Part shown: in pieces, positions 1 through 64,000 of the stretch
How positions within the stretch are numbered: the stretch's first letter is position 1
Layout of the letters: each line of letters opens with the position of its first letter
Source: Atopobacter phocae ATCC BAA-285
GTDB lineage: Bacteria > Bacillota > Bacilli > Lactobacillales > Aerococcaceae
Assembly (NCBI RefSeq): GCF_000526675.1
Contig: NZ_JAGN01000001.1
Location: 1 to 64,000, forward strand
Length of the DNA stretch: 64,000 nt
Direction of reading: 5' to 3'
Notes under the pieces: model-generated
The model's input: the letters and a program-made list of their open reading frames with translations, nothing else
Database searches by the model: none
What the model was told of the DNA's origin: nothing
Program-made: the position numbers and the translations under genes

Positions 1-79
1 TCAGTTCTAAAAGAAAGTATATCAAGTTTAACCAGTAAGAGAGTATAGAACATTGTACTAGAAACTTTTACACAAGATT

Positions 80-571
80 ATGGACTTGACTAAAAAAAGG
101 AAGAATATAAAAAAATTAGAGTCTATAATTAGTAAGTTGACATATGTAGAACGTGATTATTATAAATTTTCAAATAGTTTATTAAACTTTTATTCTCTTT
201 CTGGCAATAAAGAAAGTAGTGAAAATATGTATCGTACCATTATTTTTCAACTAAGCAATTCTAACATAAATCATATTGACGATTTAGAGCTATTGATAAA
301 AGTAAGATATAATCATTGTCATCATTTGTGGTTAGAAAATAAATTAGATGAAACGATTTTAGAAATTTTGGAAACAATTGATATTTGTAAGAAGCATAAT
401 CATTACTACTTATTGCCAGACTTGTATTGTTTACTCGGAAATGTTAGTGAAAGCTTTTCGGAAAAAGAAGAAGTAAAAAAATATTTTTTACATTCTTTAT
501 ATCTCTATCACCTTGTAGGTAATGAGAAAATGTCGCTCTCATTAAAAAATTATATAAAGACTAATTTTTAA
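80..571 (+). pseudogene. C-terminal part of a probable Rgg/TPR-type regulator, likely decayed
   Basis: The 163-residue reading frame is helical, rich in Leu, Tyr and Asn, and reads like the TPR-type peptide-sensing half of Rgg/MutR-family regulators. It has no N-terminal helix-turn-helix. The first ATG has no Shine-Dalgarno sequence, and in-frame stops lie just upstream (positions 8-10, 26-28 and 59-61). Frame 1 is open from base 1 to the stop at 46-48 and could be the preceding part of the same gene after a frameshift. I infer a truncated or frameshifted regulator that starts outside the window. The family call rests on general character rather than a diagnostic motif. It could also be a free-standing TPR-like protein. 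Confidence 0.4.
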
Positions 572-602
572 AAGTTATTATTGTGAGAAGTAATAATTTT
601 CC
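568..602 (+). terminator. Hairpin after the regulator remnant
   Basis: An AT-rich stem (AAAA-TTATTA against TAATAA-TTTT, one bulged G) begins right at the stop codon of the preceding frame. The U-tract is short, so this is a weak intrinsic terminator at best. Confidence 0.4.
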
Positions 603-834
603 ATATTTGACATGAGCTATAGATACCCTTGTTTTAGAAGTTTTATAATTTATAGGGTTGATGACCGAAGGCCTCAACTCTATTTTTTATTGATTATTGA
701 TTATTGTAAAAGGTTCGCCAAATTTCATTCAAGAGTCTCAGGGGCTAGATCCAGGAGTAGTGCATAGTGTAAAATAAACAGCGATGATATAAAAGATTGA
801 AGCGATAAATAATATTGCTTCAATCTTTTTTTTA
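603..834 (+). other. Gene-free stretch with two terminator-like hairpins
   Basis: No credible gene is visible. There is a TTGACA at 607-612 with no well-spaced -10. A hairpin with U-tail lies at 653-688 (TAGGGTTGA against TCAACTCTA). A strong 12-bp hairpin lies at 792-828 (AAAGATTGAAGC against GCTTCAATCTTT) followed by eight or more T. The 700-790 segment between them is unexplained and could be gene debris. A small RNA ending at either hairpin is possible but unsupported by a promoter. Confidence 0.45.
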
Positions 835-875
835 AAAATAAAAGAAGACTAAATAGAATAGTCTTCTTTTTATAT
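834..875 (-). terminator. Terminator of the universal stress protein gene
   Basis: An 11-bp perfect stem (AAAGAAGACTA at 841-851, TAGTCTTCTTT at 859-869) follows the stop of the minus-strand usp gene and ends in an A-run on the plus strand, which is the U-tract for minus-strand transcription. Confidence 0.8.
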
Positions 876-882
876 ATTTTAT

Positions 883-1335
883 TTAATTTTCTTCGTTTGT
901 TCGAACAATTAATACATCGCATATAGCGTGGCAAATAACGTACGATGAAACTGATCCGATTAATAGGCGCTCAACTGCATTTAAACCAGTTGCACCCATC
1001 ATAATTAAATCAGCGTTGTATCGTTTGGGTAAGTCTTTGGAAATAATGGTCTTAGGTGAACCATATTCAATAACAGTTTCAATTTGATCAACACCATGTT
1101 CTTTGGCATATTGAGTGTACTCGTTAAAAATGTTTTGAGTTTGTTGAATAATTTCATCAGTGAAATCACCATCAAATCCTGTAGGTGTCTGAAGGGTTCT
1201 TGTATCAATAATATGTGCTAATACTAATTTACGCAAATCATTGTCCCGAGCTGCAGTTACAGCCTTTTTAAAAGCTAAAAATGCTTCATCTGATCCGTCG
1301 ATGGGTACTAATATTTTTTTGTATTGAGGTAACAT
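883..1335 (-). CDS. Universal stress protein, UspA family
   Basis: A 150-residue cytoplasmic protein of single Usp-domain length. The N-terminus (KKILVPIDGSDEA) is the first beta strand and nucleotide-binding Asp loop of the family. Near residue 117 it carries the ATP-binding pattern G-x2-G-x9-G-S (GATG followed nine residues later by GS), so it should be of the ATP-binding type. I chose the ATG at 1335 because AGGAG lies at proper spacing upstream; the GTG at 1344 overlaps that site. The gene is monocistronic, with its own terminator downstream and a GACTT-A-AAGTC dyad at 1366-1376 in its leader. Usp proteins act in stress survival; the specific role cannot be read here. Confidence 0.92.
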   Translation of the reverse strand: MLPQYKKILVPIDGSDEAFLAFKKAVTAARDNDLRKLVLAHIIDTRTLQTPTGFDGDFTDEIIQQTQNIFNEYTQYAKEHGVDQIETVIEYGSPKTIISKDLPKRYNADLIMMGATGLNAVERLLIGSVSSYVICHAICDVLIVRTNEEN

Positions 1336-1450
1336 GTGAACCACTCCTCTATTTTTTAATTATTCGACTTAAAGTCAAATCATGTATGCCTTTTATAAGA
1401 TAATTATATCACAATTTATATTTAATGAACAGGAGCGAAGTCGCTTCTCT

Positions 1451-2059
1451 TTATTTTAAAAATTGAGTTTTCAGCATTTTGACAATCGAAGCAGCATATA
1501 AATTATAACCGGATTCTCCAAAATGTAGTCCATCATCTTTCTTTCCTTTTAAAATATTTGGAAAATCAGAATGCTCATAGAAAACATTATATAGATCGAT
1601 CACGGGAATTTTTTGTTCTCGTCCAATTTCTAAAACCACTTGACGATACCAGTTAATTCGTTCATTTGTGCGTTTCCCCATTTGTTTAGATTCATCAACA
1701 GGTGGGGGCGTAATTAAAATAACTCGCTCTTTACCTAATATTTCAATCATTTCATTTAAAGTACGTCGATATGCCTCCACCGGAACATTTCGGTCCATAC
1801 TGGCATCATTGCTGCCAAACATAAAAGTAACTATATCAGGATGATGACTAAGTACATCCCGTTCAAATCGTTCTTTAGCCTGTAATATTGTGTTCCCATT
1901 TACTCCTGAATTAATCCAATTAATTTCAGGCAGCATTTGCTTTAGTTTAAGTGTTAATAAATGAGAAGATGCATTTTCAAAACGATAGGTTAAACTATCT
2001 CCAAAATTTATGATAGTAAGGTCATTAGGTGATAAAAAGTCTTTCAGCCAACTTAACAT
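1451..2059 (-). CDS. SGNH/GDSL-family hydrolase
   Basis: A 202-residue serine esterase or lipase of the SGNH fold. Block I is FGDSLT near residue 20 with the nucleophile Ser, block III is GSNDASMD, and block V is DGLHFGESGY with the catalytic Asp and His. No signal peptide is visible, so it should act in the cytoplasm. The substrate cannot be predicted; family members deacylate sugars, lipids or phospholipids. The start was set to ATG 2059 because GGAG sits about 7 nt upstream; the TTG at 2071 overlaps this site. The gene is downstream of the 6S RNA on the same strand but separated from it by a terminator. Confidence 0.9.
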   Translation of the reverse strand: MLSWLKDFLSPNDLTIINFGDSLTYRFENASSHLLTLKLKQMLPEINWINSGVNGNTILQAKERFERDVLSHHPDIVTFMFGSNDASMDRNVPVEAYRRTLNEMIEILGKERVILITPPPVDESKQMGKRTNERINWYRQVVLEIGREQKIPVIDLYNVFYEHSDFPNILKGKKDDGLHFGESGYNLYAASIVKMLKTQFLK

Positions 2060-2128
2060 GATAATCTCCAATCCTTATTTAGTGGTCTTACTCATACTTT
2101 AACAAAAAAAGAATAATTTTCAAATAAT

Positions 2129-2155
2129 AAAAGCACGGCAAGCGCCGTGCTTTTT
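2129..2155. terminator. Bidirectional hairpin downstream of 6S RNA
   Basis: GCACGGC and GCCGTGC (2133-2139, 2144-2150) enclose a 4-nt loop, with A4 on one side and T5 on the other. It is placed to end 6S RNA transcription on the minus strand. Confidence 0.85.
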
Positions 2156-2169
2156 AAGTACTATAAAAG

Positions 2170-2362
2170 GTAGATTTCCGATGATGCCGTGTAATGCATC
2201 CGTAGAGTTTGAACCCGCGTATAAGCAGGTGGGTTCTGTCGCGTGTAACAGCTAACTTCCATGTGAAATGGCTTGTTATTAGTAACACATACACAAATCC
2301 CAAAAAAATAGTAAATGTTCGGTCAACACTTTAAGAATGCCACGAACATCTCAGATTTCTAC
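2170..2362 (-). ncRNA. ssrS: 6S RNA
   Basis: Read on the minus strand, this 193-nt segment has closing ends that pair (GTAGA at the 5' end with TCTAC at the 3' end, then TC/GG and GATG/CATC), a large internal region, and an apical hairpin with GAACCC/GGGTTC arms. That is the long rod with a central bubble expected of 6S RNA, which mimics an open promoter and binds RNA polymerase holoenzyme. A strong sigma-A promoter is placed exactly upstream and a terminator downstream. There is no ORF. It lies near rarA, as the 6S-1 gene does in Bacillus subtilis. The call comes from structure, size and location; a covariance-model search has not been run. Confidence 0.8.
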
Positions 2363-2368
2363 AAAAAC

Positions 2369-2397
2369 AATATATCATATTTTAAACAATTTATCAA
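2369..2397 (-). promoter_or_regulatory. Sigma-A promoter of the 6S RNA gene
   Basis: On the minus strand TTGATA (2392-2397) is followed after exactly 17 nt by TATATT (2369-2374). Initiation about 7 nt further gives a 5' end at about 2362, matching the start of the closing stem of the RNA. Confidence 0.8.
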
Positions 2398-2436
2398 TTT
2401 ATGAATCTTTTTTATTAGATTGATTGTTAAAAAAAC

Positions 2437-2465
2437 TTGTTGATATAAAAAAAATCTGTTACATT
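2437..2465 (+). promoter_or_regulatory. Probable promoter of the AGCS symporter gene
   Basis: TTGTTG (2437-2442), a 17-nt spacer and TACATT (2460-2465), about 35 nt before the start codon and divergent from the 6S promoter. Confidence 0.55.
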
Positions 2466-2498
2466 AGAAATTGATTAACTTTTAAAAGGAGTGGTGGA

Positions 2499-3914
2499 AT
2501 GATCGAATATATCGATAAAATTATACAACCTGTAACTGATGTGCTTTATTTTCCTATCTTAATTATCCTATTGCTGGGGACGGGGTTATTTTTCACATTT
2601 CGAACACGATTGATTCAAGTCCGATTGTTAAAAGAAGGACTTCGCGTAATTATGGAACGTCCAAGTGAGGGAAATGGTGTTTCATCGTTTCAAGCATTGA
2701 TGGTCTCTACCGCTTCACGCGTGGGAACAGGTAATATTGTAGGTGTGTCAACTGCACTTTGTTTAGGAGGGTATGGCGCAGTATTTTGGATGTGGCTAGT
2801 GGCTGTTATCGGTGGAGCTAGTGCATTCATTGAATCTACATTGGCGCAAATATATAAACGAAAAAATTTATACAACCAAAGTTACGGTGGACCAGCTTAT
2901 TATATTGAAATTGCATTAAAAAATAGAAAACTTGGCGTGATCTTTGCTGTCTTTCTTATTTTGACTTATGCAGTTGGTTTTAATATGTTAGCAGCATACA
3001 ATATGCAAGATAGTTTTCGCGTATATGAATTTTATGACGCAAGTGTTACGCCAATATTAGTTGGTGGATTTTTATCACTTGTAACAGGATACTGCTTATT
3101 TGGCGGTGGACAACGAATTATTAAATTCACTTCATTTTTAGTTCCAATGATGGGAATTGTCTTTGTGACAATGTCGTTGATCATGGTTGCTACCAACCTT
3201 TCATATATGCCAACTGTTTTACGTCTAATTATGCAAGATGCATTTGATTTTAAAGCCATTTTTGGTGGGATTGCCGGATCTAGTATGATGTATGGAATTA
3301 AACGAGGGTTGTACTCAAATGAGGCTGGGATTGGTTCTGCCCCTAATGCTGCGGCTGTTGCACAAGTATCACACCCAGTTAAACAAGGTTTAGTTCAGAT
3401 GATTTCAGTGTTTATAGATACTATTATTATTTGTTCGGCCACGGCTTTTATGTGTTTAAGTTCAGGTATTGTACCTGCACCAGAATTATCAGGTGCTTTA
3501 TATATTCAAATGGCACTAGGTACATTTATGGGAAGTTGGGGCAATTATTTTATCACTATGTCTTTATCATTATTTGGTTTCACCACTTTAATCGGTAATT
3601 TGTTTTATGTTGATTCAAACTTAACGTATATTTTAGGAAAAGTTCCAAGAAAGTCGATTATGATTATTTATCATTTAATTGCAGTCGTTCTCATTTTTGT
3701 TGGAGCGCTACAAGAACAAGGATTTGTTTGGCACGTAGCAGATTTATTGATGGCTCTATTAGCATTAATCAATTTACCTTCAATTTTAATATTAAGTCCA
3801 ATTGCAATTAAAGTTTTAAATGATTACACTAAACAGCGGCGTGCGAATAAAGAACCAGTATTTATTGCGCGAAATATTGGATTAGACGATTCGTTATTAG
3901 ACTTTTGGAAATAA
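2499..3914 (+). CDS. Sodium:alanine/glycine symporter (AGCS family)
   Basis: A 471-residue polytopic membrane protein. The family hallmark region at about residues 64-85 (ASRVGTGNIVGVSTA) and the GIKRGLYSNEAGIGSAPNAAA segment are typical of the alanine or glycine:cation symporter family (AlsT/AgcS), with about ten hydrophobic segments. It should import alanine or glycine with Na+ or H+ across the cytoplasmic membrane. The ATG at 2499 has an AGGAGTGGTGG ribosome-binding site. It is a single gene with its own promoter, closed by a bidirectional terminator shared with rarA. The exact amino-acid substrate is not shown by the sequence. Confidence 0.93.
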   Translation: MIEYIDKIIQPVTDVLYFPILIILLLGTGLFFTFRTRLIQVRLLKEGLRVIMERPSEGNGVSSFQALMVSTASRVGTGNIVGVSTALCLGGYGAVFWMWLVAVIGGASAFIESTLAQIYKRKNLYNQSYGGPAYYIEIALKNRKLGVIFAVFLILTYAVGFNMLAAYNMQDSFRVYEFYDASVTPILVGGFLSLVTGYCLFGGGQRIIKFTSFLVPMMGIVFVTMSLIMVATNLSYMPTVLRLIMQDAFDFKAIFGGIAGSSMMYGIKRGLYSNEAGIGSAPNAAAVAQVSHPVKQGLVQMISVFIDTIIICSATAFMCLSSGIVPAPELSGALYIQMALGTFMGSWGNYFITMSLSLFGFTTLIGNLFYVDSNLTYILGKVPRKSIMIIYHLIAVVLIFVGALQEQGFVWHVADLLMALLALINLPSILILSPIAIKVLNDYTKQRRANKEPVFIARNIGLDDSLLDFWK

Positions 3915-3924
3915 AATTCATAAC

Positions 3925-3959
3925 AAAAACCGGACAAACGTTAAGTTTGTCCGGTTTTT
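3925..3959. terminator. Bidirectional terminator between the symporter gene and rarA
   Basis: A perfect stem CGGACAAAC/GTTTGTCCG extended by AAAAAC and GTTTTT on its flanks, lying between two convergent genes. Confidence 0.9.
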
Positions 3960-3960
3960 G

Positions 3961-5223
3961 TTATGGTGTGAAACGATTTAATTGTTGTTTTAAGGCTTGT
4001 TCATATTTACTTGTAGGATCAGGTATAAAATATTTAGTTCCAACTAAATGATCTGGTAAATATTGTTGCTTGACAAAATGATCAGGAAAATCATGAGGGT
4101 ATTGATAAGAGATTCCACGATTAAGTTCACGAGCGCCTTTATAGTGAGCATCTTGAAGATGTTTAGGAACAAACCCTGTTTTTCCGTTATGTAAATCATT
4201 TAACGCTTTGTCAATTGCGATTAAGCTGGAATTTGATTTAGGTGAAAGTGCTAAATCTATAACAGCATGTGCAAGAGGAATGCGTGCTTCTGGAAAGCCG
4301 AGTTGTAATGCAGCGTTGACAGCTGAAACGGTTCTTTCGCACGCACTCGGATTGCCAAAATTTATATCTTCATAAGCAATAACTAATAAGCGACGAGCAA
4401 TTGTTGCTAGTTCGCCCGCATCAATTAAGCGTGCTAAATAGTGTAAAGCGGCATCTACATCAGAACCACGAATGGACTTTTGAAAAGCAGAAATCACGTC
4501 GTAATGCGAGTCTCCTTTTGCATCGTGACTAATTGCTTTTTTTTGAAGACTTTCTTCAGCAACCTCTAGCGTTAAATGAATAACTCCATGTTTATCAGGC
4601 AAAGTACTTAAAGCAGCTAATTCTAAAGCATTAAGTGCTTGACGTAAATCGCCATGCGTTCCTTCTGAAAAATGTTTTAAGGCTATTTCATCTATTTGAA
4701 TATTTAATTCTCCTAGACCATTTTCTGAATCTTCTAGAGCACGTTCAATAGCGAGTTTTACATCGTCAATCGTTAATGGATGTAGTTCAAAAATTTGTGT
4801 TCGACTTCGAATAGCTGGATGAATGGTTAAATAAGGATTTTCTGTAGTGGCACCAATTAAAATAACTTTTCCACTTTCAAGGTGTGGTAATAAGTAATCT
4901 TGTTTTACTCGATCAAGTCGATGAATTTCATCCAGTAATAAAATGATGCTTCCACTCATTTTAGCCTCTATAATAACTTGTTCTAAATCTTTTTTCGTGT
5001 CAGTTGCTGCATTTAAGCGACGAAAAGAAAAGTGAGTAGCTCCTGCAATGGCACTAGCAATGCTTGTTTTTCCTATTCCGGGTGGACCATATAAAATCAT
5101 CGATTGGAGTCGTTTAGCTTCCACCATTCGATGAATAATTTTTCCAGGGGCCACTAGATGAGTTTGACCGATTACATGTTCTAATTTTTGTGGACGCATG
5201 CGATGAGCTAAAGGCTGATTCAT
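3961..5223 (-). CDS. rarA: Replication-associated recombination protein RarA (MgsA), AAA+ ATPase
   Basis: 420 residues, full family length. The clamp-loader-like AAA+ domain has Walker A GPPGIGKTS near residue 46 and Walker B LLLDEIHR near residue 97. The arginine-finger and sensor region (AIRSRTQIFELHPL) and the C-terminal tetramerisation domain (SDVDAALHYLARLIDAGE, ARRLLVIAYEDI) follow. RarA acts at stalled replication forks with SSB. The ATG at 5223 follows AAAGGAG. It is transcribed divergently from the cysteine desulfurase gene, matching the conserved Bacillus neighbourhood (6S RNA, rarA, desulfurase, mnmA). Confidence 0.96.
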   Translation of the reverse strand: MNQPLAHRMRPQKLEHVIGQTHLVAPGKIIHRMVEAKRLQSMILYGPPGIGKTSIASAIAGATHFSFRRLNAATDTKKDLEQVIIEAKMSGSIILLLDEIHRLDRVKQDYLLPHLESGKVILIGATTENPYLTIHPAIRSRTQIFELHPLTIDDVKLAIERALEDSENGLGELNIQIDEIALKHFSEGTHGDLRQALNALELAALSTLPDKHGVIHLTLEVAEESLQKKAISHDAKGDSHYDVISAFQKSIRGSDVDAALHYLARLIDAGELATIARRLLVIAYEDINFGNPSACERTVSAVNAALQLGFPEARIPLAHAVIDLALSPKSNSSLIAIDKALNDLHNGKTGFVPKHLQDAHYKGARELNRGISYQYPHDFPDHFVKQQYLPDHLVGTKYFIPDPTSKYEQALKQQLNRFTP

Positions 5224-5257
5224 ATTAAACTCCTTTGTATGTAGTAGATTCGTTTCA

Positions 5258-5310
5258 TTTCATTTCATTTCAAATTTTAGTATAATTAATGAGTTGATAA
5301 TATCTTATCA
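5258..5310 (+). promoter_or_regulatory. Promoter of the cysteine desulfurase gene with a dyad at the start site
   Basis: A TATAAT lies at 5281-5286 with a weak -35 (TTTCAT, 5258-5263) 17 nt upstream. Just after it, TGATAA (5295-5300) and TTATCA (5305-5310) form a dyad that would overlap the transcription start. The pentamer TTTCA is repeated about four times at 5253-5272. The dyad may be an operator; no regulator can be named. Confidence 0.5.
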
Positions 5311-5333
5311 CAAAAAGAAGGAGTGAACATACG

Positions 5334-6497
5334 ATGTACTACTTTGATCATGCAGCAACCACGCCAGTGTCAGAAGATGTAGCAGATACGATATCCTCTC
5401 ATCTTAAAAATAGTTGGTTGAATCCTTCTGCAATTTATCAGGGGGCTAAATCAACTAAGAGAATTATGCAAGAAGCGATTGCACAAATGGCACTTGATTT
5501 AAATGTAGCTCCCGAGCAAATTATTATAACGAGTGGAGCGACAGAAAGTAATAATAGTGTATTTCATTATATTTTAGAACGTTATAAAACTGGACACGTT
5601 ATTATATCCAGTGTAGAACATCCTTCTGTATTAAACGGTGTTTCCATTTTGAAAGATCACGGATTCGATGTCACATTTTTAAAAGTTGATTCATCAGGAT
5701 TAATTACTGCTGAAGATGTCATTAAAGCATTACGTCCTGATACACGTCTCGTAAGTATAATGACTGTAAACAATGAAACTGGCGTTCGATTTCCGATAAA
5801 ATCGATTCATAGTGTTTTAAAAAATAAAATTAACGATCAAGGTGAACCTATTCTATTTCATACAGATAGTGTACAAGCTATTAATACAATGGCGATTGAT
5901 TTGAGTGAATGGGGCGTTGATTTTGCTTCTTTTTCAGGGCACAAATTTAATGCGCCAAAGGGAATTGGGATACTGTATGTGAAAGAGCCTCATCGATTTA
6001 TACCTATTATGCGTGGGGGAAGCCAACAACAGGGGAGAAGAGCTGGAACAGAGAATCTTCCATATATTGTGGGATTAGCTCAGGCATTACATACTGTTCA
6101 ATCAACAGTGTCTAAGAGCTTAGCACATTATAAAGAGTTAGGTGATATTTTAATTAATGGATTAGAAGATCATGGATTAAAGCAAGAAATTGATTTTCTT
6201 TTAAATGGACATCAAGGACATCATAGCCCGCATATTTGGAATATATCTTTTAATGGGATACAAGCAAGTCAGTGGATGATTTTATCTGACTTAAAGCACA
6301 TTGCTATTTCTGCTGGATCAGCATGTAGTGCGGGTAGTCTGCAAAATAGTCCAGTTTTATTGGCTATGTTTGGAGAAAACAATCCACGTGTCAATGAAGC
6401 GATTCGTATTTCTTTTGGTCGTGAAACAACACAAGAAGAAGTCAAATATTTAGTTGATTTTCTTGCGTCTGAATACAAACGAATTAAAAAATGGTAA
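5334..6497 (+). CDS. Cysteine desulfurase, NifS/IscS family (YrvO-like)
   Basis: 387 residues, a PLP enzyme that removes sulfur from cysteine as an enzyme-bound persulfide. The N-terminal YFDHAATTP, the PLP lysine in SGHKFNAPKG near residue 205, and the active-site loop with the persulfide Cys in SAGSACSAGS near residue 327 are present. By family and genome position it most likely supplies sulfur to MnmA for tRNA 2-thiouridine, as YrvO does in Bacillus. Here mnmA is 5 kb away rather than adjacent. The next gene encodes a DUF1831 protein, its usual partner in lactic acid bacteria. ATG 5334 has AGAAGGAGTG upstream. Confidence 0.95.
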   Translation: MYYFDHAATTPVSEDVADTISSHLKNSWLNPSAIYQGAKSTKRIMQEAIAQMALDLNVAPEQIIITSGATESNNSVFHYILERYKTGHVIISSVEHPSVLNGVSILKDHGFDVTFLKVDSSGLITAEDVIKALRPDTRLVSIMTVNNETGVRFPIKSIHSVLKNKINDQGEPILFHTDSVQAINTMAIDLSEWGVDFASFSGHKFNAPKGIGILYVKEPHRFIPIMRGGSQQQGRRAGTENLPYIVGLAQALHTVQSTVSKSLAHYKELGDILINGLEDHGLKQEIDFLLNGHQGHHSPHIWNISFNGIQASQWMILSDLKHIAISAGSACSAGSLQNSPVLLAMFGENNPRVNEAIRISFGRETTQEEVKYLVDFLASEYKRIKKW

Positions 6498-6527
6498 ACT
6501 ATATAAAACATAGAAAGAGGCGATTAT

Positions 6528-6872
6528 ATGGCAAGTCAAACAGCACAATTAAAAGGAATTAGTCCAGTCTATCGAATTCATCCAGAATGTAAAAAATACA
6601 CATTAAGAGATAATGGCTTTATGCCGGGAAATGGTGGACGGTTTGAATATTTAAGAAGTTTGGATGTTCCTAGTGAACCAAAACGTGGACTAGAATTGCG
6701 CGTATTCATCCATTTAGAAAAAGAATTATTATCCATACAAGTAGTAGGAGCTAATCGTTTTTTACCAGTTGATTTATTAAAATTAGATCATCATGAAATG
6801 GCTCTAGAGCGTATTCAATACACATTAGAAAACTTTGAAGCAGCACATATATTAGAAAAAGTTTCCGAATAA
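6528..6872 (+). CDS. DUF1831 family protein
   Basis: A 114-residue protein of the DUF1831 family, recognised by its size, its segments YRIHPECKKYTLRDNGF and FMPGNGGRFEYLRSLDVPSE, and its position 30 nt after a cysteine desulfurase gene. The function is unknown. The constant pairing with the desulfurase suggests a role in sulfur transfer, which is inference. It is soluble, with no signal peptide, and has a good AAAGAGG ribosome-binding site. Confidence 0.85.
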   Translation: MASQTAQLKGISPVYRIHPECKKYTLRDNGFMPGNGGRFEYLRSLDVPSEPKRGLELRVFIHLEKELLSIQVVGANRFLPVDLLKLDHHEMALERIQYTLENFEAAHILEKVSE

Positions 6873-6902
6873 TCTTTTTTAGTAAAGGAAGAGGTGAAAG
6901 AG

Positions 6903-8249
6903 ATGGCGCAAGACATGACCAAAGGGAAGCCGGCGAAATTGATAATTTCTTTTGCCATTCCTTTATTGATTGGCAATGTCTTTCAACAAGTATACAATAT
7001 GGTCGACACATTTATTGTTGGTCGAACCCTAGGAGTTAATGCCTTAGCTTCTTTAGGAGCAACAGGTAGTTTGATGTTTTTAATATTAGGATTTGTTCAA
7101 GGGACTACGAGTGGTTTAGCTATTCCTATTGCTCAAAAGTTTGGTGCAAAAGATTACCGAGGATTAAGACGTAGCTTTGCAGCGAATATTATTGTAGGCA
7201 TATTAGTTTCAATTGGATTAACAATTTTTTCATTAATGATTGTAAAACAATTATTACACATTATGAAAACACCACCGGAAATCATTGAACAATCGATTGC
7301 TTATATTCAAGTTATTTTTGCGGGCATTCCGATTATTTTATTATTTAACGTAGGAATGAACACCTTAAGATCTTTAGGTGATAGTAAAAAACCACTTATA
7401 TTTTTAATGATTACTTCTCTCTTAAATATTATTTTAGATATTGTACTAATTGTTCATTTTAACATGGGAGTAGTAGGTGCAGCGTATGCGACAATTGCTT
7501 CGATTTTAGTAGCAACGATTGCAAACTTTATTTATATTTTTAGAAGTGTACCTATTTTACTTCCACGACGAGAAGATTGGAAATTAACCCACAAAGAACT
7601 TAAAGAACACGTTCGGATTGGATTACCAATGGGGATTCAAACATCAATTATAGCCGTTGGGTCAGTTAGTGTTCAGATTGCTTTAAATGGTTTAGGACCT
7701 AATGCAATCGCAGCTTATACTGCTGCTCAAAAAATTGATCAAGTTGGTATTATGATTTTAATGAGCTTTGGTATAACCATGGCAACCTATATTGGACAAA
7801 ACTATGGTGCACATCGATATGAACGTATGTGGGAAGGTGTTACAAGTTGTATTAAAATATCGGTCTCCATATCAATCATTATGGGAATTATCTTTATTTT
7901 GTTAGCCGAGCAATTAATTTTATTATTTGTGGGTAATGCTGCAGTCGAAGTAATTCACTTTGGACGTGAATACTTTTATTGTGTTGCAGGTTTTTACTCA
8001 CTATTATCGCTATTGTTTATTTATCGAAGTACGTTGCAAGGATTGGGACAAACTTTTGTGCCAACATTGGCGGGTTTTATGGAGCTGGCGATGCGCATAT
8101 TAGCTGCATTTGTATTAGTTCGTTATATCGGATTTAAAGGAGTTGCTTTATCAAGTCCTTTAGCATGGTTTGGTGCGAATATTCCATTAATCTATACGTT
8201 TTATTTAACTAAAAAACGAATTAATCGAAATCGCCAACAATATTCATAA
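6903..8249 (+). CDS. MATE family multidrug/metabolite efflux protein
   Basis: 448 residues with twelve predicted hydrophobic segments in two homologous halves. The N-terminus (KGKPAKLIISFAIPLLIGNVFQ then YNMVDTFIVGR) is characteristic of the NorM/DinF-type MATE superfamily, Na+- or H+-coupled exporters. The start was moved to ATG 6903, which has GGAAGAGG 8 nt upstream; the GTG at 6894 overlaps the ribosome-binding site. It follows the DUF1831 gene by 30 nt and may be cotranscribed. The substrate is not predictable. Confidence 0.93.
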   Translation: MAQDMTKGKPAKLIISFAIPLLIGNVFQQVYNMVDTFIVGRTLGVNALASLGATGSLMFLILGFVQGTTSGLAIPIAQKFGAKDYRGLRRSFAANIIVGILVSIGLTIFSLMIVKQLLHIMKTPPEIIEQSIAYIQVIFAGIPIILLFNVGMNTLRSLGDSKKPLIFLMITSLLNIILDIVLIVHFNMGVVGAAYATIASILVATIANFIYIFRSVPILLPRREDWKLTHKELKEHVRIGLPMGIQTSIIAVGSVSVQIALNGLGPNAIAAYTAAQKIDQVGIMILMSFGITMATYIGQNYGAHRYERMWEGVTSCIKISVSISIIMGIIFILLAEQLILLFVGNAAVEVIHFGREYFYCVAGFYSLLSLLFIYRSTLQGLGQTFVPTLAGFMELAMRILAAFVLVRYIGFKGVALSSPLAWFGANIPLIYTFYLTKKRINRNRQQYS

Positions 8250-8254
8250 AAAGA

Positions 8255-8283
8255 TTGACATTATTTATTATTTTCAGTATTCT
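8255..8283 (+). promoter_or_regulatory. Sigma-A promoter of the pyr leader
   Basis: TTGACA (8255-8260), exactly 17 nt, then TATTCT (8278-8283). It lies just after the MATE gene and upstream of the PyrR-type leader. Confidence 0.75.
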
Positions 8284-8289
8284 CTTTAA

Positions 8290-8451
8290 AGGAGCGAGAC
8301 TCCACACTTTAATTCTGTCCAGTGAGGCATGAAAAGTATTATTCTTATGGATTGTAACGGTTGAGCAATATTTTTGTATGACTCAACTTATTTTTCAAAT
8401 GAATTAATAAACTTTCAAGCATCTGGGCAGAATGGCTCAGATGTTTTTTTG
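8290..8451 (+). promoter_or_regulatory. PyrR-type pyrimidine attenuator before pyrF
   Basis: The leader contains the segment TGTCCAGTGAGGCA (about 8316-8329), which fits the conserved PyrR binding loop (UCCAGnGAGG), flanked by a short ACTTT/AAAGT stem. A second hairpin (GTTGAG/CTCAAC, 8360-8387) follows. The leader ends in an intrinsic terminator, CATCTGGGC (8420-8428) with GCTCAGATG (8435-8443) and seven T. In established systems PyrR with UMP stabilises the binding loop, prevents the antiterminator and lowers expression. The pyrR gene itself is not in the window. The exact antiterminator pairing was not resolved by eye. Confidence 0.85.
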
Positions 8452-8475
8452 TTTGAAGATGAAGAGGAGGGAAAT

Positions 8476-9168
8476 ATGGAAACATTGTTTGTCGCATTAG
8501 ATTTCGATTCAACAGAAGAATGTTTTGATTTTTTAAATCAATTTAAAGGACAATCTATTAGTGTGAAAATCGGTATGGCAGAATATTTTAGAAGTGGTGC
8601 TGATATGATTGAGAACCTTGCTCAAAGGGGGCATCACATTTTTCTTGATTTGAAATGTCATGATATTCCAAACACGGTAGAATTGGCGGTTGAACAACTG
8701 AGTAACTTGCCTATAAAGTATTTGACTGTTCATGCCTTGGGTGGAATGACAATGTTAAAAGCAGCTATTAATGGACGAAATAAAGGACGATTTCATCCTA
8801 AGATTTTAGCAGTAACTCAACTTACTTCAACTTCAGAAGATATGTTACAACAATTAGGATTCAAAGAAGTTAGTATGACGGATTCAACAATTCAATTAGC
8901 AAAAATGGCCTATGATGCGGGTGTTGACGGAGTAGTTGCTTCAGTTCACGAAGTAGAAGCCATTAAACAAGCAACAGATGATTCATTTATCGTTTTAACT
9001 CCTGGTATAAGAATGGAGCAATCGATTCATGACGATCAGCATCGTATTGCAACGCCTAAACAGGCTAAAGTTCATCAAAGCGATTTAATTGTTGTCGGAC
9101 GCCCTATTATAAAGGCCAAAGAGCCAGTTGAAATGTATCGCAAATATTTGAAAGATTGGAGAGATTAG
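8476..9168 (+). CDS. pyrF: Orotidine-5'-phosphate decarboxylase
   Basis: 230 residues. It decarboxylates OMP to UMP, the last step of de novo pyrimidine synthesis. The catalytic DLKCHDIPNT motif (the Asp-Lys-Asp cluster) is near residue 58, and the phosphate-binding ends LTPGIR and VVGRPI are present. An open frame runs back to 8374, but that part is the PyrR attenuator. The ATG at 8476 follows GGAGG at ideal spacing and gives the normal family length. It is followed 2 nt later by pyrE. Confidence 0.97.
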   Translation: METLFVALDFDSTEECFDFLNQFKGQSISVKIGMAEYFRSGADMIENLAQRGHHIFLDLKCHDIPNTVELAVEQLSNLPIKYLTVHALGGMTMLKAAINGRNKGRFHPKILAVTQLTSTSEDMLQQLGFKEVSMTDSTIQLAKMAYDAGVDGVVASVHEVEAIKQATDDSFIVLTPGIRMEQSIHDDQHRIATPKQAKVHQSDLIVVGRPIIKAKEPVEMYRKYLKDWRD

Positions 9169-9170
9169 TT

Positions 9171-9782
9171 GTGACGTCAGAAATAATTGCTCAAATTTTA
9201 TTGGAGAAGCAAGCTGTACTTTTAAATCTAACAACACCATTTCAATGGGCAAGTGGTATACTAAGTCCAATATATTGCGATAATCGCCAAATATTAAGTT
9301 ATCCAAACGAAAGAAATATAGTGGCCGATGCACTTGCTGATTTAATTCGAATCAAGTATCCAATAGCAAATGTAGTTGCAGGAACAGCTACTGCTGGTAT
9401 TCCTCATGCTGCGTGGGTTAGTGAACGATTAAATCTGCCTATGATTTATGTTCGTAGTAGCGCTAAAAAACATGGACGAAAGCAAGCAATTGAAGGACAT
9501 TTAAATCCTGATGACCAAGTGGTATTAGTTGAGGATTTGATTTCAACTGGAAAAAGTGTACTAGATGCTGCTAAAATCGTAAGTCAAACAAATAAAGTGG
9601 TTGGTGTTGTCTCAATTTTTTCTTATGAATTTAAACAAGCCCGTGAACAATTTGATCAAGCACACATGACTTATCATTCCTTGTCAAACATTAACTCACT
9701 TATTCATATAGCTAAGAAAAATGGTTTTTTGAATGAAAACGAAGTCGAACTTTTTTTAGAATGGTATAAAAACTACCAATAA
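9171..9782 (+). CDS. pyrE: Orotate phosphoribosyltransferase
   Basis: 203 residues, joining orotate and PRPP to make OMP, the substrate of the preceding PyrF. The PRPP-binding motif VVLVEDLISTGKS lies near residue 120. The start is GTG at 9171, placed 7 nt after GGAGAG and just after the pyrF stop, which indicates a two-gene operon; the TTG at 9156 overlaps that site. No other pyr genes (pyrB, C, D, AA, AB) are in the window. Confidence 0.96.
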   Translation: MTSEIIAQILLEKQAVLLNLTTPFQWASGILSPIYCDNRQILSYPNERNIVADALADLIRIKYPIANVVAGTATAGIPHAAWVSERLNLPMIYVRSSAKKHGRKQAIEGHLNPDDQVVLVEDLISTGKSVLDAAKIVSQTNKVVGVVSIFSYEFKQAREQFDQAHMTYHSLSNINSLIHIAKKNGFLNENEVELFLEWYKNYQ

Positions 9783-9841
9783 CAATTCAATCACTTATTA
9801 AATAACGAGTAACAGAGAGTACTCATTTAAGGAGAATAATA

Positions 9842-11065
9842 ATGAAAATAACAAAAAATCAATGGCGACTTGTCATTTTAAGTATCATCGCATCAGGAAC
9901 AGACGATCTAAACGTTATGTTTTTAGCTTTCTCGTTATCAAGTATTATGGCAGATTTAAGTTTAAATGGCGCTCAAGCAGGATTAATAGCAACCATTACA
10001 AATTTAGGCATGTTGTTAGGTGGACTATTCTTTGGTGTATTAGGCGATCGACATAATAAATTGAAGGTCTTCAAAATAACACTAATCATCTTTAGTTTAG
10101 CTACAGCTGGAATCTTCTTTGTCCAAAATATTTACACATTATATTTATTCCGATTTATTGCAGGAATCGGAGTAGGTGGTGAGTATGGTTTGGCTTTAGC
10201 AATCATGTCTCGTTTTGTTCCAGTCGATCGTATGGGGAGGATTGCTGCTTGGAATGGAATAGCTGGACAAGTGGGATCGATTGTTTCAGCCCTTATAGCA
10301 GGTGTGTTTTTAACTTCATTAGGTTGGCGTGGACTGTTCTTATTCGGACTATTTCCTTTAGTTATCGTTAGTATGCTTCATTTTCTGATTACTGATGAGA
10401 AAGAATTGAATCCCTCAGAAAAGTTATTAAATGGTCATTCTAAACCAAAAATAAGCGATCTCTTTAAAACAAAACGTTTAGCCCATCAAACTATAATGCT
10501 AATGATTATGACAACCGTTCAAATTGCAGGATATTTTGGTATGATGAATTGGTTACCAACCATCATGCAAGCACAAAGTGGATTAAGTGTAAAAAATTCT
10601 TCGTTATGGATGATTGCAACTATTCTAGGTATGTCTTTAGGCATGTTAACCTTTGGCAGACTGTTGGATACATTTGGACCACGTATCAGTTTTAGTGTGT
10701 TTCTAATCATCTCAGCGATTAGCGTGTATTTATTTAGCTGGGTTCATTCTGATAACGCGTTATTGATTGCAGGAGCAACGATGGGATTTTTTGTAAATGG
10801 GATGTTTCCAGGTTATGGTGCGATTGTAGCGCGGTTATATGATCAATCCATTCAAACAATAGCAAATAATGTTATTTTAAATGTAGGACGAGCAGTTGGT
10901 GGGTTTTCATCACTCATTATTGGCTGGTTAATGGATGGATATAGTGTTCAAGCAGTTATGATTTTTTTATCCGCTTTGTATATTATGAGTTTTATCGCGT
11001 TACAAACTATCCCAAATATGAATCAAGATGCCTATATGAAGTTGAAAGTAAGTTATGAACATTAA
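9842..11065 (+). CDS. Major facilitator superfamily transporter
   Basis: 407 residues with twelve hydrophobic segments. The MFS signature between helices 2 and 3 is GVLGDRHNKLK, and helix 4 carries RFIAGIGVGGEYG, like the sugar or aromatic-acid/H+ symporter branch. It should be a proton-linked importer of a small organic solute. The substrate is unknown. ATG 9842 has AAGGAG upstream. It follows pyrE by 59 nt with no obvious terminator, so it could be cotranscribed with pyrFE and might carry a pyrimidine precursor; that is speculation. Confidence 0.9.
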   Translation: MKITKNQWRLVILSIIASGTDDLNVMFLAFSLSSIMADLSLNGAQAGLIATITNLGMLLGGLFFGVLGDRHNKLKVFKITLIIFSLATAGIFFVQNIYTLYLFRFIAGIGVGGEYGLALAIMSRFVPVDRMGRIAAWNGIAGQVGSIVSALIAGVFLTSLGWRGLFLFGLFPLVIVSMLHFLITDEKELNPSEKLLNGHSKPKISDLFKTKRLAHQTIMLMIMTTVQIAGYFGMMNWLPTIMQAQSGLSVKNSSLWMIATILGMSLGMLTFGRLLDTFGPRISFSVFLIISAISVYLFSWVHSDNALLIAGATMGFFVNGMFPGYGAIVARLYDQSIQTIANNVILNVGRAVGGFSSLIIGWLMDGYSVQAVMIFLSALYIMSFIALQTIPNMNQDAYMKLKVSYEH

Positions 11066-11078
11066 TATTGAAGCATAT

Positions 11079-11106
11079 AAGACAGTCATTTAGACTGTCT
11101 TTATTT
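11079..11106 (+). terminator. Terminator after the MFS gene
   Basis: AAGACAGTC and GACTGTCTT (11079-11087, 11093-11101) with a 5-nt loop and a T-rich tail. Confidence 0.8.
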
Positions 11107-11141
11107 TATTTAAAAGAATATGATACACGTTATAAGCATTT

Positions 11142-11171
11142 TTGTTGAAAATGAATAGAACATGGTATAAT
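11142..11171 (+). promoter_or_regulatory. Probable mnmA promoter
   Basis: TTGTTG (11142-11147), 18 nt, TATAAT (11166-11171), about 60 nt before the mnmA start codon. Confidence 0.6.
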
Positions 11172-11213
11172 AAGTAAGTCATTCGACCTTCAAATCGAAT
11201 CGATAATAATTGA

Positions 11214-12398
<1,185 letters not shown>

Positions 12399-12437
12399 AT
12401 ACCTGATTTAATATAATAAATAGAAAGAGGTGAGTCA

Positions 12438-14975
12438 GTGGCAATTACTTTTACAGGAGAAATTAAGGCAATATTTTTCGAAAGTCCAGATTCACTTTAT
12501 AAAGTAGCTTTAGTTGATGTGATTGACTCACCTGATCAAGAGTTACCCGAAGAATTAACGATTACAGGATACTTTGGCCAGTTGCACGTAGAAAGTCGCT
12601 ATAGAATTGTTGGGCAATTGGTGCACCATCCTAAATATGGCGAACAAGTTAAGGTGGAACAATATGAACAAGAAAGCATTGGTTCAGAAGGATTAGTATC
12701 ATTTTTAAGTAGCTCTCGTTTTAAAGGAGTAGGAGAAGTTACAGCTGAGCGAATAGTAGAAGCAATCGGGGACAATGATTTAGATATTCTTTTATCAGAA
12801 CCGGAAAGAATTCAAGGAATCAAAAATTTCCCATTAAAAAAACAACAGATTTTTTTAGAAGAGTTAAAAGAAGCAATCGGTACGGATTATATTATGATTG
12901 AATTAGCTAAAATCGGATTAAAACCGCATGAAGCTCAAAAATTATGGCAACGCTATAAAGATGATACGTTGAATGTCATTCAAAATAATCCATATCAAAT
13001 TTTAGAAGAAGTAGATGGATTTGGTTTTAGAAAATGTGATCAAATGGGTGAAAATTTGAATATTCCGCCCGATGATGAGCGTCGTTTAATTGGTGCTTTA
13101 TTCTATTCTATTCAGTTAGGCTGTTATCAAAATGGTCACACTTTATTAGATCGACTTGTGGTGTTTGATGCGACTATTCGTTTGTTAGAAGACTCTCAAC
13201 GATTTATTATCGAAGATGAGCCAATTATTCATGCCCTTGAAACAGCTGTTCGTCAAGGAACGATTGTCATCTTTAACGGCAATCTAACTATTCCAAGTTT
13301 GTATTACGCTGAACTTGGAATTTTCAATCAGTTAGAGCGATTTAGTCAAAGAAAAACATTGTTGACTGAAAAAGAAAAAAAACGAGCTGAAAAAGTATTG
13401 AAACAACATGAAGAAGAAGATCATGTGACATACGATAAGCATCAAAAAGAAACCCTTCTCTCGGCATTAAATTCGCCGGTCTTTTTAATTACTGGGGGAC
13501 CGGGTACGGGAAAAACAACTTTAATCAATGGAATTGTCCAAACTTATGCACGATTGTACGAGGTTGAGCTGCCACGTAAAGATCAAAAATTTACGCGTTC
13601 ACCTATTCGTTTAGCTGCACCGACTGGAAGGGCGGCTAAACGAATGCAAGAAAGCGTTAATATACCAGCAACTACAATTCATCGATTACTTGGATTATCC
13701 GGTTCGGAAAGTGATGTTTCAGAAACAAATGAATCTTTTTCAGAGAATCAAAACTTAGAGGAAGTAGAATTGGTTATTATTGATGAGATGTCCATGGTTG
13801 ATTCGTGGTTAATGAATCGATTAGTTCAATCTTTACCATTAGGATGCCAAATCATTTTAGTAGGTGATCAGGATCAACTACCTTCCGTTAGTCCGGGCCA
13901 AGTCTTTGCAGATTTATTAAATGCTTCACCTTTACCACAAAAGCAATTAACTCATATTTATCGACAAGCAGATGATTCAACGATTGTTGAGTTGTCTCAC
14001 GCGGTAAGAAAAGGTGTATTACCAAATGAATTGACAGTTAAATCGAAAGATCATGCGTTTATTCCAAGTAATTTGTTTCAAGTCAAAGACGTTGTCTCTA
14101 CTATTGTTCAACGGACATTAAAGCAAGGATATTCGATCCAACAAGTTCAAGTACTTGCGCCAATGTACAAAACACCAGCAGGAATTAATCAGTTAAATAA
14201 GCAGTTGCAAAATGATTTAAATCCATTAACTGATAATCGTCGAGAAGTAAAATATATGGATCAAGTATTTAGAGTCCGAGATAAAGTTCTCAACTTAGTT
14301 AATGATCCAGAACGTGGGATATATAACGGTGATGTAGGTGAAATAACAGCAATCCAACTTGGGAAAGATACTGAATCGAAATCAGATGAACTGACCATTT
14401 TATTTGATGAAATTGAAGTAACTTTATCACGTAATGAATGGTCAATGATTACATTGGCCTATTGTTCTTCAATTCATAAAGCGCAAGGTAGTGAATTTGA
14501 AGTAGTAATTATACCGTTAGTGATGTCGTTTCAACGGATGTTACAGCGTCATTTGCTTTATACAGCGATGACGCGTAGTCGAAAAAAATTAATTCTGGTA
14601 GGAGACATCTCAGCTTTCCAACTAGCTATTCGTGAGCAAGGGCAAACAAGACAAACTATGTTGCGACTAATGTATGGAGAAATTGTAAACACAATTGAAA
14701 CGCAACAATCGGTTCAAGACTCTGATAAAGAAAAAGAGAAACAGCCTGATTCCATAAGCACGACTCATGTGCCATTAAACAATAATAAAAATGTGAAGGC
14801 ACTTGATTTGATTGACTCATCTGCTGAAAAATTAAGAAGTAAAGATGAATGTATGGACTATCATTTAACAATTGACTTAATTCAAAGTAATCAAATTGAT
14901 CCAATGATTGGCATGGCTTCATTAAAACCGAGTGATTTTTTAGGAGGAAATGAAAATGAGTATGGAACTGTTTGA
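12438..14975 (+). CDS. recD2: ATP-dependent RecD2-type DNA helicase
   Basis: 845 residues, starting at GTG after AGAGGTGAG. The order is an N-terminal OB-like domain, helix-hairpin-helix units (FKGVGEVTAERI near residue 95), then SF1B helicase motifs: Walker A GGPGTGKTT near residue 354, motif II IIDEMSMVD, motif V SSIHKAQGSEF and motif VI YTAMTRSRKKLILVGD. RecD2 is a 5'-3' helicase acting in replication-fork maintenance and repair without RecBC. The last 100 residues are low-complexity and ungapped by motifs. The C-terminus overlaps the next gene by 20 nt, so the pair is translationally coupled. Confidence 0.95.
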   Translation: MAITFTGEIKAIFFESPDSLYKVALVDVIDSPDQELPEELTITGYFGQLHVESRYRIVGQLVHHPKYGEQVKVEQYEQESIGSEGLVSFLSSSRFKGVGEVTAERIVEAIGDNDLDILLSEPERIQGIKNFPLKKQQIFLEELKEAIGTDYIMIELAKIGLKPHEAQKLWQRYKDDTLNVIQNNPYQILEEVDGFGFRKCDQMGENLNIPPDDERRLIGALFYSIQLGCYQNGHTLLDRLVVFDATIRLLEDSQRFIIEDEPIIHALETAVRQGTIVIFNGNLTIPSLYYAELGIFNQLERFSQRKTLLTEKEKKRAEKVLKQHEEEDHVTYDKHQKETLLSALNSPVFLITGGPGTGKTTLINGIVQTYARLYEVELPRKDQKFTRSPIRLAAPTGRAAKRMQESVNIPATTIHRLLGLSGSESDVSETNESFSENQNLEEVELVIIDEMSMVDSWLMNRLVQSLPLGCQIILVGDQDQLPSVSPGQVFADLLNASPLPQKQLTHIYRQADDSTIVELSHAVRKGVLPNELTVKSKDHAFIPSNLFQVKDVVSTIVQRTLKQGYSIQQVQVLAPMYKTPAGINQLNKQLQNDLNPLTDNRREVKYMDQVFRVRDKVLNLVNDPERGIYNGDVGEITAIQLGKDTESKSDELTILFDEIEVTLSRNEWSMITLAYCSSIHKAQGSEFEVVIIPLVMSFQRMLQRHLLYTAMTRSRKKLILVGDISAFQLAIREQGQTRQTMLRLMYGEIVNTIETQQSVQDSDKEKEKQPDSISTTHVPLNNNKNVKALDLIDSSAEKLRSKDECMDYHLTIDLIQSNQIDPMIGMASLKPSDFLGGNENEYGTV

Positions 14976-15999
14976 ATCATTATATCATCCGAAGTGGCGT
15001 CAACTTTCTGCACAACAAAAAATGTTAATGATTACACAGCTACTTCGTGTATATGTCAACCCTCTATTAGCAGTTGAAAAAATTGAGCTTAAACAATTTT
15101 CAATGGGCGGAATTAAAACTGAAACGATTTCAGCTTATATTAATCAACGAGAATTTGTTTTTGTGCCGGGGCAGCGCCAAGTTATTTTAGGATGGGATGT
15201 TAATGACAATATACAATCTACCCCTTCCGAGTTTTTAACACAATCTTCAAAGCAAATGACTGCTGAGGAGAAGCTTAAGCGTGATTACTTATTACACAAA
15301 AATCTAAGTAAATTAAGACAAGTAGATATCGATCCTATGTTTGTCCAAGTGGAAGCAGAATTGATTGGTTATCAATTAATCGGTCAGATGAATGTTGTAA
15401 CGGGTCGAATCGATATTGATTCCAACCATGACGATTTAAAGTCAGAGATACGTCAAGTATGCGAAGAACAAATGCATTCACTATATAGTATGAAAGCTTT
15501 ATCTTCACATGATTCAAACATTCGTAAAGGCCAACGAATTATGGCTAAACTCCAAGAAGATGGAGATAACTATCATTTATATTTGGCTCAACCCACTTTA
15601 TTTAAAGAAATAAGAAGAAAAGTGGATTATCTCGGAATGGAATTAATGAGTGAAGATGAGTGGGAATATGCTTTAAGTGCAGGATTACGCTATTTGTTTC
15701 GCAATCGAACAAATTGGCCATTGAATGATGAACTATTTGATCAATTACTACAACAACGTAATATGTTTGGATTAAAAATGAATGATCCCGCTTTGCCTTT
15801 TGAATTGACAGATCAACCGGGTGTATTAAAAGGGGGAATGATTGATTACGAAAGTAGCGATGTATTCGTCAAATATATGAAACAAATGAACTATTATCGG
15901 TATATAGATATGCAAATGGCAGACGAACTGGATTCTTATCTTTTGCAACCAGGTTCGCATACGTATCGACCAATAATTCGACTGACATTACCAGAATAA
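14956..15999 (+). CDS. Uncharacterised protein with degenerate FGE/SUMF1-like features
   Basis: 347 residues, start ATG 14956 chosen because AGGAGG lies 8 nt upstream (the ATG at 14950 is only 2 nt away). I do not recognise a named family with certainty. The segments REFVFVPGQRQVILGWD (about residues 68-84) and LMSEDEWEYALSAGLRYLFR (about residues 225-250) resemble the opening strand and the E-W-E-Y-A core of formylglycine-generating-enzyme (sulfatase-modifying factor) folds. No Cys pair of an active FGE is apparent, so it is probably not an oxidase. It overlaps recD2 by 20 nt and is therefore expressed with it. The function is unknown. Confidence 0.7.
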   Translation: MSMELFESLYHPKWRQLSAQQKMLMITQLLRVYVNPLLAVEKIELKQFSMGGIKTETISAYINQREFVFVPGQRQVILGWDVNDNIQSTPSEFLTQSSKQMTAEEKLKRDYLLHKNLSKLRQVDIDPMFVQVEAELIGYQLIGQMNVVTGRIDIDSNHDDLKSEIRQVCEEQMHSLYSMKALSSHDSNIRKGQRIMAKLQEDGDNYHLYLAQPTLFKEIRRKVDYLGMELMSEDEWEYALSAGLRYLFRNRTNWPLNDELFDQLLQQRNMFGLKMNDPALPFELTDQPGVLKGGMIDYESSDVFVKYMKQMNYYRYIDMQMADELDSYLLQPGSHTYRPIIRLTLPE

Positions 16000-16005
16000 T
16001 GTAAA

Positions 16006-16049
16006 CATTCTTAAGAATGATTGAAAAATGGCTGAAATTTCGATAAAAT
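16006..16049 (+). promoter_or_regulatory. alaS promoter with an upstream palindrome
   Basis: TTGAAA (16021-16026), 17 nt, TAAAAT (16044-16049) forms a good promoter 60 nt before alaS. A perfect 14-bp palindrome, CATTCTTAAGAATG (16006-16019), abuts the -35. No T-box leader is present in the remaining 60 nt. Confidence 0.65.
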
Positions 16050-16111
16050 GAAGTGCAATTATAACTAATCTATGATTAATTAATTTTAAACAACTCGAGT
16101 GGAGGATTCTC

Positions 16112-18751
16112 ATGTTAACTAGTTCAGAAATAAGACAACGTTATTTAAATTTTTTCAAGGCCCGTGGTCATGAAATCAGACCAAGTGCATCACTTATCCC
16201 TGTAAATGATCCGACATTATTATGGATTAACTCAGGTGTAGCAACGTTAAAAAAATATTTTGATGGGTCAGAAACACCTAAAAACCCAAGAATGACAAAC
16301 TCTCAAAAAAGTATTCGTACGAATGACATTGAGAATGTTGGTAGAACAGCTCGCCATCACACTCTATTTGAAATGTTAGGCAATTTTTCAATTGGTGATT
16401 ACTTTAAAAAAGATGTTATTCCATGGGCGTATGAATTTTTAACGTCAGAAGAAGGATTAAATTTCGAGCCTGAAAAATTATACATTACGTATTATCCAGA
16501 AGATCAAGAAACATTTGATATTTGGACAAAAGATGTTGGCTTTCCAGCTGAACGCCTTATTCCAACTGATGATAACTTTTGGGATATCGGTGCCGGTCCA
16601 TGTGGCCCATGTACTGAAATTTTTTATGATCGTGGAGAAGAACACTCTGATTTAGCACCAGATGATCCAGAAAATTATCCTAGTGGTGAAAACGAACGTT
16701 GGTTAGAAATTTGGAATTTAGTATTTTCTGAATTTAATCATATGCCAGATGATACGTATCAACCACTACCACATAAAAACGTCGATACGGGAATGGGATT
16801 AGAACGTGTTGTTAGTGTTATTCAAAATACAGAAACAAACTTTGAAACAGATCTATTCATGCCGATTATTGAATCGATTCAAAAATTAACAACGGTTCGA
16901 TATGGTGATAGCCCAGTAACAGATGTTTCATTTAAAGTTATTGCAGATCATATTCGTGCAGTGAGTTTTGCTATTGGAGATGGAGCATTACCAAGTAACG
17001 AAGGACGAGGCTATATTATTCGTCGTTTAATTCGTCGAAGTGTTATGCATGGTAATAAATTAGGTATTAACCATGTCTTCTTAAAATCAATCGTTTCAGT
17101 TGTTGAGCAAATTATGGGTGGATTCTATCCTGAAATTGTGGAAAATCGTTCATTTATCGAACAAGTAATTGAAACGGAAGAAATTCGTTTCCATGAAACT
17201 TTAACTGAAGGATTAGCATTATTAAATCAACATATCGAGCAAGTAAAACAAGACAATGCTAACGAAATTGATGGGAAAGCTGCATTTACTTTATATGATA
17301 CATATGGTTTCCCATTAGAATTGACATTAGAATATGCTTCTGAAGCAGGTTTGAAAGTTGATGAAGCAGGTTTTGAAAGAGAAATGGAAGCGCAAAAAGA
17401 ACGTGCACGTTCAGCACGACATACAGATGACTCCATGAAAGTTCAAGATGGTATTTTAAGAGATATAAAAGTAGCTAGTGAATTTGTTGGCTATGATTTT
17501 GTATCAAATATTTCTAAAGTACAAGTGATACTAAACCAAGGTGAAATAATTGAGACAGCTGATGCTTCATTAAATAAAGTTGAAGTGATATTTGAACAAA
17601 CGCCATTCTATGCTGAACAAGGTGGACAAGTAGCTGATACCGGTTATATTTATAAAAACGGCGAAAAAATTGGTCGAGTAATTGATGTTAAAAAAGCACC
17701 AAATGGTCAGCCTATACATATTGTTGAATTGCAATCACTTATGCAAACGGGTGAAGAATATGACTTAGCTATAGATGTTGACCGTCGACAATTAATTAAA
17801 AGAAACCATACGGCAACACACTTATTACATCGTGCTTTAAAAGATGTATTAGGTAAACACGCTAACCAAGCTGGTTCATTAGTAAATGAATTTGGTCTAC
17901 GTTTTGATTTTAGCCATTTTGGCCAAGTAACAATTGAAGAATTAAAACGCATGGAAGAAATTGTCAATGAAAGAATTTGGGCATCATTAAATGTAAATAC
18001 AGCAGAAATGTCGTTAGATAATGCAAAAGAATTAGGAGCAATGGCATTGTTTGGTGAAAAGTATGGGGATGTTGTTCGAGTTGTAAATATTGCGGGTTAC
18101 TCAAATGAACTTTGTGGGGGGACGCATGTAGCTAATACATCAGAAATTGGACTTTTCAAAATTAAGAGTGAGTCAGGTATTGGTGCAGGAGTTCGTCGAA
18201 TTGAAGCAGTGACAAGTAAAGAAGCATTTAAATATTTAAGTGAACGATTAACTATTTTAGATCAAGCAAGTCATTTAGTAAAAGCTCAAAAAGTAGTGGA
18301 GTTACCAGAACGTATTGAACAATTGCAAGCTGAACATAAAGCATTAACATCGAAATATGAGTCTCTTGTAGCGAAACAAATTAATCAAGCGGCTGCAGAA
18401 TTATTTAACCAAGTTGAAGAAATTAACGGTGTTCGTTTTATTGCTTTAAAACGAAATGAAGGTAGTATGCAAGATTTAATGCAATTAGCTGATGAGTGGC
18501 GTAATCAAAAGAGCTCAGATATTTTAGTTCTAGGTCTACAAGTTGAAGACAAAGCTAACTTAATTGTTGCTGTGAGTGATGAAAAAGTATCAGCTGGTCT
18601 TTCAGCTAACAAAATGATTAAAGCTATTTCAAAAGCAATTCAAGGTGGCGGTGGTGGTAAAGACCGATTAAGCCAAGCCGGTGGAAAAAACCCTGCAGGT
18701 ATTACAGAAGCTTTCGATTTAGCACGACAATATTTATCAGAAAATGCTTAA
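16112..18751 (+). CDS. alaS: Alanyl-tRNA synthetase
   Basis: 879 residues, full length. A class II catalytic core with SLIPVNDPTLLWINSGV near residue 27, the editing domain with HTATHLLHRAL near residue 566 and the zinc/editing CGGTHV near residue 668, and the C-terminal C-Ala domain ending GGGGGKDRLSQAGGK. It charges tRNA-Ala. It has its own promoter and a GGAGG-type ribosome-binding site. Unlike many Firmicutes aminoacyl-tRNA synthetase genes it has no visible T-box leader. Confidence 0.98.
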   Translation: MLTSSEIRQRYLNFFKARGHEIRPSASLIPVNDPTLLWINSGVATLKKYFDGSETPKNPRMTNSQKSIRTNDIENVGRTARHHTLFEMLGNFSIGDYFKKDVIPWAYEFLTSEEGLNFEPEKLYITYYPEDQETFDIWTKDVGFPAERLIPTDDNFWDIGAGPCGPCTEIFYDRGEEHSDLAPDDPENYPSGENERWLEIWNLVFSEFNHMPDDTYQPLPHKNVDTGMGLERVVSVIQNTETNFETDLFMPIIESIQKLTTVRYGDSPVTDVSFKVIADHIRAVSFAIGDGALPSNEGRGYIIRRLIRRSVMHGNKLGINHVFLKSIVSVVEQIMGGFYPEIVENRSFIEQVIETEEIRFHETLTEGLALLNQHIEQVKQDNANEIDGKAAFTLYDTYGFPLELTLEYASEAGLKVDEAGFEREMEAQKERARSARHTDDSMKVQDGILRDIKVASEFVGYDFVSNISKVQVILNQGEIIETADASLNKVEVIFEQTPFYAEQGGQVADTGYIYKNGEKIGRVIDVKKAPNGQPIHIVELQSLMQTGEEYDLAIDVDRRQLIKRNHTATHLLHRALKDVLGKHANQAGSLVNEFGLRFDFSHFGQVTIEELKRMEEIVNERIWASLNVNTAEMSLDNAKELGAMALFGEKYGDVVRVVNIAGYSNELCGGTHVANTSEIGLFKIKSESGIGAGVRRIEAVTSKEAFKYLSERLTILDQASHLVKAQKVVELPERIEQLQAEHKALTSKYESLVAKQINQAAAELFNQVEEINGVRFIALKRNEGSMQDLMQLADEWRNQKSSDILVLGLQVEDKANLIVAVSDEKVSAGLSANKMIKAISKAIQGGGGGKDRLSQAGGKNPAGITEAFDLARQYLSENA

Positions 18752-18756
18752 TCTAT

Positions 18757-18837
18757 ACGTTTGTCATACAAACGTAATATAAATAAGTGATAGTTTCTCT
18801 GCTCTAACTTGTCCTTTACTAGTAATCAGTGTAAAAT
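18757..18837 (+). promoter_or_regulatory. Hairpin after alaS and promoter of the ireB operon
   Basis: ACGTTTG/CAAACGT (18757-18775) forms a short hairpin without a T-tract. TTGTCC (18809-18814), 17 nt, TAAAAT (18832-18837) is a good promoter for the following three or four genes. Confidence 0.6.
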
Positions 18838-18874
18838 GAATGAAAGACTATAAAGAATGTGTGGAGGTGTTTTT

Positions 18875-19141
18875 ATGCATTCAAATGATGAAACAGTACA
18901 GTTTCACTTCGATGATTTACATAAACAATCTGTTGAAGATACGCTGAAAATTGTTTATGATGCATTAGAAGAAAAAGGGTATCAATCCGTCAATCAAATT
19001 GTAGGTTACTTGTTATCAGGAGATCCTGCTTATATACCACGTCACAATGATGCGCGTAACTTGATTCGCCGTCATGAACGCGATGAGATATTAGAAGAAT
19101 TAGTAAAAGCATATATGCGAGAATTGGGTCGTAATAGCTGA
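18875..19141 (+). CDS. ireB: IreB family regulatory phosphoprotein (UPF0297)
   Basis: 88 residues starting at ATG 18875, preceded by GGAGG; the upstream ATG at 18857 has no ribosome-binding site. The sequence ([48 protein letters not shown]) is the highly conserved IreB/YrzL family. In Enterococcus faecalis IreB is phosphorylated near its N-terminus by the Ser/Thr kinase IreK and lowers cephalosporin resistance; a Thr is present here at residue 7. It overlaps the next gene by one base (TGATG), an arrangement conserved with the ruvX gene. Confidence 0.95.
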
Positions 19142-19557
19142 TGCGGGTAATGGGATTAGACGTTGGAAGTAAAACAGTTGGCGTTGCAATAAGTGATCCA
19201 TTCGGTTGGACTGCTCAAGGAATCGAAACGATACGAATTAATGAAAATAAAAATCAGCTAGGAATAGATCGGGTTTTAGAGTTAATTGAAGCGTATGAAG
19301 TGGATACTATTGTGATTGGATTACCGAAAAATATGAACAATTCAGAAGGATTCCGTTCAGATGCCTCCCGAGCTTATGGAGAAGCATTAAGTCAAATAAT
19401 TGACCTTCCTATTGTCTATCAAGATGAACGATTAACAACGATGGAAGCAGAACGGATGTTGATTGAGCAAGGGAATGTTTCGAGACAAAAGCGCAAAGGT
19501 GTTATTGATAAATTAGCTGCTGTCTTACTATTACAAAATTATTTAGATCAAAAATAA
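19141..19557 (+). CDS. ruvX: RuvX/YqgF family RNase H-like nuclease
   Basis: 138 residues. The first strand [19 protein letters not shown] carries the catalytic Asp of the RNase H-like fold. [13 protein letters not shown] and [12 protein letters not shown] are the other conserved blocks. It is a putative Holliday-junction resolvase, also implicated in pre-16S rRNA 5' processing in other bacteria. It is translationally coupled to ireB. Confidence 0.95.
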
Positions 19558-19597
19558 ACTGATATAATATCAACATTTAAATAGAGGAGATTAAAAC

Positions 19598-19900
19598 ATG
19601 GCAGATGAAATTTTTGAAGCATCAAGTGAAGATAATTTTTTAACAATAATTGATGAAGAAGGGCAAGAAGTTTTATATCAAATTCTTTTTAGCTTTGAAT
19701 CAGAAGACTTTGAAAAAAGTTATGTCATTGTTTATCCAGCTTCAGAAGCAGACGATGAATCAATCGAATTACATGCATTCTCATTTGTAGAAGATGAAAA
19801 TGGCAAACAAGGTGAATTATTCCCTATTGAGTCAGAAGAAGAATGGGATATGATTGATGAAGTATTAAATACATTTATGGATGAAAAAGATTTACTTTAA
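19598..19900 (+). CDS. DUF1292 family protein (YrzB-like)
   Basis: A 100-residue, strongly acidic cytoplasmic protein. The pattern ITIIDEEGQEVLYQILFSFESEDFEKSYVIVYP and the closing EWDMIDEVLNTFMDE match DUF1292. The function is unknown. It follows ruvX by 40 nt in the conserved ireB-ruvX-yrzB operon and is closed by a terminator. Confidence 0.9.
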   Translation: MADEIFEASSEDNFLTIIDEEGQEVLYQILFSFESEDFEKSYVIVYPASEADDESIELHAFSFVEDENGKQGELFPIESEEEWDMIDEVLNTFMDEKDLL

Positions 19901-19910
19901 AAATAACGTT

Positions 19911-19945
19911 TAAAAAGGGTGAGAGTTATTTCCTCGCCCATTTTT
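19911..19945 (+). terminator. Terminator after the DUF1292 gene
   Basis: GGGTGAG (19917-19923) pairs with CTCGCCC (19933-19939) with one G-U, followed by T5. Confidence 0.75.
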
Positions 19946-19982
19946 GTGAATTACAGAATTTTTAAAGTCAAAAGGAGAATCT

Positions 19983-21113
19983 ATGAAAGAAAATAATCAG
20001 ACACGATTAGAAAAACAAATGGCTGAGAAACGAGAAAAAGAAGCAAAAGAACAGTATATTGTTCGTCGGATTTCAACAACTATTTTAACAGTGTTTGCTA
20101 TCTTATTGCTTATTTCAGGGATATTAGGCTATCGTTATGTTTCAAGTGCCTTAAAGCCAGTAAGTACTGAAAATAAACAAATTGAAATAGAGATTCCATA
20201 TGGTACAGGTAAACGACAAATCGCTTCAATATTAGAAGATAAACACGTTATTAGAAATGCTAAAATTTTTAGTGTATACATGAAAACAAAAAATGTTGGT
20301 GATATTCAAGCTGGATTTTATGATTTATCACCATCAATGACATTAGATCAAATTATTGAAGTTCTCGGACAAAATGCTTCATCTGCATCTAAGAATCAGA
20401 AAAAATTATTAGTTCGAGAAGGTGACAGTATCGATCAAATTGCGGACGTGATTGAAGATGCTACGCATTATAAGAAAAAAGAATTTATTAATTTAATGAA
20501 AGATTCATCATTTATGGATGAATTAGTTGCTCAATTTCCGAAACTTTTAATGGATACTAAAAATGTTAAAGATACGCGTTATATGTTAGAAGGTTATTTA
20601 TTCCCAGCGACATATGATGTTGTTCCAGGAGAAGATTTAAAAGGAATTGTGACTAAAATGCTTCAAAAAACTGATGAGATTTTAACGCCATATTACAGTC
20701 AAGTCGAACAATCGCCATACAATATCCACGAAATTTTAACGTTGGCTTCACTTATTGAAAAAGAGGGAAGTACAATTGAAGATCGTAAACATATTTCTGG
20801 TGTGTTTTATAATCGTCTAAATAGTGATATGATGATACAATCAGATATTTCAGTATTGTATGCATTGGGAGAACATAAAGAAGTGGTTACTTTAAAAGAT
20901 ATTGAAGTGGATTCTCCATATAACCTATATAAGCATACAGGGTTAGGTGTCGGACCATTTAATAATCCAAGTGAAGCAGCTATTCAGGCTGCCTTAAATC
21001 CAATGCCAACTGAAGATTATTATTTTGTTGCTGATATTAAAACAGGAAAAGTGTATTACGCTCAATCGTATGAAGAGCATATGGAACTTGTAGAAAAATA
21101 TGTTAACAAATGA
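19983..21113 (+). CDS. mltG: Endolytic murein transglycosylase MltG
   Basis: 376 residues. A basic cytoplasmic N-terminus, one transmembrane helix at about residues 31-52, a LysM-like region ([14 protein letters not shown]), then the YceG domain with catalytic Glu in ASLIEKEGS and the conserved [11 protein letters not shown] and [11 protein letters not shown] segments. It cleaves nascent peptidoglycan strands at the membrane, probably as a terminase working with the elongation machinery. The ribosome-binding site is AAAGGAG. It lies immediately before udk. Confidence 0.95.
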
Positions 21114-21144
21114 TTTAGACATAAGAATAGTGGAGGATGTAGTT

Positions 21145-21771
21145 ATGGAAAGTAGATGTCCGATAGTTATCGGTGTGACTGGCGGTTCAGGAAGTGGGAA
21201 AACGAGTGTTAGTCGTTCAATTTTAAAGCAATTTGAAGGACTTTCAGTGATGTTGTTAGAACAAGACTTTTATTATAAAGATCAATCGCATCTTCCATTT
21301 GAAGAACGCTTAAAAACAAATTATGATCATCCATTAGCCTTTGACACACCATTGTTAATCAATGATTTGAAGAAATTAATTCGAGGAGAATCGATTGAAA
21401 AACCCGTATATGATTATGAACGCCATACACGTAGTTCTGAAGTAATTCATCAAGAGCCACGAGATGTTATTATTGTCGAGGGGATTTTAATCTTAGAAAA
21501 TCAAGAATTAAGAGAATTAATGGATATAAAAGTGTATGTTGATACAGATGACGATATTCGTATTATAAGAAGAATACAACGTGATATTAGTGAAAGAGGC
21601 CGTACGTTAGAATCGGTTATTCAACAATATTTAAGTGTAGTCAAACCTATGCATGAACAATTTATTGAGCCAACTAAAAAATTTGCAGATGTCATTGTTC
21701 CTGAAGGTGGAAAGAATCAAGTGGCTATTGATTTATTAACAACGAAAATTAGAACGATCTTAAATATCTAA
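21145..21771 (+). CDS. udk: Uridine kinase
   Basis: 208 residues. It phosphorylates uridine and cytidine to UMP and CMP in pyrimidine salvage. Walker [13 protein letters not shown] is at the N-terminus, [15 protein letters not shown] binds the nucleoside, and [12 protein letters not shown] is the lid. The start is ATG 21145, after TGGAGG; the earlier in-frame ATG at 21100 overlaps mltG and has no ribosome-binding site. It complements the de novo pyrFE genes 12 kb upstream. Confidence 0.95.
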
Positions 21772-21896
21772 TAATATGATAAAAAATTAATTGAAATATA
21801 ATTAAAAATTTGGTATCGTATGTGCTATATATATACCATAATAAGATTTTTATATATTAATAAATATAATAGTCGAAGAAGGAGAGAATGCAACTG

Positions 21897-22376
21897 ATGG
21901 AAGAAAAAACATTTCCTATGACTCTTGAAGGAAAAGAAAAGTTAGAAAAAGAATTAGAAGATTTAATTATGAATAAACGAAAAGAAATTGTTGAACGAAT
22001 TAAAATTGCTCGTAGTTATGGCGATTTATCAGAAAATTCAGAATATGAATCAGCAAAAGATGAACAAGCTTTTGTAGAAGGAAGAATTTCAACTTTAGAA
22101 AAAATGATTCGTTATGCTGTAATTATTGATGATCAAAATATCGCTAAAGACGAAGTAAGTTTAGGACGTCGTGTAACATTTAAAGATCTTGACTTTAATG
22201 AAGAAGAAAGCTATACGATTGTAGGTTCAGCTGAGTCTGATCCATTAGAGGGGAAAATTTCAAATGATTCACCAATCGCTAAAGCATTAATTGGTCGAAA
22301 ATTAAATGAAGAAGTTTCAATCGATACACCAGGTGGAAAAATGCGTGTTATGATAACTAAAATTGAACAGATCTAA
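21897..22376 (+). CDS. greA: Transcription elongation factor GreA
   Basis: 159 residues: an N-terminal coiled-coil hairpin ([19 protein letters not shown]) with the acidic tip near [15 protein letters not shown], then the FKBP-like C-terminal domain ([15 protein letters not shown]). It rescues backtracked RNA polymerase by stimulating transcript cleavage. I prefer ATG 21897, which gives the usual family N-terminus and length; ATG 21888 is three codons upstream and only 3 nt from AGGAG, so it cannot be excluded. A hairpin-capable AT-rich leader (TGGTAT/ATACCA) precedes it. Confidence 0.95.
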
Positions 22377-22410
22377 ACTAAGACTTTAGTATGAGAAATG
22401 TTTAAGTCTA

Positions 22411-22445
22411 AAGAGACTTGCTAAATAGCAAGTCTCTTTTATAAT
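22411..22445 (+). terminator. greA terminator overlapping a possible lia promoter
   Basis: GAGACTTGC/GCAAGTCTC (22413-22421, 22428-22436) with a T-tail. TTGCTA (22418-22423) and TATAAT (22440-22445), 16 nt apart, overlap it and could start liaFSR transcription. Confidence 0.75.
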
Positions 22446-22478
22446 GAAATAAAAGCTTTATATTTAGGAGGACAAAAA

Positions 22479-23204
22479 ATGTTTAAGCAAAAAAATATGT
22501 TTAAAGTCTTTATAATATTAGAGATAATTTTATTTGCTTTATTAGGATACTCTATTTGTCAAGATTCCGTTTTATTCAATCTAGTTATCGGAGGCTTTTT
22601 TCTAATTATTTTAGGATGGTGGCGTCGTTCACGATTTAATAAAAAAGGTATTAATTTATTGATTATTCTAGGCGTGTTTTTAATTTTCAGTGCAAGTTTA
22701 GCTAATATTTACTCATGGTTTATATTAGTCCTTACTGCAACGTATGTATTTTTAAGCTTTAGTAATCTTAGTGGACGCCGTAATAAATTGGCACAATTAG
22801 TCAGTTTAAAAACAAAATTTCCTGAGTCTAATCGTACGAATTTTAAACAAAAGTGGATTGGTGATCGTATCCTCATTAATAAACGCTTTGAGTGGGATGA
22901 TATGACATTTAATTCTTTAGCAGGAGATATGATAATTGATTTAGGACATACTATTCTTCCAAATGGTGATAACTATATTGTCATCAACAAAGCTTTTGGT
23001 GATACAAAAGTTATTGTACCACCTGGCATGGGAGTATCTTTAAAACATCATTCCGTACTAAGCGATGTGCAATTTTTAGAACAAACGGATCATTTAAGAA
23101 ATGAAATCGGACAATATTACAGTTTTAATTTTGATACAGCAACAAAACGAGTAAAAATCATTTCAAATAATTTATTTGGAGATTTTGAGGTGATTGTTTT
23201 ATGA
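22479..23204 (+). CDS. liaF: LiaF-like membrane inhibitor of the LiaRS system
   Basis: 241 residues. Four hydrophobic segments occupy the first 100 residues, followed by a cytoplasmic domain with GDMIIDLGHTILPNGDNYIVINKAFGDTKVIVP, typical of the DUF2154/LiaF C-terminal beta-helix. LiaF keeps LiaS inactive in the absence of envelope stress. It overlaps liaS (ATGA) and is the first gene of the three-gene operon. The ribosome-binding site is TTAGGAGG. Confidence 0.92.
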   Translation: MFKQKNMFKVFIILEIILFALLGYSICQDSVLFNLVIGGFFLIILGWWRRSRFNKKGINLLIILGVFLIFSASLANIYSWFILVLTATYVFLSFSNLSGRRNKLAQLVSLKTKFPESNRTNFKQKWIGDRILINKRFEWDDMTFNSLAGDMIIDLGHTILPNGDNYIVINKAFGDTKVIVPPGMGVSLKHHSVLSDVQFLEQTDHLRNEIGQYYSFNFDTATKRVKIISNNLFGDFEVIVL

Positions 23205-24241
23205 TTCGTTTGGAGCGAATGGTTAAATACGGTGTCATTTTATTAATCTATACGGGCTTATTATTATTTGGGATTACTTATTTTCTATCTGAACTAATTA
23301 ATTATAATCAAATATTAGTTTTATCAAATTTAAAAACATTTTTTATTTTGATTGGATTTGTATTAATATTAATTGCGATTTTTTCAGTTTTATATGCTTA
23401 TATAGATCGAATGATTGAAAAAAACATTTCTGAACGTTTGCAATGGATTGCTGTGGGAAATTATCGTCATCCAATTTTTGAAGTAGATACATTGAATATT
23501 TTAGAAATGAAATTTTCTGTGGATGGTTATCGACACGCTATAGATACAATACGTCAAAAAATTGTTCTATTAAATCAAGAAGTTCAAGAGATGTCAGCAT
23601 TAAGAAGAGTAGTTGATAATGATGAAACAAAGGAAGAAATTTTAGAAGCAGAACGCCATCGTATTGCAAGGGAACTTCATGATTCTGTTAGTCAACAATT
23701 GTTTGCATCAATGATGATGTTGGCCGCTTTGACCGAAAATAGCAATGTAGAACGAGATGTAATTATAAAGCAATTAAAAACAATTGAAAAAGTAATCAAT
23801 GAAGCTCAAGTAGAAATGCGTGCACTGCTGTTACATTTAAGACCAGTTAATTTAGAAGGACGTTCTTTAAAAGAAGGAATTTTAAATTTATTAAAGGAAT
23901 TGGATTCGAAAATATCTCTAAATATTCACTGGGAATTAGATGATGTAAGTCTTATTCCAGGTAATGAAGACAATCTCTTTCGAATGACACAAGAAATTTT
24001 ATCAAACACTTTAAGGCATGCTCATGCGGATCATCTTGAACTTTATTTAAAAGAAACAGATAATAATATTTCACTAAGAATAGCAGATGATGGTGTCGGC
24101 TTTGAGCCTGAACTTGAAAAGCATGGAAATTATGGTTTAATTAATATAAAAGAAAGAGTCGATAGTATGGGAGGACAATTGAATATCGTTTCTTTCAAAG
24201 GACAAGGAACAACAATTGATGTGCGTATACCTAAAATTTAA
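23201..24241 (+). CDS. liaS: Sensor histidine kinase LiaS
   Basis: 346 residues, a HisKA_3-type kinase. Two transmembrane helices lie within the first 70 residues with almost no extracellular loop (intramembrane-sensing type). The phosphoacceptor is in EAERHRIARELHDSVSQQ near residue 160. The HATPase domain has QEILSNTLRHAHA, ADDGVGF and GNYGLINIKERV. It senses cell-envelope stress such as lipid II-binding antibiotics, together with LiaF, and phosphorylates LiaR. Confidence 0.93.
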   Translation: MIRLERMVKYGVILLIYTGLLLFGITYFLSELINYNQILVLSNLKTFFILIGFVLILIAIFSVLYAYIDRMIEKNISERLQWIAVGNYRHPIFEVDTLNILEMKFSVDGYRHAIDTIRQKIVLLNQEVQEMSALRRVVDNDETKEEILEAERHRIARELHDSVSQQLFASMMMLAALTENSNVERDVIIKQLKTIEKVINEAQVEMRALLLHLRPVNLEGRSLKEGILNLLKELDSKISLNIHWELDDVSLIPGNEDNLFRMTQEILSNTLRHAHADHLELYLKETDNNISLRIADDGVGFEPELEKHGNYGLINIKERVDSMGGQLNIVSFKGQGTTIDVRIPKI

Positions 24242-24274
24242 AATTCAATTTGAAGAAAGAGTAGAGGTGTTAGA

Positions 24275-24907
24275 ATGATAAAGGTTCTGTTAGTAGATGA
24301 TCACGAAATGGTTCGAATGGGTGTTTCGACTTATTTGGCGATTCAATCAGATATTGAAGTTGTTGGAGAAGCAAGTGACGGTCAAAAAGGTTATGAGAAG
24401 GCTATTAGCTTAAAACCTGATGTTATTCTTATGGACTTGGTAATGGAGCCAGTTGATGGAATTGAATCCACTAAAATGATCATGTCAGAATGGCCAGAAG
24501 CTAAAATAATTATTCTAACAAGTTTTTTAGATGATGAAAAAGTTTTCCCGGCGATTGAGGCTGGTGCACAAAGTTATATTTTGAAAACGTCGCAAGCAGC
24601 GGAAATTGCTGAAGCAATTCGTCAGACAAATGCGGGAAAAAAGATTTATGAATCTGAAGTTACGGAAAAAATGTTAAACCATTATCGTAAAAGAACGCAA
24701 CATATGCCACATGATGATTTGACCAATCGAGAAAAAGAAGTTCTTCTATTAATCGCTAAAGGTAGAAGTAATCAAGAAATTGCTGATGAATTGTTCATCA
24801 CGCTGAAAACGGTTAAAACGCATGTATCGAATATTCTTTCAAAATTAGATGTAGCAGATCGTACACAAGCTACAATTTATGCGTTTAAACACCAACTCGT
24901 TCAATAA
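24275..24907 (+). CDS. liaR: Response regulator LiaR (NarL/LuxR family)
   Basis: 210 residues. The receiver domain has the acidic pair DDHE near residue 9 and the phosphoacceptor Asp in [13 protein letters not shown] near residue 54, with Lys in SYILKTS. The C-terminal LuxR-type HTH ([22 protein letters not shown]) binds DNA. It completes liaFSR, the cell-envelope stress regulon known to control daptomycin and bacitracin responses in related bacteria. A strong terminator follows. Confidence 0.94.
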
Positions 24908-24970
24908 AAAGAGTAGTCCTTTAAGATGAGTCAATTTATGACCTATCTTAGAGGACTACTTTTCATTTTT
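24905..24970 (+). terminator. Long terminator after liaR
   Basis: AAAAGAGTAGTCCTTTAAGATGAGTC folds on GACCTATCTTAGAGGACTACTTTT with few mismatches around a 7-nt loop; a T-rich tail follows. Confidence 0.9.
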
Positions 24971-24982
24971 GATAACTTTTAA

Positions 24983-25103
24983 TTATTGATATTGTATTTT
25001 TATTCTATGATCTGAATGTATAGGCAACAATTTTATTTATAGAACAGCTCTTATTTATAAAGATGTGAAACATTTATAATAGAAATAGACCTGTTCTTTT
25101 TTG
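24983..25103 (+). ncRNA. Candidate small RNA unit between liaR and rnjA
   Basis: A promoter-like TTATTG (24983-24988), 17 nt, TATGAT (25006-25011) lies upstream of a long imperfect hairpin (AGAACAGCTCT 25041-25051 with AGACCTGTTCT 25087-25097, inner AT pairs continuing) that ends in a T-run. If transcribed it would give an RNA of about 85 nt without an ORF. This is inference from layout only; the hairpin may simply be a second terminator. Confidence 0.35.
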
Positions 25104-25111
25104 TGTTCTTA

Positions 25112-25150
25112 AATAAAAATAGAGTTGCGGCGTTAGCCAGCAACCCTATA
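25112..25150 (-). terminator. rnjA terminator
   Basis: On the minus strand TAGGGTTGC and GCAACTCTA (25120-25128, 25140-25148) pair with one G-U and are followed by a T-rich run. Confidence 0.85.
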
Positions 25151-25166
25151 CATTATACGATCCTTT

Positions 25167-26861
25167 TTAATGATGTGTTTGATTAAAATTAACATCCAAA
25201 ATAACTGGTAAAATAATTGGACGACGTTCAGTTTGGTCATACAAATACGGTTGTAATGTATCAATAATTCTTTGACGAATATGACGTTCTTGAAGATCAT
25301 CTTCTTCATTTAATACATTTAATATATCACGTCGTAACATTTGTTGTGCTTCATTTAGTAAATCACCAGATTCACGCATGTATATAAAACCACGAGATAA
25401 AATATCTGGACCTGCTACTAAAGTATTTGTATCATAGTCAATTGTTGCAACAACAATAACTAAACCATGTTGGGATAAAATTTTACGATCTTTTAAAACA
25501 ATATGTCCAATATCACCAATTCCTTTACCGTCTACATAAACTTCATCAGCTGGAAATTGTCCAGCACGTCTTGCTGAGTTTTCTTTAACAGCAAGCACTT
25601 CACCATTTTTTAAGATGAAACAATTGTCTTTAGGTACGCCAACTTCTTGAGCGATTTTTGTTTGGATTTTTAACATGCGATACTCACCATGAACGGGAAC
25701 AAAATATTTTGGTTGCATTAAACGTAACATTAATTTTTGTTCTTCTTGGCTACCATGACCAGATGTATGAATATTATTTACTTTACCGTGAATCACGTGA
25801 GCTCCAGCTTCGGATAGTAGGTTAATCACCCGATTCACACTAATTGTATTACCAGGAATAGGTGAACTTGAGAAAATAACGGTATCGCCTGGTTGTATTG
25901 ATACTTGGCGATGTGTTCCGTTAGCAATTCGGCTTAATGCGGCCATTTGTTCACCTTGAGAACCTGTACACAGAATAATAACTTCATTTGCTTGATAATT
26001 ATTAATTTCATTTCCTTTTATAAACAAACTATCTTTTGCTTGAATATATCCGAGCTGACGTGCGTTACGTATAGCTGATTCCATACTACGGCCAAAAACA
26101 GCAATTTTGCGATCAACTTCTTTAGCTACTTCTGTTACCATAGCTAACCTTGAAATATTAGAAGCGAATGTTGCAAAAATGATTCGGCCATCAACTTTTT
26201 GAATAATATTTCTAATAGATTGTTCGACGACTTTTTCGGATTGAGTAAATCCGCTGACTTCAGAGTTTGTACTGTCACCTAACATGACTAGTACCCCTTC
26301 TTCACCAATCCGCGCCATTTTATGTAAATCAGCTGGTTTTCCGATTGGCGTAAAATCAAATTTATAATCGCCTGTAAACACAATATTTCCTGAAGGAGTT
26401 TTAACTACAATTCCCAGTGCATCAGGAATACTATGTGTTGTGCGATAAAATGATACAGTCGTTTTTCTGAATTTAATGACGCTATCTTCATCGATTTCGT
26501 GAAGAATAGCATCTCTTAGTAAGCCATGTTCTTCTAATTTGTTTCGAATCAAAGCTAAGCTCAACTTCGAAGCGTAAATTGGAATATTAATTTCTTTTAA
26601 TAAGAAAGGAATACCACCTATATGGTCTTCGTGACCGTGAGAAATGACCAATCCCTTTATTTTGTTTTGATTTTGAACAAGGTATGAATAGTCCGGAATA
26701 ACATAATCAATACCAAGAAGTTCATCTTCAGGAAAACGAATACCTGCATCCATTATGATGATTTCATCTTGGAATTGGACACCGTACATATTTTTTCCGA
26801 TTTCATGAAGTCCACCGACGCCAAATATGCCTGTTTCGTTATTTTTTAAATTAATCTTCAT
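25167..26861 (-). CDS. rnjA: Ribonuclease J1
   Basis: 564 residues, a metallo-beta-lactamase/beta-CASP nuclease. The metal motif [10 protein letters not shown] near residue 75 is intact, as are GDYKFD, GDSTNSE, the beta-CASP segments and the C-terminal SGHGSQEE and PVHGEYR. It is the 5'-3' exonuclease and endonuclease at the centre of mRNA decay in Firmicutes. It overlaps rpoY by 11 nt on the minus strand, the conserved arrangement. A paralogue with altered motifs is at the end of the window. Confidence 0.97.
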
Positions 26862-27075
26862 TTGAAAACTCCGTTAATTCAAAATCTTCTTGTTGTTGCT
26901 CATATTCAAGATGTTTACCAGTTAATTCCTGAATAAACTCGATGACATAGTCTGTATGTTGAGTAACCATGCGGCGCACTTCAACAATGGATTCTGCTTC
27001 CACGTATAGTGATTCGCTAGTTTCTCTTTGCGGTACTTGTTTTTGGTCTGGTTGATAAATTACTTTATATATCAT
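26851..27075 (-). CDS. rpoY: RNA polymerase epsilon subunit
   Basis: 74 residues, DUF1447 family. [21 protein letters not shown] is the typical start of the small Firmicutes RNA polymerase subunit epsilon, which binds beta' near the jaw and protects against phage inhibitors. Overlap with rnjA indicates co-expression of polymerase and RNase J1. It has an AAGGAGAT ribosome-binding site. Confidence 0.95.
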
Positions 27076-27159
27076 ATATATAATCTCCTTTAATTAATTA
27101 TTATTAAATTTTATTTTAAATAGTTAAAAGTTGATGTTGTTATTCAATTTACGTGCATA

Positions 27160-27192
27160 AATAAAAATAAACCAGTATCAAACTGGTTTAAT
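27160..27192 (-). terminator. Terminator of the HAD phosphatase gene
   Basis: AAACCAG/CTGGTTT (27169-27175, 27183-27189) followed on the minus strand by a T-rich tail. Confidence 0.75.
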
Positions 27193-27212
27193 TTTATCAT
27201 ACTTAGGTCAAT

Positions 27213-27911
27213 TTAGCTATTTATGAAATCATCTAAACGATTTTTTAAGGTACTAATTGAGTATACGACATGAGGATTGCTTGTGTTATGCTTTAAACTA
27301 TGTGGTCTGGTCCATATATAGTGCCAGCCGCTTAACATCGCTCCTGCTACATCAGACTGAATCGTATCTCCAATCATAATCATTTGATTAGGTTGAGTAT
27401 TCATTTGTTGACAAACATATTCAAAAACTCTCGGGTCAGGTTTTTTATAGCCAATTTGGTCTGAGACAAACCAATTTTTTCTAGGAATAAATTGCTCTAG
27501 TTTCAAACATTCACATTTTTTTATTTGTGTATGAGTAGGACCATTTGTTAAAATAGCTAATTCAATTCCTTGTTGACTATAAAATTCTAACAAATCTTTA
27601 AATGACTCTTTTAAACCAATTGCTTTTTGAGCTAATTGATATTTTGTATTAAAAATTAAAGCTTCCGAATCGGATAAATGAATATCGATGGTTTGTAACG
27701 TTTTTTGCATTCGCTTAATGTAGCTTTGTTCTAGTGTAATGACATTACTAGTGTATTCATTGAAATAATGTTCTGAGTATTTTAAGAAATCTGTATAAAG
27801 TTGATAGGCGTCGTAAGATTTTTCTGTATACTGTTTTACCGTTTCTAAGAAAGGATCAGATTTAGCATAAAGCGTGTCATCTAAATCAAATACAATCACT
27901 TTGTGAGTCAT
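27213..27911 (-). CDS. HAD superfamily hydrolase (YjjG-like)
   Basis: 232 residues. The HAD motifs are complete: motif I VFDLDDTLY, motif II ILTNGPT, motif III Lys in YKKPDP, and motif IV MIGDTIQSDVAGA. An alpha-helical cap lies between motifs I and II (subfamily IA). It is a phosphatase, possibly a nucleotidase like YjjG; the substrate is unproven. It is in the same direction as def and starts 38 nt after the def stop codon, so the two may form one transcript. Confidence 0.9.
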   Translation of the reverse strand: MTHKVIVFDLDDTLYAKSDPFLETVKQYTEKSYDAYQLYTDFLKYSEHYFNEYTSNVITLEQSYIKRMQKTLQTIDIHLSDSEALIFNTKYQLAQKAIGLKESFKDLLEFYSQQGIELAILTNGPTHTQIKKCECLKLEQFIPRKNWFVSDQIGYKKPDPRVFEYVCQQMNTQPNQMIMIGDTIQSDVAGAMLSGWHYIWTRPHSLKHNTSNPHVVYSISTLKNRLDDFINS

Positions 27912-27948
27912 TATTCAATAGTCTCCTTATAGTTGTCCGTAGTAATTA

Positions 27949-28539
27949 TTATAATAGCTCAAGCTGTTTCGGTTGGTGGAACGGATCTTCCGTATGAATG
28001 CGGTCATAAAACATAATACCATTTAAATGATCTATTTCATGTTGAACAACAATGGCTTCATAATCATGAAGGGTTAATTGATGAGTTTGACCTTCTATAT
28101 CTTGAAAACGCAATTTTATTTTTTTTGCTCGAGGAACATAGCCTTCTACCGTACGATCAACAGATAAGCAACCTTCACCACTAGACAATGCTATTTGCTG
28201 AACTGATTCACTTAAAATACGTGGATTAATCATAATATGAGTAAAACTATCTAAAGTGTCTATATCGTGGTTTATTTCTTCATTATCTTCATCTTCAAAG
28301 AGATAAGGAATATGAACAGCTATAATTTGCAAATTTTTATTTATTTGTGGAGCGGCTAAACCTACACCAGCACGTAATTTATATTTTTCGGCTATTTCAG
28401 GATTTTGACTGTTTTTTAAAAAAGTTAACATTTCTTCAGCCATTTCTTTTGTATCACTTGTAAGAGGGAATTCAACTTTTTTTGCTTTTTCTCTTAAAGT
28501 AGGATGTCCTTCTTTTATAATATGGTCCATTGTTATCAC
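27949..28539 (-). CDS. def: Peptide deformylase
   Basis: 196 residues, the type 2 form of Gram-positives. The three metal-site motifs are present: GVGLAAPQI near residue 59, GEGCLSV near residue 122, and QHEIDHLNG near residue 165. It removes the formyl group from nascent proteins. The start is GTG 28539, 6 nt after AGGAGG; ATG 28530 is an alternative. Confidence 0.96.
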   Translation of the reverse strand: MITMDHIIKEGHPTLREKAKKVEFPLTSDTKEMAEEMLTFLKNSQNPEIAEKYKLRAGVGLAAPQINKNLQIIAVHIPYLFEDEDNEEINHDIDTLDSFTHIMINPRILSESVQQIALSSGEGCLSVDRTVEGYVPRAKKIKLRFQDIEGQTHQLTLHDYEAIVVQHEIDHLNGIMFYDRIHTEDPFHQPKQLELL

Positions 28540-30050
<1,511 letters not shown>

Positions 30051-30052
30051 TA

Positions 30053-31030
30053 ATGGCTCAAATGACTTTAATCCAAGCGATTACTAATGCGCTTGAAATT
30101 GAAATGAAAAACGACGAGAATATTTTAGTTTTTGGTGAAGATGTTGGTAAGAACGGTGGAGTATTCCGTGCAACACAAGGTTTACAAGAACAGTTTGGTG
30201 AAGACCGTGTGTTCGATACACCGTTAGCTGAATCAGGTATTGGTGGTTTAGCAATTGGTTTAGCATTAGAAGGATATCGTCCAGTACCTGAAATTCAATT
30301 CTTCGGATTTGTTTTTGAAGTAATGGATTCAATCGTAGGACAAGCAGCTCGTACACGTTACCGTATGGGTGGAACGCGTAATCTACCAATTACAATTCGT
30401 TCGCCATTCGGTGGTGGGGTTCACACACCTGAGCTTCATTCAGATAACTTAGAAGGCTTGATGGCTCAATCACCAGGTATTCGTGTAGTTATTCCAAGTA
30501 ACCCTTATGATGCAAAAGGATTGTTAATTTCAGCACTTCGTTCAAATGATCCAGTTGTATATTTAGAACATATGAAATTATACCGTTCTTTCCGTGAAGA
30601 AGTTCCAGAAGGTGAATATACAGTACCTTTAGACAAAGCGGCTATTTCACGCGAAGGATCAGATGTTTCAGTAATTACTTATGGAGCAATGGTTCGCGAA
30701 TCATTGAAAGCTGCTGAAAAACTAGAAAAAGAAGGCATCTCTGTAGAAGTTGTTGACTTACGAACAGTTGCACCTTTAGATATAGAAACAATCGTTAAGA
30801 GTGTTGAAAAAACAGGTCGAGCAGTTGTAGTCCAAGAAGCACAACGTCAAGCAGGTGTTGGAGCAATGGTTATGGCTGAAATTAGCGAACGTGCTATTCT
30901 TTCATTAGAAGCACCAATTGGTCGTGTAGCAGCACCAGATACAGTTTTCCCATTCGGTCAAGCTGAAAACGATTGGTTACCAAATGCAAAAGACATCGAA
31001 GCAAAAATTAAAGAAACTGTAGAATTTTAA
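30053..31030 (+). CDS. pdhB: Pyruvate dehydrogenase E1 component, beta subunit
   Basis: 325 residues of full length. The conserved [18 protein letters not shown] and the [17 protein letters not shown] core bind ThDP with the alpha subunit; the C-terminal domain begins at about residue 200. It starts 2 nt after pdhA. Confidence 0.97.
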
Positions 31031-31046
31031 GAGGAGGCTTTAATTC

Positions 31047-32420
31047 ATGGCATATCAATTTAAATTACCAGATATTGGTGAAGGAATTGCTGAAGGTGAA
31101 ATCGTTAAAATTGACGTAAAAGTTGGCGATACGATTGCGGAAGATGATACTTTAATTGAAGTTCAAAATGATAAATCCGTTGAAGAGATTCCAAGTCCAG
31201 TAACTGGAAAAGTTGTAAAAGTAAATGTTGAAGAAGGAACCGTTTCACGTGTTGGCGACGTAATTGTTGAAATTGAAACAGGTGATCCAGAATTAGATGG
31301 AGCTAGTGCATCTTCATCAGCTGAAAGTCCATCAACACCAGCTCCGGCTGAAGAACAAACTCCAGCTAGTCCAGCCGCTGAGATCAAGGCAGTTGACCCA
31401 GTGACTGAAACTAAAGCAGAGCCAGTTGCTCCAGCTGAACCAACAGGAACTTCAAGTGCAGAAAGTGGAAAACGTGTGTTAGCTATGCCTAGCGTTCGTC
31501 AATATGCACGTGAAAAAGGTGTAGATATTACTCAAGTAACACCAACTGGAAAAGGTGGACGTGTTCTTCGAGAAGATATTGATCGTTTTGGTTCAGGTGA
31601 AGTAGCAACAGTTGCAGCACCTGTAGCAGAAGAAGCACAAAATCAAACAGTTGAAACATCAACAACACCAGCTGTACCAGCAGCTCCTGCACAGCCATAC
31701 ACATCAACAATGGAAAATCGGGAACGTCGTGAAAAATTAACACCAATGCGCCGTGCAATTTCTAAAGCTATGGTTAACAGCAAGCATACTGCACCGCATG
31801 TGACATTATTTGATCAAGTAGAAGTTTCTAAACTTTGGGATCATCGTAAGAAATTCAAAGAAATTGCAGCTGTTCAAGATGTAAAATTAACATTCTTGCC
31901 ATATGTTGTAAAAGCTTTAGTAGCTACAGTTAAGAAATATCCTGTATTAAATGCTTCAATCGATGATGCAACTCAAGAAATCGTATTTAAAGATTACTAT
32001 AATATTGGTATTGCTACAGATACTGAAGCAGGCTTATTCGTTCCAAATATTAAAGATGCTAATGCGAAAAGTATGTTTAAAATCGCAAGTGAAATTAGTG
32101 AATTAGCTGGTAAAGCACATGAAGGTCAACTATCACGCGATGAAATGAGTAACGGTACAGTAACTATTTCTAATATTGGTTCAGCTCGTGGAAGTTGGTT
32201 CACTCCAATTATTAATCATCCAGAAGTAGCTATTTTAGGAATGGGTACAATTGCTACAGAGCCAGTTGTGAATGCAGAAGGCGAAATTGTAGTAGGACGT
32301 AATTTGAAATTATCATTGTCATTTGACCACCGTATTGTAGATGGTGCAACAGCTCAAAATGCAATGAACGAAATTAAACGCTTATTAGCAGATCCAGAAT
32401 TGCTATTGATGGAAGGGTAA
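31047..32420 (+). CDS. pdhC: Dihydrolipoamide acetyltransferase (PDH E2)
   Basis: 457 residues. One lipoyl domain (residues 1-77, lipoyl Lys in VQNDKSVEE), a long Ala/Pro/Glu linker, a peripheral-subunit-binding domain ([16 protein letters not shown], near residue 147), a second Ala/Pro linker, and the catalytic domain ending with the acetyltransferase motif [12 protein letters not shown]. It makes acetyl-CoA and forms the core of the complex. Codon use in the linkers is repetitive, and the opposite strand therefore shows spurious open frames. Confidence 0.97.
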
Positions 32421-32432
32421 GGTGCTAAATAT

Positions 32433-33839
32433 ATGGTTGTAGGAGATTTCGCAATAGAATTAGATACAGTAGTCATTGGCTCTGGACCTGGAGGATATGT
32501 AGCTGCTATTCGTGCAGCTCAATTAGGTCAAAAAGTAGCTATTATTGAACGTGAATACATTGGCGGCGTTTGTTTAAACGTCGGATGTATTCCATCAAAA
32601 GCTTTAATTACTGCAGGACACAAATACCATGATGCAAAATCATCAGAGTTATTTGGTATTACAACGGATAAAGTTGAATTAGATTTTTCTAAGACACAAG
32701 ATTGGAAAGACAACCAAGTTGTTAAAAAATTGACAAGTGGTGTGGAGTTTCTGTTAAAGAAAAATAAAATTGAAATATTGCGCGGTGAAGCTTTCTTTGT
32801 TGATGAAAACACATTACGTGTTATCCAAGAAGAATCAGCACAAACATATTCATTTAATAATGCGATTGTTGCTACAGGAAGCCGTCCAATCGAAATTCCT
32901 GGTTTCAAATTTGGTGGAAGAATTATCGACTCTACTGGCTTATTAAATGTGACTGAAGTTCCTGAAAAACTAGTTATCGTTGGTGGAGGAGTTATTGGAT
33001 CTGAATTAGGTGGGGCGTATGCTAATTTAGGTAGTCAAGTAACAATTCTTGAAGGGTCACCACAAATTTTACCAACATTTGAAAAAGATATGGTAAAATT
33101 AGTTGAAGATTCCTTTAAAGAACGTGGTATTTCCATTATTACTAAAGCAATGGCTAAATCAGCTGTTGACAATGGGGATTCAGTGACAGTTACTTATGAA
33201 GTAGATGGTAAAGCAGAAACTATTGAAGCAGATTATGTGATGGTTGCTGTTGGTCGCCGTCCAAACACTGATGAATTAGGTCTAGATGTTATTGGAGTAG
33301 AAATGAACGAACGTGGTGTTGTTCAAGTAAATGAAAAAGGGCAAACTAACTTTGACCACATTTATGCTATTGGAGATATTACGCCGGGTGCATGGTTAGC
33401 TCACAAAGCAAGCTATGAAGGAAAAATTGCTGCCGAAGCTATTTCAGGTAAACCAGCGGCTATTGATTATATTGGGATGCCAGCAGTTGCCTTTACAGAT
33501 CCAGAATTGGCTTCTGTAGGTTTAACTGTTAAAGAGGCTAAAGAGCAAGGTTTAGATGTTAAAGCATCAAAATTCCCTCTTGCAGGAAATGGACGTGCAC
33601 TTTCATTAAACCAAACTGAAGGATTCGTTCGTTTAGTAACGACTAAAGAAGATAACGTTTTAGTTGGAGCTCAGGTAGCAGGAGTTAGTGCAAGTGATGT
33701 AATCGCTGAATTAGGATTAGCAATTGAAGCAGGTATGAATGCGGAAGATATTGCTTTAACAATTCATTCTCATCCTTCATTAGCTGAAACTGTAATGGAC
33801 GCTTCAGAATTAGCTTTAGGATTACCAATTCATATTTAA
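32433..33839 (+). CDS. pdhD: Dihydrolipoamide dehydrogenase (PDH E3)
   Basis: 468 residues. FAD-binding [18 protein letters not shown] near residue 13, the redox disulfide [13 protein letters not shown] near residue 45, NAD-binding [14 protein letters not shown], and the C-terminal His-Glu pair in [12 protein letters not shown]. It reoxidises the lipoyl arm with NAD+. It is the last gene of the operon and is followed by a terminator. Confidence 0.97.
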
Positions 33840-33845
33840 TAAATA

Positions 33846-33878
33846 AAAAATCTCATCTTAAAAAGATGAGATTTTTTT
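33846..33878 (+). terminator. pdh operon terminator
   Basis: AAATCTCATCTT/AAGATGAGATTT with a 4-nt loop and T-run. Confidence 0.9.
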
Positions 33879-33883
33879 AGCAT

Positions 33884-33911
33884 ATAAAAAAACGAGCTGT
33901 AAAATGCTCGT
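33884..33911 (-). terminator. Terminator of the small HTH gene
   Basis: On the minus strand ACGAGC/GCTCGT with an 8-nt loop precedes a run of seven T, just after the stop codon at 33915. Confidence 0.85.
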
Positions 33912-33914
33912 CTT

Positions 33915-34103
33915 CTAAACTAATTTTTTCATTGCATAATCGTATAATCGTTCTGCAGTTTTGAAACTTAAATTATCGATTTTACGTTCACCACGACGTA
34001 AACCTGTTATAATTGATGTACTCAATCCTGTGTCAATTTGAATACGATAACTTGAAACTTCACTATCAATTAATTCTTGTAGTTTTTCTCTAATTTCTTT
34101 CAC
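33915..34103 (-). CDS. Small helix-turn-helix DNA-binding protein (Cro/XRE-like)
   Basis: 62 residues, starting at GTG 34103 after AAGGAG. The core SSYRIQIDTGLSTSIITGLRRGERKIDNLSFKTAERLYDY has the spacing of a Cro/C1-type HTH: helix 2 on YRIQIDTG, recognition helix on STSIITGLRRGE, and the L-x3-T-A-E-x-L-Y helix. There is no effector domain, so it should act as a simple dimeric repressor. Its own promoter (TTGTAT, 17 nt, TATAAT on the minus strand) contains a perfect 11-bp inverted repeat, which suggests autoregulation. It is divergent from the ABC exporter leader. Such short regulators occur in many lactic acid bacteria; the target is unknown. Confidence 0.8.
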   Translation of the reverse strand: MKEIREKLQELIDSEVSSYRIQIDTGLSTSIITGLRRGERKIDNLSFKTAERLYDYAMKKLV

Positions 34104-34154
34104 TTTTTACAACTCCTTCTTTCATGCTAAAAAATAATTCCTGAGAGAGAACAC

Positions 34155-34188
34155 TTCTTATTATAGTTGAGTATAATAAGAAATACAA
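34155..34188 (-). promoter_or_regulatory. Promoter and probable operator of the small HTH gene
   Basis: TTCTTATTATA (34155-34165) and TATAATAAGAA (34172-34182) are perfect inverted 11-mers with a 6-nt centre. They cover the spacer and -10 of a minus-strand promoter (TTGTAT at about 34183-34188, 17 nt, TATAAT at 34160-34165). An outer pair, AACACTT/AAGTGTT (34150-34156, 34194-34200), surrounds them. This is the layout of an autorepressor operator. Confidence 0.7.
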
Positions 34189-34200
34189 TCACAAAGTGTT

Positions 34201-34474
34201 TAAGATTTCTTATCATTTATGTATAAAAAATTAATTTTTTCTTAAAACATTAAAAAATTAAGAAAATATAATATATAGGCCTTTAATTTTATTAAAAACC
34301 GAATAATTTCTACTTTATAATGATTATTATACATTTTTTGAAAACGAGCACTTTTGTTTCACTTTGTGAAATAGTAACGGATAAGTTTTATTTAAACAAA
34401 TTCTAAAGTAAAACTCAATCAAATTATTGTATAAAAAGTGTTCTTTTTCGTTGTGCATTTTTTTGTTAGTTTTA
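34201..34474. other. AT-rich divergent spacer with further dyads
   Basis: No gene is visible. There are two more dyads: TTTTCTTAA/TTAAGAAAA (34237-34245, 34258-34266), whose arms resemble the HTH operator, and TTTCAC/GTGAAA with a 3-nt centre (34357-34371). A single TTTCTTAT half site is at about 34206-34213. They may be binding sites for the small HTH protein or others. Confidence 0.4.
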
Positions 34475-34508
34475 TTGACTTTTTTCGTATATTAGATTAG
34501 AATAATCT
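34475..34508 (+). promoter_or_regulatory. Promoter of the ABC exporter leader, with a dyad over the -10
   Basis: TTGACT (34475-34480), 17 nt, TAGAAT (34498-34503). The inverted repeat AGATTA-GAA-TAATCT (34494-34508) is centred on the -10 element, so a bound protein would block initiation. Confidence 0.7.
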
Positions 34509-34532
34509 TAATATTACTAGAAGGGGGGGATT

Positions 34533-34592
34533 ATGATGATTACATTAAATGAACAAGTTGTAATGATGCATCCCCCTAAATTTGAATCATAA
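34533..34592 (+). CDS. 19-residue leader ORF before the ABC exporter
   Basis: The ORF reads MMITLNEQVVMMHPPKFES and then stops. It follows a run of seven G (34523-34529) that serves as a strong ribosome-binding site. The G-run can pair with the C5 tract in its own CATCCCCCT (ATCCCCC, 34570-34576), and ATTACA (34539-34544) pairs with TGTAAT (34559-34564), so the whole ORF can fold into one hairpin with its start codon in an internal loop. A terminator follows 42 nt later, before the exporter gene. I infer a regulatory leader peptide in the manner of BmrB, which controls bmrCD of Bacillus subtilis; the sequences are not similar. Confidence 0.6.
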   Translation: MMITLNEQVVMMHPPKFES

Positions 34593-34633
34593 GATAGTTT
34601 ATCTGACCTACATAATAATAGTGTCATTTATTT

Positions 34634-34676
34634 AAAGAACTTTCCTTTTGAACATTTAGGGAAAGTTCTTTTTTTG
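34634..34676 (+). terminator. Attenuator terminator upstream of the ABC exporter
   Basis: A perfect 12-bp stem, AAAGAACTTTCC (34634-34645) with GGAAAGTTCTTT (34660-34671), and a tail of seven T. It sits between the leader ORF and the first exporter gene, with no promoter after it, so transcripts must read through it. Confidence 0.85.
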
Positions 34677-34705
34677 TTTAAAAACGAGTGATTATGGAGG
34701 ATAAA

Positions 34706-36439
34706 ATGAAAGATTTATTTCAAGCTTTATTGCCTTATATAAGCAAACATAAATTGAGGTATGTAGTAATTGCACTTTTTTTAATTTTGATGACGATTTT
34801 TTGGATGGTACCGCCACAAATTATTCGTTTATTTGTAGATGGTATAATTTCTCGTACGCTAACTAAAAACGATCAGATTTTATATGCAATGTATTTTTTA
34901 GGATCTATTATTTTAGTTTACATTGCTGATTTTATTTGGTCTTATTTAATTTTTTTAGGCTCAGAAGATTTGGGAATGGAACTAAAAAATAATTTAATGA
35001 AACAATATCTAAGTCGTAATGGGAATTTTTATAGTCTGTTTAAAAAAGGTGATCTGTTTACTCGGACGAGTGAAGATGTTGGTGTGATGCAAATGACAAT
35101 AGGATATGGATTAATGACTGCTTTTAATGCAAGTATTATGATCATTTTTGTGGTAGGAATGATGATTTTTACGATTTCACCATTATTAACCATTGTGTCA
35201 TTGCTACCATTACCATTTGTTTCTTATTTTACATATAAATGGGGAACATTAGTCGATCAATATTACACAAAAGCTCAACAAGCTATTTCGCAAATGAATT
35301 CCGAACTTTTAGAATTAATTGACGGTGTTCGAGTCGTTCGTGCTTTTAATATGGAGAAATCAACTAATCAGTCATTCAATCTAAAAACAACTGAGACGGT
35401 TGTGAAAAATAATCAAATTGCTGAAATGTCAGCACGTTTTGAACCACTATTTGAATTAGGCATGCGATTAAGCTATGTTATTTCTTTTATTTGTGGTGTG
35501 CTATTGATTCAACAAGGAAAAATTACAGTGGGTATGCTTGTTGGTTTTCAAGTGTATATTACAATGTTAATATGGCCAATGATTATGTTAGGCGATTTAA
35601 TAAGTGTGGCTCAACAGGGAAAATCGGCATGGCGCAGAATTGATGAAGTATTAGAGCAAAAGGAGACCAATCTTTATAACGGAAATCGTCAGTTAAAACA
35701 TTTTGATTCTATTGCCTTTAAAGACTTTTCATTTCAATATCCAAATAGCGAATCAACTGCTTTAAAACATATTAATTTTGAAATAAAAAAAGGCCAAACA
35801 ATAGGAATTGTGGGACGTACTGGAAGTGGAAAAACAACTTTAATTCAACAGCTTTTTTATACGTATCCTTATACTAATCAGGCTCCCTTTATTAATGATA
35901 TTCCTCTCAACGACTATCGTCGATCAAATGTCCGACAATTGTTTACATTTGTTCCACAAGAGCATACTTTATTTTCTGGAACCATTAGAGATAATTTAGT
36001 ATTCGGAGACGAATCATATAGCGATGAGGATCTCTACAAAGTGTTAGAATGGGCAGATTTTAAAAAGGATGTCCTAGCTTTTAATAGAGGATTAGATACG
36101 TTAGTCGGAGAGAAAGGAATGTCATTATCAGGTGGACAGAAGCAGCGTTTAGCCTTAGCACGTGCTTTCTTAAGATCATCCAGCGTTCTTATTTTAGATG
36201 ATGCTTTATCCGCTGTAGATGCGACAACAGAGCGTCAAATTATGCAATATTTGAATCAACATTTTGATGAGCAAACTAAAATAATTGTGACTCATCGACT
36301 CTCAGCATTAGAGCAAGCGGATTGGATTTTAGTGTTGGATGATGGTTGTATTGTTGAACAAGGAAACCATAATGATTTAATGAATATTAATGGATGGTAT
36401 AACGAACAATATATACACCAGCAAACGAAAGAGGTGTAA
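34706..36439 (+). CDS. Heterodimeric ABC exporter, subunit with degenerate catalytic site
   Basis: 577 residues from ATG 34706 (GGAGG 5 nt upstream; the GTG at 34688 is a poorer choice). A six-helix type IV exporter membrane domain spans residues 1-310. The nucleotide-binding domain has Walker A GRTGSGKTT, signature LSGGQKQRLALARA and Walker B VLILDDALSAVD. The residue after the Walker B Asp is Asp instead of catalytic Glu. Paired with the next gene it forms a BmrCD/LmrCD/EfrCD/PatAB-like multidrug exporter with one degenerate and one competent ATP site. It has a leader ORF and attenuator upstream. Confidence 0.92.
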   Translation: MKDLFQALLPYISKHKLRYVVIALFLILMTIFWMVPPQIIRLFVDGIISRTLTKNDQILYAMYFLGSIILVYIADFIWSYLIFLGSEDLGMELKNNLMKQYLSRNGNFYSLFKKGDLFTRTSEDVGVMQMTIGYGLMTAFNASIMIIFVVGMMIFTISPLLTIVSLLPLPFVSYFTYKWGTLVDQYYTKAQQAISQMNSELLELIDGVRVVRAFNMEKSTNQSFNLKTTETVVKNNQIAEMSARFEPLFELGMRLSYVISFICGVLLIQQGKITVGMLVGFQVYITMLIWPMIMLGDLISVAQQGKSAWRRIDEVLEQKETNLYNGNRQLKHFDSIAFKDFSFQYPNSESTALKHINFEIKKGQTIGIVGRTGSGKTTLIQQLFYTYPYTNQAPFINDIPLNDYRRSNVRQLFTFVPQEHTLFSGTIRDNLVFGDESYSDEDLYKVLEWADFKKDVLAFNRGLDTLVGEKGMSLSGGQKQRLALARAFLRSSSVLILDDALSAVDATTERQIMQYLNQHFDEQTKIIVTHRLSALEQADWILVLDDGCIVEQGNHNDLMNINGWYNEQYIHQQTKEV

Positions 36440-36441
36440 TA

Positions 36442-38199
36442 GTGAAACAAGTATTAAAACGGTTAATTAAGAGTATATATGATTTTAGAATAGGCTTTAT
36501 ATTAGGAATACTTGGAGTAATCCTTCTTACAGCATTAAATTTATGGATACCATTAATTGGGAGACGTATGATAGACGATGTATTGACACCTGTTAGTTTG
36601 GGACGTCCAATTAATACATCTTTATTAGTTAAATTGCTTGCGATGTATGTGGGAGTTAATATTATTTCAACTATTTTAAGTTATGCAAGTCGTTTAAAAT
36701 TACAGTACGTATCGAATGACATTGTTAAACAAATGAGAAATCAACTATTAGAAAAAATGAATCAATTGCCTGTTAAATACTTTGACGAACATCCTGCAGG
36801 GAGTATAGTATCAAGACTTATCAATGATACAGAAGTTTTGAGAAAAGACTTTTACGTTCGTGTAATTGCTGATTTATTAATTAGTTGCATTTCAATTATT
36901 GGAACATACGTGATGCTATTTTATTTAGATTTTAGATTAGCTACAGCGTTGTTACTTATATTACCAATTATTTTTATTTGGCAACATCTCTATACTAAAT
37001 ATATGACGCCCATTCAAATTAGTGTTAGGGAAAAAATTTCTGAATTAAATTCAAAAATTAACGAGTATTTGACCGGAGTCACTTTGATTCAGATGTTTCA
37101 AAAAGAGCAGCATTTTCTATATTTATTCAAAAAAAATTCGAAAGAAATTTTCGATTTGAATCGTCGGTCAATTTTTGCCCAATCACTTTTTGTTTGGGGA
37201 TTTGGAGATATTTTACGCGATGGAACCATTTTAATTTTTCTATTATATATCTCTCAAGGGTACATAACGGGTCAAATGGCAATTACTGCAGGCATGCTGT
37301 ATGTATTTATTGACTATATTAACCGTTTATTTGCACCGGTTCAAATGTTTGTAAATGGTATTTCAAATATTCAGCAATCGTTAGCAACAGGTAAACGAGT
37401 TTTTGAATTTATGGATGAGCCAGTTGAATCATTTGAAACTAATCGTTTTGAAATAAAAGAAGGCAAAGTCCGTTTTGAAGACATTATGTTTTCTTATAAA
37501 GAAGGCGAGCCCATACTAAAACGAATTAATTTGAATGTGCAATCGGGTGAAACAATTGGATTAGTGGGGACCACTGGCTCTGGCAAATCAACCTTACTAA
37601 ATTTACTGTTTCGATATTATGAGCCTGATTCAGGACAGATTTATATCGATGATATTCCAATTAGTGAAGTTAATCGTCATCAAATGCGACAAGATATGGC
37701 GATTGTTTTGCAAGATCCTTATTTGTTCACTGGAACTATTGCCTCTAATATTCGAATGAATCAAACAGATTTATCTGATGACGACGTTCGTAAAGTGTTA
37801 GAGCAAGTTGGAGCTGGTTATTTAATTGAAAATTATAAAGAAGGTATTTATCATGAAGTTCGTGAACACGGTGCAGATTTTTCAAGCGGTGAAAGACAAT
37901 TAATAAGTTTTGCACGTGCTTTAGCCGCAAAGCCTAAAATATTGATGCTAGACGAAGCGACTTCGCATGTTGATACAGAAACAGAACAAATTATTCAACA
38001 AGCAATGGACGTATTAAAAGAAGGACGCACTACATTTATTATTGCTCATCGACTATCTACTATTCAAAACGCTGATCGAATTGTTGTTATATCGAATGGA
38101 GAAATTGTTGAGATTGGAAAACACGAAGATCTTTTAAATAATCGTGGGATCTATTACACAATGTACATGAACCAAAAAGAGAAAAGTAGTTCCTGTTAA
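36442..38199 (+). CDS. Heterodimeric ABC exporter, catalytically competent subunit
   Basis: 585 residues, starting at GTG or ATG-like codon 36442, 2 nt after the preceding gene. A six-helix membrane domain, then Walker A GTTGSGKST, signature FSSGERQLISFARA and Walker B ILMLDEATSHVD with the catalytic Glu. The signature is altered (SSGE in place of SGGQ), as expected of the partner that faces the degenerate site. Together the two subunits should export hydrophobic drugs or lipids. Closed by a terminator. Confidence 0.93.
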   Translation: MKQVLKRLIKSIYDFRIGFILGILGVILLTALNLWIPLIGRRMIDDVLTPVSLGRPINTSLLVKLLAMYVGVNIISTILSYASRLKLQYVSNDIVKQMRNQLLEKMNQLPVKYFDEHPAGSIVSRLINDTEVLRKDFYVRVIADLLISCISIIGTYVMLFYLDFRLATALLLILPIIFIWQHLYTKYMTPIQISVREKISELNSKINEYLTGVTLIQMFQKEQHFLYLFKKNSKEIFDLNRRSIFAQSLFVWGFGDILRDGTILIFLLYISQGYITGQMAITAGMLYVFIDYINRLFAPVQMFVNGISNIQQSLATGKRVFEFMDEPVESFETNRFEIKEGKVRFEDIMFSYKEGEPILKRINLNVQSGETIGLVGTTGSGKSTLLNLLFRYYEPDSGQIYIDDIPISEVNRHQMRQDMAIVLQDPYLFTGTIASNIRMNQTDLSDDDVRKVLEQVGAGYLIENYKEGIYHEVREHGADFSSGERQLISFARALAAKPKILMLDEATSHVDTETEQIIQQAMDVLKEGRTTFIIAHRLSTIQNADRIVVISNGEIVEIGKHEDLLNNRGIYYTMYMNQKEKSSSC

Positions 38200-38219
38200 T
38201 TTATTAAGTATAATAATTG

Positions 38220-38252
38220 CCTCTAGTTCTTTGGATGAACTAGAGGCTTTTT
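38220..38252 (+). terminator. Terminator after the ABC exporter
   Basis: CCTCTAGTTC/GAACTAGAGG (38220-38229, 38237-38246), 7-nt loop, then CTTTTTG. Confidence 0.9.
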
Positions 38253-38471
38253 GAATTTACTGAACATTTTGTCTTAAAAAGCAGATGTGAGTAAGAATAG
38301 ATGTGAAAATGCACAAATTAAGGTAAAATTAGCTTGCAGTTAAGAATTACTTAAGAAAAGGTTTAGTGGAGGTTAAGAGGCAGACGATACTATTAGGTTA
38401 ACATATGGAACGAACAAATATTTTAATAGAATTAATTAATATTCATAAACAGATATATTAGGAGGGATAAG

Positions 38472-39173
38472 ATGCGAACGATATTACTAGTAGATGACGA
38501 AGAAGCCATCACAGATGTTATTCGACGTTATTTAAAACGAGAGGGATATGAAGTTTTAATCGCTAAAAATGGTAAAGAAGCCTTGAAATTATACAAGCAA
38601 CACCTGATTGATTTGATTATTACGGATATTATGATGCCAGAAATGGATGGTTATGAGTTTATTGATGAAGTTCTACAAATTAAGGAACGTGCGCCATTTA
38701 TTTTTGTAACAGCTAAGAATCAAGAACAAGATAAATTATATTCATTAATGATTGGTGCTGATGATTTTATAACAAAACCTTTTAGTCCAAGAGAGCTAAC
38801 TTTGCGCGTTAAAAATATTTTAAGACGAATTCACCCAGAAAATGAAAAAGTTCAAGGATTAATAGAGGTAGGCCCATTTGCACTAGATGAGTTAAGGCAT
38901 CAAGTATCGCTATATAATAGTATGCTCAATCTTTCAATTAAAGAATTTCATCTTTTAAAATTATTTTTAACAAATTTAGGGAGAGTATTTTCAAAATCAG
39001 AACTGTACGAACTAGTATGGGAAACAGAATATTTTGAAAGTGCCAATACTTTGAATGTTCATATTCATGAATTAAGAAATAAACTGGAGGTAGCTGCGAA
39101 TGGTCAAGCTTATCCACAAATAAAAACTGTTTGGGGCTTAGGTTATCGAATGGAGCAAGAAGAATGCGATTAA
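38472..39173 (+). CDS. Response regulator, OmpR/PhoB family
   Basis: 233 residues. Receiver domain with DDEEA near residue 8, phosphoacceptor Asp in LIITDIMMPEMDG near residue 51 and Lys in DDFITKPFSPREL. The C-terminal winged helix ends with NTLNVHIHELRNKLE and the wing IKTVWGLGYRME. It overlaps the histidine kinase gene by 10 nt. The preceding 200 bases contain no other gene and only weak promoter matches. Downstream genes on the same strand (ccdA, thioredoxin-like, msrAB) suggest that it regulates an extracytoplasmic thiol or methionine redox response. Confidence 0.92.
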   Translation: MRTILLVDDEEAITDVIRRYLKREGYEVLIAKNGKEALKLYKQHLIDLIITDIMMPEMDGYEFIDEVLQIKERAPFIFVTAKNQEQDKLYSLMIGADDFITKPFSPRELTLRVKNILRRIHPENEKVQGLIEVGPFALDELRHQVSLYNSMLNLSIKEFHLLKLFLTNLGRVFSKSELYELVWETEYFESANTLNVHIHELRNKLEVAANGQAYPQIKTVWGLGYRMEQEECD

Positions 39174-40234
39174 GAAATTTATTTATATTATCATTTATTA
39201 CTTCAAGCTTAGTTGTATGCATCATTATCGGATTTAGTATTAATCAAATGTATTTACATTCAAATGATGGTTATATATTAATGAGTATTACTTTTATTGC
39301 TAATATACTTGGTTCACTCATCGGCATGTATTTACTCAAAGGAACATTTAATTCCTTGAATCAATTGAGTGAACAAACAAAACAAATTAGTCAAAAATCA
39401 TTTGATTCAGTTAACTTAGTTCATGCACCGTATGAAATAAAAGAACTTGCCAAAGATTTTAATCACATGTCTAATACATTAGCGCAGACGTTTCAAGCGC
39501 TTGAAGTGAGTGAAAAAGAAAAGAAGCAATTAGTAGCACAATTGGGACATGATTTAAAAACTCCTTTAACCGCACTACGAAGTCAAATAGAAGCTTTAGA
39601 AGATGAAATGGTCGAGGTTGAAGAATTACAAGATATGTATCATAGTATGGCCCATCAAGTGTATCGTCTCACAACTTTGATTAATCAGTTAATGGAAATT
39701 AGTGTAATGGATAGTAAAGATACCACTGTATTAGAAGGGCAATTAAAAGAAATTTGGATAGATCAATTAATCGTCCAAGTATTATCGTCTTTTCAATTTT
39801 CACTAAAAGAAAAACAACAAGAGATAAAAGTAGATTTACCAAAAGAAGTGCCGGTAATTTGGACCAATGAATTGCACATCACAAGAATTTTGATGAATTT
39901 AATTGAAAATGCCATTAAATATTCGCCACATAAAACTACGATTCAATTAATTGTCTTTCATACGAATAAAGATTTAATTATTCAAGTTGTTGATCAAGGA
40001 GAAGGAATCCCATCTGAAGAACTACCGTATATTTTTGAATTTATGTATCGTGTAGAAAAATCACGTAATTCGAAAACAGGCGGGTCAGGAATAGGCTTGT
40101 ATATTAGTCAAAATTTAGCACATCAATTAGGTGGAAATTTATCAGTAAAAAGTCAAGTGGGTAAAGGAAGTGAATTTGAATTACGTTTACCTTTAAAAAA
40201 CGAAAATAGAAAAGAGGCACAAGATGGAGTTTAA
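39164..40234 (+). CDS. Sensor histidine kinase
   Basis: 356 residues from ATG 39164, which has GGAG 8 nt upstream inside the regulator gene. Two transmembrane helices (about residues 7-27 and 37-58) frame a very short external loop, then a HAMP-like region, the phosphoacceptor His in LVAQLGHDLKTPLTALRSQ, and the ATPase motifs NLIENAIKYSP, VVDQGEGIP and GGSGIGLYISQN. The tiny external loop suggests sensing within the membrane or through a partner. It overlaps ccdA by 11 nt. Signal unknown; redox stress is inferred from the operon. Confidence 0.92.
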   Translation: MRLRNLFILSFITSSLVVCIIIGFSINQMYLHSNDGYILMSITFIANILGSLIGMYLLKGTFNSLNQLSEQTKQISQKSFDSVNLVHAPYEIKELAKDFNHMSNTLAQTFQALEVSEKEKKQLVAQLGHDLKTPLTALRSQIEALEDEMVEVEELQDMYHSMAHQVYRLTTLINQLMEISVMDSKDTTVLEGQLKEIWIDQLIVQVLSSFQFSLKEKQQEIKVDLPKEVPVIWTNELHITRILMNLIENAIKYSPHKTTIQLIVFHTNKDLIIQVVDQGEGIPSEELPYIFEFMYRVEKSRNSKTGGSGIGLYISQNLAHQLGGNLSVKSQVGKGSEFELRLPLKNENRKEAQDGV

Positions 40235-40928
40235 TTTATTTTATATTGGTTCAGCTTTTATTGCAGGTATATTATCATTTTTATCACCGTGTATCTTACC
40301 ATTGTTACCTGTATATTTAGGTATTTTAGTAGATGATACAGGGACAGCAAGTTTTAAGTTCTTTAATTTAACCATCTATCGAAAACCATTAATTAAAACC
40401 ATTTGTTTTGTACTAGGATTATCTATAGTTTTTATCTCTTTAGGGATAGGTGCAGGACTCTTTGGACAATTGCTTAATCAACCGTATTTACATTTAGTAA
40501 TGGGTGCTTTAATGATTGTATTAGGTGCGCATCAAGCAGGTTTTATTCAATTAGATTTGTTACAACGGCAGAAATCAGTCCAATTTTCGTCAAGTGGGAA
40601 AGGTAATTATTGGAGTGCGTTTTTATTAGGATTAAGTTTTAGTTTCGGATGGACCCCTTGTATTGGGCCAGTACTTAGTGCGATTCTTGTGTTATCACTT
40701 TCAGGAAATGTATTTACAGGGGCATTACTAACTGCAGTTTATTCTTTAGGAGTATCTGTTCCATTTTTAATGTTAGCGATTGTTTCCAGTTGGTTAATTA
40801 AGCATCTTAATAAATTAAAAAAACATATGGGATTAATCAAAAAAATAGGTGGTATTTTAATTATCGTCATGGGTGTTTTAGTGATGTTAGGACAAGTTAA
40901 TTTATTGACAACACTTTTTATGAATTAA
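40224..40928 (+). CDS. ccdA: CcdA-type thiol:disulfide interchange membrane protein
   Basis: 234 residues with six transmembrane helices. The two redox cysteines are in SPCILPLLPVY (residue about 23) and FGWTPCIGPVL (residue about 150). It carries electrons from cytoplasmic thioredoxin across the membrane to external thioredoxin-like proteins. Its partner is encoded next, 47 nt downstream. Overlap with the kinase gene shows one operon. Confidence 0.94.
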   Translation: MEFNLFYIGSAFIAGILSFLSPCILPLLPVYLGILVDDTGTASFKFFNLTIYRKPLIKTICFVLGLSIVFISLGIGAGLFGQLLNQPYLHLVMGALMIVLGAHQAGFIQLDLLQRQKSVQFSSSGKGNYWSAFLLGLSFSFGWTPCIGPVLSAILVLSLSGNVFTGALLTAVYSLGVSVPFLMLAIVSSWLIKHLNKLKKHMGLIKKIGGILIIVMGVLVMLGQVNLLTTLFMN

Positions 40929-40975
40929 AAATTTTTGAATGTTTTAAAGTGAAAATAAAAAAGGACGTGGAATGT

Positions 40976-41557
40976 ATGAATAAATGGATAAAAAATTGGA
41001 TGTTATTAAGTAGTTGTTTCTTATTAGGAGCATGTTCAATGCCAATGAACCAACAAAAAAAAGATGAAATGAAGATGGAAGAAAAAGAAAAGACGACGAT
41101 GGAAGATACCTCTATGAATATGACAGATGAAGATAAAGATGTTTCACAAGTAGTAAATTTTGAACTAAAAGATATTGATGGCAATCTAGTCAAACGTTCA
41201 GATTTTGAAGGACAAAAAGTCGTACTAAAACTATGGGCATCATGGTGTCCTATCTGTTTAGCAACTTTGGAAGATAGTGATAAATTAGCTGAAAAAGATA
41301 CCGATTATAAATTCATTTCAATAGTTTCACCTGGACATAATAATGAAAAAAGTAAAGCAGATTTTGTTAAATGGTATAAAAAATTTGATTATAAGCATCT
41401 ACCTGTTTTGATGGATGAACAAGGTGATTTAATTGAACAATTTAATGTTCGTGGATATCCAACAATGATTATTTTAAATGAAAGAGGTGAAATTGAACAA
41501 GTTTTACCAGGTCATTTGGATCAAAAGGGAATTGAACGACTCATTCAAAATAAATAA
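40976..41557 (+). CDS. Thioredoxin-like lipoprotein (TlpA/Etrx type)
   Basis: 193 residues. A signal peptide with lipobox LLGAC places the mature N-terminal Cys at residue 20 on the outer face of the membrane. A Met/Lys/Glu-rich linker follows, then a TlpA-like thioredoxin domain with active site WASWCPICL near residue 95 and cis-Pro in GYPTMII. It should pass electrons from CcdA to the MsrAB enzyme encoded next, as Etrx1 does in Streptococcus pneumoniae. The start at ATG 40976 is chosen from the signal peptide; the GTG at 40949 would add nine residues. Confidence 0.93.
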   Translation: MNKWIKNWMLLSSCFLLGACSMPMNQQKKDEMKMEEKEKTTMEDTSMNMTDEDKDVSQVVNFELKDIDGNLVKRSDFEGQKVVLKLWASWCPICLATLEDSDKLAEKDTDYKFISIVSPGHNNEKSKADFVKWYKKFDYKHLPVLMDEQGDLIEQFNVRGYPTMIILNERGEIEQVLPGHLDQKGIERLIQNK

Positions 41558-41593
41558 TTAAATATCTTATTGTACGAATGAAGGAGGAAGTAG

Positions 41594-42700
41594 ATGAAAC
41601 GTATTATAGCAGTAGCTATTATCACGCTTAGTAGCCTTTTAATTGCCTGGACAATATATCAGGTCAATGCAAAGGCATCTGATTCAATGGAAGCAAAAGT
41701 TGAAAAAATAGTGACTAACAAACCCAATAAAGTAATCAATCAAAAAAACATAAAGTCAAGTGGTCGTACAAAAGAAATCTATTTAGCGGGTGGATGTTTT
41801 TGGGGATTAGAGGCCTATTACGAACAAATTAATGGTGTAGAGGATGTTACGGTAGGATATGGCAATGGTCAAACTGAATCTACATCATACCAGCTGATTG
41901 GACGAACGGGTCATGCTGAAACGGTACATATTAAATATGATCCAGCAGTGGTCAGTTTACGCGATTTATTACTGTATTATTTTAGAGTCGTGGATCCTAC
42001 AAGTTTGAATCAGCAAGGAAATGATAAAGGAAAACAATATCGAACAGGTATTTATTATACTGATGAAGGAGACTTATCAACAATTAACCAATTAATGGCA
42101 GAAGAATCGCAAAAGTATAGTCAACCATTAGTAGTGGAAGTAGCACCTCTTAAACATTATGTTTTGGCAGAAGATTATCATCAGGATTACTTACAAAAGA
42201 ATCCATCAGGATATTGTCATATTGATGTCAGTAAAGCAAACGATCCAATTATCGATTTAAAAAAATACCCAAAACCGTCAGATCGTGAACTGAAAGAACG
42301 TTTGACAGCAGAACAGTATGCAGTTACGCAAACTAATGATACCGAACGAGCCTTTTCAAATGAATATTGGGACAATACAGAAGCAGGATTATATGTTGAT
42401 GTCGCAACAGGTGAACCACTTTTTTCATCCCGAGATAAATTTGAATCAGGTTGTGGTTGGCCTAGTTTCACACGTCCGATTAGTTCAGAAGTTGTTACTT
42501 ATCACGATGATCATTCATTCCATATGAATCGTATCGAAGTACGTAGTCGATCTGGTCATTCACATTTAGGTCATGTATTTGAAGATGGGCCGAAAGACCA
42601 AGGTGGATTGCGATTTTGTATTAATAGTTCATCGATTCAGTTTATTCCAAAAGATAAAATGACGGAAAAAGGATATGGTTATTTATTAAGTGAAATATAA
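41594..42700 (+). CDS. msrAB: Membrane-anchored peptide methionine sulfoxide reductase MsrAB
   Basis: 368 residues. An N-terminal signal anchor (residues 4-24), the MsrA domain with [12 protein letters not shown] near residue 65, and the MsrB domain with [21 protein letters not shown] and the catalytic Cys in LRFCINSS. It repairs both Met-S-oxide and Met-R-oxide on extracytoplasmic proteins. The MsrB part lacks the CxxC zinc pairs ([13 protein letters not shown] instead). It is the last gene of the five-gene operon; an intrinsic terminator follows. Confidence 0.95.
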
Positions 42701-42727
42701 ACGTCGAATGACAAATATTTTTTAGTG

Positions 42728-42758
42728 AACAGTAGCAATGATGCTACTGTTTTTTTTA
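42728..42758 (+). terminator. msrAB operon terminator
   Basis: AACAGTAGCA/TGCTACTGTT (42728-42737, 42742-42751) with a 4-nt loop and eight T. Confidence 0.9.
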
Positions 42759-42834
42759 TGGTGGAACAATTATTGCTAGGTGGATTTTTACATTTAATTT
42801 TCATATAATAGAGAAACAGAAAAGAGGGGATGGA

Positions 42835-43149
42835 ATGACTAAACAAAACTATCATTATCCAATTGATTTAAGTTGGAACCATCAAGAAATAAAAGATGTG
42901 ATTAATTTTTTTACAGTGGTCGAAGACGTGTACGAGCAAGGCGTCGATTATGAAAATGTCTTAATGAGTTATAAAACGTTTAAAAACGTTGTTCCTAGTA
43001 AAAGTGAAGAAAGGCAAATTTCACGCGATTTTGAAGAAGTGAGTGGTTATTCAATTTATCGAGTAGTTACTTCTGCAAAAGAATTAAAACAACAATTTCT
43101 CGAAATAAAAACACCAATTAAGAAATCTAAAAAAAGACTAAAATTATAA
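42835..43149 (+). CDS. UPF0223 family protein (YktA-like)
   Basis: 104 residues. The pattern YPIDLSWNHQEIKDVINFFTVVEDVYEQGVD and YKTFKNVVPSKSEERQI, SGYSIYRVV matches the UPF0223 family. Function unknown. The C-terminus is a Lys tail. It precedes the inositol-monophosphatase-like gene by 12 nt, a common pairing in lactic acid bacteria. Confidence 0.9.
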   Translation: MTKQNYHYPIDLSWNHQEIKDVINFFTVVEDVYEQGVDYENVLMSYKTFKNVVPSKSEERQISRDFEEVSGYSIYRVVTSAKELKQQFLEIKTPIKKSKKRLKL

Positions 43150-43161
43150 GGGGTAGTAAAA

Positions 43162-43956
43162 ATGAATAATGAAATAATAAAACGTTTAGAGTTAGGGAAA
43201 GAATGGATTCTTTCCGCCCATGATTTTTTAATGAATCATTTAAACGATCCATTAGTAGTTGAAGAAAAGAAAGATCGGACGGATGTAGTTACGCAGTTAG
43301 ATAAAGAAGTAGAGGAACGGATTGTTAGTAATATCCGCCAGTATTTTCCTAATGATCGCATTTTAGGAGAAGAACAAACAGCAGAAAGTGAAATTATTGG
43401 ACAAGGAAATGAATGGATATTAGATCCAATTGATGGCACAATGAATTTTGTTCAAGGACAACGACAATTTGGTATGATGTTAGCATTTTATCAAGAAGGT
43501 ATTGGACAATTTGGAATGATTGTTGAAGGTGGAACTGGGAATATTTTAGTAGCGATTAAAGGAGAAGGCGTTTATTGGAATGATCGCCGTATTACTCCAA
43601 CGGATTTATCTGTTGAAAATAGTCTAGTTGAAATGAGTGCTCGTGTACCGATTCATCGTCCTCAACTCACGCGATATTTAATTGAAGAATCATTAGGAAT
43701 TAGAATTACGGGAGCAGCCTCTTTATGTACAATTGCCATTGTATTGGGAACACGAAGCAGTTATATTTCTTCTGTATTAGCACCATGGGATACAGCAGTT
43801 GCACGTATAATATTTAAGGAATTTGGTTTCCATTTAACAACATGGACAGGTGAAGAACTACCATTAATGAATTATGGGCCAGTCTTAATGGCGAGCTCAG
43901 CAGCTTATCCAACACTCTTAAACGCCCTTGAAATATTCGATTGTGATGTAGAATAG
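43162..43956 (+). CDS. Inositol monophosphatase family protein
   Basis: 264 residues. Metal-site motifs GEEQTAES, WILDPIDGTMNF near residue 92, and APWDTAVARII near residue 212 belong to the lithium-sensitive phosphatase fold (IMPase, SuhB, CysQ). It probably dephosphorylates a sugar phosphate or inositol phosphate; the exact substrate cannot be read from the sequence. Probably co-transcribed with the UPF0223 gene. Confidence 0.92.
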   Translation: MNNEIIKRLELGKEWILSAHDFLMNHLNDPLVVEEKKDRTDVVTQLDKEVEERIVSNIRQYFPNDRILGEEQTAESEIIGQGNEWILDPIDGTMNFVQGQRQFGMMLAFYQEGIGQFGMIVEGGTGNILVAIKGEGVYWNDRRITPTDLSVENSLVEMSARVPIHRPQLTRYLIEESLGIRITGAASLCTIAIVLGTRSSYISSVLAPWDTAVARIIFKEFGFHLTTWTGEELPLMNYGPVLMASSAAYPTLLNALEIFDCDVE

Positions 43957-44066
43957 CCAACTAATTTATAAAGTAAACGTTTTTATTACAAATGGTAGCG
44001 TTTTTATCGATAAAATTGTTTTTATCACTGGTGATTCATGGTAAAATAACATTAGTTATGATGCTT

Positions 44067-44096
44067 AAAGGCCTCTATGTGAGGTCTTTTCTTTAT
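44067..44096 (+). terminator. Terminator-like hairpin in the typA leader
   Basis: AAAGGCCTC (44067-44075) pairs with GAGGTCTTT (44081-44089) with one G-U and is followed by TCTTT. It lies 56 nt before typA and may be the end of the upstream transcript or an attenuator. Confidence 0.55.
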
Positions 44097-44151
44097 GGTA
44101 GAAATGATTGATAAAACCCCTCATTTTGCCAGATACGTAGGAGGAAGATAA

Positions 44152-45993
44152 ATGCAACAACGTCAAGATATACGAAATGTAGCAATAATTGCCCATGTCG
44201 ATCATGGGAAAACAAGTTTAGTGAATGAATTGTTAAAACAATCGGATACATTAGATGCTCACAAGGAATTAGCAGAGCGTGCGATGGACCGTAATGATTT
44301 AGAAAAAGAACGTGGAATTACAATTTTAGCTAAAAATACAGCAGTTAATTATCAAGGTACTCGAATTAATATTATGGATACACCAGGACATGCCGATTTC
44401 GGTGGAGAAGTGGAACGTATCATGAAAATGGTTGATGGAGTGTTATTAGTTGTTGATGCTTATGAAGGCACAATGCCACAAACTCGATTTGTTTTAAAGA
44501 AAGCTTTAGATCAAGGGTTAGTGCCAATTGTTGTTGTGAACAAAATAGATAAACCATCAGCTCGACCAATGGAAGTTATTGATGAAGTTCTTGATTTATT
44601 TATTGAATTAGGTGCAGATGAAGATCAATTAGAATTCCCTGTTTTATTTGCTTCGGCTTTAAACGGAACAAGTAGCCGTTCTGATGATCCAAGTGAGCAA
44701 TTAGAAACGATGGATCCGATTTTTGAAACAATATTAGAATATATTCCAGCACCAGTAGATAATCGTGAAGAGCCTTTACAGTTCCAAGTGGCTTTATTGG
44801 ATTATAATGATTATGTTGGCCGTATCGGAGTAGGTCGTGTATTCCGTGGTTCAATTAAAGTTGGAGATCAAGTTTCTGTTATGAAATTAGATGGTTCATC
44901 TAAGAACTTCCGTGTAACCAAATTGTTTGGTTATTTAGGATTAGATCGTGTAGAAATTGAAGAGGCATTTGCTGGAGATTTAATCGCGGTGTCAGGTATG
45001 GAAGATATTTTCGTTGGTGAAACGATTACACCAGTGGATGTTCAAGAAGCTTTACCTGTACTACGTATAGACGAACCAACTTTACAAATGACTTTCTTAA
45101 CTAATAATTCACCATTTGCAGGTCGAGAAGGTAAATTTGTAACGTCTCGTAAACTTGAAGAACGTTTAATGCGTGAATTACATACAGATGTTTCTTTAAA
45201 GATTGAAAATACAGATTCACCAGATGCATGGGTTGTATCAGGTCGTGGCGAGTTGCATTTAGCGATATTAGTTGAAACAATGCGTCGAGAAGGTTATGAA
45301 TTACAAGTGTCTCGTCCAAAAGTAATTAAAAAAGAAATTGATGGTGTAATTTGTGAGCCATATGAACGAGTACAAATTGATACGCCAGAAGAATATGCTG
45401 GAAGTATTATTGAAACAATGGGACAGCGTAAGGGTGAAATGCAAGACATGGTCCATTCAGATAATGGACAAGTTCGCTTAGTATTCCTTGTGCCAGCTCG
45501 TGGTTTGATTGGATATACTACAGAATTCTTATCTATGACTCATGGATATGGTATTATTAACCACACGTTTGAGGCCTATATGCCAATGCTAAACGAAAAC
45601 CTTGGTGGTCGTCGCAATGGGGCTCTTGTTGCAACTGAAACAGGAAAAACTACTACGTATGGAATTATGGGGGTTGAAGACCGTGGTGTGATTTTCATCG
45701 CTCCAGGTGTCGATATATACGAAGGAATGATTGTTGGAGAGCATTCTCGTGAAAATGACTTATCAGTCAATATTACAAAAGCTAAACAACAAACTAATGT
45801 TCGTAGTGCTACGAAAGACCAAACTAATGTGATTAAAACGCCACGTACTTTATCTTTAGAAGAGTCGTTAGAATTTCTAGCAGATGATGAGTACTGTGAA
45901 GTAACACCTGAAAGTATTCGTTTGCGTAAACAAATCTTAAACAAAAACGAACGTGAAAAGAATGCAAAACGCGCAAAGAAAAATCAAATTTAA
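44152..45993 (+). CDS. typA: Translational GTPase TypA/BipA
   Basis: 613 residues. G1 AHVDHGKTS near residue 17, switch region ERGITI, G3 [11 protein letters not shown]4 NKIDK, then EF-G-like domains II, III and V and a BipA-specific C-terminal domain. It binds the ribosome and aids 50S assembly and stress adaptation, especially in the cold. Good AGGAGG ribosome-binding site. Confidence 0.97.
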
Positions 45994-46036
45994 TTAATTA
46001 AACTATAGAATATTAAGCATAACTTAATTTGTAGGT

Positions 46037-46084
46037 TAAAGAAGATGAAGTTTCCTTTTAGGTATTCTTTGTCTTCTTTTTTTA
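46037..46084 (+). terminator. Probable terminator after typA
   Basis: AAAGAAGA at 46038-46045 pairs with TCTTCTTT at 46072-46079, with a large loop and a T-tail. Confidence 0.5.
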
Positions 46085-46235
46085 TATCAATTTGACAATA
46101 GATAGTTTTTTAATAGATTGTTTGATCATCTTTGAATTCTTTATAATGATTTTAATTCACCAATTTAGTGAGATAAATTTTTCTTCAAATTAAAACATGT
46201 TATAATGGTGTAGAAAATATCTGAGGAGGTATAGG

Positions 46236-46490
46236 ATGAACGATAAGGCTAGAACAGTTTTGAAAGAAAATGCGGATGCAATTTATCAATTAATTATGAG
46301 TCAAAAAAATCATTTGTGTTTGTCTGAATGCCCTGCGTTTGAAGAAGTAGTGGATACTCAATTATTTGGATTATCAAAACAGCTTGAGTTTGCTGTTGCA
46401 ATTGGCGAGTTATCACAAAAAGAAAGTCAACAAATGATTAATCAACTTGAGGGGTTATTGGATGAAATTTATCAAGAGACTTACAAGTAG
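46236..46490 (+). CDS. ylaN: YlaN family protein (DUF1507)
   Basis: 84 residues, with CLSECPAFEEVVDTQLFGLSKQLEFAVAIG as the conserved core. YlaN is a small Firmicutes protein linked to iron homeostasis and Fur in Bacillus subtilis and Staphylococcus aureus. It is followed by ftsW, which starts inside its 3' end, as in Bacillus. Confidence 0.94.
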   Translation: MNDKARTVLKENADAIYQLIMSQKNHLCLSECPAFEEVVDTQLFGLSKQLEFAVAIGELSQKESQQMINQLEGLLDEIYQETYK

Positions 46491-47769
46491 AGTAATGAAA
46501 CGGCATCCCCTGCGTTTAAATCTATCGTTAAAAGAGCGCATTGAAAATTTAAATCGACCGATTTGGTTATCATATATAGCTCTTTTGGTGATTGGATTTT
46601 TGGCTATAATGAGTGCAAAAGGTCAACCAACAGATATAGTCCAAACATGGTATTCTGCTGTAATGATTAAGCAACTTGTTATTATAGCAATTTCATTAGT
46701 AGTAACATTTTCGGTACAATTATTTGTACCGTACTTCATAAAGAATCATGCGCTAATGTGGATTGGCTTTGTCATTTTAATGGCCTTATTATTATTAGTA
46801 TTAATAGTTGGTCAAAAAGTAAATGGAGCTAAAAGTTGGCTAATGATAGGAGGTTTTCAACTTCAACCGTCAGAATTTGTAAAACCTTTTCTTATTTGGT
46901 GGCTATCCGTTTCTTTTGTAGATTTGAAAAAAAATAAATTTGCTATGAGTGATGGTCTTTCATTTTTCTTTGAAAAGTTACCCAAAAAAGAATCGCACCA
47001 ACGATGGTTTGTTTATAGTGTACCGCTCATGTTTCTAATCTTTATAATCGGTCAACCCGACATAGGAACATTTGCCATCATCGTGACATTATGTTGGTTA
47101 TTATTCTTTATTTCCAATCGCTTCAAATATGACTTACATTTTACCATTGGATTTCTATTACTTGGAATTGGTGTTATTTGGTTTGTGCCTCTATCTATTT
47201 TAAAATTTATGCCACCCCATATCTTTTCGCGGTTTTTAGCTTTTAGAGAGCCTTTTCTTCATACGAATGGACCTAGTTTTCAAGTGATTCGAGGTATCAT
47301 GGCAGTGTCACGTGGTGGATTAATAGGTGTTGGGCCAGGAGCTAGTCTATTTAAAACAGGTTATCTTCCAGAAGCATCGACGGATTTTATTATGGCGATT
47401 GTCGCTGAAGAATATGGTTTAATAGGAGTTACTGTTGTTTTAAGTATTCTAGTATTTCTAATTAATTATTTGTTTTATCAAGCTTTAACAGCCAATACTA
47501 TTTTAAATAAATATATCTTATTTGGAGTAGGTGCTTTATTCTTCTTACAAAGTTTTATTAATTTAGGTGGGATGATTGGATTAATACCATTAACAGGCGT
47601 GACTTTACCGTTTATTAGTTATGGTGGTTCAAGTTCATTATCGTCCAGTTTAGCTTTAGGATTAGCTTTGGGAAGTATAGAGTATGAAAAAGAACAATTG
47701 CGTATCGGCCGACAAATGAAGACAAAGCAGCTAACTCGTTCAAGGCTGAGTAGAAAGGAAGAACTGTGA
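46462..47769 (+). CDS. ftsW: FtsW/RodA/SpoVE family peptidoglycan polymerase
   Basis: 435 residues from ATG 46462 (GAGGGG 7 nt upstream, inside ylaN). Ten hydrophobic segments. The SEDS hallmark regions GAKSWLMIGGFQLQPSEFVKP, VGPGASLFKTGYLPEASTDFI and GGSSSLSSSLALG are present. It polymerises lipid II into glycan strands with a cognate class B PBP. Location after ylaN favours FtsW (division) over RodA. The C-terminal tail is basic. Confidence 0.93.
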   Translation: MKFIKRLTSRVMKRHPLRLNLSLKERIENLNRPIWLSYIALLVIGFLAIMSAKGQPTDIVQTWYSAVMIKQLVIIAISLVVTFSVQLFVPYFIKNHALMWIGFVILMALLLLVLIVGQKVNGAKSWLMIGGFQLQPSEFVKPFLIWWLSVSFVDLKKNKFAMSDGLSFFFEKLPKKESHQRWFVYSVPLMFLIFIIGQPDIGTFAIIVTLCWLLFFISNRFKYDLHFTIGFLLLGIGVIWFVPLSILKFMPPHIFSRFLAFREPFLHTNGPSFQVIRGIMAVSRGGLIGVGPGASLFKTGYLPEASTDFIMAIVAEEYGLIGVTVVLSILVFLINYLFYQALTANTILNKYILFGVGALFFLQSFINLGGMIGLIPLTGVTLPFISYGGSSSLSSSLALGLALGSIEYEKEQLRIGRQMKTKQLTRSRLSRKEEL

Positions 47770-48839
47770 AACGATATATTAGTACCTATTTCATCATTGT
47801 CATAGTAGGTCTTCTCGTTGTTTATTGGATGCCATTATCTTTGCATAATAGCAGCGATACAGAAATTAAAGATAGTTCAATTGAACAAAAGCATGAAGAA
47901 ATTACTGCGTTGCCTCCAGCGCTAGGTTTTTCGCAGTGGATAAATCAATCATCGGATAGTTTTTTGGGAAAGTTTGGAGAGCCAAATTTAAAAATTGAGG
48001 TAAACGATAAACGGAAAATTTGGTATTATCAAATAGAGGAATCAGATCAATTGATTGTACAAATTGACCAAAATAATGTAAGTAGTATTATTGATTTGGG
48101 ACATCAAATTAACTCGGGTTATTTTACTGGTCATATGACTACCGATCATTTAAAAGATGAATTAAAAGTTCAGTCATCTTTTAAAGTATTTGATTTAAAT
48201 GAATCTGATTCTCGAGTCTTTAAGCTAAGAAAACATGAAAGTAAATATGCACCATTATTTGAATTTGATAATGAGACATTTGCAATTACTTGGTTTAATC
48301 AATCGAAACAATTAATCGGTGTATATTACTTAAATAAAGAGCAATTGTACCACTCAAATTTATATGAAGGTGCTCCAACGTATGTTCATAAAGAATATTT
48401 CAAAACGAAAGATAGTAGAGACTGGACATTGTTGTGGAATCAAATTGTTAATGTATCAAGGACGTTTGAAATGAAGCCAGAGGATAATGTACAGCAAAAT
48501 CTATTAATAGATAATCAATGGTTAGCTCAACATGGTTTAGAAACATTAAATGGTCATATTAAAGAGCATAGTGACAAATTATTAACAGAAACAGAAATAC
48601 GTAAAGTGTTCAATCAGAATATTAATTCATCATCTTATCATTTGATGTTAACCAATCAATTTGAAAGTTTTGGTTCTTGGCTGCATTTTGTTTTAAAAGA
48701 CCAAAATCGTCAACAAACTTTTTTTGAAAAAGGTTTATATAATCAAAGTGCACTTGTTCAGTGTGGACCACATGCATTGTGGATATTTAGTAATCATCTT
48801 AGTGATGAATTAATAAAGGAGGAAGTTGATGACCTTTAA
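47766..48839 (+). CDS. CAP-associated-domain protein, YlbC-like
   Basis: 357 residues, GTG start overlapping the ftsW stop. An N-terminal anchor (residues 4-24) and then LGKFGEPNLKIEVNDKRKIWYYQI, typical of the CAP-associated N-terminal domain (YlbC family). Position beside ylbG and rsmD also matches ylbC-like genes. The expected C-terminal CAP/SCP domain is divergent: HxxN- and Glu-type motifs are hard to recognise. It should be exported and membrane-bound, with an unknown role near the cell wall. Confidence 0.7.
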   Translation: MKRYISTYFIIVIVGLLVVYWMPLSLHNSSDTEIKDSSIEQKHEEITALPPALGFSQWINQSSDSFLGKFGEPNLKIEVNDKRKIWYYQIEESDQLIVQIDQNNVSSIIDLGHQINSGYFTGHMTTDHLKDELKVQSSFKVFDLNESDSRVFKLRKHESKYAPLFEFDNETFAITWFNQSKQLIGVYYLNKEQLYHSNLYEGAPTYVHKEYFKTKDSRDWTLLWNQIVNVSRTFEMKPEDNVQQNLLIDNQWLAQHGLETLNGHIKEHSDKLLTETEIRKVFNQNINSSSYHLMLTNQFESFGSWLHFVLKDQNRQQTFFEKGLYNQSALVQCGPHALWIFSNHLSDELIKEEVDDL

Positions 48840-49149
48840 AAAAAATCTCAGAAAAAAATTAGTTATTCATTTGTATACATTGAAAAAAATTAATCAATTG
48901 AAACGGTTTGGTTTTGTACATTACGTTTCACAACGTATGAAATATGTAGTGCTTTACGTAGATGATCATTATGCACAACAAACTCGACAAAAGTTGAATA
49001 AATTGCATTTTGTTCGCTCGATTGAAGAGGAAATTCCTGAAATTATTACAAAGGATTATTCTAATGTATTAGAGGAAGTCGTACAAGCTGAAACATTAAG
49101 TTTAAAAGACAATCCCTATAATATAGAGGAGAATAGCTCATGCAAATAA
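48829..49149 (+). CDS. ylbG: YlbG family protein (DUF2129/UPF0298)
   Basis: 106 residues, ATG 48829 after AGGAGG. LKKINQLKRFGFVHYVSQRMKYVVLYVD and FVRSIEEEIPEI are typical of DUF2129. Function unknown. Always close to rsmD and coaD in Firmicutes, as here. Confidence 0.9.
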   Translation: MTFKKNLRKKLVIHLYTLKKINQLKRFGFVHYVSQRMKYVVLYVDDHYAQQTRQKLNKLHFVRSIEEEIPEIITKDYSNVLEEVVQAETLSLKDNPYNIEENSSCK

Positions 49150-49697
49150 TTGCGGGAATGTATAAAAACAGAAAAATCCAAACATTAGAGGGGCAACAAA
49201 CACGTCCAACTAGTGCGAAAGTGAAAGAGTCTTTATTTCAAATGATTGGCCCATTTTTTGAAGGTGGACGTATGTTGGATATGTTTGGTGGAAGTGGTGC
49301 TGTAGCATTTGAAGCATTATCTCGTGGGATGGACGAAGTTGTAATTATTGAAAAAAATAGAAAAGCGCAACAGATTATTTCAAATAATCAAGAATTATTA
49401 AAAGCTAATGTCTCACTTATTAAAGGTGATGCACGCTATCAACTGAATAAAGTAGATGGAACATTTAATTTTGTATTTATTGATCCACCATATGACTTAG
49501 TTGATATCAAAAAAGATTTAATGTTGCTGAGTTATCATAAGCTTTTAAAGGAAGATGCTTTAATTTGTTGTGAAACAGATTTGCACACAGAATTTCCAAC
49601 TGAAGTCCCACAGTTTGAGTGGTTAACTACTAAAAAATACAAACGAACCCAGCTTGTTTTTTATCGTTTTGATTTATCAAAAGGAGAATCATTATGA
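49140..49697 (+). CDS. rsmD: 16S rRNA (guanine(966)-N(2))-methyltransferase
   Basis: 185 residues. IAGMYKNRKIQT with RPTSAKVKESLFQM, the SAM-binding MLDMFGGSGAVAFEALSRG near residue 44, and the catalytic FIDPPYDL. It modifies G966 of 16S rRNA. It overlaps ylbG and coaD by a few bases. Confidence 0.96.
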   Translation: MQIIAGMYKNRKIQTLEGQQTRPTSAKVKESLFQMIGPFFEGGRMLDMFGGSGAVAFEALSRGMDEVVIIEKNRKAQQIISNNQELLKANVSLIKGDARYQLNKVDGTFNFVFIDPPYDLVDIKKDLMLLSYHKLLKEDALICCETDLHTEFPTEVPQFEWLTTKKYKRTQLVFYRFDLSKGESL

Positions 49698-50176
49698 CAA
49701 TAGGGTTATTTGTTGGTAGTTTTGATCCAGTAACTTTAGGGCATGCAAATATTATTGAACGCAGTTTAAAATGTGTAGATAAATTATTGATTGCAGTGAG
49801 TGTGAACTCAGAAAAAAAAGGATGGTTGTCAATTGACCAACGCATGTCATTACTAGAACAATTGTATCAACATGAAGAACGTATAAAAGTTGTTCGGTTT
49901 GACAATGAATTGACAGTGCATTTTGCGAAAAAACACGGAGTAGACGTCTTGATTAGAGGCTTACGAACTAGTTCTGATTTTACTTATGAACAGCAAATTG
50001 GACAAATGAATAGAGCATTAGCACCAGAATTAGAAACAGTTTACTTAATTACAGACCCAGTTTATCAACATGTCAGTTCTTCTATGGCGCGTGAAATTGA
50101 TAAATATGATGGCGATTTATCATTATTATTACCTAAAAATATTGTGCAATTGGTCAAACAAATGCGTAATCAATGA
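49694..50176 (+). CDS. coaD: Phosphopantetheine adenylyltransferase
   Basis: 160 residues. The nucleotidyltransferase motif GSFDPVTLGHANII near residue 9 and the C-terminal QHVSSSMAREI (ISSTxxR-type motif) are complete. It makes dephospho-CoA in CoA synthesis. Coupled to rsmD (4-nt overlap), closed by a terminator. Confidence 0.97.
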   Translation: MTIGLFVGSFDPVTLGHANIIERSLKCVDKLLIAVSVNSEKKGWLSIDQRMSLLEQLYQHEERIKVVRFDNELTVHFAKKHGVDVLIRGLRTSSDFTYEQQIGQMNRALAPELETVYLITDPVYQHVSSSMAREIDKYDGDLSLLLPKNIVQLVKQMRNQ

Positions 50177-50184
50177 AATTATTT

Positions 50185-50222
50185 AAAAACTCTCTTACAT
50201 TTAATGTTTGAGAGTTTTTTGC
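50185..50222 (+). terminator. Terminator after coaD
   Basis: AAAACTCTC pairs with GAGAGTTTT around a partly paired loop; a T-run follows. Confidence 0.85.
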
Positions 50223-50300
50223 TAAGTAATATGATGCATAAAAATAGATTACATTTAAGAATTAAGTAAACGTGGCGACTATATGTTATGATGAATATAA

Positions 50301-50324
50301 AGTCAGTTTAATAGTCAGTTCAAT
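50301..50324 (+). repeat. Tandem 12-bp direct repeat upstream of the SDR gene
   Basis: AGTCAGTTTAAT is followed directly by AGTCAGTTCAAT. It lies 75 nt before the SDR start. A short hairpin, GTCCT/AGGAC, follows at about 50340-50366. Possible activator site. Confidence 0.55.
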
Positions 50325-50398
50325 ATTAGACTGTTCACGTCCTTTCAACAGATAAAAGTTAGGACTTTAAAATTAAAATAAAAAAGGAGTGTATACAC

Positions 50399-51100
50399 AT
50401 GAATCAATTGAAGCATGTAGTAATTATTGGAGCAGGAAGTGGATTGGGAGCGTCTTTAGCATATAAGTATAATGAATTAGGCTATTTTGTAACATTGATA
50501 GGTCGTACAAAAGAAAAACTAGAGAAAGTAGCGAAAAGATTTCCTACATCAAATTATGACATATTTACACTTGATGTTTCACAACCAGATGATGTTGAGG
50601 AAGTATTTAAAAAGATTACTGATCAATCGATGCCTATTGATATTTTAGTGAATAATGCTGGAGTAGGTTACTTTGATCAAGCTGAAAATATATCTGTTAA
50701 TCAAGTTCAACAAATGATTGATATTAATTTAAAAGGTACAATATTTTGTACACAACAAGTTTTAACAGCAATGAAAGAAAGAAATTTGGGATCGATTATT
50801 AATATTGTTTCAACAGCGGGTGTTGAAGGGAAAGTTGAAGAATCCGTTTATTGTGCAAGTAAATTTGGAGTAAGAGGATTCACAGAAAGTATCTGGAAAG
50901 AATTAAAAGATACGAATCTTCACGTTCACGGCATATATATGGGAGGTATGAATACCCATTTTTGGGGTGATGAACTTCAAAATGAAGAGGAAACAGGTTT
51001 GATGCATCCGGACGATGTAGCCGATATTATTCTTGCAAATACTCAGTTGAGAAGAAATATCAATGTACCAGAAGTTATCATTAAAAATCATTCATCTTAA
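50399..51100 (+). CDS. Short-chain dehydrogenase/reductase
   Basis: 233 residues, classical SDR. Cofactor motif GAGSGLGAS near residue 11, NNAGVGY, catalytic Ser in INIVSTAGVE and the YCASK active-site Tyr-Lys. Basic residue after the second strand (GRTKEK) suggests NADP(H). Substrate unknown. Single gene with AAAGGAGTG ribosome-binding site. Confidence 0.92.
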   Translation: MNQLKHVVIIGAGSGLGASLAYKYNELGYFVTLIGRTKEKLEKVAKRFPTSNYDIFTLDVSQPDDVEEVFKKITDQSMPIDILVNNAGVGYFDQAENISVNQVQQMIDINLKGTIFCTQQVLTAMKERNLGSIINIVSTAGVEGKVEESVYCASKFGVRGFTESIWKELKDTNLHVHGIYMGGMNTHFWGDELQNEEETGLMHPDDVADIILANTQLRRNINVPEVIIKNHSS

Positions 51101-51268
51101 AAAATACTTAGACTATTTTCTTAGCGCTTATTTTCATTGATGGATTAATGACAGGTGCAATAAAAAATCAAAATTTAAATTATTAAAATTTAATTAGTAT
51201 TGACTGTTATTTTCCGTTGTTTTATAATCATGTTATAAATACGTCACGTTTTTAGAAAGGAAAAGATT

Positions 51269-51724
51269 ATGAAAAAATTAAATTATGTAGCGTTGAGCGT
51301 CTTATTATTTTTAACCTTAGTCATTTCTGGATGTTCAGGAAAAACAGTAAGTAGTATTATTTTACAACAAACGGATAATGGTCAAATCCCACAAAATAGT
51401 GGAACATTTGTAGTTAAGGATGGTCAATTGACGATAAAAAAACAATACGGTAAATTAATAAAATCGTCAAGTTCGCCTGAAGATATTTCGGATTTTAATG
51501 ATGAAGAAAAAGAACTAGTTAAGCAAGATATGGAAAAGAATGGTTTTGAGTCAGAAAAAGACATGGTAGAAACCCCAATGGAATCAACATTTGAAAAGGT
51601 AAAGGTAACAGAAACAGATAAAGAAATTACAATTACTGCATCTGATAAGACATGGACTTTCAAAAAAGAAAGTGATCGAATAGCAAAAGATGAAAATAAT
51701 GTAAGATATGAAATTTTAAAATAG
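51269..51724 (+). CDS. Hypothetical lipoprotein
   Basis: 151 residues with a signal peptide and lipobox VISGC (Cys near residue 22), so it is anchored outside. The mature part is short, charged, and ends in a beta-rich ITITASDKTWTFKKESDRIA segment. No family recognised. It is monocistronic, with a strong AAAGGAAAAG ribosome-binding site and a terminator downstream. Confidence 0.8.
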   Translation: MKKLNYVALSVLLFLTLVISGCSGKTVSSIILQQTDNGQIPQNSGTFVVKDGQLTIKKQYGKLIKSSSSPEDISDFNDEEKELVKQDMEKNGFESEKDMVETPMESTFEKVKVTETDKEITITASDKTWTFKKESDRIAKDENNVRYEILK

Positions 51725-51735
51725 TCATATCGTTT

Positions 51736-51770
51736 GAGGGAGGGAAGCAAAAGCTTCTCTCTTTTTTTGT
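51736..51770 (+). terminator. Terminator after the lipoprotein gene
   Basis: AGGGAGGGAAGC pairs with GCTTCTCTCTTT using G-U pairs, 4-nt loop, then a T-run. Confidence 0.85.
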
Positions 51771-51787
51771 TATCAAATAATTGTTAT

Positions 51788-51850
51788 TTGAAATTGGAAT
51801 GAACGAACAGTATGAGAAATAAACATACTATAAATATGCATTTATAGTAT
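51788..51850 (+). promoter_or_regulatory. Promoter-like sequence and perfect 11-bp dyad
   Basis: TTGAAA (51788-51793), 17 nt, TATGAG (51811-51816), followed by ATACTATAAAT-ATGC-ATTTATAGTAT (51825-51850). The dyad could be an operator or an RNA hairpin in a leader. Confidence 0.45.
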
Positions 51851-51862
51851 AGGGGATGAAGA

Positions 51863-51961
51863 ATGGGATATTCATTTTTGAATAATTTATATGTTGTACA
51901 TAAAAATAGAATGACAATTATTTATGCGACTAATTCCAAAAGTTTAATAAATTTAAATTAA
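51863..51961 (+). CDS. Possible 32-residue small ORF before comEA
   Basis: ATG preceded by AGGGG at 8 nt. The peptide begins MGYSFLNNLYVVHKN and ends NSKSLINLN. It follows the promoter-like sequence and dyad described above. No family is recognised. It could be a real small protein, a leader for comEA, or chance in AT-rich DNA. Confidence 0.3.
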   Translation: MGYSFLNNLYVVHKNRMTIIYATNSKSLINLN

Positions 51962-52010
51962 TTAAAAATATACCTTAAAATTTAGCGTCTAAGTATTTGA
52001 GGTGATAAAG

Positions 52011-52745
52011 ATGTTAAAAGAACGATTAGTTAATGAAGTAAATAAATTAAAAAATATGATAACCGATTGGTGGAACAATCAATCGGTTAAGTATAAAGTG
52101 ATGATCTTATTAGTCTGTGTCTTTGTTTTATGTGTTTTTAGTGGATGGGGAACGTATCAAATATTTAATCCATCCAGAGATCATTCAGAGGTGATTGTAA
52201 ATGCACCAGAGTCAATTGTATCAAGGGAAGCAGAGAAGGAGTCTGACTTAGAGAATCAATCGCTTATAAATGATGATAAGCGAATAATGGTTGATGTGAA
52301 AGGTGCGATCAAACGGCCTGGAGTGTATGAATTAGAAAGTGGTCAACGTGTTTCTGATGCGATTGTATTAGCGGGCGGATTTTTACCAACTGCTGATCAA
52401 GATCAAATTAATTTAGCGCAAATGTTAGCTGATCAATCAGTTCTATACGTTCCTCATGTGGTGACTGTTCATCTCGAAGAAAATGAAGAAAAAAGTGAAC
52501 GCAATAATTCAATGTATAGTATGAATTCACAAGAAAATTCAAATACAAGTTCTAAAGTTCGATTAAATCAAGCAACGGTAGCAGAATTACAAACCTTACC
52601 TGGTATAGGACCTAAAAGAGCTGAAGAAATTATCAATTATCGAGAAGCGAATGGATTATTTAAATCAATTGATGATTTAAAAAATATTTCTGGAATTGGC
52701 CCCAAAACATTTGAGCGATTAAAGGAAGGCGTTCAACTTGATTAA
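52011..52745 (+). CDS. comEA: Competence protein ComEA
   Basis: 244 residues from ATG 52011 (GAGGTGAT upstream; the GTG at 52002 overlaps it). One transmembrane helix near residues 28-48, a SLBB domain (VDVKGAIKRPGVYELESGQRVSDAI), a Ser/Asn linker, and two helix-hairpin-helix motifs at the C-terminus (TLPGIGPKRAEEII, NISGIGPKTFERL). It is the surface DNA receptor of transformation and feeds DNA to ComEC, encoded next. No comEB lies between. Confidence 0.95.
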   Translation: MLKERLVNEVNKLKNMITDWWNNQSVKYKVMILLVCVFVLCVFSGWGTYQIFNPSRDHSEVIVNAPESIVSREAEKESDLENQSLINDDKRIMVDVKGAIKRPGVYELESGQRVSDAIVLAGGFLPTADQDQINLAQMLADQSVLYVPHVVTVHLEENEEKSERNNSMYSMNSQENSNTSSKVRLNQATVAELQTLPGIGPKRAEEIINYREANGLFKSIDDLKNISGIGPKTFERLKEGVQLD

Positions 52746-55062
52746 AAAATCGAAAGCAATGAAAGGACAATTTTTTATTATTTGGATTGCTCAAATAATT
52801 TTTATTTTGGGCTGTATTCAACCTAATCGATGGATAATTTGGGGGTGCTTACTATTATTATGTTTACGTATTTATAGTTCACGCATCAAATATTTAATGT
52901 TTTATGTCATTATAAGTTTTGGATTAACAGCAAGTACGTATTATTTTAATCAATATTTATTAGCACAAAAGACTAATGATCAATCAATCCAACATTATAT
53001 TGTCACAATTGAACCTTATCAATTAAAGAAAAAGGATTGGGGGTATACTGGAATAGGCTACACTAAGCAAGCTAGTCCTCAGAAAGTTTTAGTCCATTTA
53101 CCAATGGATGAAGCCCTTGAATATGTATTACTTGAAAACGAGCAAATTGAAATTAATGGAGAAGCCAACATCGAAACATTTTTAGGACCAGATAATTTCG
53201 GGGCGTTTCATGCTAAAAATTATTATCTATCTCAACAAATTACAAAGAAAGTTTCTTTTAAAAAAATTGAACGTTTAAAAAAAGGGAAATCAATCTTTTA
53301 TAATCGTTGGCGTAATCAATGGTATGGCTATTTAAACCAAATGCCTTATATACATGCTAGAAATTATTTGCAAGCTTTTTTGTTTAATGAAACAAATAAT
53401 CTGGATACAAACATTAAAAATTCTTTTAAGAAACTCGGATTAATGCCTTTTTTAGCGTTATCTGGGTTTCACATTCAATTAATTGTTAAATATTTAAAAG
53501 GACTATTATATCGCACAAGCATGACGATAGAAACGAACCGAAAAATAATATCAGTAGTTTTGATCAGTTATGGTTTGATAACTGATTGGCCAATTAGTTT
53601 GATTCGAGCGATTGCTTTGTTTTTTTGTAGTGAGTGGGGGAGTAAAAACTATACAAAATTAGATTATTTGAGTTTAATAGGGATAATATTACTAATCGTG
53701 CGACCATTTTATATTTATTCGATTAGTTACCAATTAAGTTTTGGTATGACCTTAGTGATTTTATTAGTTAATGAAAGTTTAAAGAAACTTCAGCTGATTA
53801 ATCAAGTTAAATGGCAGCATCGAATAGCAGCACATATATGCTATTTAATGGCTGCTTTTATTGGTACATCATACTATTTTTTTGAAATTAATCTGGGATT
53901 AATTTTATGGAATGCACTAATGGGTATCTTCTTAGAATGGTTGCTATTGCCTGTTTTACTTACATTTTTAGCATACCCATATTTAACTGTATTTGATAAA
54001 TGGTACGAGATGGTGGATTCGTTCTTAAATCATTTTAATCAATATTTTATTTATTTTTCGAATCACAATAAATTGTCAGTAATTGTGGGCCAGCTTTCTC
54101 CATTCATGGTCATAATAAGTATTTTACTATTAATTTATTTAATTCAAAAAATTAATAGTCCCTTTGTTTGGAATAAAAAATTTATTGGAATATTAGGAAT
54201 TCTTTTTCTTTTAATTTTGTCACCAAAATTTTCTTCAAAACAGAGTGTCATTTTTATTAACGTAGGGCAAGGAGATGCAATGTTAGTTTATACTCCATTT
54301 AAAAAGTTTACAGCTTTGATTGATACCGGTGGGAGAATAACATATGAAAAAGGAAAAATAAAAAAAGACATAGAGCATGTTGAACGTGTTGTATTACCTG
54401 CTTTAAAAAGAGAAGGAGTCTCTCAATTAGACTACTTAATGTTATCGCATCCCGATTTTGATCATATGGGAAATGCTTTAGAGTTATTAAAAAAAATACC
54501 TGTAAAACACGTATTAGTCTCGGAACAAAGTATAAATCATTCGAGTTATCAAGTCATTAATGATTGGCGTCAAAAAAATCATCAGCTCCCAATAGAAGGA
54601 ATTAAGCCAAATTATCAAATTAACAAGAACTCACTTAATCTGAGATTGTTAGGCCCTCTCGCGCCTTATGCAACAGATGATAAGAATGATGATTCTCTTG
54701 TATGGTGGATGTCGACTAAAAGTAATGAATTTATGTTAACGGGTGATGCCAGTGTACATGTCGAAGAAGCAATTATTAAAGCATATGAAACGGTCGATGA
54801 ATTTAAATCAATTAATGTACTGAAAGTTGGACATCATGGTAGTTTGACTTCTACCAGTGAAGAATTTTTGGACTTTTTACAACCAAAACAAGCAATTATA
54901 TCTGCTGGCAGAAATAATCGTTATAAGCATCCTCACCAAGAAGTCGTCGATCGTTTAAATGATAAAGATATTCAAATATATGACACTAGAATTCATGGAG
55001 CCATTCGCTACGATGAATCATTTTTACTTTACTTCAAACCAAAGTGGCAAACTTCTCGATAG
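52738..55062 (+). CDS. comEC: Competence protein ComEC
   Basis: 774 residues, TTG start overlapping comEA by 8 nt. N-terminal membrane segments, an OB-like external domain, the Competence channel domain (LALSGFHIQLIVKYLK near residue 238, SLIRAIALFF), and a C-terminal metallo-beta-lactamase-like domain with NVGQGDAMLVYTP, SHPDFDHMGN and KVGHHGS. It carries single-stranded DNA across the membrane and may degrade the other strand. All visible MBL motifs are intact, so the gene looks functional. Confidence 0.95.
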   Translation: MIKKSKAMKGQFFIIWIAQIIFILGCIQPNRWIIWGCLLLLCLRIYSSRIKYLMFYVIISFGLTASTYYFNQYLLAQKTNDQSIQHYIVTIEPYQLKKKDWGYTGIGYTKQASPQKVLVHLPMDEALEYVLLENEQIEINGEANIETFLGPDNFGAFHAKNYYLSQQITKKVSFKKIERLKKGKSIFYNRWRNQWYGYLNQMPYIHARNYLQAFLFNETNNLDTNIKNSFKKLGLMPFLALSGFHIQLIVKYLKGLLYRTSMTIETNRKIISVVLISYGLITDWPISLIRAIALFFCSEWGSKNYTKLDYLSLIGIILLIVRPFYIYSISYQLSFGMTLVILLVNESLKKLQLINQVKWQHRIAAHICYLMAAFIGTSYYFFEINLGLILWNALMGIFLEWLLLPVLLTFLAYPYLTVFDKWYEMVDSFLNHFNQYFIYFSNHNKLSVIVGQLSPFMVIISILLLIYLIQKINSPFVWNKKFIGILGILFLLILSPKFSSKQSVIFINVGQGDAMLVYTPFKKFTALIDTGGRITYEKGKIKKDIEHVERVVLPALKREGVSQLDYLMLSHPDFDHMGNALELLKKIPVKHVLVSEQSINHSSYQVINDWRQKNHQLPIEGIKPNYQINKNSLNLRLLGPLAPYATDDKNDDSLVWWMSTKSNEFMLTGDASVHVEEAIIKAYETVDEFKSINVLKVGHHGSLTSTSEEFLDFLQPKQAIISAGRNNRYKHPHQEVVDRLNDKDIQIYDTRIHGAIRYDESFLLYFKPKWQTSR

Positions 55063-55133
55063 TTCTCATTAATTTATTGTGGTGACGTTTGACATATATT
55101 TTGTTACAATTCATTTTAGAGGTGAGAGGCAAA

Positions 55134-56168
55134 ATGAATTATCAAACAACATTAAAACAAATTGAATCGAATCAATTAGAATCTATTTACTTCATCTGGG
55201 GAGAAGAACTTTTTTTAATTGAAAAATTATTACAATCTTTTCAAACTCAAACAATGTCGGAAGAAGAAGCGATAATGAATATTATGGTTTATGATTTAGA
55301 ACAAAATACTATTCAGCAGGCAATTCAAGAAGCTGAAACTCTTCCTTTTTTTGGTGATCGAAAAGTAGTTATTGCCAAAAATGCGTATTTCTTAACAGGG
55401 CAAAAAAGTAAATTAAAATTAGAACATCAAACAGATGCGTTGATTAAATATTTAAGTCATCCGGCAATTGAAACAATTTTCATTTTGACAGCACCTTATA
55501 ATAAATTAGATAAACGAAAAAAGATCACTAAACAATTGTTGCAGCAGCCAGGAAGTGTTGACTGTTCGACGCTTTCTGAGCAACAATTTCAACAACTCAT
55601 CGCTAATGAAGGGAAGAAAAGAGGATTATCTTTTAATATTACTCTTATTCAACAAGTTATACGACGAACAGGTCTAAATTTATTAGTCGTAATGAATGAG
55701 TTAGAAAAATTAGAATTAGCTGTTAAAAGTGGTCAAATATTATCTCAGGAACTCATTGAACAATTAGTCCCAAGGTCACAAGAACAGCATGTTTTCGATT
55801 TAATGGAATCGTTACTTAAACGTTCTCTACCAGAAGTATTAGATATTTTAGAACGTTTGATTGAACAAAAAGAACAGCCATTAGCGATATTAGGTCTGCT
55901 TATTACACAGTTCCGTTTAATTCTACAAGTAAAGTATTTTCAAGGGTATGGATTGAATGAACCAGATATGAATCAACGATTAAAAGTTCATCCATATCGA
56001 ATTAAATTAGCAGGCCAACAAGCCCGTTTATATGAGCAATCTTATTTGGAAAATTTACTAATTGCATTGATTGAATTAGAATATCAACTAAAAAGTGGAC
56101 AAGGCAATGCTTTACTCATGTTAGAGCTTTTCTTCATCCAATTTTGTCAAAAAATATCACGTTCATAA
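55134..56168 (+). CDS. holA: DNA polymerase III delta subunit
   Basis: 344 residues from ATG 55134 (GAGGTGAGAGG upstream; an in-frame TTG at 55089 is too early). IYFIWGEELFLIEKLLQSF at the start, the EAETLPFFGDRKVVIAKN segment and the C-terminal helical AILGLLITQFRLILQVKYFQ are typical of HolA. It is a clamp-loader subunit. Adjacent to comEC and upstream of rpsT, as in Bacillus. Confidence 0.95.
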   Translation: MNYQTTLKQIESNQLESIYFIWGEELFLIEKLLQSFQTQTMSEEEAIMNIMVYDLEQNTIQQAIQEAETLPFFGDRKVVIAKNAYFLTGQKSKLKLEHQTDALIKYLSHPAIETIFILTAPYNKLDKRKKITKQLLQQPGSVDCSTLSEQQFQQLIANEGKKRGLSFNITLIQQVIRRTGLNLLVVMNELEKLELAVKSGQILSQELIEQLVPRSQEQHVFDLMESLLKRSLPEVLDILERLIEQKEQPLAILGLLITQFRLILQVKYFQGYGLNEPDMNQRLKVHPYRIKLAGQQARLYEQSYLENLLIALIELEYQLKSGQGNALLMLELFFIQFCQKISRS

Positions 56169-56206
56169 AACATTTATTAAAAAAGAAACTTTATTCAAGG
56201 TGATTT

Positions 56207-57217
56207 ATGGGAAATAATAAAAAAATACGTTCGCATCTTTTTAAAATTAATATATTTGCAATTTTAATGTTTTTGATTATTTTTATCACTTATCCAATTG
56301 TTCTGCCATTTGTTTATATGTTATATTCATTATTTTCATCAAATCCATTAAGTATAGAAGTATTTAGTGAACAATACGGAGATTTCTTCATGCTCATTAT
56401 AATTGGTTGTCAATTTTTAGGAGTCCTTTTATTTCAATATGTTGAAAAAGTGAAATTTGAGCGAATTGAAGTGAAACAAACTTTTGATTTAAAATTATTC
56501 ATTGTTAGTTTTATAGGAATCTTATCGTTAAATTATTTGACTTATATTTTTGTGTCTGGTTTTGAAGGAATTATTAATGAAGTGGGATATACGATGGAAA
56601 CCAATGAGACAGATTTCACTCAGATGAATTGGATCATTCAAATGTTTTCTATTCTTTATACAGTGGTTGGGGCTCCAGTCATTGAGGAAATAATCTATCG
56701 TGGAGTCATTGCACGTCAATCAATTAAGATTTCGCCGGCATTTGGAATTATATTATCCGCATTATTATTTAGTGGGATGCATGCAAATTTAAGTCAAATG
56801 AGTTCTACTTTCTTAATCGGATTAGTTTTAGGTTTAGTGTATTATGTAACGGGAAATTTATTGTTACCAATTTGTCTTCATATGGCTAATAATTTATGGG
56901 TAACATTGATGGATTATTGGCCCATTGATATGTTTCGTTTTAGTTTAGGAGGATTATGGAGTGTATTTGAAGAGTTATTTTTCTATACGCTACTGTTATT
57001 GATTGCTTGCATAGCTATTGATCGAATGATTTTTTACATGAAACGAGATTATCATCTGACTTGGGAAAAATTAATTAAAAGTCAATGGAGTAAAAATAAT
57101 AATAAAGAATATAAATTGCTTCATTATTTTTATATTTATTTTACTTTAATATCTACTTATATCATATTTAGTTTGTACTGGCTTGATATGTTATTCAGTT
57201 TAAACCTACTAGAATAG
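56207..57217 (+). CDS. CPBP family intramembrane glutamic endopeptidase
   Basis: 336 residues with about eight transmembrane helices. The CPBP motifs are present: APVIEEIIYRGVIARQS near residue 160 (EExxxR), SGMHANLSQM and LPICLHMANNLWVT. The family includes prenyl-protein-like proteases and bacteriocin self-immunity proteins (Abi). No bacteriocin genes lie nearby, so I would not assume immunity. Confidence 0.92.
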   Translation: MGNNKKIRSHLFKINIFAILMFLIIFITYPIVLPFVYMLYSLFSSNPLSIEVFSEQYGDFFMLIIIGCQFLGVLLFQYVEKVKFERIEVKQTFDLKLFIVSFIGILSLNYLTYIFVSGFEGIINEVGYTMETNETDFTQMNWIIQMFSILYTVVGAPVIEEIIYRGVIARQSIKISPAFGIILSALLFSGMHANLSQMSSTFLIGLVLGLVYYVTGNLLLPICLHMANNLWVTLMDYWPIDMFRFSLGGLWSVFEELFFYTLLLLIACIAIDRMIFYMKRDYHLTWEKLIKSQWSKNNNKEYKLLHYFYIYFTLISTYIIFSLYWLDMLFSLNLLE

Positions 57218-57224
57218 ACCGAAT

Positions 57225-57256
57225 AAAAAACACCATTCGTTGGAATGGTGTTTTTT
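57225..57256. terminator. Bidirectional terminator between the CPBP gene and rpsT
   Basis: AAAAAACACCATTC/GAATGGTGTTTTTT with a 4-nt loop between convergent genes. Confidence 0.92.
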
Positions 57257-57263
57257 GAATTCA

Positions 57264-57524
57264 TTATTTAGCAACTTTTAATTTTGAAGCTAAACGGCTT
57301 TTATCACGACGAGCTTTGTTCGTATGGATAATTCCTTTTGATGCGGCAATGTCGATATTTTTTTGAGCTTCTTTTAATAATTCAGCTGCATTGCTATCGC
57401 CAGCTTCAATAGCTGCTTCAAATTTCTTAATTGCTGAACGCAATGTTGATTTTTTAGCGCTGTTTGCTAATTTAGCTTTTTCAGAAGTTTTAACACGCTT
57501 GATTGCTGATTCAATATTTGGCAT
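57264..57524 (-). CDS. rpsT: 30S ribosomal protein S20
   Basis: 86 residues. [29 protein letters not shown] and the [18 protein letters not shown]-terminus are the S20 signature; rich in Lys and Ala. It binds 16S rRNA. Own promoter upstream on the minus strand and GAGAGGTG ribosome-binding site. Confidence 0.97.
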
Positions 57525-57594
57525 GTGTTACACCTCTCTTTCCATAAAATTATTCTTAATGAATATACATTTCGATTAAAATTCGAACATTAAA

Positions 57595-57623
57595 ATTATA
57601 GCGAATATTATAGCAAATTGCAA
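57595..57623 (-). promoter_or_regulatory. rpsT promoter
   Basis: Minus strand TTGCAA (57618-57623), 17 nt, TATAAT (57595-57600). Near-consensus sigma-A promoter about 70 nt before the start codon. Confidence 0.8.
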
Positions 57624-57743
57624 ATACAATCTAGAAATTACTGAGAAGTTTTTATAGTTAGCGTGTTGTGTTAAGTAAAGTAGTATGAAATCACATGATG
57701 TTTTAGTAAAATAAAAGAGAACATTATTTAAGGAGGTACGTAC

Positions 57744-59732
57744 ATGCCATTTCAATTAGTCAGTCAGTACCAACCACAAGGCGATCAACCTAATGCGATT
57801 AAACAGTTGACGCATAATATAGAAAAAGGAATTCGAGAGCAAACATTATTAGGAGCTACTGGAACTGGAAAAACATTTACTGTAGCTAACGTAATTAAAC
57901 AAGTGGATAAACCAACTTTAGTTTTAGCACATAATAAAACATTAGCAGGTCAATTATATGGAGAATTAAAAGAATTCTTTCCGAACAATGCGGTAGAATA
58001 TTTTGTGTCTTACTATGATTACTATCAACCGGAGGCATATGTACCGAGTTCTGATACATATATTGAGAAAGATGCCTCAGTCAATGATGAAATTGATAAA
58101 TTAAGACATAGTGCAACTAGTGCTTTGTTGGAACGTCGAGATGTTATTGTTGTGTCTTCAGTTTCATGTATATACGGCCTCGTTAATCCTAAAGACTATC
58201 AAGATCACGTATTATCTTTAAGAGAAGGACAAGAAATTGGACGAGATGATGTATTGATGCGATTAATCGATATGCAATTTGAACGAAATGATATTGATTT
58301 TAAACGGGGAACTTTTCGAGTAAGAGGAGATATGATAGAAGTGTTTCAAGCGTCAAGGGATGCTTCGGCTGTTCGTATTGAATTTTTTGGCGATGAAATT
58401 GAACGCATTCGAGAAATTGATGTGTTAACAGGTGAGATTCTTAAAGATGTTGAATTTGTTGCGCTATTTCCAGCTACTCACTTTGTGGCTAATGATGACC
58501 AAATTCAACGAGCTGTAAAATCAATTCAAGCTGAATTAGTTGATCGATTAGCAGAGTTACGAAGTGAAAATAAATTGTTAGAGGCTCAACGTTTAGAACA
58601 ACGAACAAATTATGACATTGAGATGCTATTAGAGATGGGTTATGCAAATGGAATCGAAAATTATTCACGACACATGGATGGACGTAAACCAGGAGAAGCA
58701 CCTTATACATTATTAGATTTCTTTCCAGATGATGCTTTATTTGTTATCGATGAATCACATATTACAATGTCACAAGTACGTGGAATGTATAATGGCGACA
58801 AAGCGCGGAAAGAACAACTTGTCAACTATGGATTTCGGTTACCGAGTGCTTTAGATAATCGCCCACTAACTTTAAAAGAATTTGAAGAACGTGTTCCACA
58901 AATTCTCTATATTTCTGCAACACCAGGGCCTTATGAACTAGAGCGAACAGACGGATATGTTGAACAAATTATTCGACCAACAGGGTTACTCGATCCGATC
59001 GTTGAAGTTCGTCCAATTGAAGGACAAATAGATGATTTAATTAGCGAGATAAATAAACGTGTTGAAAAGAATGAACGTGTATTTATTACTACTTTAACGA
59101 AAAAAATGTCTGAAGATTTAACAGACTATTTAACTGAGGCTGGAATAAAAGTCAAATATTTACATAGTGATATTAAAACACTGGAACGGACAGAAATTAT
59201 TCGTAATTTGCGTTTAGGAGAATTTGACGTATTAGTCGGTATCAACTTGTTACGTGAGGGAATAGATGTGCCAGAGGTGTCACTGGTTGCTATTTTAGAT
59301 GCTGATAAAGAAGGGTTTTTAAGAAGTGAACGATCACTTGTTCAGACGATTGGACGTGCCGCGCGGAATAGTGGTGGTCGTGTGATTATGTATGCTGATC
59401 GAATAACTGATTCAATGCAGCGAGCAATTGATGAGACAAATCGACGTCGCGGAATTCAAATCGCTTATAATGAAGACCATGGAATTACGCCAAAAACAAT
59501 ACAAAAAGAGATAAGAGACTTAATTTCAATTTCAAAAGTTGCAACCGATATTGAAACGGACGAACCAATTTCATTGAAAGAACAATATGATCGCATGAGT
59601 CCATCTCAGCGTCGAGAAGCTTTTGAATTTTTAGAATTAGATATGCGGCAAGCTGCTAAGGCTCTTGACTTCGAGAAAGCTGCAGATTTAAGAGATATTA
59701 TTCTAGAGCTTCGAGCGACTTATCGATTGTAA
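57744..59732 (+). CDS. uvrB: Excinuclease ABC subunit B
   Basis: 662 residues. Walker [12 protein letters not shown] near residue 38, the beta-hairpin [21 protein letters not shown] near residue 92, helicase motifs including DESHITMSQ and QTIGRAARN, and the C-terminal UvrC-binding helix ([18 protein letters not shown]). It verifies damage in nucleotide excision repair. uvrA is not next to it. No SOS box is visible upstream. Confidence 0.97.
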
Positions 59733-59774
59733 GCTTTTTATAGAGGAATGTTTAAAGAAACATGCATTCCTATC

Positions 59775-59803
59775 TTGAAGTTTAAAAATGTCTCCTGTAT
59801 AAT
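59775..59803 (+). promoter_or_regulatory. rpsO promoter
   Basis: TTGAAG (59775-59780), 17 nt, TATAAT (59798-59803). About 100 nt before rpsO. Confidence 0.85.
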
Positions 59804-59808
59804 ATAGG

Positions 59809-59872
59809 AGTATGTTACACATACAAGAACCAATACGTGGCTGTTCGATTCACCAACGACAGACTGTGTATT
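59809..59872 (+). promoter_or_regulatory. Structured rpsO leader, possible S15 autoregulatory RNA
   Basis: Two hairpins: GTATGT/ACATAC (59809-59823), then a nested stem AATAC/GTATT (59832-59836, 59868-59872) enclosing CTGT-CG/CG-ACAG (59841-59847, 59857-59862). Some bacteria fold rpsO leaders to bind S15 and stop translation; this one could do so, but is not an evident match to a known S15 class. Confidence 0.5.
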
Positions 59873-59903
59873 TGGCGATAAAATGAAAGAGAGGTGGCCA
59901 ACT

Positions 59904-60173
59904 ATGGCAATTACACAAGAACGTAAAAATGAAATCATCAAGGAATACGCAATTCATGAAGGAGATACAGGTTCTCCAGAAGTTCAAGTTGCTGTTCTTA
60001 CTGCTGATATCAACGCATTGAACGATCACATTAAAACACACAAGAAAGATTTCCATTCTTACCGTGGTTTAATGAAAAAAATCGGACATCGTCGTAATTT
60101 ATTAGCTTATTTACGTAACAACGATGTGCAACGTTATCGCGAGCTCGTGAAACGTCTTGGATTACGTCGTTAA
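59904..60173 (+). CDS. rpsO: 30S ribosomal protein S15
   Basis: 89 residues from ATG 59904 (GAGAGGTGG at 7 nt). The RNA-binding [13 protein letters not shown] and [22 protein letters not shown] segments are canonical. Followed by a terminator and then pnp, the widespread rpsO-pnp order. Confidence 0.97.
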
Positions 60174-60184
60174 TCAAGTAGTAA

Positions 60185-60221
60185 AAAGCGAGACCAGTGA
60201 ATGGCCTCGCTTTATTTTTTT
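60185..60221 (+). terminator. rpsO terminator
   Basis: AAAGCGAG/CTCGCTTT (60185-60192, 60206-60213), with further pairing in the loop (CCA/TGG), and a T-run. Confidence 0.9.
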
Positions 60222-60305
60222 AGTATCAATCGAAGAGTCACAAGTTGGCTTACTAAATAAAAGCGAATTTTTAATTATAAATGATTGAATTAGGAGTCGT
60301 GATCG

Positions 60306-60356
60306 ATGAATAAAAATTGGCTTTTGTTTAGTAGCCGAGTGACCGAAAGGGGTTAA
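60306..60356 (+). CDS. 16-residue leader ORF before pnp
   Basis: ATG 60306 follows AGGAG at proper spacing. The peptide is MNKNWLLFSSRVTERG. Its stop is 6 nt before the pnp start codon and the last codons contain the AAAGGGG that serves as the pnp ribosome-binding site. Translating it would place a ribosome directly at pnp, so coupling is likely. No similar leader is known to me. Confidence 0.45.
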   Translation: MNKNWLLFSSRVTERG

Positions 60357-60362
60357 AATAGA

Positions 60363-62477
60363 ATGAGTGAGAAACACGTTTATACATATGAATGGGGTGG
60401 CCGTTTACTACAAGTAGAAATGGGTCAACTAGCAAAACAAGCATCAGGAGCAGTATTAGTGCGTTATGGTGATACAGTTGTTTTAACAGCGGTAGTTGGT
60501 GGGAAAGAACCGTCAAACGCAGGATTTTTTCCGTTAACAGTAAACTATAATGAAAAAATGTATGCTGCAGGTAAAATTCCAGGCGGTTTTATTAAAAGAG
60601 AAGGACGTCCAAGTGAGCATGCGACTTTGACTTCTCGTTTAATCGACCGACCAATTCGTCCAATGTTTGATGAAGGATTTGTCAATGAAGTTCAAATTAC
60701 AAATACGGTAATGTCTGTAGATCCTGATTGTACACCAGAGATGGCTGCAATGCTTGGTTCAAGTTTAGCATTAGGTATTTCTGATATTCCTTTCCATGGG
60801 CCAATCGCAGGAGTTAATGTCGGCCGTGTTAATGGTGAATGGGTATTAAATCCAACTGTCGAACAATCTGAAGCGAGTGACATTGAATTAACAGTTGCAG
60901 GTTCAAAACAAGCGATTAATATGGTTGAAAGCTCAGCGAGTGAAGCTAGTGAAGAAGATATGTTAGCTGCTTTATTATTTGGACATGCGGAAATTCAAAA
61001 ATTGTGTGATTTCCAAGAAAAAATCATTGCAGAAATTGGTCAAGAAAAAATGGATGTTGAATTAGTTACTTTTGATGAAACGTTAAAAGCAGAAATTTTT
61101 AATCAGTACGAGCAAGCCATGTTGACTGCTATACAAACGCATGAAAAATTAGAACGTGAAGAGAATATGTCCGCTGTAAAAGAACTAGCTTTAAAAGAAT
61201 ACGAAGAAAAATTAAATGAAAACGATGAATTTTCTTCAGAAGAAAAAGCGACTTATCTAAAAGAAGTGGGACAATTAATTGAAGAATTAGAAAAAGAATT
61301 AGTTCGTCGATTAATTACAATTGATAAAATTAGACCAGATGGCCGACAAATTGATGAAATTCGTCCACTAGAGTCAGAAGTAGCGCTTTTACCACGTGCG
61401 CATGGTTCAGGACTATTTACACGTGGCCAAACTCAAGCATTAACAGCAGCTACATTAGCGCCTTTAGGAGAATACCAAGTAATTGATGGGTTAGGGCACG
61501 AAGAAGGTAAACGATTCATTCATCATTATAATTTCCCACAATTCTCAGTTGGCTCAACAGGCCGTTCATTTGGGCCAGGTCGTCGTGAAATTGGTCACGG
61601 AGCTTTAGGCGAGCGAGCACTTAAAGAAGTGATTCCAACGCCAGAAGAATTCCCTTATACGATTCGACTTGTTTCTGAAGTACTAGAGTCAAACGGTTCA
61701 TCAAGTCAAGCAAGTATTTGTGCTAGTACATTAGCTTTAATGGATGCAGGAGTACCTATTAAAGCGCCTGTCGCAGGTATTGCCATGGGATTAGTGATGA
61801 GTGGAAAAGATTATACCATTTTAACTGATATCCAAGGATTAGAAGATCATTTGGGAGACATGGACTTTAAAGTTGCGGGAACTAATGCAGGAATTACTGC
61901 ACTCCAAATGGATATTAAAATTCAAGGAATCACACCACAAATTTTAGAAGAAGCTTTAACTCAAGCTAAAAAAGCACGTTTAGAAATCTTAGAAAACTTA
62001 GTCGCTACAATTAGTGAACCACGTCCAGAACTTAGTCCTTACGCTCCAAAAATTGAATTGATTAGTATTCACCCAGACATGATAAAAGTAGTAATCGGTA
62101 GAGGTGGAGAAACAATTAACAAAATTATTGAAGAAACAGGCGTAAAAATCGATATTGATCAAGATGGTAATGTTTCTATTGCTTCAAATGATCAAGATAT
62201 GATTAAACGTGCACGTGACATTATTGAAGACTTGACCCGTGTCATTGAAGTTGGCGACGTTTACGAAGGAACGATTAAACGCATTGAACGATTTGGTGCT
62301 TTTGTTGAAATTGCTTCTGGAAAAGAAGGTCTTGTTCATATTTCTCAAATTTCAAAAGATCGTATTGAAAAAGTAGAAGACGTTTTAAAATTAGGTGATA
62401 AATTAAAAGTTAAAGTGGTTGAAATCGATGACCGTGGACGTATTAATTTATCACATAAAGTTTTAATAACAGAGTAA
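60363..62477 (+). CDS. pnp: Polyribonucleotide nucleotidyltransferase (PNPase)
   Basis: 704 residues. Two RNase PH domains (first core includes [20 protein letters not shown], second includes [18 protein letters not shown] and [19 protein letters not shown]), a KH domain ([19 protein letters not shown] near residue 565) and an S1 domain ([20 protein letters not shown]). It degrades RNA 3'-5' with phosphate. A short ORF precedes it and a terminator follows. Confidence 0.97.
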
Positions 62478-62493
62478 ATAATAGGTTAATTCA

Positions 62494-62534
62494 TAAAAAA
62501 GAACGGCAAGGTATACTTGTTCGTTCTTTTTTTG
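62494..62534 (+). terminator. pnp terminator
   Basis: AAAGAACG/CGTTCTTT with extra CAAG/CTTG pairing in the loop and a long T-run. A TATAAT (62546-62551) follows and may belong to the next gene's promoter. Confidence 0.88.
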
Positions 62535-62711
62535 TGTGCATATGTTATAATTGGTAAGAGATTCTACAAATCTAGAAAGAGGCCATTTGATATATTTTAA
62601 TTATTATTAAAGTGTGTAAGTTAAAATGAAAAATTTAAAATGTTAAATACAAGAAATACGTTTTGAATGGTTAGTTTATCATTGGTTAAAAATAAAAAAG
62701 GAGCGAAAAAA

Positions 62712-64000
62712 ATGCCAGATATAAAAATTATTCCCTTAGGTGGGGTACGTGAAGCTGGAAAAAGTTGTTTTATCGTAGAAGTAGATGACGCTATTTTTGT
62801 GCTTGATTGCGGTCTAATGTATCCAGACAATGATTTATTAGGAATCGACGTTGTTATTCCAGATTTCACTTATTTAGAAGAAAATAAAGATCGAATTGAG
62901 GGAATCTTCTTAACGCATGGTCATGCAGATGCGGTTGGAGCTTTACCTTACTTATTAGAAAAAATTCAAGTACCTGTATTTGGAACAGATTTAACAATTG
63001 AACTTGCTAAAATTTACGCAGAAGAAGCAAGTGTCGATGTTAAATTTAACAATTACCATGTGGTTGATTCAGAAACAGAAATTGCTTTTGACAATGGTGT
63101 CCAAATTAGTTTTATTCGAATGACTCATTCCATTCCGGATGCAGTTGCAATTGTTCTTACTACTCAGGCTGGTTCAATTGTATATACTGGAGACTTTAAA
63201 TTTGATCAATCTGCAAAACCAATGTACCAAACAGATTTTGGACGTTTAACAGATGTAGGTGAACAAGGTGTCTTGGCGCTACTTGCTGATTCAAGAGAAG
63301 CTGAATCACCTGTTGAAAATTCAACTGAATATTTGATAAGAGATGAAATTGTAAATATCTTTTTAAATGCACCGGGACGTGTAATTGTTGCTAGCATAGC
63401 AAGCAATATTCATCGACTACAACAAATATTAGAAGCAGCGCACGAAACACGACGTAAAGTATACTTAACTGGTCGCAAATTAGAACGTATTATTGATACA
63501 GCATTAAAAATGGATCGATTAACTCTTCCTGATAAAGATTTAATTGTAGATAAAAAAGAAATAGAAAAATTACCAGATAATGAAGTGTTAATTTTAGAAA
63601 CGGGTGCAATGGGAGAACCTACGCATGCACTTCAACAAATGGCTAAAGGTCGACATAAAGATGTTACTTTAAAACAAGGTGATTATGTATATTTTGCAAC
63701 TACTCCAAATATAGCAATGGAAACAGTACTAGCACAAACAAAAGATTTAATTTATCAGGCTGAAGCAGAAGTTGCCGCTCTACCTAGTCACATTAAACAG
63801 AGTGGACATGCTACTCCAAATGATTTGAAATTATTAATGAACTTGTTGAAGCCTACTTACATTATTCCAGTACTAGGTGATTTCAATAAATTATTAGCTC
63901 AAACCAACTTATCTAAGGAAGTTGGTATCCCTGTACGTAATACTTATGTTGCCACAAATGGGGATATTATATCTTTTGTTGATGGCAAAATGAGAATATC
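62712..64000 (+). CDS. rnjB: RNase J2-like protein, cut by the window end
   Basis: The first 429 codons are visible; ATG 62712 follows AAAGGAGCG. MPDIKIIPLGGVREAGKSCF starts a metallo-beta-lactamase/beta-CASP domain like RNase J. The metal motif reads HGHADAVG instead of [15 protein letters not shown] replaces DSTNSE, SGHATPND replaces SGHGSQEE, and PVLGDFN replaces PVHGEYR. These changes remove catalytic histidines, as is known for J2 of several Firmicutes. It most likely forms a complex with RNase J1 and is weak or inactive itself. The end of the gene is outside the window. Confidence 0.93.
   Translation, partial: MPDIKIIPLGGVREAGKSCFIVEVDDAIFVLDCGLMYPDNDLLGIDVVIPDFTYLEENKDRIEGIFLTHGHADAVGALPYLLEKIQVPVFGTDLTIELAKIYAEEASVDVKFNNYHVVDSETEIAFDNGVQISFIRMTHSIPDAVAIVLTTQAGSIVYTGDFKFDQSAKPMYQTDFGRLTDVGEQGVLALLADSREAESPVENSTEYLIRDEIVNIFLNAPGRVIVASIASNIHRLQQILEAAHETRRKVYLTGRKLERIIDTALKMDRLTLPDKDLIVDKKEIEKLPDNEVLILETGAMGEPTHALQQMAKGRHKDVTLKQGDYVYFATTPNIAMETVLAQTKDLIYQAEAEVAALPSHIKQSGHATPNDLKLLMNLLKPTYIIPVLGDFNKLLAQTNLSKEVGIPVRNTYVATNGDIISFVDGKMRI

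Follow-up and report, generated by a model that had tools for sequence, protein, structure and literature searches.

The Shine-Dalgarno sequence of a leader ORF as the probable first arm of an attenuator upstream of BmrC-type exporter genes in Bacilli

In Bacillus subtilis, the exporter genes bmrCD are induced by ribosome-targeting antibiotics (Reilman et al., 2014; PMC4191407). The leader bmrB is described as having a GTG start and a length of 162 bp (53 aa), with its end 119 bp before bmrC; when its translation was blocked, basal read-through fell and induction by lincomycin was abolished, while a codon-changed bmrB showed lower read-through (PMC4191407). In the same study, fluorescence was undetectable when the predicted bmrB frame was fused in frame on the chromosome; the plasmid version fluoresced (PMC4191407).

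A similar arrangement is that of the Listeria leader Rli59 (Rfam RF01484, upstream of lmo1652), where a small ORF and a terminator likewise precede a BmrC homologue. According to a review (PMC8079631) covering the work of Dar et al. (2016), Rli59 loses termination under lincomycin, erythromycin or chloramphenicol; no detailed mechanism for it was found in the literature searched. The lincomycin-induced Rli53/lmo0919 and vmlR resemble the leader described here in combining a uORF with an anti-antiterminator, an antiterminator and a terminator, but their uORF has three codons, and in vmlR the Shine-Dalgarno sequence (SD) of the uORF is single-stranded outside the hairpin and the regulated gene encodes an ABCF protein. 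Attenuators of the trp/ilv type and ermC share with the present leader a ribosome-ruled, mutually exclusive pairing (1:2 / 2:3 / 3:4). However, segment 1 of the trp/ilv type is a leader-coding sequence with control codons and not the SD of the leader, and ermC hides the SD of the gene, not that of the leader.

The stretch of DNA analysed here (64,000 nt, hereafter the window) comes from the 1.67-Mb draft genome of Atopobacter phocae. In the window, a short ORF with a strong SD and an intrinsic terminator precede a BmrC/LmrC-type exporter gene. The locus is thus like bmrB-bmrCD, which is antibiotic-induced and needs leader translation, in having a leader ORF, a terminator and an exporter of the BmrC/BmrD type. 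Its parts are the following:

34475-34503, forward strand: promoter-like TTGACT-17-TAGAAT, 10 of 12 consensus matches, with a predicted transcript start near 34510
34523-34532, forward strand: segment 1, the SD GGGGGGG (34523-34529) plus ATT (sequence, folding)
34533-34592, forward strand: leader ORF of 19 codons, MMITLNEQVVMMHPPKFES and a stop codon (sequence reading)
34539-34564, forward strand: inner helix, ATTACA (34539-34544) with TGTAAT (34559-34564) (sequence, RNA folding)
34570-34581, forward strand: segment 2, the anti-SD ATCCCCCTAAAT, codons 13-17, whose partner is segment 1 or 34654-34661
34634-34645, forward strand: segment 3, 5' arm of the intrinsic terminator (folding, -15.6 kcal/mol)
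34654-34661, forward strand: SD-like AUUUAGGG, terminator loop and start of the 3' arm, the antiterminator partner of segment 2
34659-34676, forward strand: segment 4, 3' arm of the terminator and T-run (sequence, folding)
34706-36439, forward strand: exporter subunit A, ATG at 34706, closest solved relative BmrC (YheI) of B. subtilis
36442-38199, forward strand: exporter subunit B, a half transporter of the BmrD/LmrD type

The seven-G ribosome-binding site, the 19-codon ORF and the pairings GGGGGAT/ATCCCCC and ATTACA/TGTAAT, which an initial annotation of the locus had pointed out, are all read directly from the sequence; the leader codons CAU-CCC-CCU are complementary to the SD of their own ORF (ATCCCCC at 34570-34576). 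The promoter that it had placed upstream is present, but such a site alone is not above chance, since the promoter scan as a whole returned 10 promoter-like sites against 7.9 expected. The terminator before the exporter is also present (34634-34671, with its T-run), with 14 bp predicted instead of the 12 proposed; a simple terminator scan, limited to loops of up to 8 nt, missed it on account of its longer loop. Both hairpins are predicted when the RNA of 34510-34720 is folded (z = -3.10). Before transcription arrives at the C-tract, the SD is predicted to be about 80% unpaired; in the full leader, its mean probability of being unpaired is about 0.13-0.14. Neither the leader of the window nor those of 20 relatives matched any Rfam family.

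As to the genomic setting, exporter subunit A is 43% identical in the one relative of the same genus that was compared, and the layout is absent from the paralogous ABC exporters of both genomes. On the reverse strand, a 62-aa ORF (33915-34103) pointing away from the exporter encodes a small helix-turn-helix-like protein with no NCBIfam match, and a 6S RNA lies at 2171-2360 (Rfam RF00013, 73.8 bits). On the 3' side of the exporter (38472-40928, forward strand) are a response regulator and, named by eye, a histidine kinase and a CcdA-like membrane protein.

Taken alone, the self-pairing of the window leader is marginal: the SD:ORF pairing has p = 0.149 against the dinucleotide-shuffled ORF, and 115 of 2000 codon permutations fold equally well (p 0.058). 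A run of seven G readily finds partners. Regions upstream of the A-subunit gene were drawn from the family, the order, 80 named loci (alignment-based contig scan) and the class. The leader ORF was picked by SD strength and not by pairing, and was found for most of these regions, the search giving none in L037, L040, L059, L061 and L062. Pairing between SD and ORF was significant at p <= 0.05 in 63 of 96 leader candidates and at p <= 0.01 in 32 (median p 0.02), about one third of the leaders not being individually significant; with one leader per named genus, 32 of 44 genera were significant. Among 204 ordinary genes taken as a control from the window and the named loci, only 10 (4.9%) reached significance (median p 0.53). 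It is the relatives, together with this control, that make the self-pairing of the window convincing.

Own SD and own ORF pair at -17.3 kcal/mol, compared with -12.5 for mismatched partners (0/10,000 permutations, z -15.5, 76 leaders), and the bases 3' of the SD core, which are less constrained by ribosome binding, still pair preferentially with their own ORF when considered alone (0/10,000, z -6.0). It should be noted that relatedness was only partly removed by thinning, so that these permutation counts are not strict probabilities, and that the set of 76 was obtained by removing near-identical peptides and nine calls that visual inspection had made doubtful. Such a removal could bias the outcome in favour of pairing; it played no part in the counts of 63/96 and 32/44. 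The anti-SD starts at a median of 44 nt past the start codon and ends about 14 nt short of the ORF end. Matching changes are seen, for example, within Bacillus (GGAGGGTTTGC/GCAAACCC; GGAGGTATGG/CCATAC; GTCATG/CGTGAC with GGAGGGTAT/ATACCTTCC), and between genera the leader peptides differ wholly while the nucleic-acid pairing is kept.

Judged from the sequences compared, therefore, the SD and the ORF end co-vary across the relatives, and self-pairing of SD and anti-SD is typical of leaders that precede BmrC-type genes across Bacilli, those of the B. subtilis group and of Listeria among them. Concealment of the site by the end of its own ORF, which the initial annotation had regarded as unusual, is thus the common arrangement for these pumps. 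A search upstream of BmrC/LmrC-like genes in related genomes, as the annotation had suggested, recovers the hairpin pairing but not the leader peptide; its remark on the difference between the peptide and BmrB is correct but tells little, given that the peptides are not conserved between genera and that the annotated BmrB frame appears to be a different one.

The initial annotation had also reported that no antiterminator helix could be found by eye. One does exist: CCCUAAAU (34574-34581), within the same anti-SD segment, pairs with AUUUAGGG at 34654-34661 (p 0.02). Over 61 loci, anti-SD and terminator pair at -12.9 kcal/mol when matched and at -10.0 when mismatched (0/10,000 permutations, z -8.3), while the 5' part of the ORF, used as a control, gives z -0.5 against the terminator. 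In Bacillales the anti-SD pairs with the 5' half of the terminator, where part of the SD is often repeated (L129, for instance, has GGAGGGTTACGA in its SD and CAGGTTACG in its terminator), which results in the classical 1:2 / 2:3 / 3:4 layout. In Lactobacillales it pairs around the terminator loop, with a partner that varies by locus; the whole terminator gives z -3.7, and neither half alone is clear. In L126 the pairing of anti-SD with terminator was no better than chance. The spacer was also considered as an antiterminator and was discarded, its matched pairing being weaker than the mismatched one. The covariation check proposed at the outset thus has a positive outcome for both pairings of the anti-SD, and conservation, co-variation of SD and ORF end and the antiterminator pairing support, at the level of sequence, the earlier suggestion that ribosome progress through the hairpin ORF decides termination.

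Two further features were observed between leader and exporter. In L074, L075, L078, L095, L104, L121 and other Bacillaceae/Planococcaceae loci, the exporter gene is directly preceded, some 30-100 nt before gene A, by another small ORF, which is led by an SD, has about 17-19 codons and ends in (E/D)(S/G)(G/D). In L038, L041, L067, L069 and L119, two tandem terminator-like hairpins separate the leader from gene A.

The competition between the two partners of segment 2 was followed by calculating partition functions for growing transcripts. With a ribosome over the SD of the window leader, 6.9 bp between anti-SD and terminator are predicted at RNA ends 34661-34664, compared with 0.1-0.4 bp in free RNA, and formation of the terminator is delayed; without a ribosome, 1:2 persists and the terminator builds up. 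Likewise, for 61 loci with 75% of the terminator transcribed, the anti-SD:terminator pairing amounts to 1.9 bp in free RNA and to 7.3 bp with a ribosome on the SD. The complete terminator beats the antiterminator at equilibrium in the window and in nearly all loci, and the switch must therefore be kinetic and dependent on polymerase timing. The anti-SD, which begins near codons 13-15, stays free as long as the P-site of the ribosome has not passed about codon 9, but the SD is covered as well only while the ribosome sits on the first few codons. When the P-site is placed at codons 5-9 of the window leader, 1:2 can form again around the ribosome in the model, so that only early stalls should induce.

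The leader is therefore likely to be a ribosome-mediated transcription attenuator in which the SD of the leader ORF itself forms the first arm and segment 2 alternates between segment 1 and the terminator. The SD would be accessible only during synthesis of the first ~65 nt of RNA, so that few ribosomes, perhaps one, would load on each transcript. If that ribosome ran through, or if none loaded, 1:2 would close and the terminator would form. If it were held at the early codons, for instance through the action of a translation inhibitor, the SD would be covered by it and segment 2 would stay free; segment 2 could then catch the emerging terminator, and the polymerase would read through into the pump genes. 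For A. phocae, we infer ribosome stalling, the response to drugs and single loading from the predicted competition and from the elements, conservation and co-variation that can be read in the sequences.

Alternatively, a specific nascent peptide might arrest the ribosome at a defined codon, as in ErmCL, the SD:anti-SD helix being incidental. Drug-dependent arrest of this kind is known for other leaders, and some of the present ones do contain charged R/K-x-R/K stretches (RLK in Listeria, RGK in the B. subtilis group). However, the peptides are those that change completely from genus to genus as the pairing is maintained, and the known members respond to several unrelated drugs, which makes peptide sensing unlikely. 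It is even less probable that the hairpin merely limits synthesis of the leader peptide and has no part in termination: this would agree with the predicted sequestration of the SD in the complete leader, but would leave the co-variation of the anti-SD with the terminator unexplained.

Translation attenuation of the ermC type, with the anti-SD hiding the SD of gene A, was examined as well and rejected. The anti-SD can reach that SD in a few loci (as in the minimum-energy fold of L086), but matched pairing of the two is not above mismatched pairing (z +1.0), and 85 of the 87 loci examined have a terminator between the leader and gene A; we consider this reading very improbable. No greater credit can be given to the possibility that the pairing in the window arose by chance with a G-rich ribosome-binding site and is unrelated to that of the relatives. 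The p values of the window alone (0.06-0.15) would allow it, but the place, the layout and the two alternative pairings are all as in the relatives.

An attenuator with the SD as first arm can be compared with what is published on bmrB. The sequences of the B. subtilis group share the SD:anti-SD pairing (GGAGGGTTTGC/GCAAACCC); in contrast, the terminator, antiterminator and anti-antiterminator that have been published for this leader are placed within nt 60-162 of the annotated bmrB, and the SD is not involved. The effects of blocking bmrB translation on basal read-through and on lincomycin induction fit the model, and the result with the codon-changed bmrB could agree with it if the changes hit segment 2. 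Two sequences, L215 and L219, carry an ORF with exactly the start, length and position of the published bmrB. Compared with the ATG ORF, which has the strong SD (in L215, MPRNLRVYQTVSYWRGKPYVLFN), this type of GTG ORF is shifted to the +1 frame. All 12 sequences of the group (L213-L222, L126, L183) have an intact SD-led ORF; 5 of them keep the GTG frame, at 52-61 codons, and in the other 7 it is absent or broken. Among these sequences, in which B. subtilis 168 was not identified, this strongly suggests, but does not prove, that the annotated bmrB frame is not that of the SD-led leader ORF.

Rli59 also pairs with itself, through AAAGGAG/CTCCTTT at the extreme end of the ORF and GGAATGG/CCATTTC, and the gene that follows it is 32% identical to the A subunit of the window. 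In the order sample, 15 genomes of a single genus carried Rli59, while the class sample gave none, and the Rfam covariance model RF01484 (rli59) matched neither the window nor its genome.

Pairing of SD and anti-SD was described nowhere in the literature that our search found, which consisted largely of openly accessible papers. The arrangement is probably a new variant of ribosome-mediated attenuation, in which the SD of the leader is the first arm; it is widespread, and its peptides drift. Because SD and anti-SD co-vary, self-pairing can serve to recognize such leaders in genomes even when sequence similarity is of no help.

In dozens of genera of Bacilli, this layout probably lets an antibiotic-slowed ribosome switch on the pump. 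We lean somewhat towards the broader view that these leaders are Bacilli-wide antibiotic sensors in which the signal is the presence of a ribosome on the start site, and not a peptide or a control codon, with the SD as first arm and the ORF read about once per transcript at most. If this is true, a corollary would be that the annotation gives bmrB, the textbook leader, the wrong frame, and the present data suggest that the reading frame used in the published work deserves re-examination. The model would also offer a mechanism for Rli59 and, for this widespread family of multidrug exporters, one simple rule by which many unrelated ribosome inhibitors may be sensed without a conserved peptide.
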